The notes beneath the pieces were generated by a model. It worked only from the letters and a program-made list of their open reading frames with translations, was not told the DNA's origin and made no database searches. Below, in pieces: positions 1-64,000 of a DNA stretch of 64,000 bases. The position numbers and the translations under genes are program-made. Each line of letters opens with the position of its first letter. Positions within the stretch are counted from its first letter, which is position 1. This stretch comes from Hyphomicrobiales bacterium (GTDB lineage: Bacteria > Pseudomonadota > Alphaproteobacteria > Rhizobiales > Beijerinckiaceae), in assembly GCA_947454055.1 (NCBI GenBank), contig CANGIS010000006.1, forward strand, positions 1 through 64,000. The letters run 5' to 3'.

Positions 1-122
1 ACATCCAGCAGCGAGCGGTGCAGACGCTCCACCAGCGACAGGGCCTCGAGATAAAATGTATGATGGGATGAAATGGCATTAACTCCCAAATCCCCGACAG
101 AAATTTTGACAACTTTGTTCAT
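1..122 (-). CDS. MarR-family transcriptional regulator, N-terminal fragment
   Basis: Only the first 40 codons lie in the window; the gene runs off the left edge. They end in SLVERLHRSLLD, which resembles the first helix of the MarR-type regulator found beside hemB in Rhizobiales (the LdtR/MarR group), where the following residues normally read VIKDE. The winged-helix DNA-binding part is outside the window, so the family call rests on this short match and on position. The chosen start is the ATG at 122; an in-frame ATG at 158 would add 12 residues. Neither has a strong ribosome-binding site. Confidence 0.55.
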   Translation of the reverse strand, partial: MNKVVKISVGDLGVNAISSHHTFYLEALSLVERLHRSLLD

Positions 123-265
123 GATGAAAAACCCACGCTCTGATAAAAATACAATCATTACGTTAGGTCAATAGGTTCACTCGCGTAAAAGACGACTTAA
201 CATTTAAGCTGAATCAAAGGTTGACGCGCGGCATGGTGATTCAATTCCCATTATTTTTGCTAAAA

Positions 266-1832
<1,567 letters not shown>

Positions 1833-1835
1833 GCT

Positions 1836-2423
1836 CTATTGCTGAAGAAACATCGACAGCCCGCCGGAGGCCGGCACCGTCATCGGTTTGGCGGCGGCCA
1901 CTTTCGGCATCGGGCCCGATCCTGCCCCCGATGAAGCCAGATCAAGCGCCCAATAATTGCGGTAGCGGGAATTGGGCGCATCAGCCACCACCATGCCGAT
2001 GCGTGTGGCGTCCTTCATCAGCATATTGTCGTGATGATGGGGCGAGCGGATCCAGGCATTGATCGCATCCTCGACCGAGGAATGGCCAGCACCCACATTT
2101 TCCGCCGCATTGGCGTAATAAAAGCCGGCCGAATTCATGCGGGTCGTAAAATCACCGCCGATTTCATGCGACAACACATTGGCGGACGCCATCGCAATGG
2201 CCTGATAGCGCGCCGCATCGACCAATCCATTGTCCACCACGACCGGCGGCAAGCCATTGCTCGCCCTAAATTGATTGATGAGGCCTACCGCCTCCTGCGA
2301 CACATCCTTGACCGGCACATTGCCCGAAAGCTTGGTCGACGTCGTCGTACACGCCGCCAAAAGCAGTGCCGAGACGGTCAGAACGACGAGGCGAACGGTG
2401 GCAGGACGAACCATGGCAGACAA
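1836..2423 (-). CDS. CAP/SCP-domain lipoprotein
   Basis: This 195-residue protein starts with a lipoprotein signal: a hydrophobic stretch ending LLLAAC, with Cys25 as the likely lipidated residue. A CAP (SCP/PR1-like, YkwD type) domain follows, from about residue 45 ([13 protein letters not shown]) through [27 protein letters not shown] and SPHHHDNML to YWALDLA. Bacterial CAP proteins are envelope proteins of mostly unknown activity. Predicted location: periplasmic face of a membrane. A second ATG four codons in (MVRPATVRL) is also possible. It stands alone, convergent with hemB. Confidence 0.85.
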
Positions 2424-2642
2424 CTCCGGAAATTTTTAACGTGGATAAAGTCTATTGATTGGCCCACCGCAAGCAAAGACGATAAATTCAATGTCCAATG
2501 TTTATTTGCGTTATCGCTGCAAGAGACGGTAAAGTGGTTTGCTCGATGGAAGCGCCGCCCAGCTGCAAGGCTTTCAGAACAGTCTTTTCGATCGTGTGCT
2601 TTTCTCCGACCCCGCCCGCGCTTTTATTCTGATGGACCTCGC

Positions 2643-3395
2643 TTGACCAACCAGCATCAAGATTTGCCGCAATTTTATATGACCGCGCCGCAGGCGTGCA
2701 GTTATCTAAACGGCATGGTGGAACGCAAAGTGTTCACCCATCTGGTCGGCCGGCGGGCGGCGCAAATCAATGACCTTCTCACACAGGCAGGGTTCCGTCG
2801 CTCGCAGACGATCGCCTATCGGCCGGCGTGCGACCTGTGCAATGCCTGCGTATCGGTCAGGGTGGCGGTCGACGACTTCCGTCCCTCCCGCAATATGCGG
2901 CGGGTACTCGATGACAATGCGGACCTTGTGGGCGAAGTGGCCCCCAATGTCGTCAATTCCGACCATTACAGCCTGTTTCGCGATTACCTCGGCGACCGCC
3001 ATTCAAGCGGTGGCATGATGGATATGAGCGTGCTGGATTTTACGCTGATGATCGAGGACAGCCATGTCGATACACGGCTGATCGAGTATCGTCGCCGCGG
3101 CCTCGATACCTTCATCACCGGCCGCGGAACGGGACCGCTGCTTGCTACCGCGCTCACCGATGTGATGGGCGATGGATTGTCCATGGTCTATTCGTTCTTC
3201 GACCCGTCTTTGCCCGATCGTAGCCTTGGCACCTATATGATCCTCGATCATATCGAGCGGACGCGAAAGCTGGGGCTGCCCTATCTGTATCTCGGCTATT
3301 GGATCGAAGGCTCGAAGAAAATGGCCTATAAAGCCCGTTTCATGCCGCAAGAGCGGTTGGGCATTGAAGGCTGGAAAAGAGTTGAGAGCGAATAG
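2643..3395 (+). CDS. bpt: Aspartate/glutamate leucyl (arginyl)-tRNA--protein transferase
   Basis: Bpt/Ate transfers an amino acid (leucine in bacterial Bpt) from tRNA to N-terminal Asp or Glu of proteins, feeding the N-degron pathway. The 250-residue product has the N-terminal [14 protein letters not shown] cluster (C63, C66, C69), the conserved [16 protein letters not shown] region, and the GNAT-like C-terminal half with [20 protein letters not shown]. The start is taken as TTG at 2643, because the protein [16 protein letters not shown] aligns with the start of rhizobial homologues; the open frame continues upstream through the CAP gene but codes for nothing recognisable. Convergent with parC. 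Confidence 0.9.
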
Positions 3396-3434
3396 AGGGG
3401 CAGCCAAAGCGGGCGTTACCCTCTACTCCCTCGC

Positions 3435-5681
3435 CTAGCCCGAAAACTTATTCGACTTCGGAAAACCCTTCGGTGGCAAACGACCGGCTTCGGCACGGTT
3501 ACCAATCCATTCCTTCAATTCAGGCTCGACGACCGTCCATGTCCGGCCGGAGGTGTCCTTCCACGTCAACCCATCGGACAACGCGAAGGTGCGGATGTCG
3601 GACAAGCCGCCATCCTTGTATTTCTGAAGACGGACACCCTTGCCGCGGGCCATTTCAACCATTTGTCCGATCGGGAAGCACAATAATTTACGATTTTCGC
3701 CAATGGTAGCGACGTGGTCGCCTTCCACCATGACCGCAAAACGGGCCGTTTCCTTGTCATCCAGATTCAACATCTGACGACCTTTACGCGTATTGGCCAC
3801 TGTATCGTCGGAGCTGGCGATAAAGCCACGCCCTGCCGAGGATGCAAAAATCAGCTTCGCGCCGGGTTTATGTGCCCAAGCGGTGACAATATCGGCACCC
3901 TCGTCAATATCGGCCATCAACCGCACCGGATCGCCAAAGCCGCGTCCGCCCGGCAGTTTCGAGGCATCCAGCGTATAGACCTTGCCATTCGTCGTCAGCA
4001 CCATGATTTTGGCAGTCGTTTCCGAATGGAACGACAGCGCCAGACGATCATCGCCCTTGAACTGGACCGATGTCAGATCGGTGGCATGACCCTTCAGCGC
4101 GCGGATCCAGCCCTTGTCCGACAAGATCACGGTCAGCGGCTCGCGCTCCACCATCGCCTCGGTGAGGTCGAAATCACCCACAACCGGGGCATCGGCAAAG
4201 GTCGAGCGGCGCTTGCCAAGGGCCGTATCCTGCGAGAAGCTTTTCTTCACATCGCGGATTTGGGAGGCCACCACTTTCCACTGCTTGTCGGTTGAGCCCA
4301 ACAACGACTCAACTTCGGATTTTTCGAGCGAAAGCGCTTCGAATTCCCGCTTCAGCTCCATTTCCTCAAGCTTGCGGAGCGAGCGCAACCGCGTGTTTAA
4401 AATCGCGTCGGCCTGCACCTCGTTCAGCTCGAAATAGCGCATCAGCTCGACTTTGGGCTCATCTTCCTCGCGGATAATTTTGATGACCTTGTCGAGATCG
4501 AGATAAACGATCAAAAGCCCGCGAAGAATTTCGAGCCGCTTGTCGATCTGCCCGAGACGGAAGCGCGAGCGCCGCTCCAGCACGACGCGGCGATGACCGA
4601 GCCATTCGCGCAGCACTTCGGCCAAGCCCAACACGCGCGGCACGAGACCCGCTGTCAGCACATTCATGTTCATGGAGAACCGGCTTTCAAGCTCGGTAAG
4701 CTTGAAGAGCGATTCCATCAGAATTTCAGGATCAACGGTGCGGGCGCGCGGCTCCAGCACGATCCGGATGTCTTCCGCCGACTCATCGCGCACATCGGCC
4801 AGCAAGGGCAGTCGCTTATCGGTCAGAAGCTCGGCGATCTTTTCGATCAACCGCGATTTCGGCACCATATAGGGAATTTCGGTGATGACGACGACCCAAC
4901 CGCCGCGCGCCAACTCTTCCTTCTCCCAGCGCGCCCGAACGCGGAACGATCCGCGCCCTGTGCGGTAGGTCTCCAGCATCGAGGCTCTGCTTTCAACGAT
5001 GATACCGCCAGTCGGGAAATCAGGGCCCGGTACAAAGGTCATCAACTGCTCGGAGGTCGCCTGCTGATGCGAAATCAGATAGAGCGCTGCATCGCACAAT
5101 TCGGCGGCGTTATGCGGCGCAATCGAGGTCGCCATACCCACTGCAATACCTTGCGAGCCATTAGCCAGCAGATTCGGGAAGGCTGCGGGCAGCACCAGCG
5201 GCTCTTCTTCCGAGCCGTCATAGGTCTCGCGGAAATCAACCGAATCCTCGTCGAGCCCGTCAAGCAACAGACGCGCAACTTCCGTCAGACGCGCCTCGGT
5301 ATACCGCATGGCGGCAGCATTATCGCCGTCAATATTGCCGAAATTGCCTTGGCCATCGACCAACGGATAGCGCACCGCAAAATCCTGCGCGAGGCGCACC
5401 AAGGCGTCATAAACGGATTGGTCGCCATGTGGATGGTATTTACCGATCACGTCACCGACGACGCGGGCGCATTTCTTGAACGCCTGACCGGGGTCGAGCC
5501 GCAGCAAGCGCATGGCGTAGAGCAGACGGCGGTGAACGGGCTTCAACCCGTCGCGCGCATCGGGCAGCGCACGGTGCATAATGGTGGAAAGCGCATAGGC
5601 GAGATAGCGCTCTTCCAGCGCATCCTTCAGCGAGATGACTTCAACACCCGAACCCTCAGGCGGCTCAACCGGCTTGCCCAT
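3435..5681 (-). CDS. parC: DNA topoisomerase IV subunit A
   Basis: ParC is the DNA-cleaving subunit of topoisomerase IV, which decatenates daughter chromosomes with ParE. The 748 residues include the N-terminal breakage-reunion domain with [18 protein letters not shown], the active-site tyrosine Y127 in [11 protein letters not shown], and the C-terminal beta-pinwheel. Its length and the absence of a GyrA box fit ParC rather than GyrA. The quinolone-determining segment reads [10 protein letters not shown], with Gln where E. coli ParC has Ser80. It is the last gene of the minus-strand run from rpoZ, 89 bases after recO. Confidence 0.95.
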
Positions 5682-5770
5682 CGATTATTCCCTTTAAAAC
5701 CAAGGGCCATGGCTACCCTGCACGGGTGATTCGCGGCAAGCACTTCAAGCGACTTGTCCCGATCAATTCC

Positions 5771-6499
5771 TCAAAAATGCTCGGCAGGAAACAAAGCCAC
5801 AAAAGCGGCCCTCGCCTCGGGCATCGCCACGCCGCGCGGGCCGAACAGATGCCGCTCGAGAAAAAAGCCCGTCAGCGCCAAGCCGTCGGCAATCGCGCTT
5901 GGCCCCGGAAAGCCCGTCTCGCTTCCCTTGAGAAATTCGGGCAGAGCGAGCAAACGGTCCCGATAGGGCTCGCCGGCGGCTTCCGACACCGCGCGGCCTG
6001 ATTTGGGCGACACATAAATCAGCCGGTCATTGGCCCCTGTAGCGGCACATTCCGTCAAATCGAGCCCGAAGCCCAGCTCGCCCAACAGCGCCACCTCGAA
6101 CCGCACCAGCAAAGGCGCGGCAAGTTGCGGATCGTCGAGCCCATCCAGCACGATGCGCAGCGTTTCATACAAAGCAGGATGCGGGTCTCGCTCGGGCAGC
6201 AACCGTAAAAGCGCACCGAGGGTTGCGACCGCATAAAGGGCCGCCGCCGACCCCATCAGCGAGGCCGCGCGCATTTTGGTCGGCTCGACGGCAAACTGGC
6301 CCAATTGCTCGTCAAGCCGCGCCCGCCAAACCAGATCGCAGCCATTGCCCGCCTGAAGCGCCGGCTGCATCCGTTGCGAGCGGCCACTGCGAACAACGCC
6401 CAAATGGCGGCCATGCTCGCGCGTCATGGCTTCGAGAATGACATCGCGCTCACCCAGACGCCGCACACCGATCACGATGCCTTCGTCCTGCCATTCCAT
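5771..6499 (-). CDS. recO: DNA repair protein RecO
   Basis: RecO helps RecR load RecA on SSB-coated DNA during recombinational repair. The 242 residues begin MEWQDEGIVIGVRRLGERDV, the typical OB-fold start, followed by the helical domain (GLDDPQLAAPLLVRFEVALL, LGFGLDLTECAATG). The C-terminal zinc cysteine cluster of some homologues is absent, as is common in alphaproteobacteria. The era-recO order with 21 bases between them is conserved in many Proteobacteria and implies cotranscription with rnc and era. Confidence 0.92.
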   Translation of the reverse strand: MEWQDEGIVIGVRRLGERDVILEAMTREHGRHLGVVRSGRSQRMQPALQAGNGCDLVWRARLDEQLGQFAVEPTKMRAASLMGSAAALYAVATLGALLRLLPERDPHPALYETLRIVLDGLDDPQLAAPLLVRFEVALLGELGFGLDLTECAATGANDRLIYVSPKSGRAVSEAAGEPYRDRLLALPEFLKGSETGFPGPSAIADGLALTGFFLERHLFGPRGVAMPEARAAFVALFPAEHF

Positions 6500-6520
6500 C
6501 GCCGGTCAGCCTTTCACGCC

Positions 6521-7462
6521 CTATGCTTTCGGAAATTCGAGCCCCATTTCACGATAGCGCGCAGGGTCATCCGACCAGTTCTCGCGCACTTTGACGTGCA
6601 AGAACAAATGCACGGTCTTTTCGATCTCGAGACCGATTTCCTTGCGCGCCATTTCGCCGATGAGCTTGATCTGCTGGCCGCCTTTGCCCAGCACGATCAT
6701 GCGCTGCGTTTCGCGCTCGACGAAAATCGTTTGCTCGATGCGCACGGAGCCGTCTTTGCGTTCCTGCCATTGGTCGGTCTCGACGGTAGAGCGATAGGGC
6801 AATTCGTCATGCAGCCGTTCGAACAGCTTTTCGCGGGTAATCTCGGAGGCCAGCATCCGCAGCGGCGCGTCCGACACCTGATCTTCCGGATAAAGCCACG
6901 CGCCCATCGGCATCAGCGAGGCGAAACGCTCCAACACGCGCGGCACGCCGCTGCCCGTCAAAGCCGACACCATGAAGGTCTCTTTGAAATGAAACAGCGT
7001 GTTGACGTGTTCCGTCAGCTTCAACAGCGACGGACGTTCCACCAGATCCACCTTGTTCAAAACCAGATAGACGGGCTGCGTCAGTTGCGGCAAACCGGCA
7101 ATGATGGCTTCGGCCTCTTCATCGACGCCTTTGCGCGCATCGAGCACCAGCGCGATCGCATCGGCGTCGCCTGCCCCGCCCCAGGCCGACGTCACCATCG
7201 CGCGTTCCAGCCGGCGCTTCGGCGTAAAAATGCCCGGCGTATCGACAAAGATGATCTGCGTGTCGTCCTTGATCGCGATGCCCCGCACCTGCGTGCGGGT
7301 CGTCTGCACCTTGCGCGAGACAATCGACACTTTGGCCCCCACCAGCTGGTTGACCAGCGTGGATTTGCCGACATTCGGCGCGCCAATGAGCGCCACAAAG
7401 CCGCAACGGGTGACGGAGGATGGGCCCTTCATCGGCTCCAGATGGAAATCTTCTTCGCTCAT
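6521..7462 (-). CDS. era: GTPase Era
   Basis: Era is an essential GTPase that binds the 3' end of 16S rRNA and assists assembly of the small ribosomal subunit. The 313-residue protein shows the Ras-like G motifs GAPNVGKS (27-34), DTPG (74-77) and NKVD (135-138), then a C-terminal KH RNA-binding domain with MIVLGKGGQQIKLIGEMAR. The start codon overlaps the end of rnc by 4 bases, indicating translational coupling between the RNase that matures rRNA and the GTPase that binds it. Confidence 0.97.
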   Translation of the reverse strand: MSEEDFHLEPMKGPSSVTRCGFVALIGAPNVGKSTLVNQLVGAKVSIVSRKVQTTRTQVRGIAIKDDTQIIFVDTPGIFTPKRRLERAMVTSAWGGAGDADAIALVLDARKGVDEEAEAIIAGLPQLTQPVYLVLNKVDLVERPSLLKLTEHVNTLFHFKETFMVSALTGSGVPRVLERFASLMPMGAWLYPEDQVSDAPLRMLASEITREKLFERLHDELPYRSTVETDQWQERKDGSVRIEQTIFVERETQRMIVLGKGGQQIKLIGEMARKEIGLEIEKTVHLFLHVKVRENWSDDPARYREMGLEFPKA

Positions 7463-8175
7463 GCCGTCTCCTCAATGCCTTCACGCTGCAGAAATTCTGC
7501 CGCGGCGGCGTGTTCTGCCGTCTTTTTCGAGGTGCCTTCGCCTTCGGCTGAGGCAAAACCCGGAATTTCTGCCGCAATCACAAACACCGGCGCGTGATCG
7601 GGGCCCGTGCGCCGCACCTCGCGATAGACCGGTATCGCCAAGCCACGGCCCATGGCCCATTCCTGCAATGCCGATTTGGCATCGCGCCGTGAGCGAACGC
7701 TGACTTTCATCCGCGGACCAAAACTCCGCTCGATCAACACACGCGCCGCTTCAAGCCCCGCGTCAAGATAAACCGCAGCCAAGATCGCCTCGCAGACATC
7801 GCCGAGGAGCGCGCCTTTTTTACGCAAGCCCGACTGCTTCTCGCCCGTGCCCAGCCGGATATAGGGCGAAACACCCCAGCTTTCGGCCACTTCCGCACAG
7901 CTTTCCTTGCGCACGAGATCGGCGAGCCTGCGAGAGAGATCACCCTCATTCTCTTGCGGAAACGAGCGATAGAGTAAATCGGCAACCACCAGACCCAGCA
8001 CCCGGTCGCCCAAAAACTCCATGCGCTGATAATGCGGCCCCGCCGCAGGCGTGCCCGGCAATGCGCTGATATGGGTCAGCGCGCGGATCAACAAGGCCTG
8101 ATCGGCAAAGCGGTGGCCAATGGCTTTTTCGAGATCGGATAATTCCAGCGTCGGGCGTCGCGCCATTTCGCTCAA
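7459..8175 (-). CDS. rnc: Ribonuclease III
   Basis: RNase III cuts double-stranded RNA, including the rRNA precursor. The 238 residues hold the RNase III signature MEFLGDRVLGLVV (52-64), the second metal-binding segment GDVCEAILAAVYLDAG, and a C-terminal double-stranded-RNA-binding domain (about 165-235, DAKSALQEWAMGRG through SKKTAEHAAAAEFLQ). It overlaps both lepB upstream and era downstream by 4 bases, so lepB-rnc-era form a tightly coupled unit. Confidence 0.97.
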   Translation of the reverse strand: MSEMARRPTLELSDLEKAIGHRFADQALLIRALTHISALPGTPAAGPHYQRMEFLGDRVLGLVVADLLYRSFPQENEGDLSRRLADLVRKESCAEVAESWGVSPYIRLGTGEKQSGLRKKGALLGDVCEAILAAVYLDAGLEAARVLIERSFGPRMKVSVRSRRDAKSALQEWAMGRGLAIPVYREVRRTGPDHAPVFVIAAEIPGFASAEGEGTSKKTAEHAAAAEFLQREGIEETA

Positions 8176-8951
8176 TGGATCCGGTTAAAGATGCGGCTCC
8201 ACCGCACCGTCCATGGCCATTCCCAAATTTTCCAAGCGGCACCATCGACCGAGAAGAAAATCACCTCGGCGCGGCCGACCAGATTTTCATACGGCACCAT
8301 GCCGACCCCATAAGGAACTTCGAAGCGGGAATCGCTCGAATTATCGCGGTTATCACCCATGAAGAAATAATTGCCCGGTGGCACCACAAAATCCGGCGTA
8401 TTGCGCCCCATCACGTTGAAATAATTCTTCTTTTCCTGAAGGCGATGAACCAGCCCCTCGGGCAGTTCCTCGTTGAAATAGGTAAATTCCTCTTCCATTC
8501 CCGCGCCCGCATCGCCCTTCTCCGAGCCCGTCTGCACCTTCTTCACCGGCTTGCCGTTGATATAAAGGAGATTGTCCTTCATCTGCACATGGTCGCCCGG
8601 CAGACCGATCAGGCGCTTGATATAGTCGGTGGACTGGTCGCCCGGCCATTTGAACACGATCACATCGCCGCGCTTCGGCTCGGTTCCCAGAATACGGCCA
8701 GAAAAGACCGAAGGGCTGCCCGGAATCGAATGTTTGGAGAACCCGTAGGAATATTTCGACACAAACAGATAATCGCCAATCTGCAGCGTCGGCACCATCG
8801 AGCTCGACGGGATGTTGAAGGGCTGGAACAGCAGTGTGCGGATCACCAACGCAATCAAGAGCGCCTGGACGATGACCTTGATCGTCTCAACCAGACCGCC
8901 GTCTTCCGGCTTCGTGCCTTCCGAGCCCCGCGTAACGCTCATCCTGTCCAA
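8172..8951 (-). CDS. lepB: Signal peptidase I
   Basis: LepB removes signal peptides from exported proteins on the periplasmic side of the inner membrane. The 259 residues have one N-terminal membrane anchor (about 25-42), catalytic Ser51 in PSSSMVPTLQIGDYLFV, catalytic Lys112 in DYIKRLIGLPGD, and the box GDNRDNSSDSR. The last codons overlap rnc by 4 bases, the arrangement widespread in Proteobacteria. The gap to acpS upstream is 95 bases. Confidence 0.97.
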   Translation of the reverse strand: MDRMSVTRGSEGTKPEDGGLVETIKVIVQALLIALVIRTLLFQPFNIPSSSMVPTLQIGDYLFVSKYSYGFSKHSIPGSPSVFSGRILGTEPKRGDVIVFKWPGDQSTDYIKRLIGLPGDHVQMKDNLLYINGKPVKKVQTGSEKGDAGAGMEEEFTYFNEELPEGLVHRLQEKKNYFNVMGRNTPDFVVPPGNYFFMGDNRDNSSDSRFEVPYGVGMVPYENLVGRAEVIFFSVDGAAWKIWEWPWTVRWSRIFNRIH

Positions 8952-9046
8952 CCCTTTTCGAAATGGCGGCTAACGCCGCAAGACCCTCTATCGGCCAAAA
9001 CCTTCTATAGGCATTGCCCCGTGCGAGGCAATGAAATCAGATACGC

Positions 9047-9448
9047 TCAACCGAGCGGCAATGCCTCGATCACCACCACCGCCATCGCCATCGGATGATC
9101 GTCCGTCAGCGTCAGGTGGATCACCGCACGGTGTCCCGCAGGGGTAATCTCTTGCAGCCGCTTCAGCGCGCCGCCTTCAAGTTTTAAAGTAGGAGCGCCT
9201 GATATCTGATTGATAACGCCCATATCTTTCATAAATACGCCGCGGTTGAATCCGGTCCCCAGCGCCTTGGCGCAGGCCTCTTTGGCGGCAAAGCGTTTGG
9301 CATAGGTGGCGGCCTGATGGGTGCGGCTCTCGGCCTTACGGCGCTCAAGGGGCGTAAACACGCGCTGGATAAACCGCTCGCCAAAACGCGCCAGCGTCTG
9401 CTCGACGCGGGTAATATCGCACAGATCAGATCCAAGCCCGATGATCAC
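9047..9448 (-). CDS. acpS: Holo-[acyl-carrier-protein] synthase
   Basis: AcpS transfers 4'-phosphopantetheine from CoA to the serine of acyl carrier protein, activating fatty acid synthesis. The 133 residues show the two metal-binding motifs: [12 protein letters not shown] with D8, and [13 protein letters not shown] with E57. Its start overlaps the end of pdxJ by 4 bases. The pdxJ-acpS pair is conserved in Proteobacteria. Confidence 0.96.
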
Positions 9449-10212
9449 GCCCGCGCCCTTGCCTTCGCCCGGCCCCGTTCCATCGCCGCCCGCATCTGGC
9501 CGATCGCAAGCGGCAGGCCGATAAAAATGCCCTCGCCCACCAGAAAATGCCCGATATTCAACTCGCGCACTTCAGGCAACATGGCGACCTGCTCGGCGGA
9601 ATAAAAATCGAGCCCATGGCCGGCGTGAACTTCCAGCCCCAACCGTCCAGCCAAGGCCGCGCCGGTATCAAGGCGGGCAAATTCGCGATCGGCTCTGGTT
9701 CTGTCGCCATGCTCCAGCGCCTCGCAATAAGCCCCCGTGTGAAGCTCGATCACCGGAGCGCCCAGCATCTTGGCCATCTCGATGGGTGCGGCATCCGCCT
9801 CGATAAACAGCGAAACGCGGATGCCGGCTTTGCTGAGCTCGGCGATATAGGGGGCGAGATGCTCGCGTTGACCGACAATATCGAGCCCGCCTTCGGTCGT
9901 CCGTTCCTCGCGCTTCTCCGGCACAAGGCAGACGGCATGCGGCTTTACCCTCAGTGCAATCGCCTTCATTTCCTCCGTCGCCGCCATCTCGAAATTCAGC
10001 GGCTTGGTGATTTCGAGATTAAGCCGCGCCATATCCTCATCGCGGATATGGCGGCGATCTTCCCGCAAATGGGCCGTAATGCCGTCCGCCCCCGCTTCAA
10101 TTGCCAACAAGGCGGCCCGCACCGGATCAGGCGCATTACCCCCTCGCGCGTTCCGGATGGTGGCAACGTGATCGATATTGATACCAAGGCGAAGGGGGAG
10201 AATCTCGGTCAT
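9445..10212 (-). CDS. pdxJ: Pyridoxine 5'-phosphate synthase
   Basis: PdxJ condenses 1-deoxyxylulose 5-phosphate with 3-amino-2-oxopropyl phosphate to form pyridoxine 5'-phosphate, the last ring-forming step of DXP-dependent vitamin B6 synthesis. The 255-residue TIM-barrel protein has the family landmarks [50 protein letters not shown] and [11 protein letters not shown]. It lies 3 bases after pyrE and overlaps acpS, so it sits inside the minus-strand operon. Confidence 0.97.
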
Positions 10213-10215
10213 ATT

Positions 10216-10800
10216 TTACGCTTTCAGCGCCCGACTGCCGGGCTTAACTGGCGGAATAGCGGCCAATTCGGGCGGAAGTTGGTCGACGGCATAGGTGGGA
10301 ATATCCAGCGTCGCCAGCGCGATATAGGGAATACCAAGCTCCGCTTTGCCGCCTGAGCGGTCGATCAGGCATGCCTCGCCCACAAGATTGTTGGTCAACC
10401 CGTTGATTGCCTCGATACATTCACGCGAGGACAGCCCCGTCGTGATGATGTCTTCCACGATCAAAGCCTTGGCGTCTTCGGGTATCGTAAAGCCGCGGCG
10501 CAACTGGAAACGCCCTTCTTCGCGCTCCACAAAAACCGCCTTGGCGCCCAAATGCCGCGCGGTCTCGTAGCCGGGCACAATGCCACCAATGGCGGGAGAC
10601 ACCACAACATCGATTTTGCCGAATTTGGCCGTGATCATCTCCGCCAGCGCGCGGCACAATTTTTCAGTGCGGGCGGGATCCTGAAAAATGAACATTTTTT
10701 GCAAAAACACCGGACTCCGCAAACCGGAGGACAAGATAAAATGCCCTTCGAGCAAAGCGCCCGCGTCGCGAAATTCGGCCATAACGTCGTCGGAATTCAT
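10216..10800 (-). CDS. pyrE: Orotate phosphoribosyltransferase
   Basis: PyrE joins orotate to PRPP, making orotidine 5'-monophosphate in pyrimidine synthesis. The 194 residues carry the PRPP-binding loop [11 protein letters not shown] and the upstream segment [18 protein letters not shown] of type I phosphoribosyltransferases. It follows rsh by 81 bases with no visible terminator and precedes pdxJ by 3 bases. Confidence 0.95.
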
Positions 10801-10881
10801 GCGTCTTTTCCTTGTTGAACCCGAGCTTTACCACAAGAGCGTAAAAACGCGACCCGTCGAACGGCGCTGTTCACCCCGATT

Positions 10882-13110
10882 TTAGCCGTTGACCCGCGTC
10901 ACCGCATGGATCACGGGCTTGGCCTTGAGCTGGCTGATGATGGCACTCAAATGCCGCAAGTCCCAGACCTCGACATCAATCACCATTTCGCGGAAATCGG
11001 CGGTCTTTCCGGTGATCGAAATCGCGTCAATATTGCCGTCGCTCTCGCCGATCACGGTCGCCACCTGCGCCAGAACGCCGGGCTCATTGATAACCGTCAC
11101 ATGGAGCTGCGCCGGAAAACGCTGCGGCTGCGCCTCGTCAATGTCCCAACGCACATCGAGCCACCGCTCGGGCTGATCATCAAAGGCGGTCAAAGCGGGG
11201 GACTGGATCGGATAAATCGTAATGCCGATACCGGGCGTTAAAATGCCCACGATCCGGTCACCGGGCACAGCACCGCCATTGGGTGCGAATTGCACCGGCA
11301 AATCGCCGCCAATCCCGCGGATCGGAATGGCCGACTGGTTTTCGTGCGCGCCATCACCCTCGCCTGCGCCCGGCACTTTGAACACGAGGCCTTGCCCCTG
11401 CTTCATGCCGAACCAGCCACCTTCGGCCAGATTAGCCCCCGCGCCCGCCGCCTGTTCCTCGCGATAGTCGGGGTAAACCGCCTTCACGACATCGCCGGAA
11501 TACATTTCCCCCCGACCGACCGCCGCAAACACATCCTCGATCGAGGTGCGTGCCAGTCTTGGCAGGGCAATTTTCAGACGGTCCTCGGAATAAGGCTTTT
11601 CGATTCGCTCGAACGCCCGTTCGACGATTTGCTGGCCAAGGCCTGCATATTGATTGCGAACGGCTACCCGTGTGGCACGTCTGATCGCGGCGCGTGCCTT
11701 GCCGGTAACCACAATGGCCTCCCAGGCGGAAGGCGGCGTCTGCCCTTCGGCGCGGACAATTTCGACCTCGTCGCCATTCCGGAGCGTGGAAACCAAAGGC
11801 ACCAAAGCACCGTTCACCTTCGCACCCACCGCGGTATCGCCCACATCGGTATGCACGGCATAGGCAAAATCGATCGGCGTGGCGTTGCGCGGCAAGGCAA
11901 TCAGCCGGCCCTTCGGCGTAAAACAGAACACCTGATCGTGGAACAGTTCCAGCTTGGTGTGCTCCAAAAACTCTTCGGCATTCTCGCCCTCGGCCAGTGT
12001 TTCCACCGTGCGGCGCAGCCAGGCATAGGCATTGCTCTCGCGCACCTTCAAATCGGAAGGATTGCCGCTCGCCTCATCCTTGTAAAGCGCATGGGCCGCG
12101 ATGCCATATTCCGCCAAGCGGTCCATGTCTGCGGTGCGGATTTGCAATTCAACGCGCTGGCGGCCGGGACCGACCACGGTCGTGTGTAGCGAATGATAAT
12201 CGTTCTGCTTCGGCGTCGAGATATAATCCTTGAACCGTCCGGGCACGCTCGACCATGTCGTGTGCACAATACCAAGCGCTGCATAGCAATCGGCCACGCT
12301 GTCCACGATCACGCGAAACCCGAAAATATCCGATAATTGTTCGAAAGAGACGGATTTCCGCTCCATCTTTTTCCAGATCGAATAGGCCCGCTTCAACCGG
12401 CCCTTGACCTGCGCCTTGATGCCGGAGGCGGCGAGTTTTTGCGTTAATTCGTTTTCGATCCGCTCGATCAGCGGTCCGCTTTTCGGCCCCAATTCGTCGA
12501 GCCGATGGCGGATGGCGGCATAGGCATCGGGCATCAAATGCCGGAAGGCTAAGCTTTCCAGTTCCTCGCGCATATCCTGCATGCCCATGCGGCCGGCCAG
12601 CGGGGCATAAATTTCGAGCGTTTCCTCGGAAATTCGCGCGCGTTTGCCTTCGGGAACAAAATGCAGCGTGCGCATATTGTGCAGACGGTCGGCGAGCTTG
12701 ATCAACAGCACCCGCACATCATCCGCAATCGCCAGCAATAATTTGCGCAAGTTCTCGGCCTGCGCGGCCTTCTTCGACACGAGGTCGAGCTTTTGTATCT
12801 TGGTCAGCCCGTCCACCAGCTGGCCGATATCATGGCCGAAAAGCCGGTCGATCTCCTCCCGCGTCGTTTCGGTATCCTCGATCGTGTCGTGCAAAAGGGC
12901 GGCGACAATCGTCGCATCATCGAGTTTTAGCTCGGTTAAAATGGCAGCGACTTCGAGCGGATGGGAAATATAGGGCGCGCCGGACGCCCGCTTCTGGCTG
13001 CCATGCGCCCGCATCGCATAGACATAGGCGCGGTTGAGCAACGCCTCATCCGTATGCGGATTATAGCTTTTGACCCGATCGACCAGCTCGTACTGCCTCA
13101 TCATCCCCAA
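10882..13110 (-). CDS. rsh: Bifunctional (p)ppGpp synthetase/hydrolase (RelA/SpoT homologue)
   Basis: Rsh makes and degrades the alarmone (p)ppGpp, the signal of the stringent response; most alphaproteobacteria have one long bifunctional enzyme. The 742 residues contain the HD hydrolase domain (SHPLEVAAILTEL, LLHDTIEDTETT near residues 45-80), the synthetase domain (IFGFRVIVD, GRFKDYISTPKQNDYHSLHT, VELQIRTADMD), the TGS domain (VFCFTPKGRLIALP) and a C-terminal ACT domain. The intact HD motif argues for hydrolase activity. It follows rpoZ, as in enterobacterial rpoZ-spoT, but a hairpin at 13168-13203 separates them. Confidence 0.95.
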   Translation of the reverse strand: MGMMRQYELVDRVKSYNPHTDEALLNRAYVYAMRAHGSQKRASGAPYISHPLEVAAILTELKLDDATIVAALLHDTIEDTETTREEIDRLFGHDIGQLVDGLTKIQKLDLVSKKAAQAENLRKLLLAIADDVRVLLIKLADRLHNMRTLHFVPEGKRARISEETLEIYAPLAGRMGMQDMREELESLAFRHLMPDAYAAIRHRLDELGPKSGPLIERIENELTQKLAASGIKAQVKGRLKRAYSIWKKMERKSVSFEQLSDIFGFRVIVDSVADCYAALGIVHTTWSSVPGRFKDYISTPKQNDYHSLHTTVVGPGRQRVELQIRTADMDRLAEYGIAAHALYKDEASGNPSDLKVRESNAYAWLRRTVETLAEGENAEEFLEHTKLELFHDQVFCFTPKGRLIALPRNATPIDFAYAVHTDVGDTAVGAKVNGALVPLVSTLRNGDEVEIVRAEGQTPPSAWEAIVVTGKARAAIRRATRVAVRNQYAGLGQQIVERAFERIEKPYSEDRLKIALPRLARTSIEDVFAAVGRGEMYSGDVVKAVYPDYREEQAAGAGANLAEGGWFGMKQGQGLVFKVPGAGEGDGAHENQSAIPIRGIGGDLPVQFAPNGGAVPGDRIVGILTPGIGITIYPIQSPALTAFDDQPERWLDVRWDIDEAQPQRFPAQLHVTVINEPGVLAQVATVIGESDGNIDAISITGKTADFREMVIDVEVWDLRHLSAIISQLKAKPVIHAVTRVNG

Positions 13111-13167
13111 ACTATCCCGCTTTCGAAGCCTGTTCGCAAGTCATGGGTAAAAATGCGGCAAAAAACC

Positions 13168-13203
13168 ATAAAAAAACCGGCTGACAAGCAGCCGGTTTTA
13201 AAA
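13168..13203 (-). terminator. Rho-independent terminator or attenuator after rpoZ
   Basis: Read on the minus strand, the arms CCGGCTG and CAGCCGG enclose a 5-base loop and are followed by a run of T (A-run at 13171-13176 on the plus strand). It lies between rpoZ and rsh, so it would end or attenuate rpoZ transcripts and may lower read-through into rsh. Confidence 0.75.
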
Positions 13204-13239
13204 GGGAGATCGAAACGCTCGACCGATCCGGATGGTGGA

Positions 13240-13626
13240 TCAGTCGTTGTCGTCGTCAGAACCTACCGGCGGAACCAGACCATCAAGACCCCGAAGAAGA
13301 TCTTCCTCGGTCATGCGGTCAAATTCGATCGTATCTTCAGAGCCGTTCGCACTCTGCGTGCTCAACATCGGGACAGAAGCGGCTTCGGGCTCATCCACAT
13401 CGACATGCTTTTGCAAGGAATGGATCAGATCTTCTTTCAGATCTTCGGGCGAAACCATCGAATCGGCGATTTCACGCAACGCAACGACCGGATTTTTATC
13501 GCGATCGCGATCAACGGTCAGCGGTGCGCCTGCGGAAATCATCCGTGCGCGATGGCCTGCGAGCAGAACGAGCTCGAAGCGATTTTCAACTTTTTCGATG
13601 CAATCTTCAACGGTGACGCGAGCCAT
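13240..13626 (-). CDS. rpoZ: RNA polymerase omega subunit
   Basis: Omega helps assemble RNA polymerase by chaperoning the beta' subunit and, in Proteobacteria, contributes to a ppGpp-binding site. The 128-residue product starts [20 protein letters not shown] and continues through [13 protein letters not shown] and [11 protein letters not shown], the conserved core. The alphaproteobacterial acidic C-terminal tail is present and ends [10 protein letters not shown]. The ATG at 13626 is preceded by AGGAGA; longer in-frame starts are not supported. Placement next to rsh fits a role in the stringent response. Confidence 0.95.
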
Positions 13627-13984
13627 GGCGACCCAGTCTCCTATTTGTATGTGGCGGGAGATGAAGCGTCTGATACACTCCGATCCCCAATGAAGCAAGT
13701 TTTTTACGGAGGCCTTTTGATCATTGACCCGTGATTGTCGAAAAACAGCCCGTCATGGCACCCAGAAAATCGGCGCCCGGGGGTACATGTCAGCAGCCTT
13801 ACCGCTTGACGAACCTTTCAACCGGCCTTTACAAAAAACAACCTTAGAATGAATTGCCCGTGTAATTAGAATTTTTAGTTGCATCCAAGGCCATTCAACG
13901 TTCTGGCCAACATTATAAGACCCCAATTAATTGCAAAGGTTGAACCGTTGGGTTCGCCTGTAAAAAAATGAAACGAGAAAAATC
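13627..13984. other. Intergenic region between divergent rpoZ and NYN genes
   Basis: This 358-base, AT-richer stretch carries the promoters of two divergent genes. I see no open frame, tRNA or strong hairpin in it. On the minus strand TTGCTT and TATCAG, 17 bases apart upstream of rpoZ, form a weak promoter candidate. On the plus side several A-rich tracts precede the NYN gene. Confidence 0.4.
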
Positions 13985-14560
13985 ATGCAAGGTACCGAGC
14001 GTATTGCCCTGTTTATTGATGGCGCCAATCTCTATGCCACGGCCAAATCATTGGGTTTTGATATCGATTACAAGCGGTTGTTGAAGGAATATCAGGCGCA
14101 AGGCTATCTGGTTCGCGCGTTTTACTACACGGCTTTAATCGAGGATCAGGAATACTCCTCCATTCGTCCGTTGATCGACTGGCTCGATTATAACGGCTAC
14201 CGCGTTGTGACGAAGCCGACCAAGGAATTTGTCGACTCCACCGGCCGGCGCAAGGTCAAGGGCAATATGGATATCGAGCTCGCCATCGATGCGCTGGAGC
14301 TTGCACCCTATATCAACCACGCCGTGATTTTCTCGGGCGACGGCGATTTCCGCTCGCTGGTCGAGGCCTTGCAGCGGCGCGGCGTCAAAGTGTCCGTCGT
14401 CTCGACGATCAGTTCGCAGCCCCCGATGGTGGCCGACGAGTTGCGCCGTCAGGCCGACGAATTTGTCGACATTGTCCAGCTTCTGCCGCGCATTGGCCGT
14501 GAAGCCACCGACCGGCCAACCCGTCCGCCGGAGCGTCGCGGACCGGACGACGAGATCTGA
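13985..14560 (+). CDS. NYN domain protein (LabA/DUF88 family)
   Basis: The 191 residues match the NYN (Nedd4-BP1/YacP-like nuclease, LabA/DUF88) fold, a PIN-like putative RNase. Visible acidic positions are D12 in ALFIDGANLY, the pair in NMDIELAIDALE and IFSGDGDFRSLVEALQRRG. The C-terminal 25 residues are charged and probably disordered. Such proteins are common next to rpoZ/rsh in Rhizobiales; their substrate is not established. The UDG gene starts 5 bases downstream, suggesting cotranscription. Confidence 0.85.
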   Translation: MQGTERIALFIDGANLYATAKSLGFDIDYKRLLKEYQAQGYLVRAFYYTALIEDQEYSSIRPLIDWLDYNGYRVVTKPTKEFVDSTGRRKVKGNMDIELAIDALELAPYINHAVIFSGDGDFRSLVEALQRRGVKVSVVSTISSQPPMVADELRRQADEFVDIVQLLPRIGREATDRPTRPPERRGPDDEI

Positions 14561-14565
14561 TCCCA

Positions 14566-15192
14566 ATGCAGGAGCCCGATGCCGATTGCCCGATTTGCCC
14601 CCGTCTGGTGGCCTTCCGGCAAGCGGCGCGGGACCAGTGGCCGGAATGGCACAATGCGCCGGTGCCCTCCTTTGGCCCGGCTTCCGCGCGACTGCTCATT
14701 GTGGGCCTCGCCCCCGGCCTGAAAGGTGCCAACCGCACGGGCCGACCTTTTACGGGCGATTATGCGGGCGAGCTGCTCTATACCACATTGCTGAAATTCG
14801 GCTTTGCAGAAGGCCGCTTCAACGCCAGCCCCGATGACGGTTTGACCCTGATCGATTGCCGCATCACCAATGGCGTGCGCTGCGTGCCGCCGGAGAACAA
14901 GCCGACGCCCGCCGAGATTGCCGCCTGCCGGCCTTATCTCGCCACCACCCTCACCACCATGCCGGCCTTGCGCAGCATTGTAGCGCTGGGTCGCATTGCG
15001 CATGACACGACGCTCAAAGCGTTGGGCGTCCCCCTTGCCCGACACCCTTTCAGCCATGGGGCACGCCACACCATCGGCGATGTCACGCTCCATGACAGCT
15101 ATCATTGCTCGCGCTACAACACGAATACGGGCGTGTTGACCCCTGCGATGTTCGAGGCGGTTTTTGCGGCCGTCCGCCATGGTTTCGGCTAA
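14566..15192 (+). CDS. Family 5 uracil-DNA glycosylase (UDGb)
   Basis: UDGb-type enzymes remove uracil and some deaminated purines from DNA at the start of base excision repair. The 208 residues have motif A GLAPGLKGANRTGRPFTGD, which lacks the catalytic Asp or Asn of families 1-4 and so marks family 5, and motif B HDSYHCSRYNTNTG. Four cysteines spaced for a 4Fe-4S cluster are visible: C8 and C11 near the N-terminus, C106 in NGVRCVPPENKP and C121 in ACRPYL. Start and spacing imply coupling with the NYN gene. Confidence 0.92.
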   Translation: MQEPDADCPICPRLVAFRQAARDQWPEWHNAPVPSFGPASARLLIVGLAPGLKGANRTGRPFTGDYAGELLYTTLLKFGFAEGRFNASPDDGLTLIDCRITNGVRCVPPENKPTPAEIAACRPYLATTLTTMPALRSIVALGRIAHDTTLKALGVPLARHPFSHGARHTIGDVTLHDSYHCSRYNTNTGVLTPAMFEAVFAAVRHGFG

Positions 15193-15318
15193 ATCCTCCT
15201 GCCTTTATGCAAAATCGCCATTTCCCTCCGGCAAATCCGAAAGCCCCGCGACGGGGCCGCTACATGGACTTCCGACCCGTAAGCGCCTATGGGAAGACGA
15301 CATAAGGACCGATTGCGC

Positions 15319-16437
15319 ATGAACCCTCGCCCGCCCCGTTTGCTTGACGATTTTGACCGTCTTTCGGTCGAACGCGCCATCGCGGAAATGCGCGCGGGCC
15401 GTCCTGTAATCATAACCGACGGCGACCGGTCCGGATTGATCGTCAATGCGGAAGCAATCAGCGATTCTCTGGCGCAGGCGCTTTCCTATCTCATCGCCTC
15501 TCCCAAGGTGCCGGCTGATCCTTTAAAAAGCCAGGCGCATCTGGTGCTTCCCTCGGCGCGCCTTCAGCGGCTGGGCATCGATCGCCAGACGCCAGGCTCG
15601 CTGGCTTTGCCGCGCCTTGATCCCGAGCGGATCGCCGCTTTGGCCTTGAAAGTCGATGCCAAGGCCGACGCACCGATCGGCGCCACCAGCGTTATTGATC
15701 GGGCGGGGTTGGAACTGGCCTCGCTCTCGCTGCTGCTTCCGGCCGTCATTGTGGTGCCCTTGGCGGCGCCCTCTTTGGCAGGAGAAGCGCTGCAATCGGT
15801 TCGCGCCGAAGCGATCGAGCATTATCGGCGCGGCTCTGCGGCCCGACTTGCGATTGTCTCGCGGGCCCCCGTGCCGCTGGAAGGGGCCGAGAAAACCGAA
15901 TTTGTGGTATTTCGCGGTGGCGAAGGCCTGCGCGATCAGGTGGCCATCGTTATCGGCACGCCTGATTTATCGGGCCCCGTCGCCACGCGCCTGCATTCGG
16001 CGTGTCTGACGGGTGATCTGTTCGGCTCGCTGAAATGCGATTGCGGCGATCAATTGCGCGATACGGTCAAATATATGGCCGAGCATGGCGGCGGCGTGGT
16101 GCTGTATCTCGATCAGGAAGGCCGCGGCAACGGCATCGCGAACAAGATCCGCGCCTATGCGCTGCAAACCACCGGCTTTGATACCTATGAGGCCGACGCG
16201 GTGTTGGGCTTGGGGATGGACCAGCGCGGCTTCGATTTCGCCGCCGACATGCTGCGCCAGCTGGGCATCAGCCGCATCACGCTTTTGACCAACAACCCGC
16301 AAAAAATCGCCGCCATGCGTCGCGCGGGGATTGAAGTGACCGATCATCGCCGCATTTTTGGTCGGGAGACGGCGGACAATGTCCACTACATCGCCACCAA
16401 ACGCGACCGCGCAGGCCATTTAAGCGACGAGCGCTAA
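15319..16437 (+). CDS. ribA: GTP cyclohydrolase II with degenerate RibB-like N-terminal domain
   Basis: RibA opens GTP to the first riboflavin intermediate. The C-terminal half (about 190-372) is intact: zinc cysteines in LHSACLTGDLFGSLKCDCGDQ and the DQEGRGNGIANKIRAY segment. The first ~180 residues resemble 3,4-dihydroxy-2-butanone-4-phosphate synthase (SVERAIAEMRAGRPVIITDG), but the catalytic ENEGD motif is missing (DGDRSGLIVNAEA), so this half is probably inactive. This RibBA-like layout is known in Rhizobiales. The start is set at the ATG at 15319; ten further in-frame codons upstream are less likely. Confidence 0.92.
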   Translation: MNPRPPRLLDDFDRLSVERAIAEMRAGRPVIITDGDRSGLIVNAEAISDSLAQALSYLIASPKVPADPLKSQAHLVLPSARLQRLGIDRQTPGSLALPRLDPERIAALALKVDAKADAPIGATSVIDRAGLELASLSLLLPAVIVVPLAAPSLAGEALQSVRAEAIEHYRRGSAARLAIVSRAPVPLEGAEKTEFVVFRGGEGLRDQVAIVIGTPDLSGPVATRLHSACLTGDLFGSLKCDCGDQLRDTVKYMAEHGGGVVLYLDQEGRGNGIANKIRAYALQTTGFDTYEADAVLGLGMDQRGFDFAADMLRQLGISRITLLTNNPQKIAAMRRAGIEVTDHRRIFGRETADNVHYIATKRDRAGHLSDER

Positions 16438-16939
16438 AGGCGGCATCGCTGCATTCATCATGTGCATTATATTGCCGACCATCAGCCGGGTTGCTTGCCG
16501 GTCAATCTTTCGTCCAAAACGCATCATTGGCGTAATCACAACGTCATTGCGAGCGACAGCGAAGCAACCCAGCTAGCGGATGTGATTAACGCGCATCGCG
16601 GCTAAGCCCTTTTCGTGATGGGCAGCTTATTGGCGGTCATCAGCTGGGTTGCTTCGCTGTCGCTCGCAATGACGGAGGGATGTTTATTCTTTATTAAATA
16701 TATTTTCGACGAATGAGTTGTATCTCGTAAGCGTATTTAAACAATCATAAGTTGTATAAAAGTTGTATTACAATTTTTATGATGTAAAAATTGTGTCAAA
16801 AAAGCAACATTTCCCATGGGAATCGTCCGTAACATCAAAATCAACAAAACTACCGTTGCGGAATCCAATCCCGTTTTTCATGGTGTGGAGGTTGAAACGG
16901 TCCGGGACGGTCCTGGACACTCAGATGATGGATCACACC
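16438..16939. other. Long intergenic region upstream of the porin
   Basis: This 502-base region has two parts. The ribA-proximal half holds an inverted pair of the REP-like repeat. The porin-proximal half, from about 16680, is strikingly AT-rich and contains three copies of AGTTGTAT (16716, 16750, 16761). No further gene is apparent; the open frame running into the porin from 16763 lacks coding character. Confidence 0.6.
16542..16674. repeat. REP-like inverted repeat pair, locus A
   Basis: The 33 bases at 16542-16574 (starting CGTCATTGCGAGCG, ending CAACCCAGCT) recur as a perfect reverse complement at 16642-16674, with 67 bases between. A partial third copy (CAGCCGGGTTGCTT) lies at about 16483-16496. 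Related copies occur at three other intergenic loci in the window. Confidence 0.9.
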
Positions 16940-18007
16940 ATGAAACTCTCCACCCTTCTCCTCTCCTCGGCAGCGGTTCTCGTTGCTGGCGCGGCCTACG
17001 CCGCAGACCTCCCAGCCAAGAAGGCTGCTCCTGCGGCTGTCACGGGCTGCGCTGCTTTTGGTGCTGGCTTCATCGCCATCCCAGGCGGCGATAACTGCAT
17101 TAAGCTGTCTGGCCGCGTGACTGCAGATCAGACCTTTGCCGATCCAAAGGGCGATCGGACGAAGTCACTTGATACCTTCGGCGCCGGCTGGCGTTTGAAC
17201 ACCGACATTAAGTCGAACACTGAAGCTGGTGTTGTGCGCGCGTATGGTCGAGTTTCAGGTTCGGGCGGCTCTGGCGTCAACGTAAACTATGCCTACAGCC
17301 AGATCGGTGGCTTCACCGCAGGTTACACCGACTCGGCCTTCATCTCCCTGAACAACCCATGGGGTTGGCAGATTTCGACAGACGACGGCACGGTAACGAA
17401 TGCTTTGCAATATACCGCTTCGCTTGGCGGTGCGACGTCGCTGACTGTTGCTGTTGAAGACGGAAGCACGCGCACCAGCGCTGACCTCGGCGCTTCGCAG
17501 GTCCCTGACATTGTCGGTAACATTAAGACAACCGTAGGCGCTAACACGTTCCAGGTTTCGGCGGCTTCTCACCAGAACCACGGCCATGAATCGGGCGATG
17601 TGCAGGGTTATGCGTTCCAGGTCGCTGATACTCTTGTTGCCTCGAAAGATACGACCATCTACTTACAGGCCGCCTATGCTAACGCAGCCCTCAGCTATCT
17701 CGGCTATGGCTCGCAGGTTGACGCTGTCGCAGCTGATGTTTCCTCGACCGCTAAGGGCTGGAGCGTCTTCGGTGCTGTGAACCAGGTTGTTGGCGCAGGT
17801 TCTGTTTCTGTGAACGGTGTTTACGGCGTTCAGTCCCCAATCTCGGGCGGCAAGGACGTAAAGCAGTCGCAGGTCGAAGTGAACTATGATTACACCGGCA
17901 TCAAGGGCGTACAGATCATTCCTTCCCTTTATTACACCAGCACGGATGATGGTGACTCGGCCACAAACTCGACCATCGGTTTCCTCCGCATCGAGCGCGA
18001 TTTCTGA
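16940..18007 (+). CDS. Outer membrane porin (alphaproteobacterial Porin_2 type)
   Basis: This is a 355-residue general porin forming water-filled outer-membrane channels. It has a signal peptide (MKLSTLLLSSAAVLVAGAAYA, cut before ADLPAKK). The mature N-terminus, with two cysteines around CAAFGAGFIAIPGGDNC and then IKLSGRV, is typical of Rhizobiales porins. Many alternating beta-strands follow, and the protein ends IERDF with the terminal Phe needed for BAM insertion. The ATG at 16940 begins the signal peptide; an ATG four codons upstream is possible. An AT-rich leader precedes it and a strong terminator follows. Confidence 0.93.
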   Translation: MKLSTLLLSSAAVLVAGAAYAADLPAKKAAPAAVTGCAAFGAGFIAIPGGDNCIKLSGRVTADQTFADPKGDRTKSLDTFGAGWRLNTDIKSNTEAGVVRAYGRVSGSGGSGVNVNYAYSQIGGFTAGYTDSAFISLNNPWGWQISTDDGTVTNALQYTASLGGATSLTVAVEDGSTRTSADLGASQVPDIVGNIKTTVGANTFQVSAASHQNHGHESGDVQGYAFQVADTLVASKDTTIYLQAAYANAALSYLGYGSQVDAVAADVSSTAKGWSVFGAVNQVVGAGSVSVNGVYGVQSPISGGKDVKQSQVEVNYDYTGIKGVQIIPSLYYTSTDDGDSATNSTIGFLRIERDF

Positions 18008-18031
18008 TCCTAACGGATTGGTCTGAGCAAG

Positions 18032-18062
18032 AAACCCCGGCAGGTAACTGCCGGGGTTTTTC
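18032..18062 (+). terminator. Rho-independent terminator of the porin gene
   Basis: The arms AAACCCCGGCAG and CTGCCGGGGTTT enclose a 5-base loop and are followed by T residues. It lies 25 bases after the porin stop and may also stop transcripts from the convergent hydrolase gene. Confidence 0.9.
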
Positions 18063-18094
18063 GTGCCATCAACGCTCGCAGGAACAGGTCACCC

Positions 18095-18967
18095 TCACCC
18101 CATCCGCATCACGAAATCCGCAATCGCCCGCGCTGTCCGCTCGCGTCCCAGAAACGGTGCGTGCCCTTCTCCGGGCACCCTGACGATTTCCAGATTGCCA
18201 TGCCGTTTGCCCATCTCGGCCAGCGTTTCCTCGGACAAGAGATCGGAATTTTCACCCCGGATCGCCAGAACCGGCACCGATCGCAACGCCTCGAACATCG
18301 GCCAGGCGGGCGGCAACGGCTTTGAAAAATCAATCCCGATCAGCGTCTTGCCCAAGGCTGGATCATAGGCCAGCCGAAACCCGTCGGCGCCTTTTTCATA
18401 AACGATGCCGGCAAAATCCAGCCACTCCGCCTCGGTCAGATCGGTAAAATCGGCATTGCTCGCCCGCAGGCGTTCCACCGCTTCGCCCCAATCCTTCGGC
18501 ATTGTTCCTTTACCCACATAGGACTCAATCCGCTGTAAACCTGTTACTTCAATAACCGGCCCAATATCATTGATAACACTTGCTTTTATCAGAGAGTTTT
18601 GTGTGATAGCCAACAGCATGGTGATCAAGCCGCCGCGCGATGTACCGACAAAAACGGCCTGCTTGATGCCCAGCGTTGCGAGCATTTGGCGTACATCCAC
18701 CGCCTCGACGGGCACCGAATAATGCCGCCAATCGGGATCATGGGCCGAGCCGCCCCGCCCGCGATAATCCACCACCACGACGCGCCGATGATAGGGATCG
18801 GACGATAAAATTTCGGCCATCGCATGAAAATCCTGCGCGGTGCGGGTCAAGCCCGGCAGGCACACAAGGGGCACGCGGTCGCCGTCAGCCTCCCCATAGA
18901 GCCGCGCATGAAGCCTGAGCCCGTCGCTTGACGGCATATAGAAATCATCGAAGGAGGACGAACGCAT
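18095..18967 (-). CDS. Alpha/beta-fold hydrolase
   Basis: The 290 residues follow the alpha/beta hydrolase plan: LVCLPGLTRTAQDF (oxyanion-hole region), VVVVDYRGRGGSA, nucleophile elbow VGTSRGG with Ser110, an acid in the GENSDLLS loop and the catalytic His in PGEGHAPFL. No signal peptide is present, so it is probably cytoplasmic. The substrate cannot be read from sequence. It lies 34 bases downstream of the lytic transglycosylase in the same direction and may be cotranscribed. Confidence 0.85.
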   Translation of the reverse strand: MRSSSFDDFYMPSSDGLRLHARLYGEADGDRVPLVCLPGLTRTAQDFHAMAEILSSDPYHRRVVVVDYRGRGGSAHDPDWRHYSVPVEAVDVRQMLATLGIKQAVFVGTSRGGLITMLLAITQNSLIKASVINDIGPVIEVTGLQRIESYVGKGTMPKDWGEAVERLRASNADFTDLTEAEWLDFAGIVYEKGADGFRLAYDPALGKTLIGIDFSKPLPPAWPMFEALRSVPVLAIRGENSDLLSEETLAEMGKRHGNLEIVRVPGEGHAPFLGRERTARAIADFVMRMG

Positions 18968-19001
18968 CGCAAAGGCTCCAAAAGGGCGATATGGCAGCCT
19001 A

Positions 19002-20999
19002 TCATAAGGCCGCGCCGCGCCTCAAATCGGCCAGCAAGGCGCTCCCCGATGCGCCATCCAGCCGCGCCCGATAGATTTCGAGATTTTCCAGCACGCGCTG
19101 CACATAAAACCGGGTCTCGGAAACCGGAATCCGCTCGATCCAGCGCATCGGATCCATGCCCGCCTCGCGCGGATCGCCATTGGCCGCAATCCATTTTTTC
19201 ACATTGCCCGCCCCGGCATTATAGGACGCGATCGCCAGCACATAAGACCCGCTCCAATACTCCACCAACTCGCCGAGATGCGCCGTCCCGATCGCCACAT
19301 TATAGGCCGGATCACTCGTCAGACGCTCAGGCGCAAAGGCTATCCTCGCCTTTTTTGCGGTCTCCTGCGCGGTCGGGATCATCAATTGCATCAGGCCCCG
19401 CGCACCGACGGGTGAAAGCGCCATCGAGTCAAACGAACTCTCCTGCCGCGCAATCGCATAGGCCAGAGCGGGTTCGACCGCCGGATCGCCCGGCAGCGGA
19501 AACCCTTCCACCGGCCAGGCCTCGAGATCAAAGGCAAAGCCGCGCTGAAGCCCCATCTTCCCCGCCAACGTCACCAGGCGAATGTCGCCATAAGCACGTC
19601 CCAACGCGGCCAAAGCGGCAAGAGACGGCGCATCGGGCAATTTCAGGCCAATATCGCCAGCCAGCGAGGCCGCAAACTCGTTGCCGCCCGCTTCCATCAG
19701 ATAGACCAGCGCCTTAAAAGACGGCAGCTGCGCCGCCCGCCCGATATCGGGCTCGGGCGTCGCATGGAAGGACAGATCAGCCGTGCCCGCTTTTAGCCGC
19801 GCCAATTGCGCATAATAGAGCAAGGGCGCCTTGGCCGTCCGCTGATAGGCCTCGCGCGCGGGTTTGCCTTGCGCCTCGAGCGCCAGCCCCAACCAGAAGG
19901 CAGCGCGTGATTTCAGCGTATCGCTTTGCGCTTTTTGCTCGGCTTCGGCGAAAAATGGCTCGGCTTTGGCGCCGTCTTTCAAATAATCGAGCGCCAGCCA
20001 CCCTTGCGTGAACAGCGCGTCATAGAGATTGGCGGACGAAACGCCAGGGTGTAAGCGGGCGACCTCGAGGGCGAGATCGGCCCGCCCCGCATCGGCCAGC
20101 CGGCGGATCAGCACCCGCCGCTCCACCCACCAGTCATCGGCCCGAAACGGCGTGACACCCGCAGGCAATCTAGCCAGTGCCGCCACCGCTTCCGGCAATT
20201 TGTCATTGCGCCGCAAAAACTGCGTCTCGGCATAGACAAAGGCCTGCTCGCGCTTAAGCGCTGTGGGTGCCGATTGCAGCAGTTTCTCGGCGTCCGGCAC
20301 GCGTTTACCAACCGCGATGCGGATTTTGGCCAATGCCTCGGCATCCGCCCCCGCAAGTTCGGCTGCCCGTTGTGCGGCAGCCCAGTTTTCCGCAAACAGG
20401 AGATTATCCATCCGCTCCCGATGGTCGGACGGCGTCAAATCATCGCGAAACCGCGCGACAAGCTGGGTTTCGACCTCGGCCGGATAGGCATCCTCCCGCC
20501 AGGATTTCCGGATCGTGTCGGATGCTTCCTTCACCCGTCCCGCCGCTTTCAGGCTGGATGCCAACAAAAAGCGCCCCACTGGCGTCATGGGCTGGCGAGC
20601 TTTGAAATAGGCCAGCACTGCCGCATCATCTTGCGCCTCATTAAACAGCGCTTCCTCGCCCTTTTTGCGGATGAGTTGCAGCGTCGGCCATTCGGGATTG
20701 CTGTTTAAAAATTCGTTGATCCGGTCAAAGCCGGCCTTTTCCTGCGCGGTGCGCAACGCCACCCATTCCACAACGGTCCGCGCCAGAGGATCGGTGAGAC
20801 CCGATGCCGATTGATCGCCCGACGCCAGATCGCCCGCCCGATAGGCGGCAATCGCCGCCGTCATGGTGGCGGTTACCGAGGCTTCGGGCTTAAGGCTGTC
20901 AAAGCCGTTTTCTTCCGCGATCACGGGCCCTGCCACCACAACCCCGATCAGGGCCGCAGCCACACCACGCCAAAAATTTACCTTTGATCCGTACGCCAC
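19002..20999 (-). CDS. slt: Soluble lytic murein transglycosylase
   Basis: Slt cleaves the glycan backbone of peptidoglycan, making 1,6-anhydromuramic ends. The 665-residue protein has a signal peptide (WRGVAAALIGVVVAGPVIAEE), a long alpha-helical superhelix domain (about 40-480) and a C-terminal SLT domain. The catalytic Glu is in AYAIARQESSFDSMALSP, with VGARGLMQLMIPTAQ and IASYNAGAGNVKKW following. It is divergent from dapA, an arrangement common in Rhizobiales. Confidence 0.94.
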   Translation of the reverse strand: MAYGSKVNFWRGVAAALIGVVVAGPVIAEENGFDSLKPEASVTATMTAAIAAYRAGDLASGDQSASGLTDPLARTVVEWVALRTAQEKAGFDRINEFLNSNPEWPTLQLIRKKGEEALFNEAQDDAAVLAYFKARQPMTPVGRFLLASSLKAAGRVKEASDTIRKSWREDAYPAEVETQLVARFRDDLTPSDHRERMDNLLFAENWAAAQRAAELAGADAEALAKIRIAVGKRVPDAEKLLQSAPTALKREQAFVYAETQFLRRNDKLPEAVAALARLPAGVTPFRADDWWVERRVLIRRLADAGRADLALEVARLHPGVSSANLYDALFTQGWLALDYLKDGAKAEPFFAEAEQKAQSDTLKSRAAFWLGLALEAQGKPAREAYQRTAKAPLLYYAQLARLKAGTADLSFHATPEPDIGRAAQLPSFKALVYLMEAGGNEFAASLAGDIGLKLPDAPSLAALAALGRAYGDIRLVTLAGKMGLQRGFAFDLEAWPVEGFPLPGDPAVEPALAYAIARQESSFDSMALSPVGARGLMQLMIPTAQETAKKARIAFAPERLTSDPAYNVAIGTAHLGELVEYWSGSYVLAIASYNAGAGNVKKWIAANGDPREAGMDPMRWIERIPVSETRFYVQRVLENLEIYRARLDGASGSALLADLRRGAAL

Positions 21000-21185
21000 G
21001 CCGTCATCCTATTCGGGTCAAACCCAACGCCTTGCTACCGTGCTGCCAAACGTTAGGACGATTCGCACCATGCCAGAGAATAGCGATAAATAAGGCAAGG
21101 CCATGGCTACGCCCCTTCCCCATTGGTCGCGAAGCCGTTATGGGTGAACCAACCATCACGAACATGTCTTTCGGGAGCAGCCATT

Positions 21186-22079
21186 ATGTCCAAGGGTCCA
21201 GTCTTTCAAGGGTCCATGCCCGCCCTCATCACGCCCTTCAAAAACGGCGTGTTTGACGAGGCAGCCTTCCGCGCCCATGTCGATTGGCAGATTACGGAGG
21301 GCTCGACCGCTCTGGTTCCCGTCGGCACCACGGGCGAAAGCCCCACGCTCTCCCATGACGAGCACCGCCGCGTCGTCGAGGTCTGCCTATCTGAGGCGCG
21401 CGGTCGTGTGCCGGTCATGGCGGGCGCAGGCTCCAACAATACGGCGGAAGCCATCGGTCTTGCCAAGCACGCCGAGAAGGCCGGTGCAGCGGCCGTCCTT
21501 GTCGTCACCCCCTATTACAACAAGCCGAACCAGGAAGGGCTGTATCAGCACTTCAAGGCGATCAATGACGCCATCGGTATTCCGATCTATATCTACAACA
21601 TCCCGCCGCGTTCCGTGGTCGACATGTCGATCGATACGATGAAGCGGTTATATGAGCTCAAAAACATTGTCGGCGTGAAGGATGCCACCGGCAGCGTCGC
21701 GCGCATCTCGCAGCAACGCGACGCGTTGGGGCCCGATTTCGTCCAACTGTCGGGCGATGACATCATTGCACTGCCGTCGGTTGCCTGTGGCGCGCGGGGT
21801 ACGATTTCGGTTATCGCCAATGTCGCGCCAAAACTGTCGGCAGCAAGGATGGCCGCAGCCCTTGCGGGCGATATGACCAAGGCGCTGGAATTGCAAGACA
21901 GGCTTGTACCGCTCGATCAAGCGACCTTTATCGAGCCTGGGCTCGCAGGGGCCAAAGCGGGTCTTGCGCTGCTCGGTCGCGGCAATGAAGAAGTGCGTCT
22001 GCCGCTGGTTCCCGTGACCGCTGCCACCAAAGCCGCTATCCGCGCGGCCATGGTGCATGCCGGCTTGATTCAGGGCTAA
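21186..22079 (+). CDS. dapA: 4-hydroxy-tetrahydrodipicolinate synthase
   Basis: DapA condenses pyruvate with aspartate semialdehyde, the first committed step to lysine and diaminopimelate. The 297-residue TIM-barrel protein has GTTGESPTL (Thr48-Thr49), Tyr137 in [12 protein letters not shown] and Schiff-base Lys165 in VGVKDATGS. The ATG at 21186 has GGAG eight bases upstream; in-frame codons further upstream are not conserved. It lies 19 bases before smpB. Confidence 0.96.
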
Positions 22080-22098
22080 AAGGAACCATATTCCGGTC

Positions 22099-22572
22099 AT
22101 GGCCGAAAAACCGAACCTGAACCGGAAGATTGCGGCCGAAAACCGCAAAGCGCGCTTCGAATACGCCGTTTCCGACGTGTATGAGGCAGGCATTGCGCTG
22201 GCCGGCTCCGAAATCAAGTCGCTGCGCGCCGGTCGCGCCACGATTGGTGAGAGCTATGCCGCCGAGAAAAACGGCGAACTTTTCCTGATCAACGCCTATA
22301 TTCCCGAATATCTGCAAGCCCACCAGTTCAACCACGAGACGAAGCGGCCGCGCAAATTGCTGTTGCACAAGCGTCAGGTCAACAAGCTGATCGGCGCCGT
22401 GCAGCGCGAAGGCATGACGATTGTGCCGTTGAAAATCTATTTCAACGATCAAGGCCGTGCGAAAGTTGAAATTGCACTGGCCAAAGGCAAAAACGCCTCG
22501 GATAAGCGCGAAACCGAAAAGAAGCGCGATTGGGACCGCGAAAAGGCCCGTGTAATGCGCGATAAAGGCTGA
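22099..22572 (+). CDS. smpB: SsrA-binding protein SmpB
   Basis: SmpB binds tmRNA and brings it to stalled ribosomes for trans-translation. The 157 residues show the core signature [19 protein letters not shown], the central segment NAYIPEYLQ and the basic C-terminal tail ([20 protein letters not shown]), which enters the mRNA channel. Short spacing to dapA implies a dapA-smpB operon. No ssrA gene was seen nearby. Confidence 0.97.
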
Positions 22573-22600
22573 AGCAAAATCCCCGCTTGCCCGGAATCGG

Positions 22601-22628
22601 TTGACTTTGCACAGCCTATCCCTATGAT
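22601..22628 (+). promoter_or_regulatory. Candidate sigma-70 promoter of the DEAD-box helicase
   Basis: TTGACT at 22601-22606 and TATGAT at 22623-22628 are 16 bases apart, close to consensus. The expected transcript would have a leader of about 75-80 bases before the ATG at 22712, long enough for the cold-responsive or autoregulated leaders known for some RNA helicase genes. Confidence 0.5.
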
Positions 22629-22711
22629 CCGCCGCGAAAAATGGATTAAATCGTCCCTGAAAACCCGCCACATCTGGCCGGACGCCGCGACTGAGAGGCG
22701 GCAATAGCACC

Positions 22712-24208
22712 ATGAATTTCACCGAACTGGGCCTTAGCCCCAAAGTCCTCGAAGCCGTCACCGCATCCGGCTACACGCAGCCTACCCCTATTCAGGAAAT
22801 GGCGATCCCGCGCGTTCTGGAACGCAAGGACGTGCTGGGCATTGCCCAAACCGGCACCGGCAAAACCGCAGCCTTCACGCTGCCCATGATCACGCTGCTC
22901 GAGCAAGGCCGCGCACGCGCGCGGATGCCGCGCACGCTGATTTTGGAGCCGACCCGCGAATTGGCGGCTCAGGTCGAAGAGAGTTTCAACAAATATACAT
23001 CCGGCCAGAAGTTGAATGTGGCGCTGCTGATCGGCGGCGTTTCCTTTGGCGATCAGGATATGAAAATCGCCCGCGGCGTCGATGTACTGATTGCGACCCC
23101 TGGTCGACTGCTCGACCATTTCGAGCGCGGCAAGCTGCTGCTCACGGGTATCGAAATTCTGGTGATCGACGAAGCCGACCGGATGCTCGATATGGGCTTT
23201 ATTCCGGATATTGAGCGCATCTGCAAAATGGTGCCGTTTACGCGCCAGACGTTGTTTTTCTCGGCCACCATGCCGCCGGAAATCCAGCGCATCACGGAAG
23301 CGTTTTTGCACAATCCTGTCCGCATCGAAATTGCGCGCCAAGCCACCACGGCTGAAACGATCACACAATTGCTGGTCGCCTCCCCGTCCGATCCGTCGCA
23401 AAAACGCGAAACGCTCCGGCGGCTGATGCGCGATGCGGTGGATGTTAAAAACGGCATCATCTTCTGCAACCGCAAATCGGATGTGCAAATCGTCTGGAAA
23501 TCGCTCGAAAAGCACGGTTTCAGCGTTGCAGCGCTCCATGGCGATATGGACCAGCGCGCGCGTACGGTTGCGCTTGACGGTTTCCGCGCCGGTACGATGC
23601 AGTATCTTGTAGCGTCCGATGTGGCGGCGCGTGGTCTCGACGTGCCCGATGTCAGCCATGTGTTCAATTATGATGCGCCCCATCATGCGGAAGATTACGT
23701 CCACCGCATTGGCCGCACCGGTCGTGCAGGCCGTCTAGGCACCGCCTACACGATCATCACGCCAGCCGATGATAAAAATCTCGCAGCCATCGAAGCGATG
23801 ATCAAGCGCTCGATCGATTGGCTCGGCCCGACTTTGGCGGATGCCAAATTCGAAGACGCACCACGTTCTGATCGTGGGCGGGGCTCGCGCGAGGACGCCG
23901 GCCGTGGTCGGGGTGGGCGCAAGCCTCGGCCCGTCAAAGAGGCACAAAACGAAGCAGTTGTTTCGGTGGACGCTGCACCTGTGGTCGATGAGAAGCCAAA
24001 GCGCGAGGCGCGTCCAGAGCGCCGAGATCGCCCTCAGCGGGAAGAGCTTCCGCGTCGCGAAGAACGTCCGCAGCGGAAAGAGCAAGCGGCACAGCCGGAG
24101 CGCACGCAGTCACCCCGTCGCCACCATCAGGACGATGACGGCCCAACGCCTAAAGGCCTTGGCGACCACATGCCCGGCTTTATGATGCGGTCGACCAAGC
24201 TGAAGTGA
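22712..24208 (+). CDS. DEAD-box ATP-dependent RNA helicase (RhlE-like)
   Basis: An ATP-driven RNA helicase, likely in ribosome assembly or RNA turnover. The 498 residues contain the Q motif (YTQPTPIQEMAIP), motif I AQTGTGKT, Ia PTRELAAQ, II DEADRMLD, III SAT, V ARGLDVPDVSHV and VI HRIGRTGRAG. The C-terminal ~110 residues are a charged, Arg-rich, low-complexity tail (repeats of RPERRDRPQ type) that probably binds RNA. It resembles RhlE most closely, but the exact paralogue is uncertain. Confidence 0.93.
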   Translation: MNFTELGLSPKVLEAVTASGYTQPTPIQEMAIPRVLERKDVLGIAQTGTGKTAAFTLPMITLLEQGRARARMPRTLILEPTRELAAQVEESFNKYTSGQKLNVALLIGGVSFGDQDMKIARGVDVLIATPGRLLDHFERGKLLLTGIEILVIDEADRMLDMGFIPDIERICKMVPFTRQTLFFSATMPPEIQRITEAFLHNPVRIEIARQATTAETITQLLVASPSDPSQKRETLRRLMRDAVDVKNGIIFCNRKSDVQIVWKSLEKHGFSVAALHGDMDQRARTVALDGFRAGTMQYLVASDVAARGLDVPDVSHVFNYDAPHHAEDYVHRIGRTGRAGRLGTAYTIITPADDKNLAAIEAMIKRSIDWLGPTLADAKFEDAPRSDRGRGSREDAGRGRGGRKPRPVKEAQNEAVVSVDAAPVVDEKPKREARPERRDRPQREELPRREERPQRKEQAAQPERTQSPRRHHQDDDGPTPKGLGDHMPGFMMRSTKLK

Positions 24209-24245
24209 CACAACCGAAGTAACACAACCAGTGAACGCTTGAACC

Positions 24246-24264
24246 CTTCTCCCTGAGGGAGAAG
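24246..24264. repeat. Short perfect inverted repeat between convergent genes
   Basis: CTTCTCCC and GGGAGAAG flank TGA in the 65-base gap between the helicase and gcvPB stops. It could be a weak bidirectional terminator, but no T-run follows on either strand. Confidence 0.35.
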
Positions 24265-24273
24265 CCGACTAAG

Positions 24274-25854
24274 TTACTCCGCCGCATCCAATATCGGCTC
24301 GGGTGGCGTATATTTCAACACAGGGCTACGCGCTGCTCTCGTCTCGTCCATCCGCTTCACTGGCGCGTGATAGGGCGCGCCCGTAAAGCGCTCCGTTTCC
24401 CCGCGTTGAACGGAAAACGCCAGATCCCGCAATGTCGCAATAAACAGATCCAGCGATGCGCGGCTTTCGCTTTCCGTCGGTTCGATCAGCATCGCGCCGT
24501 GCACCACGAGCGGGAAATACACCGTCATCGGATGATAGCCCTCATCGATCATCGCCTTGGCAAAATCGAGCGTGGTGATGCCGGTATCTTTCAGCCACGC
24601 ATCGTCGAACAACACTTCATGCATGCAAGGCCGGTTGCCGAAGGGCAGCGACATCAGATCGGCCAAGCCCTCCCGGATATAATTGGCGTTCAGCACCGCA
24701 TCCTCGGACGCCTGCCGCAACCCGTCCGCGCCATGGGACAACATGTAAGCGAGTGCTCGGACATACATGCCCATCTGGCCATGAAAGGCTGTCATCCGGC
24801 CAAAGGCATGCGCGCCGTGTTGGGCGGCCTGATCTGTATCTTCCACCAGCTCAAACCCCTCATCCGTATGGCGTACAAAGGGCACCGGCGCAAAGGGCGC
24901 GAGGCGCTCCGATAACACCACCGGCCCTGCCCCCGGACCGCCGCCACCATGCGGGGTCGAAAACGTTTTGTGCAGATTGATATGCATCGCATCGACGCCG
25001 AGATCACCCGGACGGGTTTTGCCGACAATCGCGTTAAAATTGGCGCCATCGGCATAAAAATACCCACCCGCCGCATGGATCGCGTCCGCAATCGCCACGA
25101 CATCGCGCTCGAATAGCCCGCACGTGTTCGGGTTCGTCAGCATGATCGCCGCCGTATCCGGCCCCGCAAGCTCTGCCACCACTTTGGGGTCAACCGTGCC
25201 ATCATCCCGCACCGGCACTGCTTTTACCGCAAAATGGATCAGGGCTGCGGTGGCCGGATTGGTGCCATGCGCACTATCGGGCACCAGCACGACGTTACGC
25301 GTCGCACTTTCGCCCTTCGCCGCAATCGCCGCTTTAATTGCCATCATGCCGCAAAGCTCGCCATGCGCGCCCGCTTTGGGGGAAAGGGCTACGGCATCCA
25401 TGCCGGTCAATTCCATCAACCAATGCGATAGCGTGTGCATCACTTCCAGCGCGCCTTGCACGGTGGAAACCGGCTGCAACGGATGCACATCGCCGAAGCC
25501 CGCCATCCTCGCGATCTTCTCGTTCAGCCGCGGATTATGCTTCATCGTGCATGAGCCGAGCGGAAACAGCCCCGTATCAATGCCGTAATTTTTCTGGCTC
25601 AACCGCACATAATGCCGCATCGCCTCGGGCTCGGAGAGGCCCGGTAATCCGATCTCGCTTTTTCGCTCCAACCCGCCAAGACGGGATTTAAACGGTTTTG
25701 GCGCGGCATAATCGACGCCGGTCACGTCCAGCCTGCCGGTTTCAAAGATCAACGGCTCGATCTGCGCCAGCGCCTTGTTGCCGGTGAACGTTAAATGCGC
25801 GGCAGTCACGCTTGTGCCCGGCGTGGTCGGGCGTCCCTGACGGTTCAGCATCAC
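24274..25854 (-). CDS. gcvPB: Glycine dehydrogenase (decarboxylating) subunit 2
   Basis: With GcvPA this forms the split P-protein of the glycine cleavage system, which decarboxylates glycine and passes the aminomethyl group to the H-protein lipoyl arm. The 526 residues carry the PLP-lysine region [17 protein letters not shown] and the substrate segment [17 protein letters not shown]. Its start overlaps the end of gcvPA (ATGA), so the two subunits are translationally coupled. Last gene of the riboswitch-controlled operon. Confidence 0.96.
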
Positions 25855-27191
25855 AGCACCTCCTTCAGCGCTTCCACAAAGGCCGCGCGGTCCTCATCCG
25901 TATTCACTTCGGTGCTGGCGACCAGCAACACGTCGTCGAGACCGCCATCGTTCAGAAGACGCGAGACGGGCACGCCTGCCATCACGCCACGCGCCGCCAT
26001 TTGCTCGACGAGATGGGCGGCGTTGCTAGGCAAGCGCACGGCAAATTCGTTGAAAAAGTTGGTATTCAAGACGGAGACACCGCTCACGCCGTCCAATAGA
26101 TCAGCCAGCGCCACGGCATTTGCGTGGTTGATTTCGGCCACGCGCTTCAAGCCCGTTTGCCCCAACAGCGACATATGGATGGTGAAGGCCAGCGAGCAGA
26201 GCCCCGAATTGGTGCAGATATTCGAGGTGGCTTTGTCACGCCTAATATGCTGCTCGCGGGTGGAGAGCGTCAGCACATAGCCACGCGTGCCCTCGGCATC
26301 CACCGTCTCGCCGCAAAGCCTTCCCGGCATTTGCCGGACATAGGCCGATTTCGTTGCGAATAAGCCAACATAGGGGCCACCGAAATTCAGCGAATTGCCG
26401 ATAGATTGCCCCTCGCCCACCACAATATCCGCGCCCATCTCGCCGGGTGGGGTTAAAAGCCCGAGCGACATCACTTCCGTGAACACCGCAATCAGCAAAG
26501 CGCCATGCGTGTGGCATTGATCCGCAATCGCCCGCAAATTCCTAATATTGCCGAAGAAATCCGGTGTTTGCACCACAACGCAGGACACCGTCTCGTCAAT
26601 ATGGGAAAGCAGATCCTCCCCCGCCAGCAGATCGGGCGCGAGGGCCACCACATCCGCCTGTGCCATTTCCGAGAGCGTCTGCACCACGCCCGCATAATGC
26701 GGATGCAACCCGCCCGAAAGGACGGCTTTGTTGCGCTTGGTGATGCGATGGGCCATCAGCACCGCCTCGCCGCAACCGGTCGACCCGTCATACATCGAGG
26801 CATTGGCCACATCCATGCCGGTTAGCGCCGCGACTTGGGTTTGAAACTCAAACAGATACTGCAATGTCCCTTGCGCAATTTCCGGCTGATACGGCGTGTA
26901 ACTCGTCAAAAACTCCGAGCGCTGGATCAGATGATCGACGGTTGAAGGCACATGGTGCTTATAAGCGCCGGCTCCCACAAAAAACGGCGCGGAAGACGCC
27001 GAAACATTACGCGCCGCCATGCGGCCCATCACCCGTTCCACCTCGATTTCACCCTTGTGAGCGGGCAGTTTCGGTAAAGATTTCAGCAATTTATCCGCCG
27101 GAATATCGGCAAAAAGCGCGTCGATATGATCGACGCCGATCTTGGCAAGCATCCCCGCGCGGTCGTCGTGGGTCAGCGGCAAATAGCGCAT
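25851..27191 (-). CDS. gcvPA: Glycine dehydrogenase (decarboxylating) subunit 1
   Basis: This is the N-terminal-half subunit of the two-part P-protein. The 446 residues have typical segments [37 protein letters not shown]-like text, [15 protein letters not shown] and [17 protein letters not shown]. No PLP lysine is expected here; it lies in GcvPB. It starts 22 bases after gcvH and overlaps gcvPB by 4 bases. Confidence 0.96.
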
Positions 27192-27213
27192 GGCACAGGC
27201 TCCGGTCTGATGA

Positions 27214-27591
27214 TCAATGGATGGAGGCGAGATAGGTTTTGTAGTCGGCCTCGCTCATCAGGCTTGCGAGTTCGGAAGCGTCCGAAAGCTTCAGCTTGAT
27301 GAACCAGCCCGTTCCTTCCGGATCCTCGTTGATCGTGCCGGGTTGCGCCTCAAGCGCGGCGTTCACTTCCCAAACCTCGCCCGATACCGGCGCATAGACT
27401 TCGCTGGCAGCCTTCACGCTTTCGACAACGGCGGCTTCATCGCCCTTGGCAAGCTTTTTGCCCGCTTTCGGCAATTCAACAAACACGACATCGCCGAGCT
27501 GGCTTTGCGCATAATCGGAAATGCCGACGACGACGACATCGCCCTCAAGCCGGATATATTCGTGGTCTTTGGTGTATTTGGTCTCGCCCAT
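27214..27591 (-). CDS. gcvH: Glycine cleavage system H protein
   Basis: GcvH carries the lipoyl arm that shuttles the aminomethyl group between P, T and L proteins. The 125-residue protein has the lipoylation site Lys60 in [17 protein letters not shown] and ends in the usual helical region. GAAAGGGACG precedes the start. It lies 27 bases after gcvT in the same operon. Confidence 0.97.
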
Positions 27592-27618
27592 CGATCGTCC
27601 CTTTCTTTTTTTGAGATT

Positions 27619-28764
27619 TTAAGCGCGGTGGAAGCGGTGCGGCACAAATGGCATCGCGACGATGGTGGCGGGCATGGCATTTCCCCGCACCATGAGATGA
27701 ACCTTGGTGCCAAGGGCAGAATGGGGCGTCGCAACATAGCCCATGGCACACGGGCCATTCAGCGTCGGGCCAAAGCCGCCCGAGGTAACCGTTCCGATGT
27801 TAACGCCATCGACGGTGGTGATTTCGGTGCCTTCCCGTGCAGGAGCACGACCCTCGGGCAACAGCCCCACGCGCTTGCGCACAGCTCCTTCGGCCAATTC
27901 GCGCCGGATGCGCTCGAAGCCTAGAAAGCCGCCTTCTTCGCGACGCCGCTTCTGGATCGACCATTGAATGCCAGCCTCAACCGGCGAAGTGGTCGGGTCA
28001 AGCTCGTGACCATACAGGCAAAGCCCCGCTTCCAGCCGAAGTGAATCACGCGCGCCAAGGCCGATCGGCTTGACTTCTGGATGCGCCAATAGCCGCTCAT
28101 TGACCACGGCCACCTTATCGGCCTTAACCGAGATCTCGAAACCATCTTCTCCCGAATAGCCCGAGCGGGAGATATGAACCGATATGGTGTCAAATAGCGT
28201 CGAAACGCCGGTCATAAACGCCATGCGGTCAGCGCCCGCGCAATGCCTAGCCAAGACGGACGCCGCTTCAGGCCCCTGCAGTGCCAGCAAAGCGCGATGT
28301 TCGGCAATGATCAGTTTGATTTGGGGCGGCAAATGCGCCTTCAAATGGGCAAAATCGGCGTCTTTGCAGCCGGCATTGACGACCACCATCAGTGTGCCGT
28401 CTTCCTCCGGATCGGCCGAGCGGGTGACCATGATGTCATCCATCACGCCGCCTTCCGCATTCAAAAACTGCGAATAGCGCTGCTGGCCGGGTAGAAGATG
28501 GACGATATCGGCGGGGATCAACGCTTCAAGCGCGCGCGCTACGGTTTCATGATCGCGCCCGACCAGAAAACACTGCCCCATGTGGGACACATCAAACAGG
28601 CCCGCATGGGTGCGGGTCCAGAGATGCTCGGCCAGAATGCCCTCTTTGTATTGCACAGGCATATCATAGCCGGCAAAGCCGACCATACGTGCGCCAAGGC
28701 TGACGTGGCGATCATGCAAAGGCGTGTGGCGAAGGGGAACAGCAGTTGTTTCAGGCTCGGGCAT
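27619..28764 (-). CDS. gcvT: Aminomethyltransferase (glycine cleavage T protein)
   Basis: GcvT releases ammonia from the aminomethyl-lipoyl arm and forms 5,10-methylenetetrahydrofolate. The 381 residues carry the family segments FDVSHMGQCFLVG, YSQFLNAEGGVMDDIMVTR, GYSGEDGFEISV, LRLEAGLCLYGHELD and GTVTSGGFGPTL. It is the first gene of the operon, about 55 bases downstream of the tandem glycine riboswitch. Confidence 0.96.
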   Translation of the reverse strand: MPEPETTAVPLRHTPLHDRHVSLGARMVGFAGYDMPVQYKEGILAEHLWTRTHAGLFDVSHMGQCFLVGRDHETVARALEALIPADIVHLLPGQQRYSQFLNAEGGVMDDIMVTRSADPEEDGTLMVVVNAGCKDADFAHLKAHLPPQIKLIIAEHRALLALQGPEAASVLARHCAGADRMAFMTGVSTLFDTISVHISRSGYSGEDGFEISVKADKVAVVNERLLAHPEVKPIGLGARDSLRLEAGLCLYGHELDPTTSPVEAGIQWSIQKRRREEGGFLGFERIRRELAEGAVRKRVGLLPEGRAPAREGTEITTVDGVNIGTVTSGGFGPTLNGPCAMGYVATPHSALGTKVHLMVRGNAMPATIVAMPFVPHRFHRA

Positions 28765-28817
28765 CTCAAACTCCGGACATAGACGACGTCACAACCGGAC
28801 CTTTCGATCCGTGTAAC

Positions 28818-29025
28818 GCCCCCTCTGTCCGATAACCTGAGAGATTTCCCGCGAGAGCTTGCGCTCAGGGGTTACGCCCTTCGGTGGGATTGTCCGTTAG
28901 GAACAATCCGCTTTCCAGAGTGCCATCTCCTCGCGGTCCTTTTGCCTGAGCGTTTCCGGGGCGGTTGCGCCTTCGGCACCGGCGGTTCAGGCTTAACACC
29001 TGACGCCAACTTCTTCCGCGAGGAT
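28818..29025 (-). ncRNA. Tandem glycine riboswitch upstream of gcvT
   Basis: On the minus strand two glycine aptamers lie in tandem. The first (about 28912-29025) holds GCCGAAGG (28970-28977) and CTCAGGCAAAAGGACCG (28934-28950) followed by ACTCTGG. The second (about 28818-28911) holds CCGAAGGG (28877-28884), CTCTCAGGTT (28834-28843) and CGGACAGAGGG (28821-28831). These are hallmark conserved segments of the gcvT element. In known cases glycine binding turns expression of the cleavage operon on. No gene was found in the rest of the gap between gcvT and the lipoprotein gene. Confidence 0.93.
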
Positions 29026-29088
29026 CATTTGGCTGAGCACGAGACTACGCCGGATGGTGGCGATGTCAACTGCTCAGTAAAAATGGCC

Positions 29089-29667
29089 TTAGCCCTTGAA
29101 ACCGACCGTCACCACAAGGTCGCCGACACCGGGCGGAACCTTGATTTGATCCTCGATGGCGCGGAAAATCGTTTGCTGTTCGTCGGCCGGTATAACGGCC
29201 TTCACCGTCACAGCGCGGGTAACGACCACCTTGTCGCCGCGGGTCACAAGAATGGTAAGAGGCGCGGTCGCAGGACCCGGCTTGCCGACTGTCCCAATCA
29301 GCGCCACCCCTTCAATGCCGATTTTCATTACAAGTGTATCGCCCGATGAAGCACATTCGCGGGCCACGTTCCGGATGGCGAACTGAACCTTGACCGCTTT
29401 CTCAACACCTTGCCGGTAATTGGTGCCGCCTTCGCGGATCTCTACCTTGGGGCAATCCAGATCAGCGCCCGCGTCAACGACGGCCACCGCCACCGGAGCG
29501 GGTGCCGGCGTCGTAGCCTGTCCGAAAAGCCCAGAAAACATGCCGGTACGGGGAGCCGAATCAGACGTTGCCGCCCCGCCACCCATGCAGCCGCTCAACC
29601 CCAGCGCCAACGGCATCAAAACCAGCCCCGCAACCTTCGCCTTTGAAAATCCCGTCCCCATCGTCAA
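29089..29667 (-). CDS. Conserved lipoprotein of unknown function
   Basis: The 192-residue product has a lipoprotein signal (GLVLMPLALGLSGC, lipidated Cys27), a Gly/Ala/Pro-rich linker, and from about residue 70 a compact domain starting DLDCPKVEIREGGTNYRQG. A long stretch of beta-type sequence follows, with a Cys in RECASSG. I know similar lipoproteins from other alphaproteobacteria without an assigned role. Predicted location: periplasm, membrane-anchored. A second ATG two codons in is equally possible. It lies downstream of ialB in the same direction. Confidence 0.7.
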   Translation of the reverse strand: MTMGTGFSKAKVAGLVLMPLALGLSGCMGGGAATSDSAPRTGMFSGLFGQATTPAPAPVAVAVVDAGADLDCPKVEIREGGTNYRQGVEKAVKVQFAIRNVARECASSGDTLVMKIGIEGVALIGTVGKPGPATAPLTILVTRGDKVVVTRAVTVKAVIPADEQQTIFRAIEDQIKVPPGVGDLVVTVGFKG

Positions 29668-29706
29668 ACCTCCCTGCGAGCCTCAGCCCCCGACCATCAA
29701 AATCCA

Positions 29707-30231
29707 TTACGGCAATTTCACGACACCATTGGAAAATCCGGCCAGCCGGATCGGAAAGCCCACCCCCTCGGCCGGCGAGGTAAAAATAACAAAAAGAGCG
29801 GATTCGCCGGTGGTGAACCGGTTTAACAAATTATCATCCATCACCACTTCGGCCATGCAGCCATTGGCGAGGCAGCGCATAAAACCGGTGCGGCCGATAT
29901 CAACATTGTCGATCTTCAGCCCGAGCCCCGAGGGCAAAATGATTCCGAGCGGCACGACAATGCGCAAAACATATCCGCCATTGGGGCCCTTGAGCACAAT
30001 AACCACCATTTGCAGGTCGGGCTTATTGTCTGCCGCCACACTCTGCACGAGAACGCATTGCTCTCCTGCTGCGATTGCATTGCTTTCGCAGCGCAACGCC
30101 CAATCGCCGAACACGCCCTTGAACGCAGGGTCGGTCACGGGACCGGCCGCGTGCGAAGCATTCAGCGCGGCAAAGCCTGCAAACAGCGCCAAAACACAAA
30201 GCCAAAGCCGGATTGGGCCAGAAAAGGTCAT
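29707..30231 (-). CDS. Invasion-associated locus B (IalB) family protein
   Basis: The 174-residue protein has a signal peptide (LWLCVLALFAGFAALNASHAAG) and the IalB-domain pattern: FGDWALRCES, GEQCVLVQSV, a central beta region and TGFMRCLANGCMAEVVMDD, with cysteine pairs likely to form disulfides. IalB-family proteins are periplasmic or envelope proteins widespread in Rhizobiales; the name comes from Bartonella, and the general function is unclear. GGAGGGG six bases before the ATG at 30231 fixes the start. Divergent from coxB. Confidence 0.85.
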   Translation of the reverse strand: MTFSGPIRLWLCVLALFAGFAALNASHAAGPVTDPAFKGVFGDWALRCESNAIAAGEQCVLVQSVAADNKPDLQMVVIVLKGPNGGYVLRIVVPLGIILPSGLGLKIDNVDIGRTGFMRCLANGCMAEVVMDDNLLNRFTTGESALFVIFTSPAEGVGFPIRLAGFSNGVVKLP

Positions 30232-30507
30232 TCGAAGCCCCTCCAGAGGCCGTAGCAACAAGGCGCAGAACTATGTCGGGCAAGGCCCCATTGTCAAACT
30301 TTTGCGGGTTGTTTTGTCACCTTATCGGGGGTGGGATCGTATGTCGCGGACCAAAAACCCCATTTTATCCCATCTGACACGTTGCACTTCGAGCGTCTTT
30401 GTGATTTTTGAGGTCTGAATTCAGGCTCCGCAGTCGGGCCGGAGTCGGCGTAGCCAAATCCGGTCGATGCCGACCCTCGAAGACGCGTTCAAGGAGAAAA
30501 GACGATC

Positions 30508-31344
30508 ATGATCCGTTGGAGAAATGGCGCTGCGGCTTTGGCCGCGTGGACAGTCGGTCTGGCAAGCCAGGCTTTTGCTGGCACAGGACAGCCTTCGTCC
30601 TGGCAGTTGGGAATGCAAACTCCGGTCACGGAGTCGGCCATTTTCCTCAATGCCATGCATGACGGGGTCAACATTGTGATCGCCCTGATCACGCTGTTCG
30701 TGCTCGCATTGCTGTTGATTGTGATCTTCCGCTTCAACGAGAAGGCCAATCCGGTTGCCTCCAAGACGACCCATCATACCGGCCTCGAAATCGCCTGGAC
30801 CTTGATCCCGGCCCTCATTCTGGTCGGCATTTCAATCCCGTCTTTCCGTCTCCTCAAGATGCAGATCGAACTGCCTCAGGCCGACATTACCATCAAGGCC
30901 GTCGGCCATCAGTGGTATTGGTCCTATGAATATCCGCAGGATCAGGGCGGTGGCTTCGGCTATGACAGCTATATGCTTTCCCCTGAAGATGCGAAAAAGG
31001 CCAATCAGCCCAATCTGCTCGCGGTTGATAATGAGCTCGTCCTGCCCGCTGGCAAGACTGTCGTGGTTCAGGTCATTGGCCAGGACGTGATCCACAATTT
31101 CGCCATTCCGTCCTTCGGCGTACGTATGGATGCTGTTCCGGGCCGCTTGAACCAGACCTGGTTCAAAACCGATGTTGAGGGCACGTATTACGGTCAGTGC
31201 TCGCGTCTGTGCGGTGCCAATCATGCCTTCATGCCGATTGCGGTTCGCATCGTCAGCCCCGAAAAATATGCGGCATGGCTCGTCGACGCTAAGAAAAAAT
31301 ACGCTGAGATCGACACGAAAGCCGTTCAGGTCGCAGCACAGTAA
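30508..31344 (+). CDS. coxB: Cytochrome c oxidase subunit II
   Basis: Subunit II of the aa3-type oxidase takes electrons from cytochrome c at its CuA centre. The 278 residues have a signal peptide, two transmembrane helices (about 50-72 and 90-110) and a periplasmic cupredoxin domain. CuA ligands are visible in QDVIHNFAIP and YGQCSRLCGANHAFMPI; the aromatic electron-entry patch is GHQWYWSYEYP. GGAG precedes the ATG. First gene of the cox locus. Confidence 0.97.
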   Translation: MIRWRNGAAALAAWTVGLASQAFAGTGQPSSWQLGMQTPVTESAIFLNAMHDGVNIVIALITLFVLALLLIVIFRFNEKANPVASKTTHHTGLEIAWTLIPALILVGISIPSFRLLKMQIELPQADITIKAVGHQWYWSYEYPQDQGGGFGYDSYMLSPEDAKKANQPNLLAVDNELVLPAGKTVVVQVIGQDVIHNFAIPSFGVRMDAVPGRLNQTWFKTDVEGTYYGQCSRLCGANHAFMPIAVRIVSPEKYAAWLVDAKKKYAEIDTKAVQVAAQ

Positions 31345-31418
31345 CGAAATAACCATCGCGGAATGGTTCTCGATTGAGCCATTTCATCGAAGTGAAGAAA
31401 GCTTGGGAACACAGAAAA

Positions 31419-33059
31419 ATGGCAAACGCAGCAGCTGATCACGCTCACGGCCACGATTCGCATAGCCACGATTCGCATGCCGACCATCCGACCGGATGGC
31501 GTCGGTGGGTCTTGTCGACCAACCACAAGGACATCGGCACGATGTACCTGATCTTCGCGATCGTTGCGGGATTGGTGGGCGGCTTCCTTTCGATCATGAT
31601 GCGGCTTGAGCTCGCAGAGCCGGGCCTGCAATATTTCACGAACCCGCAGACCTATAACGTGTTCGTCACGGGCCACGGTCTCATCATGGTGTTCTTCGTG
31701 GTCATGCCCGCCGTCATCGGTGGCTATGGCAACTGGTTCGTGCCGTTGATGATCGGTGCGCCGGACATGGCGTTCCCGCGCATGAACAATATCTCGTTCT
31801 GGCTCCTGCCCGCCTCGCTCTCGCTGCTCCTGATCTCGCTCTTCGTCGAAGGTGCACCGGGCTCGAACGGCTTTGGTGGTGGCTGGACGGTTTATCCGCC
31901 GCTATCTGTTGCCGGTCATCCCGGCCCTGCGCTTGATTTCGGTATTCTCTCGCTGCATCTGGCCGGCGCGTCCTCGATCCTTGGTGCGATCAACTTCATC
32001 ACCACGATCTTGAACATGCGCGCTCCGGGCATGACGATGCACAAGATGCCGCTGTTCGCCTGGGCGCTTCTTGTCACCGCCTTCCTGCTGCTTCTGTCGC
32101 TTCCGGTTTTGGCCGGCGCGATTACGATGCTGCTGACCGACCGCAATTTCGGCACCTCCTTCTTCGATCCGACCAATGGCGGTGACCCGATCCTCTACCA
32201 GCATCTCTTCTGGTTCTTCGGTCATCCGGAAGTGTACATCATGATTTTGCCGGGCTTCGGCATTGTCAGCCACATCATTTCGACCTTCTCCAAGAAGCCC
32301 ATCTTCGGCTATCTCGGCATGGCCTACGCCATGGTCGCCATCGGTGCGGTCGGCTTCATCGTGTGGGCTCACCACATGTATACGGCCGGTCTGGCGCTCA
32401 ACACGCAGCGTTATTTCGTGTTCGCCACGATGGTCATTGCGGTACCAACAGGCGTCAAGATCTTCTCGTGGATTGCCACCATGTGGGGCGGTTCGATCCG
32501 CTTCTCTGCAGCGATGCACTGGGCCGTCGGCTTCATCTTCCTGTTCACGGTGGGTGGTGTGACGGGCGTTGTTCTGTCGAACGCCGGTCTCGATCGCAAC
32601 CTGCACAACACCTATTACGTCGTGGCCCATTTCCACTACGTGCTGTCGCTTGGTGCCGTGTTCTCGATCTTTGCGGCCTGGTATTACTGGTTCCCGAAGA
32701 TGTATGGCCGCATCATTCCTGAATGGATCGGCAAGCTGCATTTCTGGGTGGCCTTTGTCGGCGCTAACGTGCTGTTCTTCCCGATGCACTTTACGGGTCT
32801 GGCCGGCATGCCACGCCACTATGTCGATTATCCGGAAGCTTTTGCCGGCTGGAACAAGATCTCGTCCTTTGGCTCTTATATCTTCGCCTTTGGTCTGCTG
32901 ATCTTCTTCTTCGGCATCTACAAGGCGTTCACGAGCCCCGTGCGTGCGGCCAACAGCCCATGGGGCGAAGGCGCAACCACGCTCGAATGGAGCCTGACCT
33001 CGCCTCCTCCACACCACCAGTTCGAGATCCTGCCCCGCATTTCGGGCGACGATCACTAA
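31419..33059 (+). CDS. coxA: Cytochrome c oxidase subunit I
   Basis: The catalytic subunit of aa3 oxidase reduces oxygen to water at the heme a3-CuB site and pumps protons. The 546 residues have twelve membrane helices. Ligand motifs: HGLIMVFF (heme a), [13 protein letters not shown] (CuB His with the cross-linked Tyr), AHHMYTAG (CuB His pair) and VAHFHYVLS (heme a and a3). The N-terminus is unusually His-rich ([16 protein letters not shown]). The ATG at 31419 is chosen; an in-frame TTG at 31374 would add 15 residues. Confidence 0.97.
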
Positions 33060-33065
33060 GAACCC

Positions 33066-33099
33066 TCCTGCCCGGAACATGGTTTCGGGCAGGATTTTT
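33066..33099 (+). terminator. Terminator after coxA
   Basis: TCCTGCCCG and CGGGCAGGA form a 9-base-pair stem with an 11-base loop, followed by TTTTT. It lies directly after the coxA stop and would limit read-through into ctaB. Confidence 0.8.
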
Positions 33100-33107
33100 A
33101 TCGCTTT

Positions 33108-33136
33108 ATGAACGACCGGTAGTCCCGGTCGTTCAT
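33108..33136 (+). repeat. Second hairpin between coxA and ctaB
   Basis: ATGAACGACCGG and CCGGTCGTTCAT are perfect 12-base arms around a 5-base loop. No T-run follows. It sits 32 bases before the ctaB start and could be an operator or an RNA-processing or attenuation hairpin. Confidence 0.6.
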
Positions 33137-33168
33137 CCGTTTGGATCCCCTCGGGAGCTCGGGCCACC

Positions 33169-34131
33169 ATGTCGCTCGCCACAGACAGCCTCATCAGCGA
33201 TGGAAGCGTTGCAGACGCCACCCCTCCGCTTGTCTCGAAGGCAACGGCGAAGGACTATTACGAGCTGTTAAAACCCCGCGTGATGCAGCTCGTCATCTTT
33301 ACGGCGCTGGTGGGGATGATGACGGCGCATGAGCCGATCAACCCGGTTATCGGCTTTGCCAGTATTTTAGCGATTGCAATTGGCGCAGGCGCGTCGGGCT
33401 GCCTCAATATGTGGTACGACGCGACCATTGACAGCCTGATGGAGCGCACCGCCAAGCGTCCGATCCCGTCGGGTGCGGTAGCGCCGGGCGAGGCCCTGGC
33501 CTTCGGCATGACGCTTTCGGTTGGCTCGGTACTGTTTTTAGGGCTGATTTCCAATTGGTATGCAGCCGCCTTTTTGGCCTTCACCATCTTCTTTTACGTC
33601 GTTGTCTATACGATGTGGCTCAAACACTGGACGGTGCAGAACATCGTGATCGGTGGAGCCGCGGGCGCCTTCCCGCCCATGATCGGCTATATGGCTGTTA
33701 CCGGTTCGATGAACATCGAAACGCTGCTGCAATTCCTGATCATCTTCATCTGGACGCCACCGCATTTTTGGGCGCTGGCTCTGGTCAAGAGCAAGGATTA
33801 TGCGCGTGCCGGCGTGCCGATGCTGCCGGTGGTTGCAGGTGGCATCGAGACTCGTCGGCAGATCCTGCTTTACTCGCTCGTGCTGATGCCCGTCGGCATG
33901 TCGCCTTCGCTTTTCGGCTATGTCGGTCCCGTCTATCTGGTGATCTCGACGCTTTTTGGCGCGGTGATGATCGGGCTGGCCTATGATCTGTTCCGCAAAC
34001 GCGAGGGAGAGCCCGCGCGCAAGGCTTCGTATCGCCTGTTCGGCGTGTCGATCCTCTATCTGTTTGTGCTGTTTGTTGCCCTGCTCGTCGAGGAGGTCGT
34101 CCCCGTGTTGGCCTGGAGGAATTTCGGATGA
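33169..34131 (+). CDS. ctaB: Protoheme IX farnesyltransferase (heme O synthase)
   Basis: CtaB (CyoE) adds a farnesyl tail to heme b, making heme O, the precursor of heme A for the oxidase. The 320 residues contain about eight or nine membrane helices and the prenyltransferase motif [21 protein letters not shown]; the second motif lies in the loop before [31 protein letters not shown] at the first helix is typical. The stop overlaps the coxF start (ATGA). Confidence 0.96.
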
Positions 34132-34295
34132 AGGAAGAAGCCTATCCAACGGTCGCCAGACTGACGCCGGAAGAACTTGCCCGCCAGAAATCACGGTCCC
34201 GTGCCTTGGGTCTGGTGCTGGGTGCACTGGTCATTCTGTTTTTTGTGGTCACCATCGCCAAGCTCGGCGGCAGCGTGTTCAACCGGGAACTCTGA
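34128..34295 (+). CDS. coxF: Small membrane protein of the cox locus (CoxF-like)
   Basis: A 55-residue product starting [17 protein letters not shown], with one membrane helix (about 27-44, [18 protein letters not shown]). Its ATG overlaps the ctaB stop and its end lies 4 bases before ctaG, so it is a genuine coupled gene. A short protein of this type, often called CoxF, occupies the same place in rhizobial cox operons. Its role in oxidase assembly is not established; the name rests on position and size. Confidence 0.8.
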
Positions 34296-34299
34296 GCCC

Positions 34300-34890
34300 A
34301 TGACAAAGGCCCTGCCCCCCACCACCAAGAACCGCGCCACGCTGATTGCGTGCATGGCGGCGATTGTGCTGATGGTCGGGGCTGCCTATGCGGCATCGCC
34401 GCTCTATCGCCTGTTCTGCAAGGTAACGGGCTATGGCGGCACCACACAGGTTGCAAGCGCCGACTCGTCCGTGATTCTCGACCGCAAAGTGACGATCCGA
34501 TTCGACTCCAATGTGTCGAACGGCCTCAACTGGAAATTCAAACCTGAGACGCCCACCGTGTCAGTGCGAATCGGGGAGACAGCCACGGTCTTCTTTCATG
34601 TCGAGAACCGCGGTTTGACGGATTCGGCTGGGGTTGCGACCTATAATGTCCAGCCTGATCTTGCGGGCTCCTATTTCGACAAGCTGCAATGCTTCTGCTT
34701 CTCGGACCTCAAACTGAAGGCAGGCGAAAGCCTTGATGTTCCGGTCGTCTTCTATGTCGATCCGGCCATCATGAAGGAACATGACCTCGAAAATCTGGCT
34801 GAGATTACGCTGTCTTACACTTTCTTCCCTGCCAAAGCCGCAAAAAGTCCGGTAGCGGAGTTGACAGGACAAACGAAACCGCAATTGTAA
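34300..34890 (+). CDS. ctaG: Cytochrome c oxidase assembly protein CtaG (Cox11)
   Basis: CtaG delivers copper to the CuB site of subunit I. The 196 residues have one N-terminal membrane helix (about 14-34), PLYRLFCKVTGYGGTTQ, and the copper-binding KLQCFCFSDLKLKAGE in a periplasmic immunoglobulin-like domain. VDPAIMKEHDLENLAEITLSY completes the family pattern. The ATG at 34300 starts 4 bases after the coxF stop. Confidence 0.96.
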   Translation: MTKALPPTTKNRATLIACMAAIVLMVGAAYAASPLYRLFCKVTGYGGTTQVASADSSVILDRKVTIRFDSNVSNGLNWKFKPETPTVSVRIGETATVFFHVENRGLTDSAGVATYNVQPDLAGSYFDKLQCFCFSDLKLKAGESLDVPVVFYVDPAIMKEHDLENLAEITLSYTFFPAKAAKSPVAELTGQTKPQL

Positions 34891-34957
34891 CGCGCTGATA
34901 AGCGAGCCCTGCCCCAAGCACGCGGAGCCGGGCCGCCAAGACTGGAGACCGACGACC

Positions 34958-35824
34958 ATGGCTGATGCACACGCCAAGAACCACGACTATCACATTGTCG
35001 ACCCGAGCCCATGGCCGTTTGTCGGCTCGCTCAGCGCTTTCATCACCGCCGTTGGCGCGATCATGTGGATGAAAGCCATTGTCATCGGCGGCCTGAAGCC
35101 AGGCCCCGTTGTTTTCGCCCTCGGCTTTGTCGGCATCCTCTACACGATGCTCAGCTGGTGGTCGGATGTGATCAATGAAGCGCAGCTTCGTGGCAACCAC
35201 ACCCGTATCGTGCAGATGCACCATCGCTACGGCATGATCATGTTCATCGCCTCCGAAGTGATGTTCTTCGTCGCCTGGTTCTGGGCCTTCTTTGACTCGA
35301 GCATCTATGCGGGCGAAGCCAAATCCTTCCTCCGCTTTTCGTTTACCGGCGGTCATTGGCCCCCGAATGGCGTCGAAGTGCTTGATCCATGGCACTTCCC
35401 GCTGATCAACACGCTTTTGCTGCTTACCTCGTCGACCACCGTCACCTGGGCGCATCATGCCTTGTTGCACAATGACCGTGACGGCGTGAAACAGGCGCTT
35501 TGGCTCACCGTCATCCTCGCCGTCTGCTTCACCGGCGTGCAGGGCTACGAATACACTCACGCCGCTTTTGGTTTCGCCGGCAACATTTATGGCGCAACCT
35601 TCTTCATGGCTACCGGCTTCCATGGCTTCCACGTGATCGTCGGAACCATCTTCCTCGCCATCTGCCTGCTGCGCACCTATCAGGGTGACTTCACGCCAGA
35701 GCGGCATCTCGGCTTCGAGTTTGCTGCGTGGTACTGGCACTTTGTCGACGTGGTGTGGATGTTCCTCTATGTTTCGATCTATCTTTGGGGATCGCATTGG
35801 GGTGCAGCGGCGCTGCCGCACTGA
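34958..35824 (+). CDS. coxC: Cytochrome c oxidase subunit III
   Basis: Subunit III stabilises the oxidase and protects it from turnover inactivation. The 288 residues have seven membrane helices and landmarks YHIVDPSPWPFVGS, LRGNHTRIVQMHHRYGM, ASEVMFFVAWFWAFF with the conserved membrane Glu, and FEFAAWYWHFVDVVWMFLY at the C-terminus. It follows ctaG by 67 bases and is closed by a terminator. Confidence 0.97.
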   Translation: MADAHAKNHDYHIVDPSPWPFVGSLSAFITAVGAIMWMKAIVIGGLKPGPVVFALGFVGILYTMLSWWSDVINEAQLRGNHTRIVQMHHRYGMIMFIASEVMFFVAWFWAFFDSSIYAGEAKSFLRFSFTGGHWPPNGVEVLDPWHFPLINTLLLLTSSTTVTWAHHALLHNDRDGVKQALWLTVILAVCFTGVQGYEYTHAAFGFAGNIYGATFFMATGFHGFHVIVGTIFLAICLLRTYQGDFTPERHLGFEFAAWYWHFVDVVWMFLYVSIYLWGSHWGAAALPH

Positions 35825-35841
35825 TCCGCATTTTATGGTTT

Positions 35842-35868
35842 AAAAGGGCGGCTTCGGCCGCCCTTTTT
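35842..35868 (+). terminator. Terminator after coxC
   Basis: AAAAGGGCGGC and GCCGCCCTTTT pair around a TTCG loop and end in a T-run, 17 bases after the coxC stop. It separates the oxidase genes from DUF983-surf1. Confidence 0.9.
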
Positions 35869-35889
35869 CATTTTTGGAGGAGTTTGACC

Positions 35890-36267
35890 ATGGCCGTTTC
35901 GCCCCCTACGCCTGCCGCGACAGCGCTTCTTGCTGGCGTGCGGGGACGCTGCCCGAATTGCGGCAAAGGCCATTTGTTTTCAGGCTTTCTGAAAGTTGCC
36001 CCACACTGCGATGCTTGCGGGCTGGATTACAGCTTCGCCGATTCGGGCGATGGTCCGACCATTTTCATCATGATGATTTCCGGTATTTTGGTTGTCGGAT
36101 CCACCTTGCTCGTTGATGCCTATTATGAGCCGCCTCTGCTGCTGCTCGCCGCTATCTTTTTACCCTTGATGGCGGTGGTCAGCATCGGCCTCATCCGCCC
36201 GTTCAAGGGCCTTCTGATCGCCTCGCAATTCCGCCATAAGGCCGAACAGGGCAGGCTGGAACTCTGA
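35890..36267 (+). CDS. DUF983 family protein
   Basis: A 125-residue protein with an N-terminal zinc-ribbon-like part (RCPNCGKGHLF and HCDACGLDY, two CxxC pairs), then two membrane helices (about 57-75 and 83-102) ending IRPFKGLLIASQFRHKAE. DUF983 proteins lie between coxC and surf1 in most Rhizobiales, suggesting a part in oxidase biogenesis, but none is proven. GGAGGAG before the ATG at 35890 supports the start. It is 2 bases from surf1. Confidence 0.9.
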   Translation: MAVSPPTPAATALLAGVRGRCPNCGKGHLFSGFLKVAPHCDACGLDYSFADSGDGPTIFIMMISGILVVGSTLLVDAYYEPPLLLLAAIFLPLMAVVSIGLIRPFKGLLIASQFRHKAEQGRLEL

Positions 36268-36269
36268 TC

Positions 36270-37028
36270 ATGGCTTCTGCGACCCGTGCCCTGCTCCTGC
36301 CTGCTCTCCTGACCGGTCTGGCTCTGGCCATCCTGATCGGGCTTGGCGCCTGGCAATTGGTGCGGCTGGATGAAAAAGACCGGCTGGTCACGCAGATCGA
36401 AGCCTCGCTAACGGCCTCCCCCGTGCCGCTACCCGTTGCCGACACTTGGGCCACCTTGCAAGCGCAGGATTATGACTACCGCCGCGTGACGCTCACCGGC
36501 ACTTTCCAGCACGATCAGGAAGCGCTCGTTTTCGGCTTTGTCGATATCGGCCAGCGCGGCGACACCAGCGAAGGGTTTTTCGCGCTTACCCCAATGAAAC
36601 TGGCCGATGGTTCAACCGTCATCGTCAATCGCGGGTTTGTTCCGCAAGCCTTTCGCGACCAATCTACCCGCCGGCAGGGCCTTCCCGAAGGGATGGTTAC
36701 ACTGACCGGCATTCTACGCGCGCCGGAAAAGCGCGGCTTTTTCACGCCGCAGGACAATATAGAGGGCAACCTCTTTTTCGGAATGGATCCAGCCCCGATC
36801 GCCCGCGCGCGGCATCTGGAACGGGTGGCTCCTTTCGTCGTTGATGCCGATAAGGCCTCGACTTCCGGTATCTGGCCCGAAGGGGGCCATACGATTGTGG
36901 TATTGGTGAACAACCATTTGCAATACGCTCTGACATGGTTTGCGCTTGCCTTTGTCCTTGCGGGTGTGTTTTTCGTGTTTGCCAAGGACCGTCTCGAAAG
37001 AGACAATCGCACTTCCGCTTTGCATTGA
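36270..37028 (+). CDS. SURF1 family cytochrome oxidase assembly protein
   Basis: Surf1 binds heme A and helps its insertion into subunit I. The 252-residue protein has the usual two membrane helices, near residues 7-27 and 212-232, around a periplasmic domain with LGAWQLVRLDEKDRLV, DYDYRRVTLTGTF and VIVNRGFVP. The near-terminal VVLVNNHLQYALTWFALA is the family C-terminal signature. It starts 2 bases after DUF983 and precedes thrC by 34 bases. Confidence 0.94.
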   Translation: MASATRALLLPALLTGLALAILIGLGAWQLVRLDEKDRLVTQIEASLTASPVPLPVADTWATLQAQDYDYRRVTLTGTFQHDQEALVFGFVDIGQRGDTSEGFFALTPMKLADGSTVIVNRGFVPQAFRDQSTRRQGLPEGMVTLTGILRAPEKRGFFTPQDNIEGNLFFGMDPAPIARARHLERVAPFVVDADKASTSGIWPEGGHTIVVLVNNHLQYALTWFALAFVLAGVFFVFAKDRLERDNRTSALH

Positions 37029-37062
37029 ACATCAGGATCACCCGACCGTGACCACATCCCGC

Positions 37063-38472
37063 ATGCACCACGTCTCCACCCGCGGCCAAGCGCCGGAGCT
37101 CGGCTTCTCCGACGCGCTCCTCGCAGGCCTTGCACGCGATGGCGGACTGTATTGGCCAACCAGCATCCCCAAGCTGTCGCCCGCCGAGATTGCGGGCCTT
37201 GCGCGCCTCTCTTATGCGGAAGTAGCCGATACCATCATCGGTCGCTTTGCCGACGATATTGATCCGAAGGCGCTGAGCGCCATGGTGCACGAGGCCTATG
37301 CCACGTTCCGGCATGATGCGGTGGCTCCGCTGGTGCAACTCGACGACAATCTCTTCGTGCTCGAACTCTTCCACGGCCCTACGCTCGCCTTCAAAGATGT
37401 GGCCATGCAGCTTTTGGGACGATTGATGGACCATGTGCTCGAACAACGTGGCCAGCGCGCGACCATTGTGGGCGCCACTTCGGGCGATACGGGCGGGGCA
37501 GCGATTGACGCGTTCAAGGGCTTGAAGCGCGTCGATATGGTCATTTTATTCCCGCATGGGCGCGTCAGCGAGGTGCAAAGGCGGCAGATGACGACCGTCA
37601 ACGCCGACAATGTCCATACGGTAGCGGTCGATGGCACGTTTGATGACTGTCAGGCACTGGTCAAAGCGATGTTCAACCATCACAGCTTCCGCGATCAATT
37701 GGGCCTTTCCGGCGTCAACTCGATCAACTGGGCGCGGATTGTCGCCCAGATCGTTTATTATTTCACCGCTGCCGTTTCCTTGGGCGCCCCCCACCGCGAG
37801 GTCTCCTTCTCGGTGCCGACCGGCAATTTCGGTGATATTCTGGCGGGCTGGGTCGCCAAGCAGATGGGCCTGCCCATCAAGCTTTTGACCATTGCGACGA
37901 ACGACAACGACATTTTGGCCCGCGCGCTCGCTACCGGCCGATACGAGATGACGGGCGTGAAAGCCACCACCTCCCCGTCCATGGACATCCAGATCTCGTC
38001 GAATTTCGAGCGGATGCTCTATGAAGCGCATGGTCGTGATCCGGCTGCCATCCGCTCGATGATGGCGCAACTCAGCCAGTCGCATGCCTTCACCATCGCA
38101 CCCGACGCGCTCGCTTCCCTGCGCCAAGATTTTTCAGGCGTCGCCGTGCGCGAGGCCGATGTTGACGCCGCGATGAAAGACGTCTGGACCCAGTCCGGCT
38201 ATCTGCTCGACCCCCACACCGCCATTGGAATCGTGGCAGGACGCGAGGAGCTTGAAAAAGCGAAAGAAACACCGATGGTTGTGCTGGGCACCGCCCATCC
38301 GGCGAAATTCCCCGATGCGGTCGAACACGCCACGGGTATCCGCCCTGCCCTTCCTGCGCATCTGGCCGATCTGCTCGAGCGCACGGAGCACGTGACGCGA
38401 CTGCCGAACGATCAGAAGATCATCGAAGACTTCATCAAAGCGCATGCGCGCGCGGGTCAGGGAGCGGCTTGA
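37063..38472 (+). CDS. thrC: Threonine synthase
   Basis: ThrC converts O-phosphohomoserine to threonine with PLP. The protein (469 residues) begins MHHVSTRGQAPELGFSDALL, matching rhizobial ThrC; PLP-binding Lys111 is in GPTLAFKDVAMQ, followed by GATSGDTGGAAI and SVPTGNFGDILAG. I set the start at the ATG at 37063; a GTG at 37048 has a better-placed AGGA and would add five residues. The partner thrB lies far away at 60.9 kb. The M16 gene starts at the next base after the stop. Confidence 0.94.
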   Translation: MHHVSTRGQAPELGFSDALLAGLARDGGLYWPTSIPKLSPAEIAGLARLSYAEVADTIIGRFADDIDPKALSAMVHEAYATFRHDAVAPLVQLDDNLFVLELFHGPTLAFKDVAMQLLGRLMDHVLEQRGQRATIVGATSGDTGGAAIDAFKGLKRVDMVILFPHGRVSEVQRRQMTTVNADNVHTVAVDGTFDDCQALVKAMFNHHSFRDQLGLSGVNSINWARIVAQIVYYFTAAVSLGAPHREVSFSVPTGNFGDILAGWVAKQMGLPIKLLTIATNDNDILARALATGRYEMTGVKATTSPSMDIQISSNFERMLYEAHGRDPAAIRSMMAQLSQSHAFTIAPDALASLRQDFSGVAVREADVDAAMKDVWTQSGYLLDPHTAIGIVAGREELEKAKETPMVVLGTAHPAKFPDAVEHATGIRPALPAHLADLLERTEHVTRLPNDQKIIEDFIKAHARAGQGAA

Positions 38473-39768
38473 GTGAACGAGATTGATCGCGCCGAGGCCG
38501 TCCGCGTCACGACCTTGCCGAATGGCTTAAGGGTGGTGAGCGAAGCCATGCCGGGGCTGGCCACCGCCGCCTTGGGTATCTGGAGCGGGGCAGGATCGCG
38601 GCACGAACACGCCGAGGAGCAGGGTCTGGCTCATCTCCTTGAACATATGGCGTTCAAAGGCACCGCCCGTCGCAGCGCCCGACAAATCGCCGAAGAGATC
38701 GAGGCGGTCGGCGGCGAGGTCAATGCCGAGACCAATACCGAATATACCGCCTATTATTCCCGCGTATTGGGACAAGATACCGGCCTTGCGCTCGATATTT
38801 TGGCCGATATCCTGACCGAACCCACCTTCGACGCGACGGAATTGAAGCGCGAGAAGGGTGTTATTCTTCAGGAAATCGGCTCTTATGAGGACACGCCCGA
38901 CGAGGTCGTGTTCGATATGTTCATGGAAACCGCCTATGCGGGCGCTCCCATCGGACGGCGCATTCTGGGTACGCCGAAGACGGTCAAAGCTCAAAACAGC
39001 GCCTCCATGCGGAATTTTATGGATCGCACCTATCGCACCCCTTCGATGGTGGTCTCCGCCGCCGGTGCGGTACATCATGAACAGATCGTCGAGGATGTGA
39101 CACGCCGCTTTGACGGTTTTGGCCGTGAAAGCGCACCCGCGGCCGAGCCCGCAACCTATCGCGGCGGCGATCAGCGCCGGATGCGCAAACTCGAGCAATC
39201 CCATGTCGTGTTCGGCTTCAAGGGACTGTCTTGGCGCGATCCCGACCATTACGCCATGCATGTGTTTTCCAATCTGCTGGGCGGCGGCATGTCCTCGCGG
39301 CTCTTCCAGGAAGTGCGCGAAAAGCGCGGGCTTTGCTACGAGGTCTATTCATTTTTCTCGCCCTTCTCCGATTCGGGCGTGTTTGCGATTTATGGCGGCA
39401 CCGGCGACGCCCAATTGGCGGATTTTACGCCGGTGGCGCTTGATACGCTGGTGGAAGCAGCCGCCTCGCCCAATGAAGGCGAAGTCGCACGGGCCAAGGC
39501 GCAAATGAAAATGTCACTGCTCACCGCGCTTGAATCCCCCGGCCGTCGCGCCGAGCAGATGGCGCGACATATGATGGCCTATGGCCGTGTCATACCGCGG
39601 ATCGAGATTATCCAGGCGATTGATGCCATCACGGTCGACGATGTCCGCCGCGTGGGACAGGGACTGTTGACCGCATCGCCGACCGTTTCGGCCATCGGCC
39701 CGATCAAGAAACTGATGCCGTTTGACGCGATTGCCGCTCGCCTTGGCGCGCCGCAGGCACCGCTTTAA
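38473..39768 (+). CDS. M16 family zinc metallopeptidase (processing-peptidase-like)
   Basis: The 431 residues match the bacterial homologues of the mitochondrial processing peptidase beta subunit. The inverted zinc motif is HLLEH (residues 54-58) in EQGLAHLLEHMAFKGTARRS, with the distal Glu in the following helices and GGGMSSRLFQEVREKRGLCY in the second half. No signal peptide is seen, so it may be cytoplasmic. The start is a GTG immediately after the thrC stop. Substrate unknown. The thrC-M16-GNAT order is conserved in Rhizobiales. Confidence 0.92.
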   Translation: MNEIDRAEAVRVTTLPNGLRVVSEAMPGLATAALGIWSGAGSRHEHAEEQGLAHLLEHMAFKGTARRSARQIAEEIEAVGGEVNAETNTEYTAYYSRVLGQDTGLALDILADILTEPTFDATELKREKGVILQEIGSYEDTPDEVVFDMFMETAYAGAPIGRRILGTPKTVKAQNSASMRNFMDRTYRTPSMVVSAAGAVHHEQIVEDVTRRFDGFGRESAPAAEPATYRGGDQRRMRKLEQSHVVFGFKGLSWRDPDHYAMHVFSNLLGGGMSSRLFQEVREKRGLCYEVYSFFSPFSDSGVFAIYGGTGDAQLADFTPVALDTLVEAAASPNEGEVARAKAQMKMSLLTALESPGRRAEQMARHMMAYGRVIPRIEIIQAIDAITVDDVRRVGQGLLTASPTVSAIGPIKKLMPFDAIAARLGAPQAPL

Positions 39769-39783
39769 TCGGGGAGATTCCCG

Positions 39784-40362
39784 ATGGGATTGTTTGGCCG
39801 TCTGACAAAGCCGCCGGAGCGCTACACCGAACGTGCTGACGGCTTGATGATCCGTCCGCCCACGATGGATGATTTTCCGGCATGGTCGGTGGTTCGGACC
39901 GAAAGCCGCCGCTTTCTTACCCCATGGGAGCCAAGCTGGCCGGCCGATGACCTGACACGCAACGCCTATAGGCGGCGTTATTTTAATGAGGCCGATCCCG
40001 ATTTTCTGCATCCCTATTTTATTTTCAACGACGCCTCGGGCCAGTTGGTCGGTGGTATCACCTTCGGCCATGTCCGGAGGGGCGTCGCGCAAAGCACCAT
40101 GATGGGCTACTGGATGAACCAGAGCTTTGCAGGCCGAGGCATCATGACCCGCGCGGTGCCGTTGGCGCTGCGGCAAGCGTTCGGCCCTTTAGGCTTTCGC
40201 CGGATTGAAGCAGGCTGCTTGCCGCGCAACGTGCCCTCCATCAAGGTGCTGGAACATAACGGCTTCATCCGCGAGGGCTTCGCGCGCCAGTATCTCTGCA
40301 TTGCCGGTGTTTGGGAGGATCATTTCCTCTATGCCCGCCTGAAATCGGACCCGGCACCGTAA
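39784..40362 (+). CDS. GNAT family N-acetyltransferase (RimJ/RimL type)
   Basis: The 192 residues carry the GNAT fold in the RimJ/RimL subgroup, which acetylates N-terminal amines of proteins. Segments seen: WEPSWPADDLTRNAYRRR, GGITFGHVRRGVAQSTMMGYWM, the acetyl-CoA region NQSFAGRGIMTRAVPLAL, and FRRIEAGCLPRNVPSIKVLEHNGF. GGGGAG precedes the start, 15 bases after the peptidase. Substrate unknown; a ribosomal protein is possible by family. Confidence 0.88.
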   Translation: MGLFGRLTKPPERYTERADGLMIRPPTMDDFPAWSVVRTESRRFLTPWEPSWPADDLTRNAYRRRYFNEADPDFLHPYFIFNDASGQLVGGITFGHVRRGVAQSTMMGYWMNQSFAGRGIMTRAVPLALRQAFGPLGFRRIEAGCLPRNVPSIKVLEHNGFIREGFARQYLCIAGVWEDHFLYARLKSDPAP

Positions 40363-40371
40363 ATTTTATGC

Positions 40372-40491
40372 CGTCATTGCGAACGAGAGCGAAGCAACCC
40401 AGATGATGGTTGCCGAACCGGCACAAAGGTAGCCGCTGCACTCCACCCACCAACGCCAGCTGGATGGTTTCGCTCGTGCTTCGCAAGGACG
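40372..40491. repeat. REP-like inverted repeat pair, locus B
   Basis: One arm, 40372-40402, starts CGTCATTGCGAACGAG and ends CAACCCAG. The opposing, more diverged arm, 40458-40491, reads AGCTGGATGGTTTCGCTCG and ends AAGGACG. Same family as loci A, C and D; it sits between the GNAT and GGDEF-EAL genes. Confidence 0.8.
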
Positions 40492-40633
40492 AAAGGGCGA
40501 GGTTCGAGCCTCTTTTGCCTCATCGCCTCATCTCAAACGGACGCGGTAAAAACCGCCTGATCCCGCAACCCATCATTTTACCTCGCCGCTTGACGTGCTA
40601 TGAGAGGCTCTCAAGTTCAGGGAAGTACCAGCA

Positions 40634-43498
40634 TTGAAGTTTCGCCGTCTTGTCTATCTGCTGATACTTCTGGCCGTCGGCGTGTTCTCCGATCACGCGG
40701 CGATGGCGGTCGATGTGGTGCGCGTGCCGCCCGAGGCCGACGCGATCAATCTTTTGCCCTATGTCGATCCGCACCGCTCGGCGGGTGATGAAATTCTGAT
40801 TTCGACCGCGCCGAGTGCCGACGGCATTGTTCGCCGTATCGCGGTCAAGGCCAAGACGGAAGGCAGCCAGCCGGACTGGATCGTCTTCGCCCTTAAAAAC
40901 GAGGGCACCGAGCCTTTAACGCGCTGGGTCGTCGCCCCCCACCAGCATCTTGTCGGTTCGGGCATCATCTGGCCCGATCTGGGTGCCACGCGACTGGCCA
41001 ATGTGACGGCAAGCCAGGGCGGCAATCCGGAGCGTCAGCCCTCCAACGAGGCCGATATTTTCCAGATCACGCTCGATCCGGGTTCGTCGGTCACCTTTGT
41101 CGCCGAGCTTGCCAATGTCGCTTTGCCCCAACTCGTCTTATGGGCCCCCGACGCCTACAAGGACAAAGCCAACGGCCTGACCTTCTATCGCGGCGTGATC
41201 ACCGGCATTATCGGCCTGCTTGCGTTGTTTTTGACCATTTTGTCCCTGATCCGCGGCACGATCATCTTCCCGTCTGCGGCCTTGATGGCCTGGGCGGTTG
41301 TGGCCTATGTCGCGGTCGATTTCGGCTTTCCGGCGGCGGTGTTTTCGACCACCCCAGAGAGCGAGCGGCTCTATCGGGCGATCGCTGAATCGGTCTTGTC
41401 GTCGACCCTGTTTGTGTTCCTGTTCGCCTATCTTGATCTCAAGCGCTGGCGGGTGCGGTATCGTCACATCAGCACGATATGGCTTCTGTTTTTAGGCGGC
41501 CTCGTCGCTATTGCGCTGATTGATCCCGCCGTCGCCTCGGGCGTTGCCCGAATTTCCATGGCGGCGATCACGGTGGCGGGCTTTATGCTGATCGTCTATC
41601 TCGCCACCCATGGCAATGACCGGGCGATTTTGCTGGTGCCGACCTGGCTTGTTCTTCTCGCTTGGGTCACGGCTGCGGGCTTTACCCTGATCGGGCAGGT
41701 TACCAGCGATCTGGCCGCCCAATCCCTGATCGGCGGCTTGGTGCTGATCATCCTTCTGATCGGCTTCACCGTGATGCAGCACGCCTTTACGGGCGGGGGC
41801 ATGGCGGGTGGCGAATTGGCCGATGCCTCGCGTAAAGCACTCGCTTTGACGGGCGCGGGCGACATCATCTTTGACTGGGATATTGCGCGCGATCATGTCC
41901 GGATCGGTGCCGAAGCGGAGGCGATCCTCGGCTATCCGAAGGGGCGGCTTGAAGGTATGCCGTCCGATTTTATCGATCATATCCACCCGTCCGACCGCGA
42001 TCTGTTTGCCGCCGCCGTCGACCGGTTCTGCGCACAACGGCGCGGCCGGCTCTCGCTGGATCTCCGGCTTCGCGCCAATGACGGACATTTCCACTGGTTC
42101 CGGATGCGCGCGCGCCCCATTGTCGGCGAGGATGGCGCGGTACTTCGCCTGATGGGCACCTTGTCCGACATCACCGATTCACGGCTGACCGAAGAGCGTC
42201 TCTTGCAGGACGCGATCCACGACACGCTGACCGGCCTGCCCAATCGCCGCCTGCTGATCGACCGCATCGACCTGATGCTGGCCTTGATGCGCGAGGGCGA
42301 GACGCTTCGGCCGACCGTTGTGGCGATCGATATCGACCGGTTCCGGGAAACCAATGAAGCGCTCGGCTTGAGCAGTGGCGATGCGTTGTTGCTCGCCGTC
42401 ACCCGCCGGCTGTTGCGCCTGATCCGCCCACAAGACGGGCTCGCCCGCATCGGTGGCGACCGTTTCGCCATTCTGCTTTTGTCCGAGCGGGAGCCCGGCC
42501 CGATCACCGCCGTGGTCGATTCCATCCGCAAGAGCCTCGCCGCTCCCATTTCAGTGGGCGAGCGCGAGGCCAATCTGACGGCCTCCATCGGCATCGCGCT
42601 GCCCGACCAACGCAGCGAAACCAATGCTGAGCTTCTGTTGCGCAACGCTGAAATCGCGATGATGCACGCCAAAAAGCTGGGCGGCGACCGCATCGACGTT
42701 TTCCGCCCAGCCATGCGGGCGCAAGGCAGCGAAAGGCTGGCGCTCGAAATGGACCTGCGCGAGGCCGTCAAGCGCAACCAAATCGAGCTGAGCTTCCGCC
42801 CTATCGTTCACCTCAGCAACCGGTCGATTTCCGGTTTCGAGGTAATTCCGGTCTGGAACCATCCCGATCACGGTTCCATCGGCCAGAACGAATTCATGGC
42901 CATTGCCGAGAGCGCCGAGCTGGTCGGCACCATCGGCCTGCATATTCTCAAAGCCGCGGCGCAGGAGCTCGCGGTATGGCAAAAATTGATCGATATCGAC
43001 CCGCCGTTTTTTGCTGCCCTTCCGGTTCCCGCTCCGATGCTCGAACGCGCCGAATTTGTGCGCGACGTGCGGGCCGTGTTGAGCAATGCGCCGATCGTCA
43101 AATCATCGCTCCGGATCGAAGTATCCGAGCGCTACCTGATGGATCACCCCGAACACGCCATCCACACGCTCAACGGCTTGAATGATATCGGGGCCGGTCT
43201 CGCGGTCGAGGATTTTGGTCAGGGTTATTCCTCGCTTGGCTATCTCGAGCGCTTCCCGTTCAGCTCCATCCGCCTGTCGCGGATGATTACGCGGCCCGAT
43301 CCCTCCGGCATTCGTCCGGCCATTTTGCGCTCGATTGTCTCGCTCGCCCACGAACTCGATATCGAGCTTGTGGCGGACGGGCTCGAGACCGAATCCGATA
43401 TTGTCCAATTCTCGCAATTGGGCCTGAGCCTAGGGCAAGGTTCGGTGTTTGGTCCGACGCTAACGGCAACAGCGACCCGCAAGCTGATCAAGGGCTAG
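40634..43498 (+). CDS. Membrane PAS-GGDEF-EAL protein with degenerate catalytic motifs
   Basis: A 954-residue signalling protein: signal peptide (to about 26), periplasmic beta-rich domain (30-180), a cluster of about seven membrane helices (185-390), PAS (about 400-520), GGDEF (about 525-690) and EAL (about 700-954). The GGDEF site reads IGGDRFAIL (about residue 605), so the catalytic Glu is lost. The EAL domain reads GFEVIPVW, lacks the usual Asn motif, has EDFGQGYSS for DDFG, RLSR for the KID motif, and VADGLE for VAEGVE. It is probably a non-catalytic c-di-GMP receptor or scaffold. The start is TTG. Confidence 0.9.
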   Translation: MKFRRLVYLLILLAVGVFSDHAAMAVDVVRVPPEADAINLLPYVDPHRSAGDEILISTAPSADGIVRRIAVKAKTEGSQPDWIVFALKNEGTEPLTRWVVAPHQHLVGSGIIWPDLGATRLANVTASQGGNPERQPSNEADIFQITLDPGSSVTFVAELANVALPQLVLWAPDAYKDKANGLTFYRGVITGIIGLLALFLTILSLIRGTIIFPSAALMAWAVVAYVAVDFGFPAAVFSTTPESERLYRAIAESVLSSTLFVFLFAYLDLKRWRVRYRHISTIWLLFLGGLVAIALIDPAVASGVARISMAAITVAGFMLIVYLATHGNDRAILLVPTWLVLLAWVTAAGFTLIGQVTSDLAAQSLIGGLVLIILLIGFTVMQHAFTGGGMAGGELADASRKALALTGAGDIIFDWDIARDHVRIGAEAEAILGYPKGRLEGMPSDFIDHIHPSDRDLFAAAVDRFCAQRRGRLSLDLRLRANDGHFHWFRMRARPIVGEDGAVLRLMGTLSDITDSRLTEERLLQDAIHDTLTGLPNRRLLIDRIDLMLALMREGETLRPTVVAIDIDRFRETNEALGLSSGDALLLAVTRRLLRLIRPQDGLARIGGDRFAILLLSEREPGPITAVVDSIRKSLAAPISVGEREANLTASIGIALPDQRSETNAELLLRNAEIAMMHAKKLGGDRIDVFRPAMRAQGSERLALEMDLREAVKRNQIELSFRPIVHLSNRSISGFEVIPVWNHPDHGSIGQNEFMAIAESAELVGTIGLHILKAAAQELAVWQKLIDIDPPFFAALPVPAPMLERAEFVRDVRAVLSNAPIVKSSLRIEVSERYLMDHPEHAIHTLNGLNDIGAGLAVEDFGQGYSSLGYLERFPFSSIRLSRMITRPDPSGIRPAILRSIVSLAHELDIELVADGLETESDIVQFSQLGLSLGQGSVFGPTLTATATRKLIKG

Positions 43499-43531
43499 AA
43501 AAAGCCGCCCTCCGAACGCAGCCATTGCCGA

Positions 43532-44143
43532 TCAGGCATGCCCTGCATCGGGCGACAACATCGCAAGATCGACGCCGATGGAGGCAAGCGCCCGCTCGTA
43601 TTTTGTCTCGAAATATTCGTCGAACAAAATATCGCGCGTCGGCGGACACAGGAGCCATCCATTGTTCTGGATTTCAGCCTCGAGTTGCCCCGCGCCCCAC
43701 CCCGCATAGCCCAGCGCGAACGCCACACGATCAGGACCATCACCCCGCGCAATGGCGTGCAGAATATCAATATTGGCCGATAGCTGCACCTCGCCATCCA
43801 CTTTCACGGAGCCGAATTCCTTATCGGCATCGACCGAGTGCAGTACAAAGCCGCGGCTGGTTTCGACCGGACCACCACGGATGACATGCACCTCGCGCGC
43901 CTTTTCGGGGAAATAGGCCGGTCGCCCTTCCGGAATAATTTTGAGCTGCTGCAACAAATCAATAAATGCGATCTCGTCGGCGGGCCGGTTGATGATCAGC
44001 CCCATCGCCCCTTCCTCGGAGTGGGAGCAGACATAGATCACCGTCCGCTCGAATCGCGGATCACCAATGCCGGGCATTGCCACCAGCATTTGCCCGTGCA
44101 GCGCCGATTGGGAGGCTGTGTCAAGATTCGTGCGTGTCGTCAT
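43532..44143 (-). CDS. YqgE/AlgH family protein (DUF179)
   Basis: The 203 residues have the DUF179 pattern: LHGQMLVAMPGIGDPRFERT, VIYVCSHSEEGAMGLIINRP, VIRGGPVETSRGFVLHS and FALGYAGWGAGQLEAEI. Members are cytoplasmic and conserved in Proteobacteria; function is unsettled (AlgH was linked to alginate control in Pseudomonas). It is convergent with the GGDEF-EAL gene and divergent from the DsbD-N-like gene. Confidence 0.9.
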   Translation of the reverse strand: MTTRTNLDTASQSALHGQMLVAMPGIGDPRFERTVIYVCSHSEEGAMGLIINRPADEIAFIDLLQQLKIIPEGRPAYFPEKAREVHVIRGGPVETSRGFVLHSVDADKEFGSVKVDGEVQLSANIDILHAIARGDGPDRVAFALGYAGWGAGQLEAEIQNNGWLLCPPTRDILFDEYFETKYERALASIGVDLAMLSPDAGHA

Positions 44144-44230
44144 GGCCTCAAGAATAGTCTCTCGATAGCAGGATTCAAGCTGTGATTAATGACAGTAGCA
44201 TAGGGAAACCGCCCCTCTTATACTGAGGGC

Positions 44231-45073
44231 ATGGGCGTGCAGTATAAATACGGATGTAATCGAACGCGGCTTCCATCTCTGGTTGTTATTAGCCTGTCGG
44301 CCATCCTCTTGTTTGGCCTGCCCGAAGGCACCCAGTCCGCCTCAAGTGCCGAGCTTCCGCATCCCGAGCTGACCCTGCTTGATGCCGGCGCATGGGACGG
44401 TGCGCTGCTGGCGGGCGTTGAAATCGCGCTGGAACCGCATGTCAAAACCTATTGGCGGATGCCGGGCGATTCCGGTCTGCCGCCTGTTTTTGACTGGTCC
44501 GCCTCGGACAATCTCGACAGCGCCAGCGTGTTATGGCCGTTGCCCAAACGCATCGCCGATCCGGCCGGCACGATTTTAGGCTATGACGAGGATGTCGTTT
44601 TCCCCGTCCGCGTGAAGGCCAAAAATCCGTCCAAGCCCGTGCATCTCGTTTTGAAGCTCGATTATGCCGTCTGCGGCGATCTTTGCGTGCCGGTCACGGG
44701 CAAAACCGACGTCACTTTGACCAATACTGCCGAGCCGCCCCCGAATGCTGTGCGGGTTAAAACCTTTCTGGCCCGCGTTCCGGCGTCTGCGCCGCTTGGC
44801 GCGTCCCTGATCTCCGTCACGCCGGATCCGGACGATGCCCAGGCCCTGCTGGTCGAGGCGCGACATCCCCTGACCGATCTTTTGGTCGAAGGCCCCGATG
44901 GCTGGTATCTGGGCGACGCCCAAGCCCGATCGCCAACGCTCTGGCGGATCGCCATCCTGCAAAAGCCAACACAGGCAACCCTATCCGGTCTGCACTTGAC
45001 CGTCACACTGGTGTCGCAAGCGCAGGCGACCGAGACCAGCGTAATGCTCGACGCCAACGGAGCGATCCGTTAG
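44231..45073 (+). CDS. Secreted protein with DsbD-N-like (DsbC-type) domain
   Basis: The 280-residue protein has a hydrophobic export signal (about 17-38) and one domain like the N-terminal periplasmic part of protein-disulfide reductase DsbD, with HVKTYWRMPGDSGLPPVFDW, VVFPVRVK and LDYAVCGDLCVPVTG. The Cys-x3-Cys pair could be redox active or take electrons from a DsbD-type partner. The membrane and thioredoxin domains of DsbD are absent. Divergent from yqgE. Function uncertain; envelope redox or cytochrome maturation is possible. Confidence 0.8.
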   Translation: MGVQYKYGCNRTRLPSLVVISLSAILLFGLPEGTQSASSAELPHPELTLLDAGAWDGALLAGVEIALEPHVKTYWRMPGDSGLPPVFDWSASDNLDSASVLWPLPKRIADPAGTILGYDEDVVFPVRVKAKNPSKPVHLVLKLDYAVCGDLCVPVTGKTDVTLTNTAEPPPNAVRVKTFLARVPASAPLGASLISVTPDPDDAQALLVEARHPLTDLLVEGPDGWYLGDAQARSPTLWRIAILQKPTQATLSGLHLTVTLVSQAQATETSVMLDANGAIR

Positions 45074-45138
45074 AGGTTTCATCCGTATCTCATTTCATCT
45101 GACGTCCGTTTTATCGCCAACCTTCAAAAAGGATCGCC

Positions 45139-45624
45139 ATGCCCATCGCCATTGGCCAGAAGCTGCCAGAATTCACCTTCCAGACTCCAACCGCCGACGG
45201 TCCAAGCGCCCGCACGACGGACGAGATTTTCAAGGGTCGCAAAATTGTGCTGTTCGCGGTTCCGGGCGCGTTTACCCCGACCTGCCAGAACAACCACCTG
45301 CCCGGCTATCTCACCCATCTTGATGCGTTCAAGGCCAAAGGCGTCGACGAAGTCGTCGTGGTCTCGGTCAATGACGTTCACGTCATGAAGGCATGGGCCA
45401 AGGCGAATGACGCCATGGACAAGATCGGCTTTCTGGCCGATGGCAGCGCCGGCTTCACGAAAGCAGTTGATTTGGTGCTCGATGCCAACGCATTCGGCAT
45501 GGGCGTACGCTCGCTGCGCTATTCGATGCTGGTCGAAGACGGCATGGTAAAGATTTTGAACGTCGAAGACAGCCCCGGTAAAGCCGATATTTCGGGCGCA
45601 ACGGCGTTGTTGGCCCAGATTTAA
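45139..45624 (+). CDS. Peroxiredoxin (Prx5-like, 1-Cys)
   Basis: A thiol peroxidase of 161 residues. The peroxidatic Cys49 is in VPGAFTPTCQNNHLPGY, the Prx5/AhpE-type signature, and the conserved Arg is in GVRSLRYSMLVEDG. C49 is the only cysteine, so resolution needs an external thiol such as glutathione; gshA lies in the window at 54.5 kb. AAAAGGA precedes the ATG. Convergent with purD. Confidence 0.93.
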   Translation: MPIAIGQKLPEFTFQTPTADGPSARTTDEIFKGRKIVLFAVPGAFTPTCQNNHLPGYLTHLDAFKAKGVDEVVVVSVNDVHVMKAWAKANDAMDKIGFLADGSAGFTKAVDLVLDANAFGMGVRSLRYSMLVEDGMVKILNVEDSPGKADISGATALLAQI

Positions 45625-45688
45625 TCCAAAACAAATCGGGGTAGTGGGTCGAGGGTTATTCCCGTTCCGCTACCCGCCCTGTTTGTCG

Positions 45689-46948
45689 TTATACAGCCCT
45701 AAACCCGATATCCGACCGGTAAAATCCACCCGTCCAATCAATCGCATGCACAGCGGCATAGGCCTTATCCTTTGCTTCGCCGATGGTGCCACCAACGCCG
45801 GTAACCGCCAGAACACGGCCGCCATTGGCCACCAGCGCGCCATCATCGCGTCGTTTGGTACCGGCATGAAACACCGTCACCCCTGCCATCGCCCCGACCT
45901 GATCGAGCACGCCGATAACCGTGCCCGTCTCGGGCTTGGCCGGATAGCCTTTGGCGGCAAAAACCACGGTCAAGGCCGCCTCGTCGGACCAATCGAGAAC
46001 TGTGTTCAAAAGCTGGCCGTCGACGGTAGCGAGCAAAGCCGCCAGCAAATCGCTCTTGAGACGCGGCATCAGCACCTCGCATTCGGGATCCCCGAACCGC
46101 GTATTATATTCAATCAGCCGCGGCCCCGTTTCCGTTATCATCAAGCCGGCAAACAACACGCCCTTGAAGGGCGTCCCCCGCTTGGCCATGGCATCAACCG
46201 TGGGACGGATGATCTCGGCCATCACGCGGGCTTCGATGGCGGGCGTGACCACGGGCGCAGGGGAATAAGCGCCCATGCCGCCGGTATTCGGGCCGGTATC
46301 GCCATCCCCCACGCGCTTGTGATCCTGCGCGGAAGCGAGCGCCAAAGCATGGGTACCATCGACCAGCGCGAAAAACGACGCCTCCTCGCCCACCATACAT
46401 TCCTCGATGACGATTTCGGCCCCCGCCACACCCTGCCCGAGATTATCCTCAACCGCCGCAAGCGCCTGCTCGACACTTTCAGCCACGACAACGCCTTTAC
46501 CTGCAGCCAACCCGTCGGCTTTGATGACGATGGGCGCGCCTTGGGCCAGCACATAGGCCTTGGCGGCGGCGAGATCCGTAAACCGCGCATAGGCCGCCGT
46601 CGGGATCCTCGCCTCCATGCACAATTCTTTGGTAAACGCCTTGGAGCCCTCAAGGCGTGCGGCGGCTTTGGAGGGACCGAAGGCTTTGATGCCTGCGGCT
46701 TCGAGATCATCGACCAAACCGGCCACCAGCGGCGCTTCCGGCCCGACAATAACGAACCCGATCCCGTTGCTGTGGCAAAACGCAATCACCTCGGCGTGGC
46801 GCGTCACATCAAGCACCACATTGGTACCGCATTGCGCGGTGCCCGGATTACCGGGCGCGATGAACAGCGTTTCGAGAAGCGGGCTTTGCGCGAGCTTCCA
46901 TGCCAGCGCATGTTCCCGCCCGCCAGAACCGATCAGTAAGACGCGCAT
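45689..46948 (-). CDS. purD: Phosphoribosylamine--glycine ligase
   Basis: PurD joins glycine to phosphoribosylamine in purine synthesis, using ATP. The 419 residues show [19 protein letters not shown], the ATP-grasp segments [19 protein letters not shown] and [17 protein letters not shown], and the near-invariant [14 protein letters not shown] and [14 protein letters not shown]. It stands alone between two convergent or divergent neighbours. Confidence 0.97.
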
Positions 46949-47057
46949 GACAAAACTCCGCCGACAGGATGAAGGAACCCAGCGTGTCCGCGAGAATCAA
47001 GGCGGGGTCAAGACGATACCCCTCCCCATCCCCTGATTCGCCCGCTATGCTGAACTC

Positions 47058-48494
47058 ATGTCTGATCTGCTCACATCGAATACGCCCGAATGGTCCGTCT
47101 CCGAGCTCTCCGGTGCGCTCAAGCGCATGATCGAGGGCGAGTTCGGTCATGTCCGTATCAAAGGCGAAATTTCGGGCTACCGCGGCCCCCATTCCTCCGG
47201 CCATGTCTATTTCTCGATCAAGGATTCAAATGCCAAAATCGACGCGGTGATCTGGAAAGGCGTGTTCGGTCGCGTCAAATTCCGGCCCGAAGACGGCATG
47301 GAAGTGATCGCAACCGGTAAAATCACCACCTTTGCCGGAAAATCCAGCTATCAGATCGTGGTCGAGACGCTGGAACCCGCTGGCGTTGGTGCTTTGCTCG
47401 CGCAATTGGAAGAACGCCGCCAGCGGCTGGCCGCAGAAGGCCTTTTCTCCGACGCCCGCAAGCAGCTTTTGCCCTTCCTGCCCAACGTCATCGGTGTCAT
47501 CACCTCGTCGACAGGCGCTGTGATCCGCGATATTCTACATCGGCTGGCGGATCGCTTTCCGCGCCATGTGCTGGTCTGGCCCGTCCGGGTGCAGGGTGAA
47601 ACGAGTGCCGCCGAAATTGCCAATGCGATCGACGGCTTCAACGCTCTAGCCGAAGGCGGCGTCATTCCGCGCCCCGATCTCCTGATTGTCGCCCGCGGCG
47701 GCGGCTCGCTCGAAGACCTTTGGAGTTTTAACGAGGAAATCGTTGTTCGGGCGGCAGCCGACAGCATGATCCCGCTGATTGCCGCGGTCGGCCACGAAAC
47801 CGATTGGACGCTGATCGATTATGCCGCCGACCGTCGCGCCCCGACCCCGACAGGGGCGGCCGAAATGGCCGTGCCCGTTCGCGTGGATCTCGTCGCCACC
47901 ACCGCCGATCTCGGACGCCGATTGCACCTCGCCGAACGCCACTTGATGGATCGCCGGATCGCCGATTTGCGCTCCGCCACGCGCGCTTTGCCCTCGCTCG
48001 ATGCCCTCGTTGCTATTCCCCGCCAAAGGCTGGATCTTGCCGCTTCCAAACTGGGCCGCGGGCTGGAGCGGAACGCCGCCCGCCATCGCGCTTTGCTGAC
48101 GGAAGCGGCGCGACGGCTCGTCCGCCTCTCCCCGCAAGCCCGTGTTGCCGCCTTGCGGGCGCGTCTCGACGGACTTGGCCAGCGGCTCATTTCCGCGCAA
48201 GGCGCCTCGCTCCGCGCCGAAAAGCAACGGCTTGACCGCCAAAAACAATCCGTTACCGATCTTGCCGCGCGTTCGACCCGCGCATTGGGCGTCTTGCTGG
48301 AGCGTCGGCGCGCGCGGTTGCGGGCGGCAAGCCAGCTTCTGGCGAGTGTCAGCTATCAGGGGGTTCTGGACCGTGGTTATGCTCTGGTGTTGGATGCCAA
48401 GGGTACGCCGCTGCGCTCCTCGTCCTCGGTGCGCTCGACAGATGCCCTGACCTTGCTCTTCGCCGATGGCGATGTGAAGGTCCATGCGGACTGA
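47058..48494 (+). CDS. xseA: Exodeoxyribonuclease VII large subunit
   Basis: XseA is the catalytic subunit of ExoVII, which degrades single-stranded DNA. The 478 residues contain the N-terminal OB-fold ([20 protein letters not shown]), the nuclease core ([61 protein letters not shown]) and a long Arg/Ala-rich coiled coil (about 280-430) that binds XseB. The small subunit gene is not in this window. It overlaps no neighbour and is followed by the DUF2093 gene. Confidence 0.96.
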
Positions 48495-48546
48495 CCCGAA
48501 CCGCTCCGATTGCGTCCACGACCCGTTTGATGATAGGCACTCCGGA

Positions 48547-48765
48547 ATGAACCGATTTGAACGCCCCCCTCTGATGCCCGGCGAAGCGATCGTCGAATAT
48601 CTCGACGGCGATTTGAAAATCGTGCGGCCGGGTCATTTCGTCCGTTGCGCGGTAACGGGTGCGTCCATTCCGATGGAAGAATTGCGCTATTGGAGCGTTG
48701 AAAAACAGGAAGCCTATGCCACGCGCGAGGCTGTTCTGGCGTCAATCGGAATAAAGAAAGACTAA
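48547..48765 (+). CDS. DUF2093 family protein
   Basis: A 72-residue cytoplasmic protein: MNRFERPPLMPGEAIVEYLD, then GHFVRCAVTGASIPMEELRYWSVEKQEAY. This matches DUF2093, a short alphaproteobacterial family of unknown function commonly next to xseA. The ATG at 48547 has TCCGGA upstream only; an in-frame start at 48484 overlapping xseA is less likely. Confidence 0.85.
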   Translation: MNRFERPPLMPGEAIVEYLDGDLKIVRPGHFVRCAVTGASIPMEELRYWSVEKQEAYATREAVLASIGIKKD

Positions 48766-48777
48766 CGAATACAATTA

Positions 48778-48812
48778 TTTAATAAATCTTTTTGATCAAA
48801 AGATTTATTAAA
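48778..48812. repeat. Perfect 15-bp palindrome over the lpxK stop codon
   Basis: TTTAATAAATCTTTT (48778-48792) and AAAAGATTTATTAAA (48798-48812) pair perfectly around TGATC. It begins 12 bases after the DUF2093 stop, contains the lpxK stop codon, and could act as a bidirectional terminator. Its AT content contrasts with the surrounding sequence. Confidence 0.75.
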
Positions 48813-49762
48813 TTATCGAAATCTGATACCTGTAATCCGATCTCCAGCACCCGGATGGCGTGCAGTGCGTCGTGCGCGGTTTCGCGGATTTTTACGGCAT
48901 CCTTCGTCGTGGTAACCGGCACCAGTCTTTTGGCCTCGGCGTCCGATAACAGGGCTTTTATTTCACTCGGTTGATATCGGTGGTGATCGCCAAACCAACG
49001 CTTTTCGGCCACGATGGCGCCCAATCCTTCGAGCGTTTCGAAAAACTTCTCGGGCCGTCCGATACCGGCAAAGGCAAGCACCTTCAACCCGCGATAGGTC
49101 TCCGCCTGAAGCGCATCCGTTAAAAGCTGGCCATAAAACAGAGCAACCGGAACCGAGCGGACAAACTCCGCAACGGGCGCGATATCCTCGCCGATGACCA
49201 GACACGCATCTACTCTCGACCATTGCGCCCGAAGCGGAGCGCGCAAAGGTCCCGCAGGCAAGCACCAGCCATTGCCGATGCCTTGCCCCGCATCCACCAC
49301 GGCAATCGAAAAATCCTTGTGAAGCGAAGGATTTTGCAACCCGTCATCCATCAGGATCACATCACCCCATTGCGCGGCAAATTCGGCTCCCTTGACCCGA
49401 TCGCGCGCCACCACCGTTGGCGCAACACTGGCCAGAAGCAAGGGCTCGTCGCCGACTTGCCGGCTGCTGTGATGCGCGGGCTCGACCCGAACCGGTCCGA
49501 CCAGCGTTCCACCATAGCCACGACTCAGAAAAACAGGGCGCCTGCCGCGTTCCTTCAAAGCCTCAGCCAGCCTCATGGCGGTCGGCGTCTTGCCGGCCCC
49601 GCCCACCACCAGATTGCCGATGCAGACCACCGGCAGCGTGGCTTTTGCCCCGCCCCGCTTCATGCGACGCCCGGAGAACAAGCCATAAAGAGCCGCCAAT
49701 GGGGCCAGACAGAGCGCCGGAAGTCCTGTCCGCTGCCACCAGAAGGCGGGCGCGCGCATCAT
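48779..49762 (-). CDS. lpxK: Tetraacyldisaccharide 4'-kinase
   Basis: LpxK phosphorylates the 4' position of the lipid A disaccharide at the inner membrane. The 327 residues have an N-terminal membrane-associated helix (LPALCLAPLAALYGLFSG), the P-loop GNLVVGGAGKTPTAMRLAEAL, RPVFLSRGYGG, DEPLLLA and LMDDGLQNPSL. The last ~12 residues (NLINLLIKKIY) use AT-rich codons and lie inside a palindrome, suggesting that the 3' end was altered. It follows waaA by 30 bases. Confidence 0.95.
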   Translation of the reverse strand: MMRAPAFWWQRTGLPALCLAPLAALYGLFSGRRMKRGGAKATLPVVCIGNLVVGGAGKTPTAMRLAEALKERGRRPVFLSRGYGGTLVGPVRVEPAHHSSRQVGDEPLLLASVAPTVVARDRVKGAEFAAQWGDVILMDDGLQNPSLHKDFSIAVVDAGQGIGNGWCLPAGPLRAPLRAQWSRVDACLVIGEDIAPVAEFVRSVPVALFYGQLLTDALQAETYRGLKVLAFAGIGRPEKFFETLEGLGAIVAEKRWFGDHHRYQPSEIKALLSDAEAKRLVPVTTTKDAVKIRETAHDALHAIRVLEIGLQVSDFDNLINLLIKKIY

Positions 49763-49792
49763 GGGGTCGTCCGCGCCGGGTAGGCCATCCGC

Positions 49793-51079
49793 TCAGCCCC
49801 CCAAATGCATTTTGAGGAGATAGGGCGCAATTTCGGCCATCGTGCGTTCCAACGCGCCTCCGATGCTCAACACCGCCTCATTGGCGCGCCGCGCCGTATC
49901 CCGCAAGGCAGCCGTGTCATTCAAAAGCCCGCCCACGGTTTCGGCCAATTCATGCGCGTCATGCACCATGAGAGCGCCACCCGCAGCGTCAATCATCGCA
50001 TAAACCTCGTCGAAATTGTGCACATGCGGCCCGTGCAGCAAGGCCGCCCCCAGTTTGGCGGGTTCAATCGGGTTCTGCCCTCCATGCGGCACCAGCGAAC
50101 CACCGAGAAAAACGAGCGGTGCCAACCGGTAAAACAGGCCCATTTCACCCATCGTATCGGCGATATAAATATCGGTGGCGCTGTCCGGCAGCAGTCCCAT
50201 GGACCGCTGCGAACCGCTCAGCCCTGCCCGCGCGACAAGTTGGGAGATTTCGCGTCCGCGATCGGGGTGCCGCGGCGCAATGACGGTCAACAGGTCCGGA
50301 AACGCCTCGCCCAGCGCGCGATGCACCTCAAGCGCTATCGCCTCCTCGCCCGCATGCGTCGATGCCGCAAGCCAGACAGGCCGCGCCCCGATCATGGCTT
50401 CAAGGCCCGCCACCATCACCGGCGAGGCCGGCGGCGGCGCCGAGTCGAATTTGAGATTGCCCGTCACCGTCACACGCGTGGCCCCCAAACGCACCAGACG
50501 CTCGGCATCTTGTTGCGTTTGCGCCAGACAGAGGTCGAAATGGTCAAACAGAAAATGTGACAACACTGGCAGGTTCCGCCAGCGCCGGAAACTGCGCGGC
50601 GAGATGCGGGCATTGACCAGCACCATCGGAATGGAGCGTTTGCCGACCTCGTGCACCAAATTCGGCCAAATCTCGGATTCGGCGAAAATCACAAGCTCCG
50701 GCCGCCAATGATCGAGGAACCGCCGCGCATAGAGCGGCACGTCGAGGGGGATATATTGATGCGTAGCCCCTTCCGGCAACCGCCGAGCCAACACATTTGC
50801 CGATGTAACGGTCCCCGAAGTGACGATCACGGAAATATCCCGGCTCGCCATTTCCTCGATCAGGGGCAGCAAAGACAGGCACTCGCCGACACTTGCGCCG
50901 TGCACCCACACCACCGGACCGCCCGGCCTGCTGCGCGAAGGCTCGCCACGGCGCTCGCCCAGCCTTGTCCGGTCTTCCTTGTTGCGCCGTGTCCGCTCCA
51001 GAAGAAATAGCGGAATAAACGGACGCGCAGCCTCCGCCGCCAGACGATAGGCCCGAAACGCAAGTGGTGTCCGGCTCAT
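49793..51079 (-). CDS. waaA: 3-deoxy-D-manno-octulosonic acid transferase
   Basis: WaaA (KdtA) adds Kdo residues from CMP-Kdo to lipid IVA at the inner membrane. The 428 residues contain an N-terminal membrane-associated region, the catalytic GASVGECLSLLPLIEEM, the segment IFAESEIWPNLVHEVG, and the CMP-Kdo-binding part with APRHPDRG and VFLGGSLVPHGGQNPIEPAKLG. It overlaps DUF374 by 4 bases upstream and precedes lpxK by 30 bases. Confidence 0.96.
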   Translation of the reverse strand: MSRTPLAFRAYRLAAEAARPFIPLFLLERTRRNKEDRTRLGERRGEPSRSRPGGPVVWVHGASVGECLSLLPLIEEMASRDISVIVTSGTVTSANVLARRLPEGATHQYIPLDVPLYARRFLDHWRPELVIFAESEIWPNLVHEVGKRSIPMVLVNARISPRSFRRWRNLPVLSHFLFDHFDLCLAQTQQDAERLVRLGATRVTVTGNLKFDSAPPPASPVMVAGLEAMIGARPVWLAASTHAGEEAIALEVHRALGEAFPDLLTVIAPRHPDRGREISQLVARAGLSGSQRSMGLLPDSATDIYIADTMGEMGLFYRLAPLVFLGGSLVPHGGQNPIEPAKLGAALLHGPHVHNFDEVYAMIDAAGGALMVHDAHELAETVGGLLNDTAALRDTARRANEAVLSIGGALERTMAEIAPYLLKMHLGG

Positions 51080-51795
51080 CGGTGCTGATCTTTCAGCACG
51101 GCACCGGGATCGACCGTGCCAAGCCGCGCATAGGCCTCATCGTGCAACGCGTCGAGGCTCAGCTCCAGCCGGCGCCGCGCCTCTTCCTGCATCGCCTCGC
51201 TGGCATCGCGTTCGATCCAGATCGGTTCGCCGAGCTTGATGACACCCCGCCCGAACGGCAAACAAATGCTGGTCCGGTCCCAATTTTTCAAATCAATACG
51301 GCGGCTTGTCGCCACAACAACCGGATAAATCGGCCGGCCCGACAGACGCGCCAACGCGACAATGCCGCTACCGGCCACGCGCGCAATCTTCGGCATATCC
51401 GGTGTCATCACGACGATCTCGTCATTCGACAACGCCTTGAGCATGGCGCGAAGACCCGCGGCCCCGCCTTTTTGCTCGACCTTCCGGCCATCCCCGCCCG
51501 ACGCCCGGATCGGCTTGATGCCCATTTTCGCGCACGCCACCGCAATCGCTTCGCCGTCGCCATGGCGCGTGATCATCACCGAAACCGGTGCCCCCTTCCA
51601 CATCAGCAAAGGCAGCATAAAATTCTGCCCGTGCCACATGGTGCAGATAAACGGAGACTCTGCCTTGAGGCGATCAATCAGATCGGCCGGCTCATAGGTA
51701 AAGCGCGTCGTGGCGCGGACGAATTTGAGATACCCTGACAAAAGCATCCCGATGAACGCTTGCAACGCCGGTAATCGGGTGAGGGCTTTCAGCAT
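51076..51795 (-). CDS. Lysophospholipid acyltransferase family protein (DUF374)
   Basis: The 239 residues match the DUF374/LPLAT family: one N-terminal hydrophobic segment, ICTMWHGQNFMLPLL with the catalytic His region, MITRHGDGEAIAVACAKMG, RASGGDGRKVEQKGG and VMTPDMPKIARVAGSGIVALA. By family it transfers an acyl group to a lipid acceptor; its place in a waaA-lpxK operon suggests lipid A or Kdo-lipid A as substrate, which is inference. It overlaps waaA by 4 bases. Confidence 0.85.
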   Translation of the reverse strand: MLKALTRLPALQAFIGMLLSGYLKFVRATTRFTYEPADLIDRLKAESPFICTMWHGQNFMLPLLMWKGAPVSVMITRHGDGEAIAVACAKMGIKPIRASGGDGRKVEQKGGAAGLRAMLKALSNDEIVVMTPDMPKIARVAGSGIVALARLSGRPIYPVVVATSRRIDLKNWDRTSICLPFGRGVIKLGEPIWIERDASEAMQEEARRRLELSLDALHDEAYARLGTVDPGAVLKDQHR

Positions 51796-51822
51796 CTTCT
51801 TTTAAGAAACTTTTCCGTCGAT

Positions 51823-52077
51823 TCAGCCATTTGGCCCGTGATGGGGTTCAAGCAAGCGATGAAGATGCACGATGAAATACCGCATCTGTGCATTGTCGAC
51901 GGTCGCCTGTGCCTTTGCCTTCCAAGCGGCTTGAGCGGTCGCATAATTGGGGAAAATCCCTACAATGTCGAGCCTTTCAAGGTCATTGAACGCCACACTG
52001 TCGAGGTCGACGAGCTCGCCGCCAAAAACAAGGTGAAGCAATTGTTCGCTTTCAGTCGTCTTTTGAAGGTTGGGCAT
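51823..52077 (-). CDS. DUF4170 family protein
   Basis: An 84-residue cytoplasmic protein with LVFGGELVDLDSVAFNDLER, IVGIFPNYATAQAAWKAKAQ and NAQMRYFIVHLHRLLEP, the DUF4170 signature known from Rhizobiales. Function unknown. It is 27 bases upstream of the DUF374 gene in the same direction and is probably the first gene of the DUF4170-DUF374-waaA-lpxK operon. Confidence 0.88.
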   Translation of the reverse strand: MPNLQKTTESEQLLHLVFGGELVDLDSVAFNDLERLDIVGIFPNYATAQAAWKAKAQATVDNAQMRYFIVHLHRLLEPHHGPNG

Positions 52078-52133
52078 GGCTGAATTCCGTTGATTTTATG
52101 AGGCTGAAACGATCGCTCGAGGAGTCGGTGACA

Positions 52134-52183
52134 CCGAAATGCCGCATTGCAAACTGACTTACCCCCCGAAATGCCGCACTGCA
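52134..52183. repeat. Short direct repeat at the 3' end of ubiA
   Basis: Two 18-base copies (CCGAAATGCCGCATTGCA at 52134, and the same with one change at 52166) lie 32 bases apart. The second is the last codons of ubiA; the first lies just downstream of its stop. Confidence 0.7.
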
Positions 52184-53103
52184 GCATCAAGCGCAAGCCC
52201 CGCCAATAGAATAAGCCCCGCATTCCGGTTGGAACGAAAGAGCGCCAAGGCGCCTGGACCGTCTAAAATATCAATCCGGAAGACCTGTACGCCAAGATGC
52301 AACCCGAAAGCCAATAATCCGGCATAGGCCAACGGACCCACGCCCGCCGCACCAAACGCACCGAGCGCGAAAAGGGTCGCCAAGGCATAAAACCCTCCCA
52401 CGGCTGCGGGCGTCCGCCGGCCGAACATCAGCGCGGTCGAGCGAATTCCCGCCAGTGCATCATCCTCGATATCCTGAATAGCGTAGACCGTATCATACCC
52501 CATCGTCCAGAAAATCGCAGCCGCATAGAGACCTACCGCAGGCCACCCCAAAGACCCGAATACAGCCGCCCACCCTATTAGCGCACCCCAAGAAAACGCT
52601 AATCCCAGAACAGCTTGTGGCCAAGAGGTAATCCGCTTCATGAATGGATAGGCAAGCACCGGAAGGATCGAACAGACCCCCAGAACCATCGAAAATCCGT
52701 TCAGCGACACCAACACGCCAATGCCGATAAGGCATTGGGCCAAACAAAACAGGATGCCTGCTTTGACGCTCACCGCGCCGCTGGCGATCGGACGGTTGCG
52801 GGTCCGCTCGACCTTCCGGTCAAGATCGCGATCAACAATGTCGTTATAGGTGGAGCCCGCGCCACGCATCGCGACCGATCCGATCAGAAAGAGCATCATC
52901 AGAAACGGATCGGGATAGGCGCTGCCCCTGACATCCGTCGCCAGCGCCGTCGACCACCAGCACGGCAACACCAAAAGCCACCAGCCAATGGGGCGGTCAA
53001 TACGGGCCAAACGCAAATAAGGCTGCAGCCAAAGCGGCGCGCTTTCATCGACCCAATTGCCCCGCGGGGCATCCGGAACGGATAATTCCGGTGTTGAATT
53101 CAT
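52159..53103 (-). CDS. ubiA: 4-hydroxybenzoate octaprenyltransferase
   Basis: UbiA prenylates 4-hydroxybenzoate, the first membrane step of ubiquinone synthesis. The 314 residues have eight to nine membrane helices and two Asp-rich motifs: NDIVDRDLDRKVERTRNRPI and YDTVYAIQDIEDDALAGIRS. RLARIDRPIGWWLLVLPCWW at the start is typical. The gene serves the quinone pool used by the respiratory chain that includes the cox oxidase. Confidence 0.95.
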   Translation of the reverse strand: MNSTPELSVPDAPRGNWVDESAPLWLQPYLRLARIDRPIGWWLLVLPCWWSTALATDVRGSAYPDPFLMMLFLIGSVAMRGAGSTYNDIVDRDLDRKVERTRNRPIASGAVSVKAGILFCLAQCLIGIGVLVSLNGFSMVLGVCSILPVLAYPFMKRITSWPQAVLGLAFSWGALIGWAAVFGSLGWPAVGLYAAAIFWTMGYDTVYAIQDIEDDALAGIRSTALMFGRRTPAAVGGFYALATLFALGAFGAAGVGPLAYAGLLAFGLHLGVQVFRIDILDGPGALALFRSNRNAGLILLAGLALDAAVRHFGG

Positions 53104-53106
53104 CGG

Positions 53107-53586
53107 TTAGAGTGCGCCTTGCGGTAATTTGACAGGGCCGCCGAGAATATCGCCGGTTCCGCCCAAAGGTTGCCGCTGCGCTGCGCCGCCATTGGCGGCA
53201 GCCTTCTTTTGCTCGTCGGCAACCTTGCACGCATTGGCCTTAGCCGATTCAATCTGGGGCTGCTGGGCCTTGAGATTATCCACCGAGCCGTCAGGAGCAC
53301 GGCACCAGGCGCCATCGCGCTCAAGCGCTGAGATAGCCGTTGAGTTCGATTTGGCCAACTTGGTAAAAGAACTGCAGGCCTCGTCAGCCGTCGGCTTCTT
53401 GTCTTTATAGGACTGGACATGCTGGATCAGATTAACCCGCTCCGCCATGATTTTGCCGAGCGCAGGGCACGGATCATCCACTGCGCGAACGGGCAAAGCC
53501 GATAAGGCGCCCATGAAAGCGAAACCTGCGGCCAAAACAGCCGTCCGAAAGAGAGATTTGCGGAGAAAAACCATTGATTCGCTCAT
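53107..53586 (-). CDS. Secreted protein of unknown function
   Basis: A 159-residue product with a signal peptide (SLFRTAVLAAGFAFMGALSALPVRA, cut before VDDPCP). The mature part has four cysteines (DPCPALGK, ADEACSSF, GAWCRAPDG, NACKVADE), which could form two disulfides, and a Gln/Gly-rich tail. I do not recognise a domain. It lies 3 bases upstream of ubiA in the same direction. An ATG four codons in (MVFLRKSLF) is an alternative start. Confidence 0.65.
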   Translation of the reverse strand: MSESMVFLRKSLFRTAVLAAGFAFMGALSALPVRAVDDPCPALGKIMAERVNLIQHVQSYKDKKPTADEACSSFTKLAKSNSTAISALERDGAWCRAPDGSVDNLKAQQPQIESAKANACKVADEQKKAAANGGAAQRQPLGGTGDILGGPVKLPQGAL

Positions 53587-53702
53587 AACCCTTTTTGTAT
53601 CAGCATCCCTATATCCGGATCAACACGTTTGCCTAGCCGTGCTATGTGGCAGCGGTATGGCAAAACCAGTAGCCCTTCATCCCTTTTACGCGGAGCCGTT
53701 CC

Positions 53703-54449
53703 TTGCCCGATTATGATTACCGAACGCAGCGGCTTTTCGTCGATGACGCTCTCACCGATCAGGGCACGCTGCCGCTTTCGCGCGAAGCCAGCCATTACCT
53801 TGTAACCGTGCTGCGCTTTTCGGAAGGCGACGCGGTACTCGTCTTCAACGGCAAAGACGGCGAATGGCTCGGCAAAATGACCAAAGCCGACCGCAAAGCA
53901 GCCACCCTCACGCTTGTCCGGCAGACAAGGCCGCAGCCCGAACCCACCGATATTGACTACCTCTTTGCACCCATCAAAACCGGCCGGCTCGATTATCTGG
54001 TTCAAAAAGCGGTTGAAATGGGCGCGAGCCGCTTAACGCCCGTCATCACCCGCCATACGCAGTTCTCGCGGTTAAATGCCGAGCGGATGCAGGCCAACAT
54101 GGTTGAAGCCGCCGAACAATGCGGCGTGCTGCATGTCCCCGAGCTGACCCCAGAAATCAAGCTTGATGCGCTTCTCGCCCAATGGCCAGCTACCCGCACG
54201 CTGATTTTTTGCGATGAGCGGGCCGATATCCCGAACCCCGTCGCAGCCCTGCAAGCGACGAAGCCCGGCCCGCTGGCCGTTCTGATCGGGCCGGAAGGCG
54301 GATTTTCTGCCGAGGAACGCGAAATAATCCTCAAAATACCCTCTGTCACGCGGTTGTCGCTTGGTCCGCGCATCTTGCGTGCCGATACGGCTGGCATTGC
54401 CGCGCTTGCGCTTGTGCAAGCTATTTTGGGCGATTGGCGCATGAACTGA
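53703..54449 (+). CDS. rsmE: 16S rRNA (uracil-1498-N3)-methyltransferase
   Basis: RsmE methylates U1498 of 16S rRNA in the 30S subunit. The 248-residue SPOUT-fold protein has an N-terminal PUA-like domain (RTQRLFVDDALTDQGTLPL), KTGRLDYLVQKAVEMGASRL, TRHTQFSRLNAERM, EAAEQCGVLHVPEL and the knot segment LIGPEGGFSAEER with LGPRILRADTA. The start is TTG at 53703, ten bases after CGGAG. It begins the rsmE-gshA-transporter series. Confidence 0.94.
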   Translation: MPDYDYRTQRLFVDDALTDQGTLPLSREASHYLVTVLRFSEGDAVLVFNGKDGEWLGKMTKADRKAATLTLVRQTRPQPEPTDIDYLFAPIKTGRLDYLVQKAVEMGASRLTPVITRHTQFSRLNAERMQANMVEAAEQCGVLHVPELTPEIKLDALLAQWPATRTLIFCDERADIPNPVAALQATKPGPLAVLIGPEGGFSAEEREIILKIPSVTRLSLGPRILRADTAGIAALALVQAILGDWRMN

Positions 54450-54525
54450 TTGCCTCGGTGCCGTAACGCCAGTATTGACCGCCTTCCCTGCCTCTCCTTC
54501 TGAGGCCGGATCATCGAGAGTGCTT

Positions 54526-55899
54526 ATGGCCCGCGACATATCTGATACGACCCCGATTGAAAGCCGTGACGAGCTGGTCGCCTACCTTGAGGCGGGCTCA
54601 AAGCCGCGCGATCGTTTCCGCATTGGCACCGAGCACGAAAAATTTCCCTTCCGCCCAACCTCCAATGAACCGGTTCCTTACGGCGGCGGGCGCGGCATCG
54701 AGGCCTTGCTCAAAGGCATGCAGGAGCGCTTGGGTTGGGAACCGATCCACGACCGCGACAAAATCATCGGCCTGTTTGACACCAAGCACGGCGGCGCGAT
54801 TTCGCTGGAGCCGGGCGGACAATTCGAATTGTCCGGTGCGGCGGTCGAAAATCTGCACGAAACCGCCAAAGAACTCGACGCCCACCTTCAATGTGCGCTC
54901 GAGGTCGGCGATGAACTGGGCATCCAGTTTCTAGCCCTCGGCATGAGCCCGCTCTGGACGCGGGAAGAGACCCCCGTGATGCCCAAGGGCCGCTACGCGA
55001 TCATGACGCGTTACATGCCCAAAGTCGGCACGCGCGGGCTCGATATGATGTATCGCACCTCGACCGTGCAGGTGAATCTCGATTTCGCCTCCGAGGCCGA
55101 TATGGTCAAGAAGTTGCGCACCTCTCTGGCGTTGCAACCATTGGCGACCGCTCTGTTTGCCAATTCCCCCTTTACCGAAGGCTCGCCGAACGGCTTTCAG
55201 TCCGAGCGCTCGCATATCTGGCTTGATACGGATAATCAGCGCAGTGGCATGATCCCGTTTGCTTTTGAGAGCGGCATGAGCTTTGACCGCTATGTCGAAT
55301 GGGCGCTCGACGTGCCAATGTATTTCATCAAGCGCGGCGAAGACTATATTGATGTCGCAGGCTCCTCCTTCCGCGATCTCTTGGCGGGCAAGCATCCCGC
55401 TTTGCCGGGTGAAAAGCCGGTGCTGTCGGATTGGGTCAACCATCTCTCGACGCTGTTCCCCGAAGTGCGCCTGAAGAAATACCTCGAAATGCGCGGTGCC
55501 GATGCAGGCCCCGTCCCGATGCTCAACGCGCTTCCCGCCCTTTGGGTCGGCCTGCTCTATGATGACACGGCGCTGGACGCGGCATGGGATGTCGTTAAAG
55601 CCTGGACGGAAGAAGAGCGCTTCATTATGCGCCGCGATGTGCCGCGTGACGGGGTGAAAACCAGCATACGCCGTCACTCGCTCCGCGATTTGGCCGGCGA
55701 AATCCTGAAAATCTCGCGCTACGGCCTTGAGCGCCGCGCCAGATTGGCCGCCGACGGCAGCGATGAAACCCGGTTTCTCGAGCCGCTCGACACCATCATC
55801 GCCACAGGCAAGACCCAGTCGGATCGGCTGCTCGAGCTTTATCGCGGGGAATGGAAAAACAGCGTTACACCGGCTTTCAAAGCTTTGGCCTATCGTTAA
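54526..55899 (+). CDS. gshA: Glutamate--cysteine ligase
   Basis: GshA makes gamma-glutamylcysteine, the first step of glutathione synthesis. The 457-residue protein is of the alphaproteobacterial/plant type, with KPRDRFRIGTEHEKFPF, GGAISLEPGGQFELSGA, LGMSPLWTREETPVMPKGRY and YRTSTVQVNLDF. The ATG at 54526 follows GAGAG by a short spacer; an ATG at 54475 is in frame but gives no conserved residues. It is 76 bases after rsmE. Confidence 0.95.
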   Translation: MARDISDTTPIESRDELVAYLEAGSKPRDRFRIGTEHEKFPFRPTSNEPVPYGGGRGIEALLKGMQERLGWEPIHDRDKIIGLFDTKHGGAISLEPGGQFELSGAAVENLHETAKELDAHLQCALEVGDELGIQFLALGMSPLWTREETPVMPKGRYAIMTRYMPKVGTRGLDMMYRTSTVQVNLDFASEADMVKKLRTSLALQPLATALFANSPFTEGSPNGFQSERSHIWLDTDNQRSGMIPFAFESGMSFDRYVEWALDVPMYFIKRGEDYIDVAGSSFRDLLAGKHPALPGEKPVLSDWVNHLSTLFPEVRLKKYLEMRGADAGPVPMLNALPALWVGLLYDDTALDAAWDVVKAWTEEERFIMRRDVPRDGVKTSIRRHSLRDLAGEILKISRYGLERRARLAADGSDETRFLEPLDTIIATGKTQSDRLLELYRGEWKNSVTPAFKALAYR

Positions 55900-55906
55900 A
55901 CCCGCA

Positions 55907-56824
55907 ATGACCGGCAAAAGTCCTTCGCCCGCCGTCATGACACGGCTTGACTACCTGCTCTATGGCGTCGTCGTTCTGATCTGGGGATCGTCATGGATTG
56001 CGCTGCGGATGCAACTGGGCACCGTTGCCCCCGAAGTGTCGGTGCTCTGGCGCTTTGCTTTTGCGCTCAGCTTTATGCTGGTATGGGCCATCGTGAAGCG
56101 GGAACGTCTTAGCTTTCCGCTGGCGATCCATGGGCGCTTTGCCGTGTTGGGCGCGCTATTGTTCTCCAGCAATTTCGTGCTGTTTTATTATGGCGGCCTG
56201 ACGACGCCGTCAGGCTTGCTGGCGGTGATCTTTTCCCTCGCCTCGATCCTTAATCTGATGATCGGCTCGGCGCTTATCCGCCAATGGCCCAGCGCCAAAC
56301 TTGCATTGGGAGGCCTGATCGGAGCGGTCGGCAGCGGCCTCATGTTCGCGCCGCAAATCTTAGGTCAGGAATTCGGCTATAGCGCTCTGATCGGACTAGG
56401 TTTTTCCATTTTGGGCACGCTTTGCTTTTGCACCGGCAATGTGGTGGCCGCTTCCCTCCAGCGCCGCAACGTATCGGTCCTGTCGTCGACCGTCTGGGGC
56501 ATGGCCTATGGGGTTATGTCCTTGCTCCTCGTCATCGGAATCGAGGGCAAACGTTTAACGATCGAATGGACCGTGCCCTATTGGAGCGCGTTGGTCTTTC
56601 TCGCCTTTTTCGGCTCGGTGGTGGCTTTTTCCTGCTATCTGACGCTGCTCGGCCGCATCGGGGCGGCCCGCGCGGGCTATTCCACCGTTCTCTTCCCCGT
56701 CATCGCGCTTGGACTTTCGACCCTGCTGGAAGGCTATGTGTGGACGCTGCCCGCCATCGCCGGCTTGGGCTTGGTCGTGATCGGCAATTTCATCGTGCTG
56801 CGTGGTCCGGCCAAAGCGGCCTAA
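55907..56824 (+). CDS. DMT-superfamily (EamA) transporter
   Basis: The 305 residues contain ten membrane helices in two EamA repeats: LYGVVVLIWGSSWIALRMQL starts the first, IGLGFSILGTLCFCTGNVVA the second. They end in VIGNFIVLRGP. Members export or import small metabolites such as amino acids; the substrate cannot be read. The ATG at 55907 is 7 bases after gshA; an ATG at 55937 is possible. Translational coupling to gshA is likely. Confidence 0.88.
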   Translation: MTGKSPSPAVMTRLDYLLYGVVVLIWGSSWIALRMQLGTVAPEVSVLWRFAFALSFMLVWAIVKRERLSFPLAIHGRFAVLGALLFSSNFVLFYYGGLTTPSGLLAVIFSLASILNLMIGSALIRQWPSAKLALGGLIGAVGSGLMFAPQILGQEFGYSALIGLGFSILGTLCFCTGNVVAASLQRRNVSVLSSTVWGMAYGVMSLLLVIGIEGKRLTIEWTVPYWSALVFLAFFGSVVAFSCYLTLLGRIGAARAGYSTVLFPVIALGLSTLLEGYVWTLPAIAGLGLVVIGNFIVLRGPAKAA

Positions 56825-56959
56825 ACTTCCCGTTCACCATAAGATGCAATTGAGGCGGGGAACGTCGCGTTTTACGCATTCCATTTGCCAAGGCTTAACC
56901 GTCCCCGCGCCATTTTGGCGTCGATCGAGCGACACTATCAAGCCCCAAGATAAACGGCC

Positions 56960-57136
56960 ATGGACAAGAAATTGAAACCCAGCGAACACCCTGACAGCGC
57001 CACCGCCGCCCTTCAACACGCGGTGCTTTCCGTCATTTTGCTCGGCGTCATCATGGGCTCGCTGATCCAGATCACCCATATGCTGATCGAGAACCACGAT
57101 AATCTATCGGTGGCGACGCTGGCCCTGCCGCATTAA
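56960..57136 (+). CDS. Small single-span membrane protein (58 residues)
   Basis: An open frame from ATG at 56960 to TAA at 57136 codes MDKKLKPSEHPDSATAALQ, one membrane helix (about 20-41, HAVLSVILLGVIMGSLIQI) and a short polar tail. The end overlaps the DUF937 stop by 4 bases, convergently. The helix and charge pattern look genuine, but I know no homologue and no strong ribosome-binding site is present. Confidence 0.5.
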   Translation: MDKKLKPSEHPDSATAALQHAVLSVILLGVIMGSLIQITHMLIENHDNLSVATLALPH

Positions 57137-57729
57137 TCGGACGGTGGGTCGTTTCCCATCACCGACTGCATCGCTTTAAGATAATCCGACTGCACCGATT
57201 GTCCGGCTTTGATCCAAGTTTGGAACATTTCCATACCCTGCCCCGAAGGATCTATCGCCGGTGCTTTCGGCTTTTCAGGCGTTAGCCCCATCATCGCGGC
57301 CATCATGCCACCGATCGCGGCACCCATATCTTGGGCTGGTCCATTATCCGCAACACTCTCGCCCATTTTGAGCTTGTCCATGGCATCGGCCATGGCGGTT
57401 GCCAAAGCGGGCATCATATCTTCCAAGACGGATTTATTGACGCCCGACATCATTTCAGCCTGACGCACAATCGCGTCTTTGGCCTCTCCCGTCTCAAACA
57501 TCGCCTGAAACGGATTGGAACCGCTCTGGCCAAAAGAAGGCATCGACGGAAATTCAAAAGTGGGTTTTCCAAAGGGTGGCATCGAGGGAAAGGCACTTGC
57601 AAAAGCCGCGGGCATCAAGGCCTCGATCCCCTTGCGCAGCATCATGTCATCAAGCCCGAACCGCTTGCCAACCGTCCGCATGGCCTCGCTGCCTTCGACG
57701 ATTTTCAACCATTCCTGATAGGTCATCAT
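57133..57729 (-). CDS. DUF937 family protein
   Basis: A 198-residue Met- and Pro-rich protein. MRTVGKRFGLDDMMLRKGIEALMPAAF near the start, with DAIVRQAEMMSGVNKSVLED and MMPALATAMADAMDKL, matches the helical repeats of DUF937 proteins, which are of unknown function. The middle has a repeated FPSMPPFG/FPSMPSFG motif. GGGGAG precedes the ATG at 57729; an upstream in-frame start overlaps the MATE gene. It follows the MATE gene by 20 bases, so it may be cotranscribed with it. Confidence 0.7.
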   Translation of the reverse strand: MMTYQEWLKIVEGSEAMRTVGKRFGLDDMMLRKGIEALMPAAFASAFPSMPPFGKPTFEFPSMPSFGQSGSNPFQAMFETGEAKDAIVRQAEMMSGVNKSVLEDMMPALATAMADAMDKLKMGESVADNGPAQDMGAAIGGMMAAMMGLTPEKPKAPAIDPSGQGMEMFQTWIKAGQSVQSDYLKAMQSVMGNDPPSD

Positions 57730-57749
57730 AACTGCGACACTCCCCTCTG

Positions 57750-59129
57750 TTAGCTCTGTTGCGTATTCCACCGCCGCTCAATCACGGCAACAAGGCGAAA
57801 GGCTGCATATACGCCACCGATACCAAACAACAATGCGCCAATCCCCTGCCCGATCAAAGCACCCTTGACGCCACCCATCTGCACGCCGATGAGAGCAAAC
57901 GGGATGGTACCAATCGTCGACTTACCCCAGTTGAACGCGGTTGCAAGCGCGGGCGCGCCTAAATTGTTGAACGAAGCATTGGCAACAAACAGCGCGCCAT
58001 GGAATATCCAGGTTCCGGCAATCACAAGGCAGAAAAACGACACAAGATCCGCCGTGCCGTCCTTGGCATGGAAAAGATAAGAAATGCCGTTGCGCGCGAG
58101 CGCCAAAATAACCCATGCCAGAACGACCGCCGCAGCCGTCACAACCAGACTATCGGTCAGCGTCCGCCTGACACGTGTAATATTCCGCGCGCCAAGATTT
58201 TGGCCAATAATCGGCCCAACAGCCCCCGAAAGCGCAAACACGAAACCGAACGCCACCGGCACCAGCCGGGTGATAATGGCATTGGCCGCTATCGCCTCAT
58301 CGCCATAAGGAGCAAGCACCGCCGTCATAAAAGCGCCCGCAACGGGGGCTGCCAGATTGGTCAGCACCGCAGGAAACGCAATGCCGAACAAAGGCTTGAA
58401 ATCTTCAATCACCTCCAAAGGCTTAGGCATCTTGACAAGATCATGCACTTTGATTGCGCCAATATATCCCATCGTGCAAAACACGATGCGTGAGACAATC
58501 GTCGCGACAGCCGCACCATTGGTGCCGAGCCCTAAACCAAAGATCAAAATCGGATCAATAAAGACGGAGGCAATACCGCCCGAAAGCGTCACCCACATTG
58601 AACGCTTCGCATCACCTACCGAGCGTAAAGCACCCGATAGCGACATGCCCAATCCCAACAAAATATTGGATGGCATGGAGATTAACAAGAATTGATAGGC
58701 AACGTCATGGGTAACGCCCGTAGCCCCCATCACCGTCAGCATCGGATGCAGAATCGACATCATGAAAGCGGCCACAATCGCCGACACAATCATGGAGGTT
58801 ACCGATGCGGTACCCGCTAACCGCCGCGCCAACTCCCGTTCGCCTGCGCCCAAAGCGCGAGACACCAGCGCCGACAGGCCAATCATCAGGCCCACATTGG
58901 TGGAGGTGGAGAAAAACATCACTGCCGTCGCATAGCCGACGCCTGCGGTGAAATTGACGTTCCCGAGCCAGGAAATATAGAGCAGGGACAACAGATCGAC
59001 CGCGAAAATCGCGATCAGGCCGATGGCACCCGATGCCGACATCACCACCACATGGCGCATGATCGAGCCCGTGGTGAATTTTCCAACCACCGCTTGTGCG
59101 GGAGCTGGCTTTTCGGCGGGATCGGTCAT
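57750..59129 (-). CDS. MATE family efflux transporter
   Basis: The 459-residue protein has twelve membrane helices in two MatE repeats (for example DLLSLLYISWLGNVNFTAGV, MIGLSALVSRALGAGERELA, NAIITRLVPVAFGFVFALSG and GPIIGQNLGARN). MATE transporters expel drugs or metabolites in exchange for Na+ or H+. The ATG at 59129 gives the usual length; an upstream in-frame start would add 11 residues. It leads the DUF937 gene. Confidence 0.92.
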   Translation of the reverse strand: MTDPAEKPAPAQAVVGKFTTGSIMRHVVVMSASGAIGLIAIFAVDLLSLLYISWLGNVNFTAGVGYATAVMFFSTSTNVGLMIGLSALVSRALGAGERELARRLAGTASVTSMIVSAIVAAFMMSILHPMLTVMGATGVTHDVAYQFLLISMPSNILLGLGMSLSGALRSVGDAKRSMWVTLSGGIASVFIDPILIFGLGLGTNGAAVATIVSRIVFCTMGYIGAIKVHDLVKMPKPLEVIEDFKPLFGIAFPAVLTNLAAPVAGAFMTAVLAPYGDEAIAANAIITRLVPVAFGFVFALSGAVGPIIGQNLGARNITRVRRTLTDSLVVTAAAVVLAWVILALARNGISYLFHAKDGTADLVSFFCLVIAGTWIFHGALFVANASFNNLGAPALATAFNWGKSTIGTIPFALIGVQMGGVKGALIGQGIGALLFGIGGVYAAFRLVAVIERRWNTQQS

Positions 59130-59201
59130 GGGGCAACTTTCGCGTGATTCTGTTCGACGCACTCTATCCCTACCGCAGCCATCGGCGAAGGAAAAAGCGG
59201 A

Positions 59202-59813
59202 TCAGACCCGAACGCCTTTCGCAGCCAGCGCCGACACCAAACCAGCTCTGCCCGAAAACACATGCCCCGATAGCCCCGCCTGCTCGGCACCTTTAATATT
59301 TTCCACCCGATCATCGGTAAAAAAAGCCGTTTGGGGCAAAACGCCAATGGCCTCGCAACAGGCAATAAAACAGGCCGGATCGGGCTTGGCCAATCCGAAG
59401 GAAGCGGAAACAAACAATTTGTCGCCGAAAAGCGGCACAATCTGGGGAAACAGTTCGCCGATGGTCTCGGCCACCAGATGGTCATTATTGGTTAGCAACG
59501 CCACCGGCATCTGGGCTTTGAGCGCGCCGACCAGCGCCAGCATATCGGGAAACACGGGCATCGCGGCCTTCCGCGCCGCCACCCATTCCGCCCGCGAGAG
59601 CGGATAACCCAACAACCGGCCAAATTCGGCAAGGTATTCTGAGGCTGAAAATTCACCGCGATCGGAACGGTCCAGAAAATCCGTTTCCCAGACCGCTCGG
59701 CGCACAAAATCGGCTGAGCGTCCCGAAACCCCGGCCAAATGCGCAATGCGTGTGTCGACGTTATAGTCACACAACACGTCGTCCATATCAAAAATCACGC
59801 ATTCCATGCCCAT
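59202..59813 (-). CDS. HAD-superfamily hydrolase (subfamily IA)
   Basis: The 203-residue protein has HAD motif I IFDMDDVLCDYN (nucleophile Asp and Asp+2), motif II LLTNN, the Lys of motif III in FGLAKPDPACF, and motif IV FFTDDRVENIKGAEQAG. The cap is the short four-helix type of group IA/YihX-like phosphatases. The substrate is unknown. The start is the ATG at 59813, preceded by AGGA; the ATG two codons later is possible. It is divergent from ispH. Confidence 0.87.
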   Translation of the reverse strand: MGMECVIFDMDDVLCDYNVDTRIAHLAGVSGRSADFVRRAVWETDFLDRSDRGEFSASEYLAEFGRLLGYPLSRAEWVAARKAAMPVFPDMLALVGALKAQMPVALLTNNDHLVAETIGELFPQIVPLFGDKLFVSASFGLAKPDPACFIACCEAIGVLPQTAFFTDDRVENIKGAEQAGLSGHVFSGRAGLVSALAAKGVRV

Positions 59814-59887
59814 TTGACTGTTATTTCCTGAATTCGGAGAACCGCATCGCTTGACCTCTTGTCGCGCCGCAGACACAAACAGGCAAG

Positions 59888-60880
59888 ATGCAGAACGAAC
59901 AATCACCCATGCCCGATCGCGCCAAACCTCCGTTGACGATCCTGCTCTGTGCCCCGCGCGGCTTTTGCGCGGGCGTTGTGCGGGCAATTGACGTGGTGGA
60001 GACCGCGCTCAAAACCTATGGCGCGCCCGTCTATGTCCGCCACGAGATCGTGCATAACCGATTTGTCGTCGATGATTTGAAGCGCAAGGGCGCGATCTTC
60101 GTCGAAGAACTCGACCAGATCCCCGACACCACCGCCCCCGTGATCTTCTCCGCCCATGGCGTGCCCAAATCAGTGCCCGAGGCTGCTTCTAAGCGTAATT
60201 TTCTGGCGATTGATGCCACCTGCCCGCTGGTCACCAAAGTGCACCGCGAGGCGGAAATCCATTTCAAACGCGGCCGCACCATTTTGCTTGTCGGCCATTC
60301 CGGCCATCCGGAAGTCGTCGGTACCATGGGCCAATTGCCCGACGGTGCCGTCTGCCTTGTCGAGACGTTGGCCGATGTCGCTCTGCTTGACGGCGTGGAC
60401 AAAGACAACCTCGCTTATGTCACGCAAACGACGCTGTCGGTCGATGACACGCACGAAATCGTCGAGGCGCTGAAGGCGAAATTCCCCGCGATTGTCGGCC
60501 CGCACAAAGAAGACATCTGCTACGCCACCACGAACCGGCAGGAAGCGGTCAAGAAAGTGGCGAGCCGCTGCGATGCGGTATTCGTCGTGGGCTCGTTCAA
60601 CTCCTCCAATTCCCAGCGCCTGCGTGAAGTCGCCGAGCGCGAAGGCACGCCGATTGCGCGGCTGATCAACCGCTCCGCCGATATTGACTGGTCGGAACTT
60701 GGCAACCTCCGCACCATCGGCATCACAGCCGGCGCGTCCGCCCCCGATATTCTGGTTGAAGAAATCATCGACGCCTTCTCGGCGCGCTATGCCACCACGG
60801 TCGAAACCGTCACAACGGCCGATGAGAGCGTCTTTTTCCCGTTACCGCGCGAATTGCGCGAAAAACCGTCGGAGCACTAA
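59888..60880 (+). CDS. ispH: 4-hydroxy-3-methylbut-2-enyl diphosphate reductase
   Basis: IspH (LytB) makes IPP and DMAPP in the last step of the MEP isoprenoid pathway, using a 4Fe-4S cluster. The 330 residues carry the three ligand cysteines in [17 protein letters not shown] (C27), [11 protein letters not shown] and [11 protein letters not shown], and the substrate motif [10 protein letters not shown] downstream ATG at 59909 is possible. First gene of ispH-thrB-rnhA, a conserved alphaproteobacterial order. Confidence 0.96.
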
Positions 60881-60881
60881 A

Positions 60882-61847
60882 TTGGCCGTTTACACCGAGG
60901 TACCGGATGAAGAGCTTGCCCGTTTCATTGCAGGCTATGACATTGGCGGCGTTTTGGCGCTCAAAGGCATTGCGGAGGGGGTGGAGAATTCCAATTTCCT
61001 GCTCCACACCGTTGCGGGCTATTTTATCCTGACGCTATACGAGAAGCGCGTGAAGGCGGAAGATCTGCCCTTCTTTATCGATTTGATGGAACATCTCGCC
61101 GAGCGCGGCATCACCTGCCCGCAGCCGGTGCGCAACCGCAAGGGCGAGGCGCTCGGTACGCTGGCGGGTAGACCCGCCGCCATTGTCACTTTTCTGGAAG
61201 GCGTGGGCGTGCAAAGCGCCACCGTGCAGCATTGTGCGGCGGTGGGTGGTGCGCTCGCCAAACTTCATCTCGCGGGCGCCGATTTCAAAGGAACGCGCGT
61301 CAACGCGCTCACCGTCCATGGCTGGCGACCGCTGTATGAAGCCGCGCGCGAACGGGCCGACACCGTTACACCGGGCTTGGAATCAGCCACCCGCGCGGCG
61401 CTTGAAGAACTGGAGCAGAACTGGCCCGAACAGCTTCCGAGCGGCGTCATCCATGCCGATCTCTTTCCCGACAATGTGTTCTTCCTGAAGGGCGAGCTTT
61501 CGGGCCTAATCGACTTCTATTTTGCCTGCACCGATTATTTCGCCTATGATCTGGCGATTGGCCTGAATGCGTGGTGTTTCGAGAAAGACGGTTCCTTCAA
61601 CCTCACCAAAGGCCGCGCGATGATCGCGGGCTATCGCGCCATCAGGCCGTTGAGCGCTGAGGAAATCGATGCGCTGCCGGTGCTGTGTCGCGGGGCGGCC
61701 TTGCGCTTCATGCTGACGCGGCTGGTGGATTGGCTCAATGTGCCCCCTGGCGCCTTGGTTAGGCCGAAAGACCCGCTCGAATATTATAAAAAGCTCCGCT
61801 TCTTCCAGTCCTCGCAAAAAGCCAGCGATTACGGCTACGAGGCATGA
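60882..61847 (+). CDS. thrB: Homoserine kinase (ThrB type II)
   Basis: ThrB phosphorylates homoserine, giving the substrate for ThrC (37.1 kb). The 321 residues belong to the choline/aminoglycoside-kinase-like type II family: [19 protein letters not shown], the catalytic loop [18 protein letters not shown] and [18 protein letters not shown]. The start is TTG at 60882, with GGAG seven bases upstream, and gives [15 protein letters not shown], the conserved beginning. One base separates it from ispH, and the stop overlaps rnhA. Confidence 0.95.
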
Positions 61848-62305
61848 GCGAAACGCCCTCTTCCAACCGCGTGACCTTGTTCACGGACGGTGCATGCTCC
61901 GGCAATCCGGGTCCGGGCGGCTGGGGCGTCTTGATGCTCTATGGCGAAGCGCGCAAAACACTGTGCGGCGGCGAAGAGCTCACCACCAATAACCGCATGG
62001 AATTGATGGCCGCGATCATGGGGCTTGAGAGTTTAAAGCGCCCTTGCGCGGTCGATCTGTGGACCGACAGCCAATATGTCAAACAAGGCATCTCGCAATG
62101 GTTGCAGGGCTGGAAGCGCAATGGCTGGAAAACGGCTGATAAAAAGCCGGTCAAAAATGTCGATCTCTGGCAACGCCTCGACGAAGCCGTCCAACGCCAT
62201 GACGTGACCTTCCACTGGGTCAAAGGCCACGCCGGACATCTGGAAAACGAAGAAGTCGACGGCCTGGCACGGCTGGGCATGGAGCCGTTTAAGAAGGCGC
62301 AATAA
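61844..62305 (+). CDS. rnhA: Ribonuclease HI
   Basis: RNase HI cleaves the RNA strand of RNA-DNA hybrids. The 153 residues show the catalytic acids D15 in [18 protein letters not shown]53 in [11 protein letters not shown]75 in [11 protein letters not shown] and the last Asp in [11 protein letters not shown], plus HWVKGHAGH. The ATGA overlap with thrB implies coupling. A repeat cluster follows the stop. Confidence 0.97.
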
Positions 62306-62311
62306 CATCTC

Positions 62312-62474
62312 CGTCATTGCGAGGTCAGGACGAGTTCGAGAGGTAAAATCTCACCGTCATTGCGAGCATTAGCGAAGCAAGCCAGTTAATGGCCGTTATT
62401 TAAAAACGGCAGTAAGGTTGCGTTCTCATTCGCTACGATCAGCTGGGTTGCTTCGCTCATCGCTCGCAATGACG
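62312..62474. repeat. REP-like repeat cluster, locus C
   Basis: Copies at 62312 (CGTCATTGCGAGG, partial), 62355-62387 (CGTCATTGCGAGCATTAGCG, ends GCCAGTT) and inverted 62440-62474 (CAGCTGGGTTGCTTCGCTC, ends AATGACG) fill the gap between rnhA and the small membrane protein gene. Confidence 0.88.
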
Positions 62475-62484
62475 AAAAATTGGA

Positions 62485-62865
62485 TCACCGCGCCGCGATG
62501 TTCAACGTCACGCGTGCCAGATTGTTCACATCCTCGTTATCGGCCAGCTCCCAGCCATTCACCAGCATCCGCGTCATGTATTGCCTGTTGTATAAAAACG
62601 ACATGATGACCTGGAACAGTCCGAACGTGAACAGCGAGATGATCAAATGCAGCATGCCGATGCCGATTTCGCCGCGGAAAATCGGCACGAACCATCCGAA
62701 GAAATAATACGTCCAGCTCCAGCCAAAATAACCATATTTAATCAGCCCCGAAGCCCGATGCTTGATCAGAACCTTGCGTTGAATGCCAACGACAGCAACT
62801 CCGATGATTGGAGGCAGAAAAATGACGAGCAAGACGAGGCCGTGCCAAATCGAAAAATCGTCCAT
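62485..62865 (-). CDS. Small integral membrane protein (HrgC/DUF2628-like)
   Basis: The 126-residue protein has about three membrane segments (8-26, 48-68 and 70-90) and the motif YGYFGWSWTYYFFGWFVPIF followed by YNRQYMTRMLVNGW, which recalls the HrgC/DUF2628 type of small membrane proteins of unknown role. The C-terminus (ADNEDVNNLARVTLNIAAR) is polar. It is AT-richer than its neighbours and lies alone between repeat clusters C and D. Confidence 0.7.
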   Translation of the reverse strand: MDDFSIWHGLVLLVIFLPPIIGVAVVGIQRKVLIKHRASGLIKYGYFGWSWTYYFFGWFVPIFRGEIGIGMLHLIISLFTFGLFQVIMSFLYNRQYMTRMLVNGWELADNEDVNNLARVTLNIAAR

Positions 62866-63232
62866 TGCTTGCGCTCCAAACCCTTAAGGCCATTGACCGA
62901 CGCCCAAATCCGACAGGACTGTGCCGTAGCTTTCTAAAAAGTAAAACCTTTTTCGTCATTGCGAACAGTGAGGAGTGTTTTGCAAAGCAAACAAAAAGGT
63001 CCGGTGGACCTTTTTGAACGACGAACGAAGCAACCCAGCTGGTGATGAACGATAGGGCGCCGTGGCGCCATCGCGCCCTCTAAGCGTTCCTCTAGCTGGT
63101 TTGCTCCGCTCCCGCTCGCAATGACGGCGGGAAACACCATCGCTTCACCCAACCTCACCAAAATGTCACCAAACGGCCATGGTCTGACGCGACACTCGTG
63201 CTTATATGAGGGGCACAAGGGAGACCCACGCC
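62866..63232. other. Intergenic region with repeat cluster D
   Basis: This 367-base gap between divergent genes holds repeat locus D, a strong hairpin at 62993-63015 and, in its last 100 bases, the probable promoter and leader of the DUF2076 gene. No coding frame with family resemblance was seen. Confidence 0.6.
62954..63126. repeat. REP-like repeat cluster, locus D
   Basis: A plus-oriented start CGTCATTGCGAACAGTGAGG (62954) is interrupted by a perfect 10-bp hairpin (AAAAAGGTCC/GGACCTTTTT, 62993-63015), then resumes as ACGAAGCAACCCAGCTGG (about 63024). The inverted arm is 63094-63126 (AGCTGGTTTGCTCCGCTC, ends AATGACG). Confidence 0.8.
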
Positions 63233-63994
63233 ATGAACATCGAAGAAAAACAGCTTCTGACCTCGCTTTTCGAGCGCGTGCGTACAGCCGCGACTGCTCA
63301 GCGTGATCCAGAGGCCGAGGCCTTGATTGCGTCGGCCGTGCGCGAACAACCCTATTCTCCCTATCTGCTGGCCCAAGCCGTTTTGCTGCAAGAACAGGCG
63401 CTTAAAGCCGCCGATATGCGGCTCCACGAGCTCGAAAGCCGTATCGCCGCTCTCGAACAGGCCAAAGCCAACGAGCCTGCCCCCGGCTTTCTTGGCGGGA
63501 TCGGCGCTTCAATCTTCGGCGACAAAACGCCAAGCGGCGTTCCTTCCATAGGCACGCCACCGCCTGCGCAACCGGCGGCCAGCGTGTGGGGTCAGCCTCG
63601 GCAAGCGACCCAACCGCAATACGCACCCCAACCATCCTCTGCGCCGCAACCTGCTTATGCCCCGCAACCGATGGCGGGCGGCGGCTTCTTGCAAAGCGCC
63701 ATGACAACGGCCGCAGGCGTTGCCGGCGGGGCTCTGCTCTATCAAGGCATTTCCTCGCTGTTTCACACCGGCGGGGGCTATGGCATGGGCGGTGGCTACG
63801 GTATGGGCGGCGGCCAGGTGGTCAATGAAACAGTCTACGAGACGGTCAATAATTACGCTGCCCCCAATGAGGCGCCCGCCTCCACTTCAAATTGGGCAAC
63901 CGATACCAGCGTCCCTTCCGACCCAGGCTATCAGGATGCCTCCTATGACGACACCTCGTTTGACAGCGGCTCCGACGATAGCGGTTTTGCGTGA
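63233..63994 (+). CDS. DUF2076 family protein
   Basis: The 253-residue protein has a helical N-terminal domain (MNIEEKQLLTSLFERVRTA through YSPYLLAQAVLLQEQAL, then a coiled coil AADMRLHELESRIAALEQ) typical of DUF2076. A Pro/Gln/Ala-rich linker, a Gly-rich hydrophobic stretch (GGGYGMGGGYGMGGG) and an acidic Asp/Ser tail follow. Family members may be ligand-sensing or envelope proteins; function unknown. GGGAGACC precedes the ATG at 63233. The stop lies 6 bases from the window end. Confidence 0.88.
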   Translation: MNIEEKQLLTSLFERVRTAATAQRDPEAEALIASAVREQPYSPYLLAQAVLLQEQALKAADMRLHELESRIAALEQAKANEPAPGFLGGIGASIFGDKTPSGVPSIGTPPPAQPAASVWGQPRQATQPQYAPQPSSAPQPAYAPQPMAGGGFLQSAMTTAAGVAGGALLYQGISSLFHTGGGYGMGGGYGMGGGQVVNETVYETVNNYAAPNEAPASTSNWATDTSVPSDPGYQDASYDDTSFDSGSDDSGFA

Positions 63995-64000
63995 TCCAGC

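Follow-up and report, generated by a model that had tools for sequence, protein, structure and literature searches.

RgsP is reported to be an essential protein of S. meliloti, located at the pole and the septum, and to have RgsM as its partner in zonal peptidoglycan synthesis (PMC6107284). In that paper, variants lacking the 7TMR-DISMED2, 7TM or PAS part did not complement, and their protein levels were also lower; variants in which the EAL motif was changed to AAL, or the EAL domain deleted, did complement, and removal of the GGDEF domain partly impaired function. The same results with these variants are described for S. meliloti devoid of c-di-GMP, and the growth function is presented as needing neither the EAL site nor c-di-GMP. 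The EAL domain itself is described as active, and a PAS-GGDEF fragment is described as not binding c-di-GMP. In Brucella, deletion of PdeA/BpdA results in rounded cells, and an E742A mutant has the shape of the wild type (PMC10787603).

The gene studied here lies in a window of 64,000 nucleotides, the whole stretch of DNA that was analysed, and by sequence comparison its product is an orthologue of S. meliloti RgsP (BpdA/PdeA in Brucella). It shares 46% identity over 945 residues with a 970-residue S. meliloti protein (CP090106.1, LZK74_20800; annotated as a sensor domain-containing phosphodiesterase), which has the same Pfam domains, a GGDQF motif and an intact EAL site. The genes around the S. 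meliloti copy are thrC, insulinase family, GNAT, rgsP, YqgE/AlgH, hypothetical and peroxiredoxin, and this order is shared with the window. The published RgsP is SMc00074, whose GGDQF motif and domain order agree with those of the CP090106.1 copy (PMC6107284); since the tag SMc00074 is absent from CP090106.1, the name RgsP rests on the GGDQF motif, the domains and the gene order. CP090106.1 is a 3.72-Mb S. meliloti record that is labelled pSymB yet has thrC, rgsP and clpB, and the label looks wrong.

At 100 related rgsP loci, some of which end early at contig ends, neighbor matches were found for thrC at 87, for the M16 peptidase at 81, for GNAT at 62 and for algH at 81. At 68 of these loci thrC, M16 and algH are all present, and at 6 none of the neighbors is. 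The first-pass annotation had called the M16/GNAT neighborhood conserved, which is correct, but had overlooked that this neighborhood belongs to the rgsP locus, which is widely conserved. As to a signalling link for the M16 and GNAT neighbors, nothing beyond the conserved gene order was found. A REP-like repeat (GTCATTGCGA...GCGAAGCAA) occurs in the window at 40373–40397, 16543–16673, 62356–62448 and 63101–63125, with some copies forming facing pairs. One copy sits in the gap upstream of rgsP, and a search of this gap for inverted repeats of at least 12 nucleotides gave none.

Matches to the window protein were found in all 199 sampled genomes of the family (E ≤ 1e-20; apart from G102 and G136, all of them reach 2e-145 or better) and in 234 of 249 genomes of the order at E ≤ 1e-100. 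None of the nine sampled genomes of family f4 (0.9–1.5 Mb) has a match at E 1e-100. The nearest named relatives, at 84–88% identity, belong to metagenome-assembled Beijerinckiaceae/Rhizobiales genomes, and their sample names suggest lakes as the habitat.

Table 1. Features of the rgsP locus in the window, with the evidence for each.
Feature	Position	Strand	Evidence and remarks
M16 peptidase, conserved neighbor	38473..39768	+	Pfam, gene-order comparison
GNAT acetyltransferase, neighbor in many relatives	39784..40362	+	Pfam, gene-order comparison
RgsP orthologue, 7TMR-DISM / PAS / GGDRF / degenerate EAL	40634..43498	+	954 aa, TTG start
N-terminal hydrophobic signal segment, residues 1–26	40634..40711	+	hydropathy; model helix 2–18
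Periplasmic β domain, residues 27–171, at 7TMR-DISMED2 position	40712..41146	+	AlphaFold2 model, Pfam
Seven transmembrane helices, residues 172–386	41147..41791	+	Pfam, AlphaFold2 model, hydropathy
PAS domain region, residues 395–520	41816..42193	+	Pfam
GGDEF domain, residues 527–685; GGDRF; D566, N574, D583 kept	42212..42688	+	Pfam, alignment
GGDRF motif, residues 607–611 (R610)	42452..42466	+	sequence
EAL domain, residues 707–941, degenerate: N797P, D859E, K880R, E915D	42752..43456	+	Pfam, alignment
YqgE/AlgH family gene, conserved neighbor	43532..44143	-	Pfam, gene-order comparison

The domain order of the window protein, with a periplasmic domain followed by 7TM, PAS, GGDEF and EAL, is that expected for RgsP. 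The Pfam scores are 170.6 bits for EAL (residues 707–941), 115.1 bits for GGDEF (residues 527–685) and 53.1 bits for PAS_3 (residues 426–509). The 7TMR-DISM_7TM family matches residues 184–378 with 27.9 bits, slightly below the Pfam cut-off of 29, and 7TMR-DISMED2 (PF07696) gives no Pfam match in the window protein and one below the cut-off in S. meliloti RgsP. An AlphaFold2 model calculated from a 54-row alignment (mean pLDDT 82.8) contains a periplasmic β domain and seven long helices between residues 172 and 386, and its low pTM of 0.41 makes the mutual placement of the domains unreliable. The membrane architecture with a periplasmic sensor and about seven helices, proposed in the first-pass annotation, is borne out by Pfam and by this model. 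The modelled EAL domain overlays Caulobacter PdeA (3u2e) with a TMt of 0.90 at 1.9 Å, so that the EAL fold is preserved.

The GGDEF domain of the window protein reads GGDRF and gives no match to the GG(D/E)EF cyclase signature; Asp-566, Asn-574 and Asp-583, which we take to be GTP contacts, are retained. The EAL site was scored at eight positions, E N E D D K E Q, the roles of which are established for EAL domains. The corresponding residues are E736, P797 (N), E829, E859 (D), D860, R880 (K), D915 (E) and Q935, so that EPEEDRDQ stands against ENEDDKEQ of the active EAL set and four of the eight residues are replaced. The EGVE residue of EAL domains is described as the catalytic base (PMC12900916). 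That both catalytic domains look dead, as had been noted before, agrees with the presence of two degenerate domains, but the GGDEF motif deviates in many relatives too (SGDQF, GGDQF and others), and hence only part of the apparent death is new to the window genus. The earlier list of EAL departures was right overall, except that "EVI" keeps the Glu and is therefore not itself a loss, and that N797P had been missed.

The EAL site is altered in all 11 copies of the window genus in the set, that of the window included, which rules out a sequencing error or a lone oddity. Intact motifs in close relatives had been named as evidence against the loss of catalysis. None of the 11 genus copies is intact; intact sites occur in other genera of the family (for example, 3 of 3 copies in the nearby genus g5) and in S. 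meliloti, a member of another family. These intact sites show that the loss is derived, the starting point presumably having been an active phosphodiesterase, and leave the deadness of the window protein unrefuted.

The genome that carries the window is 2.67 Mb in size and 100% complete by an estimate for assembled genomes. A profile search of this genome gives a single GGDEF match and a single full EAL match, both of them in the RgsP orthologue. It is the sole GGDEF match in 8 of 12 genomes of the genus, this one included. One further GGDEF match is present in each of G169 and G120, and G182 has two further proteins, one of them GGDEF-EAL; the profile search of G199 (83% complete) gave no GGDEF match. 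A PilZ match occurs in one of the 12 genomes (G182) and not in that of the window.

The extra GGDEF proteins examined from G120, G169 and G182 (L035, L036 and L037) have an intact RRGGDEF motif, and the EAL site of RgsP is altered in these three of 12 genomes too. Contig C19 of the window's own genome encodes a 452-residue protein (L005, 1096–2454, minus strand) with a partial EAL match of 26.4 bits, below the Pfam cut-off; we take its size and layout to resemble those of Caulobacter TipF. The remaining 11 genus genomes all have a weak EAL match of this kind, and in G199 it is the only EAL match. A further, separate case is found in G360, a reduced genome from another family (1.5 Mb, family f24; L225/L240), where RgsP is the only GGDEF match and carries D860N and SADRF.

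An RgsM-like protein (L167) is also encoded in the window's own genome. It has 639 residues, with a hydrophobic segment at the N terminus and an M23 domain at the C terminus, and shares 32.3% identity over 96% with a 646-residue S. meliloti M23 protein, 646 residues being the length published for RgsM. No MreB was found in this genome: the two partial matches to the MreB model above the cut-off (61.3 and 57.9 bits) are DnaK, which scores 933.5 bits as HSP70, and FtsA. Across the 28 genomes that were screened with this model, a match as strong as expected of MreB (425.9 bits) turned up in G201 alone. The result for the window's own genome is consistent with growth at the pole.

The explanation that we consider probable is that the window protein is an RgsP turned pseudoenzyme and that, once c-di-GMP signalling had been lost, it was retained for cell-wall growth at the pole. 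The growth role would reside in the periplasmic-7TM-PAS part, positioned at the growing pole and the septum as in S. meliloti, and the protein would take part in zonal peptidoglycan synthesis together with a periplasmic metallopeptidase of the RgsM type. Both the GGDEF and the EAL domain would persist as folded modules that serve structure or interaction, GGDEF in a supporting capacity, and EAL chemistry would be a side duty that could be dropped once c-di-GMP was no longer used. The phosphodiesterase site, which is intact in most sampled relatives, would have been lost in the window genus once degradation of c-di-GMP was unneeded, as the lack of another GGDEF match and of a PilZ match in the window's own genome suggests. 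The three of 12 genus genomes with a further intact-motif GGDEF protein count against this account of c-di-GMP loss. The first-pass annotation had read the protein as a non-catalytic receptor or scaffold. A non-catalytic role is supported as probable, as are the degeneracy of both domains and the retention of the protein under selection, but membership of the characterized RgsP/BpdA/PdeA family, which follows from orthology rather than activity, had gone unrecognized.

An alignment with Rhizobiales orthologues, which had been proposed as a check, shows the alteration throughout the genus (11/11) but all eight EAL residues intact in 153 of 216 Hyphomicrobiales orthologues, with 63 altered. This set is non-random, in that genomes with few GGDEF candidates were picked deliberately and the family genomes came mostly from among the matches listed. 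Among 45 rows with a known GGDEF count, the site is intact in 0 of 18 single-GGDEF genomes versus 17 of 27 with two or more; by a cruder first-look count of GGDEF candidates, it is intact in 3 of 19 (up to 5 candidates), 12 of 26 (6–8) and 138 of 171 (9 or more), counts that are not independent because the rows are relatives. The GGDEF count of G182 was entered as 3, since its four matches include two fragments of a single, split RgsP. GGDEF proteins were also counted in G003, G222 and G359, which lie outside the 216-row set, and G199, with no GGDEF match, was left out of the protein search.

Kinship was taken into account on a FastTree tree of 213 rows built without the EAL columns (G182, G287 and G067 were left out). 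The site-loss label switches state 25 times along this tree; the single-GGDEF label, known for 42 rows, does so 8 times. Seven independent pairs were obtained for single GGDEF against site loss, with a mean of 3.7 agreeing and 0 disagreeing (median p 0.125), and eight pairs for low candidate count against site loss, with means of 4.7 and 1.0 (median p 0.219). The direction fits an association of site loss with a single GGDEF protein, which we regard as weak; the kinship-corrected pair tests have little power, and none reached 0.05 at the median. Loss of the EAL site is also seen in genera rich in GGDEF candidates (g34 and g42), so that loss of c-di-GMP is not required for it.

RgsP is usually the only GGDEF match in the window genus, referred to as g1 (8/12 genomes tested), and in a second genus, g30 (5/5). 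Genus g30 does not group with g1 but, at full support, with g5, in which the EAL site is intact; the site was therefore lost twice if it was never regained, and the losses in g1 and g30 seem to be separate. Q610R in the GGDEF domain and E837D, D882S and E915D in the EAL domain are the only parallel changes in g1 and g30 that passed the filter applied; the periplasmic, TM and PAS parts have none. Arg-610 is present in 29 of the 63 site-altered versus 3 of the 153 intact orthologues (kinship-corrected median p 0.0625).

Domain rates were determined on 75 rows (10 from g1, 5 from g30 and 60 EAL-intact) with 12 column bootstraps each. Relative to the 60 EAL-intact rows, the tree lengths of the periplasmic, TM, PAS, GGDEF and EAL parts are 0.203, 0.200, 0.196, 0.091 and 0.388 for g1 and 0.063, 0.083, 0.039, 0.019 and 0.095 for g30. 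The ratio of the GGDEF to the N-terminal rate, 0.52 in g1 and 0.35 in g30, is the lowest among 15 genus clades, the others ranging from 0.83 to 1.92; g16 and g19 are not clades and were dropped from this comparison. The EAL/N-terminal ratio is 1.65 in g1 and higher in g5 (1.89) and g18 (1.85). As these two EAL-intact genera are as fast or faster, EAL acceleration was abandoned as a signature peculiar to lineages that lack further GGDEF proteins.

The rates of the GGDEF domain allow a further reading, which we consider rather unlikely, in which RgsP was rewired after the loss of c-di-GMP and the GGDEF domain gained a conserved nucleotide-binding (perhaps GTP-sensing) or docking task for polar growth. 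The marks of such rewiring would be the parallel Q610R, E915D, D882S and E837D together with the two lowest GGDEF rate ratios. The slow GGDEF domain with its parallel Arg is the part that could be new, and the domain may have a GTP-binding or docking role. Alternatively, it may have slowed because interference with other GGDEF paralogues ceased.

We consider it unlikely that the protein is a dual-dead receptor for c-di-GMP or another nucleotide in the manner of LapD or FimX, with the EAL or GGDEF domain binding the nucleotide and signalling through the membrane. Such a receptor would suit the kept EAL fold, the retained putative GTP contacts and the fact that, in the two clades where other GGDEF proteins are few or lacking, the GGDEF domain evolves more slowly than any other part. 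However, the window's own genome contains no other GGDEF match to make c-di-GMP, and the PAS-GGDEF fragment that is reported not to bind c-di-GMP comes from S. meliloti RgsP itself (PMC6107284). With the LapD model the protein reaches 87.6 bits, where the cut-off is 1020; on this score and the full-length relationship to RgsP, membership of the LapD/FimX group was rejected as unlikely.

That the protein is still an enzyme appears improbable. The changes would have left a weak or other-substrate phosphodiesterase, or GGDRF would make c-di-GMP. Three of the four EAL replacements are chemically conservative (E to D, K to R, D to E), and a degenerate motif can stay active, as is described for ZMO1055, which has GGDQF and cyclase activity (PMC12900916). 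The parallel E915D and Q610R could likewise mean tuning instead of decay, but four of the eight site residues have changed together, and within the genus the site positions also carry G, R, A or T, unlike a tuned site.

Selection was assessed in pairs of congeners, where dS exceeds 1 in most genus pairs and the dN/dS values are therefore rough: dN/dS is at most 0.088 in all domains where it was computable in six genus pairs, and for the EAL domain it is 0.019–0.053 in five g1 pairs and 0.023 and 0.106 in two g30 pairs. In the sixth g1 pair, the window's own (G000–G156), the EAL dS is saturated and the EAL dN/dS was not computable; the EAL dN of 0.109 is the highest of its domains. The dN/dS values indicate that the EAL domain stayed under purifying selection in g1 and g30, and the EAL fold hence probably matters. 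The low dN/dS among congeners also upholds the earlier claim that selection maintains the protein. A drifting relic on its way to becoming a pseudogene, which the faster evolution of the EAL domain than of the remainder of the protein in g1 might suggest, is highly improbable and was rejected on the absence of internal stops among the 10 full-length genus copies listed and on the low dN/dS; the other domains are conserved, and no frameshifted congener copies were seen.

Among the literature search results listed, there was no report of a degenerate RgsP; the supplement of PMC6107284 tabulates motif variants, so its authors may know of some variation. A comparative c-di-GMP paper makes no mention of RgsP or 7TMR. 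New here are the occurrence of RgsP as the sole GGDEF match with an altered EAL site, the alteration in 63 of 216 orthologues and the apparently separate loss in two clades. That the phosphodiesterase site was lost repeatedly while the remainder of RgsP stayed conserved amounts to a natural experiment on a protein essential to S. meliloti. The outcome is in line with the laboratory finding that c-di-GMP hydrolysis is dispensable for polar growth, and suggests that the main job of RgsP never needed the chemistry. There are uncultured lineages whose last GGDEF-EAL protein looks like a pseudoenzyme, so that domain-search counts would credit them with a c-di-GMP pathway that is possibly absent.

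The LapD and FimX receptors resemble the window protein in their GGDEF-EAL pair and its matching folds. Their sites are likewise degenerate; their sensor and membrane parts are unlike those of the window protein, which also falls far short of the cut-off of the LapD model. Brucella BpdA/PdeA, compared here by description, is called a homologue of RgsP in a review, and cell shape is independent of its phosphodiesterase site; it differs in that, according to the review, its phosphodiesterase is active in a heterologous Vibrio test (PMC10787603). S. meliloti RgsP has the same architecture and gene order as the window protein, and its GGDEF motif is already degenerate (GGDQF). The difference lies in its intact EAL site, whereas the window protein combines N797P, D859E, K880R and E915D with GGDRF.
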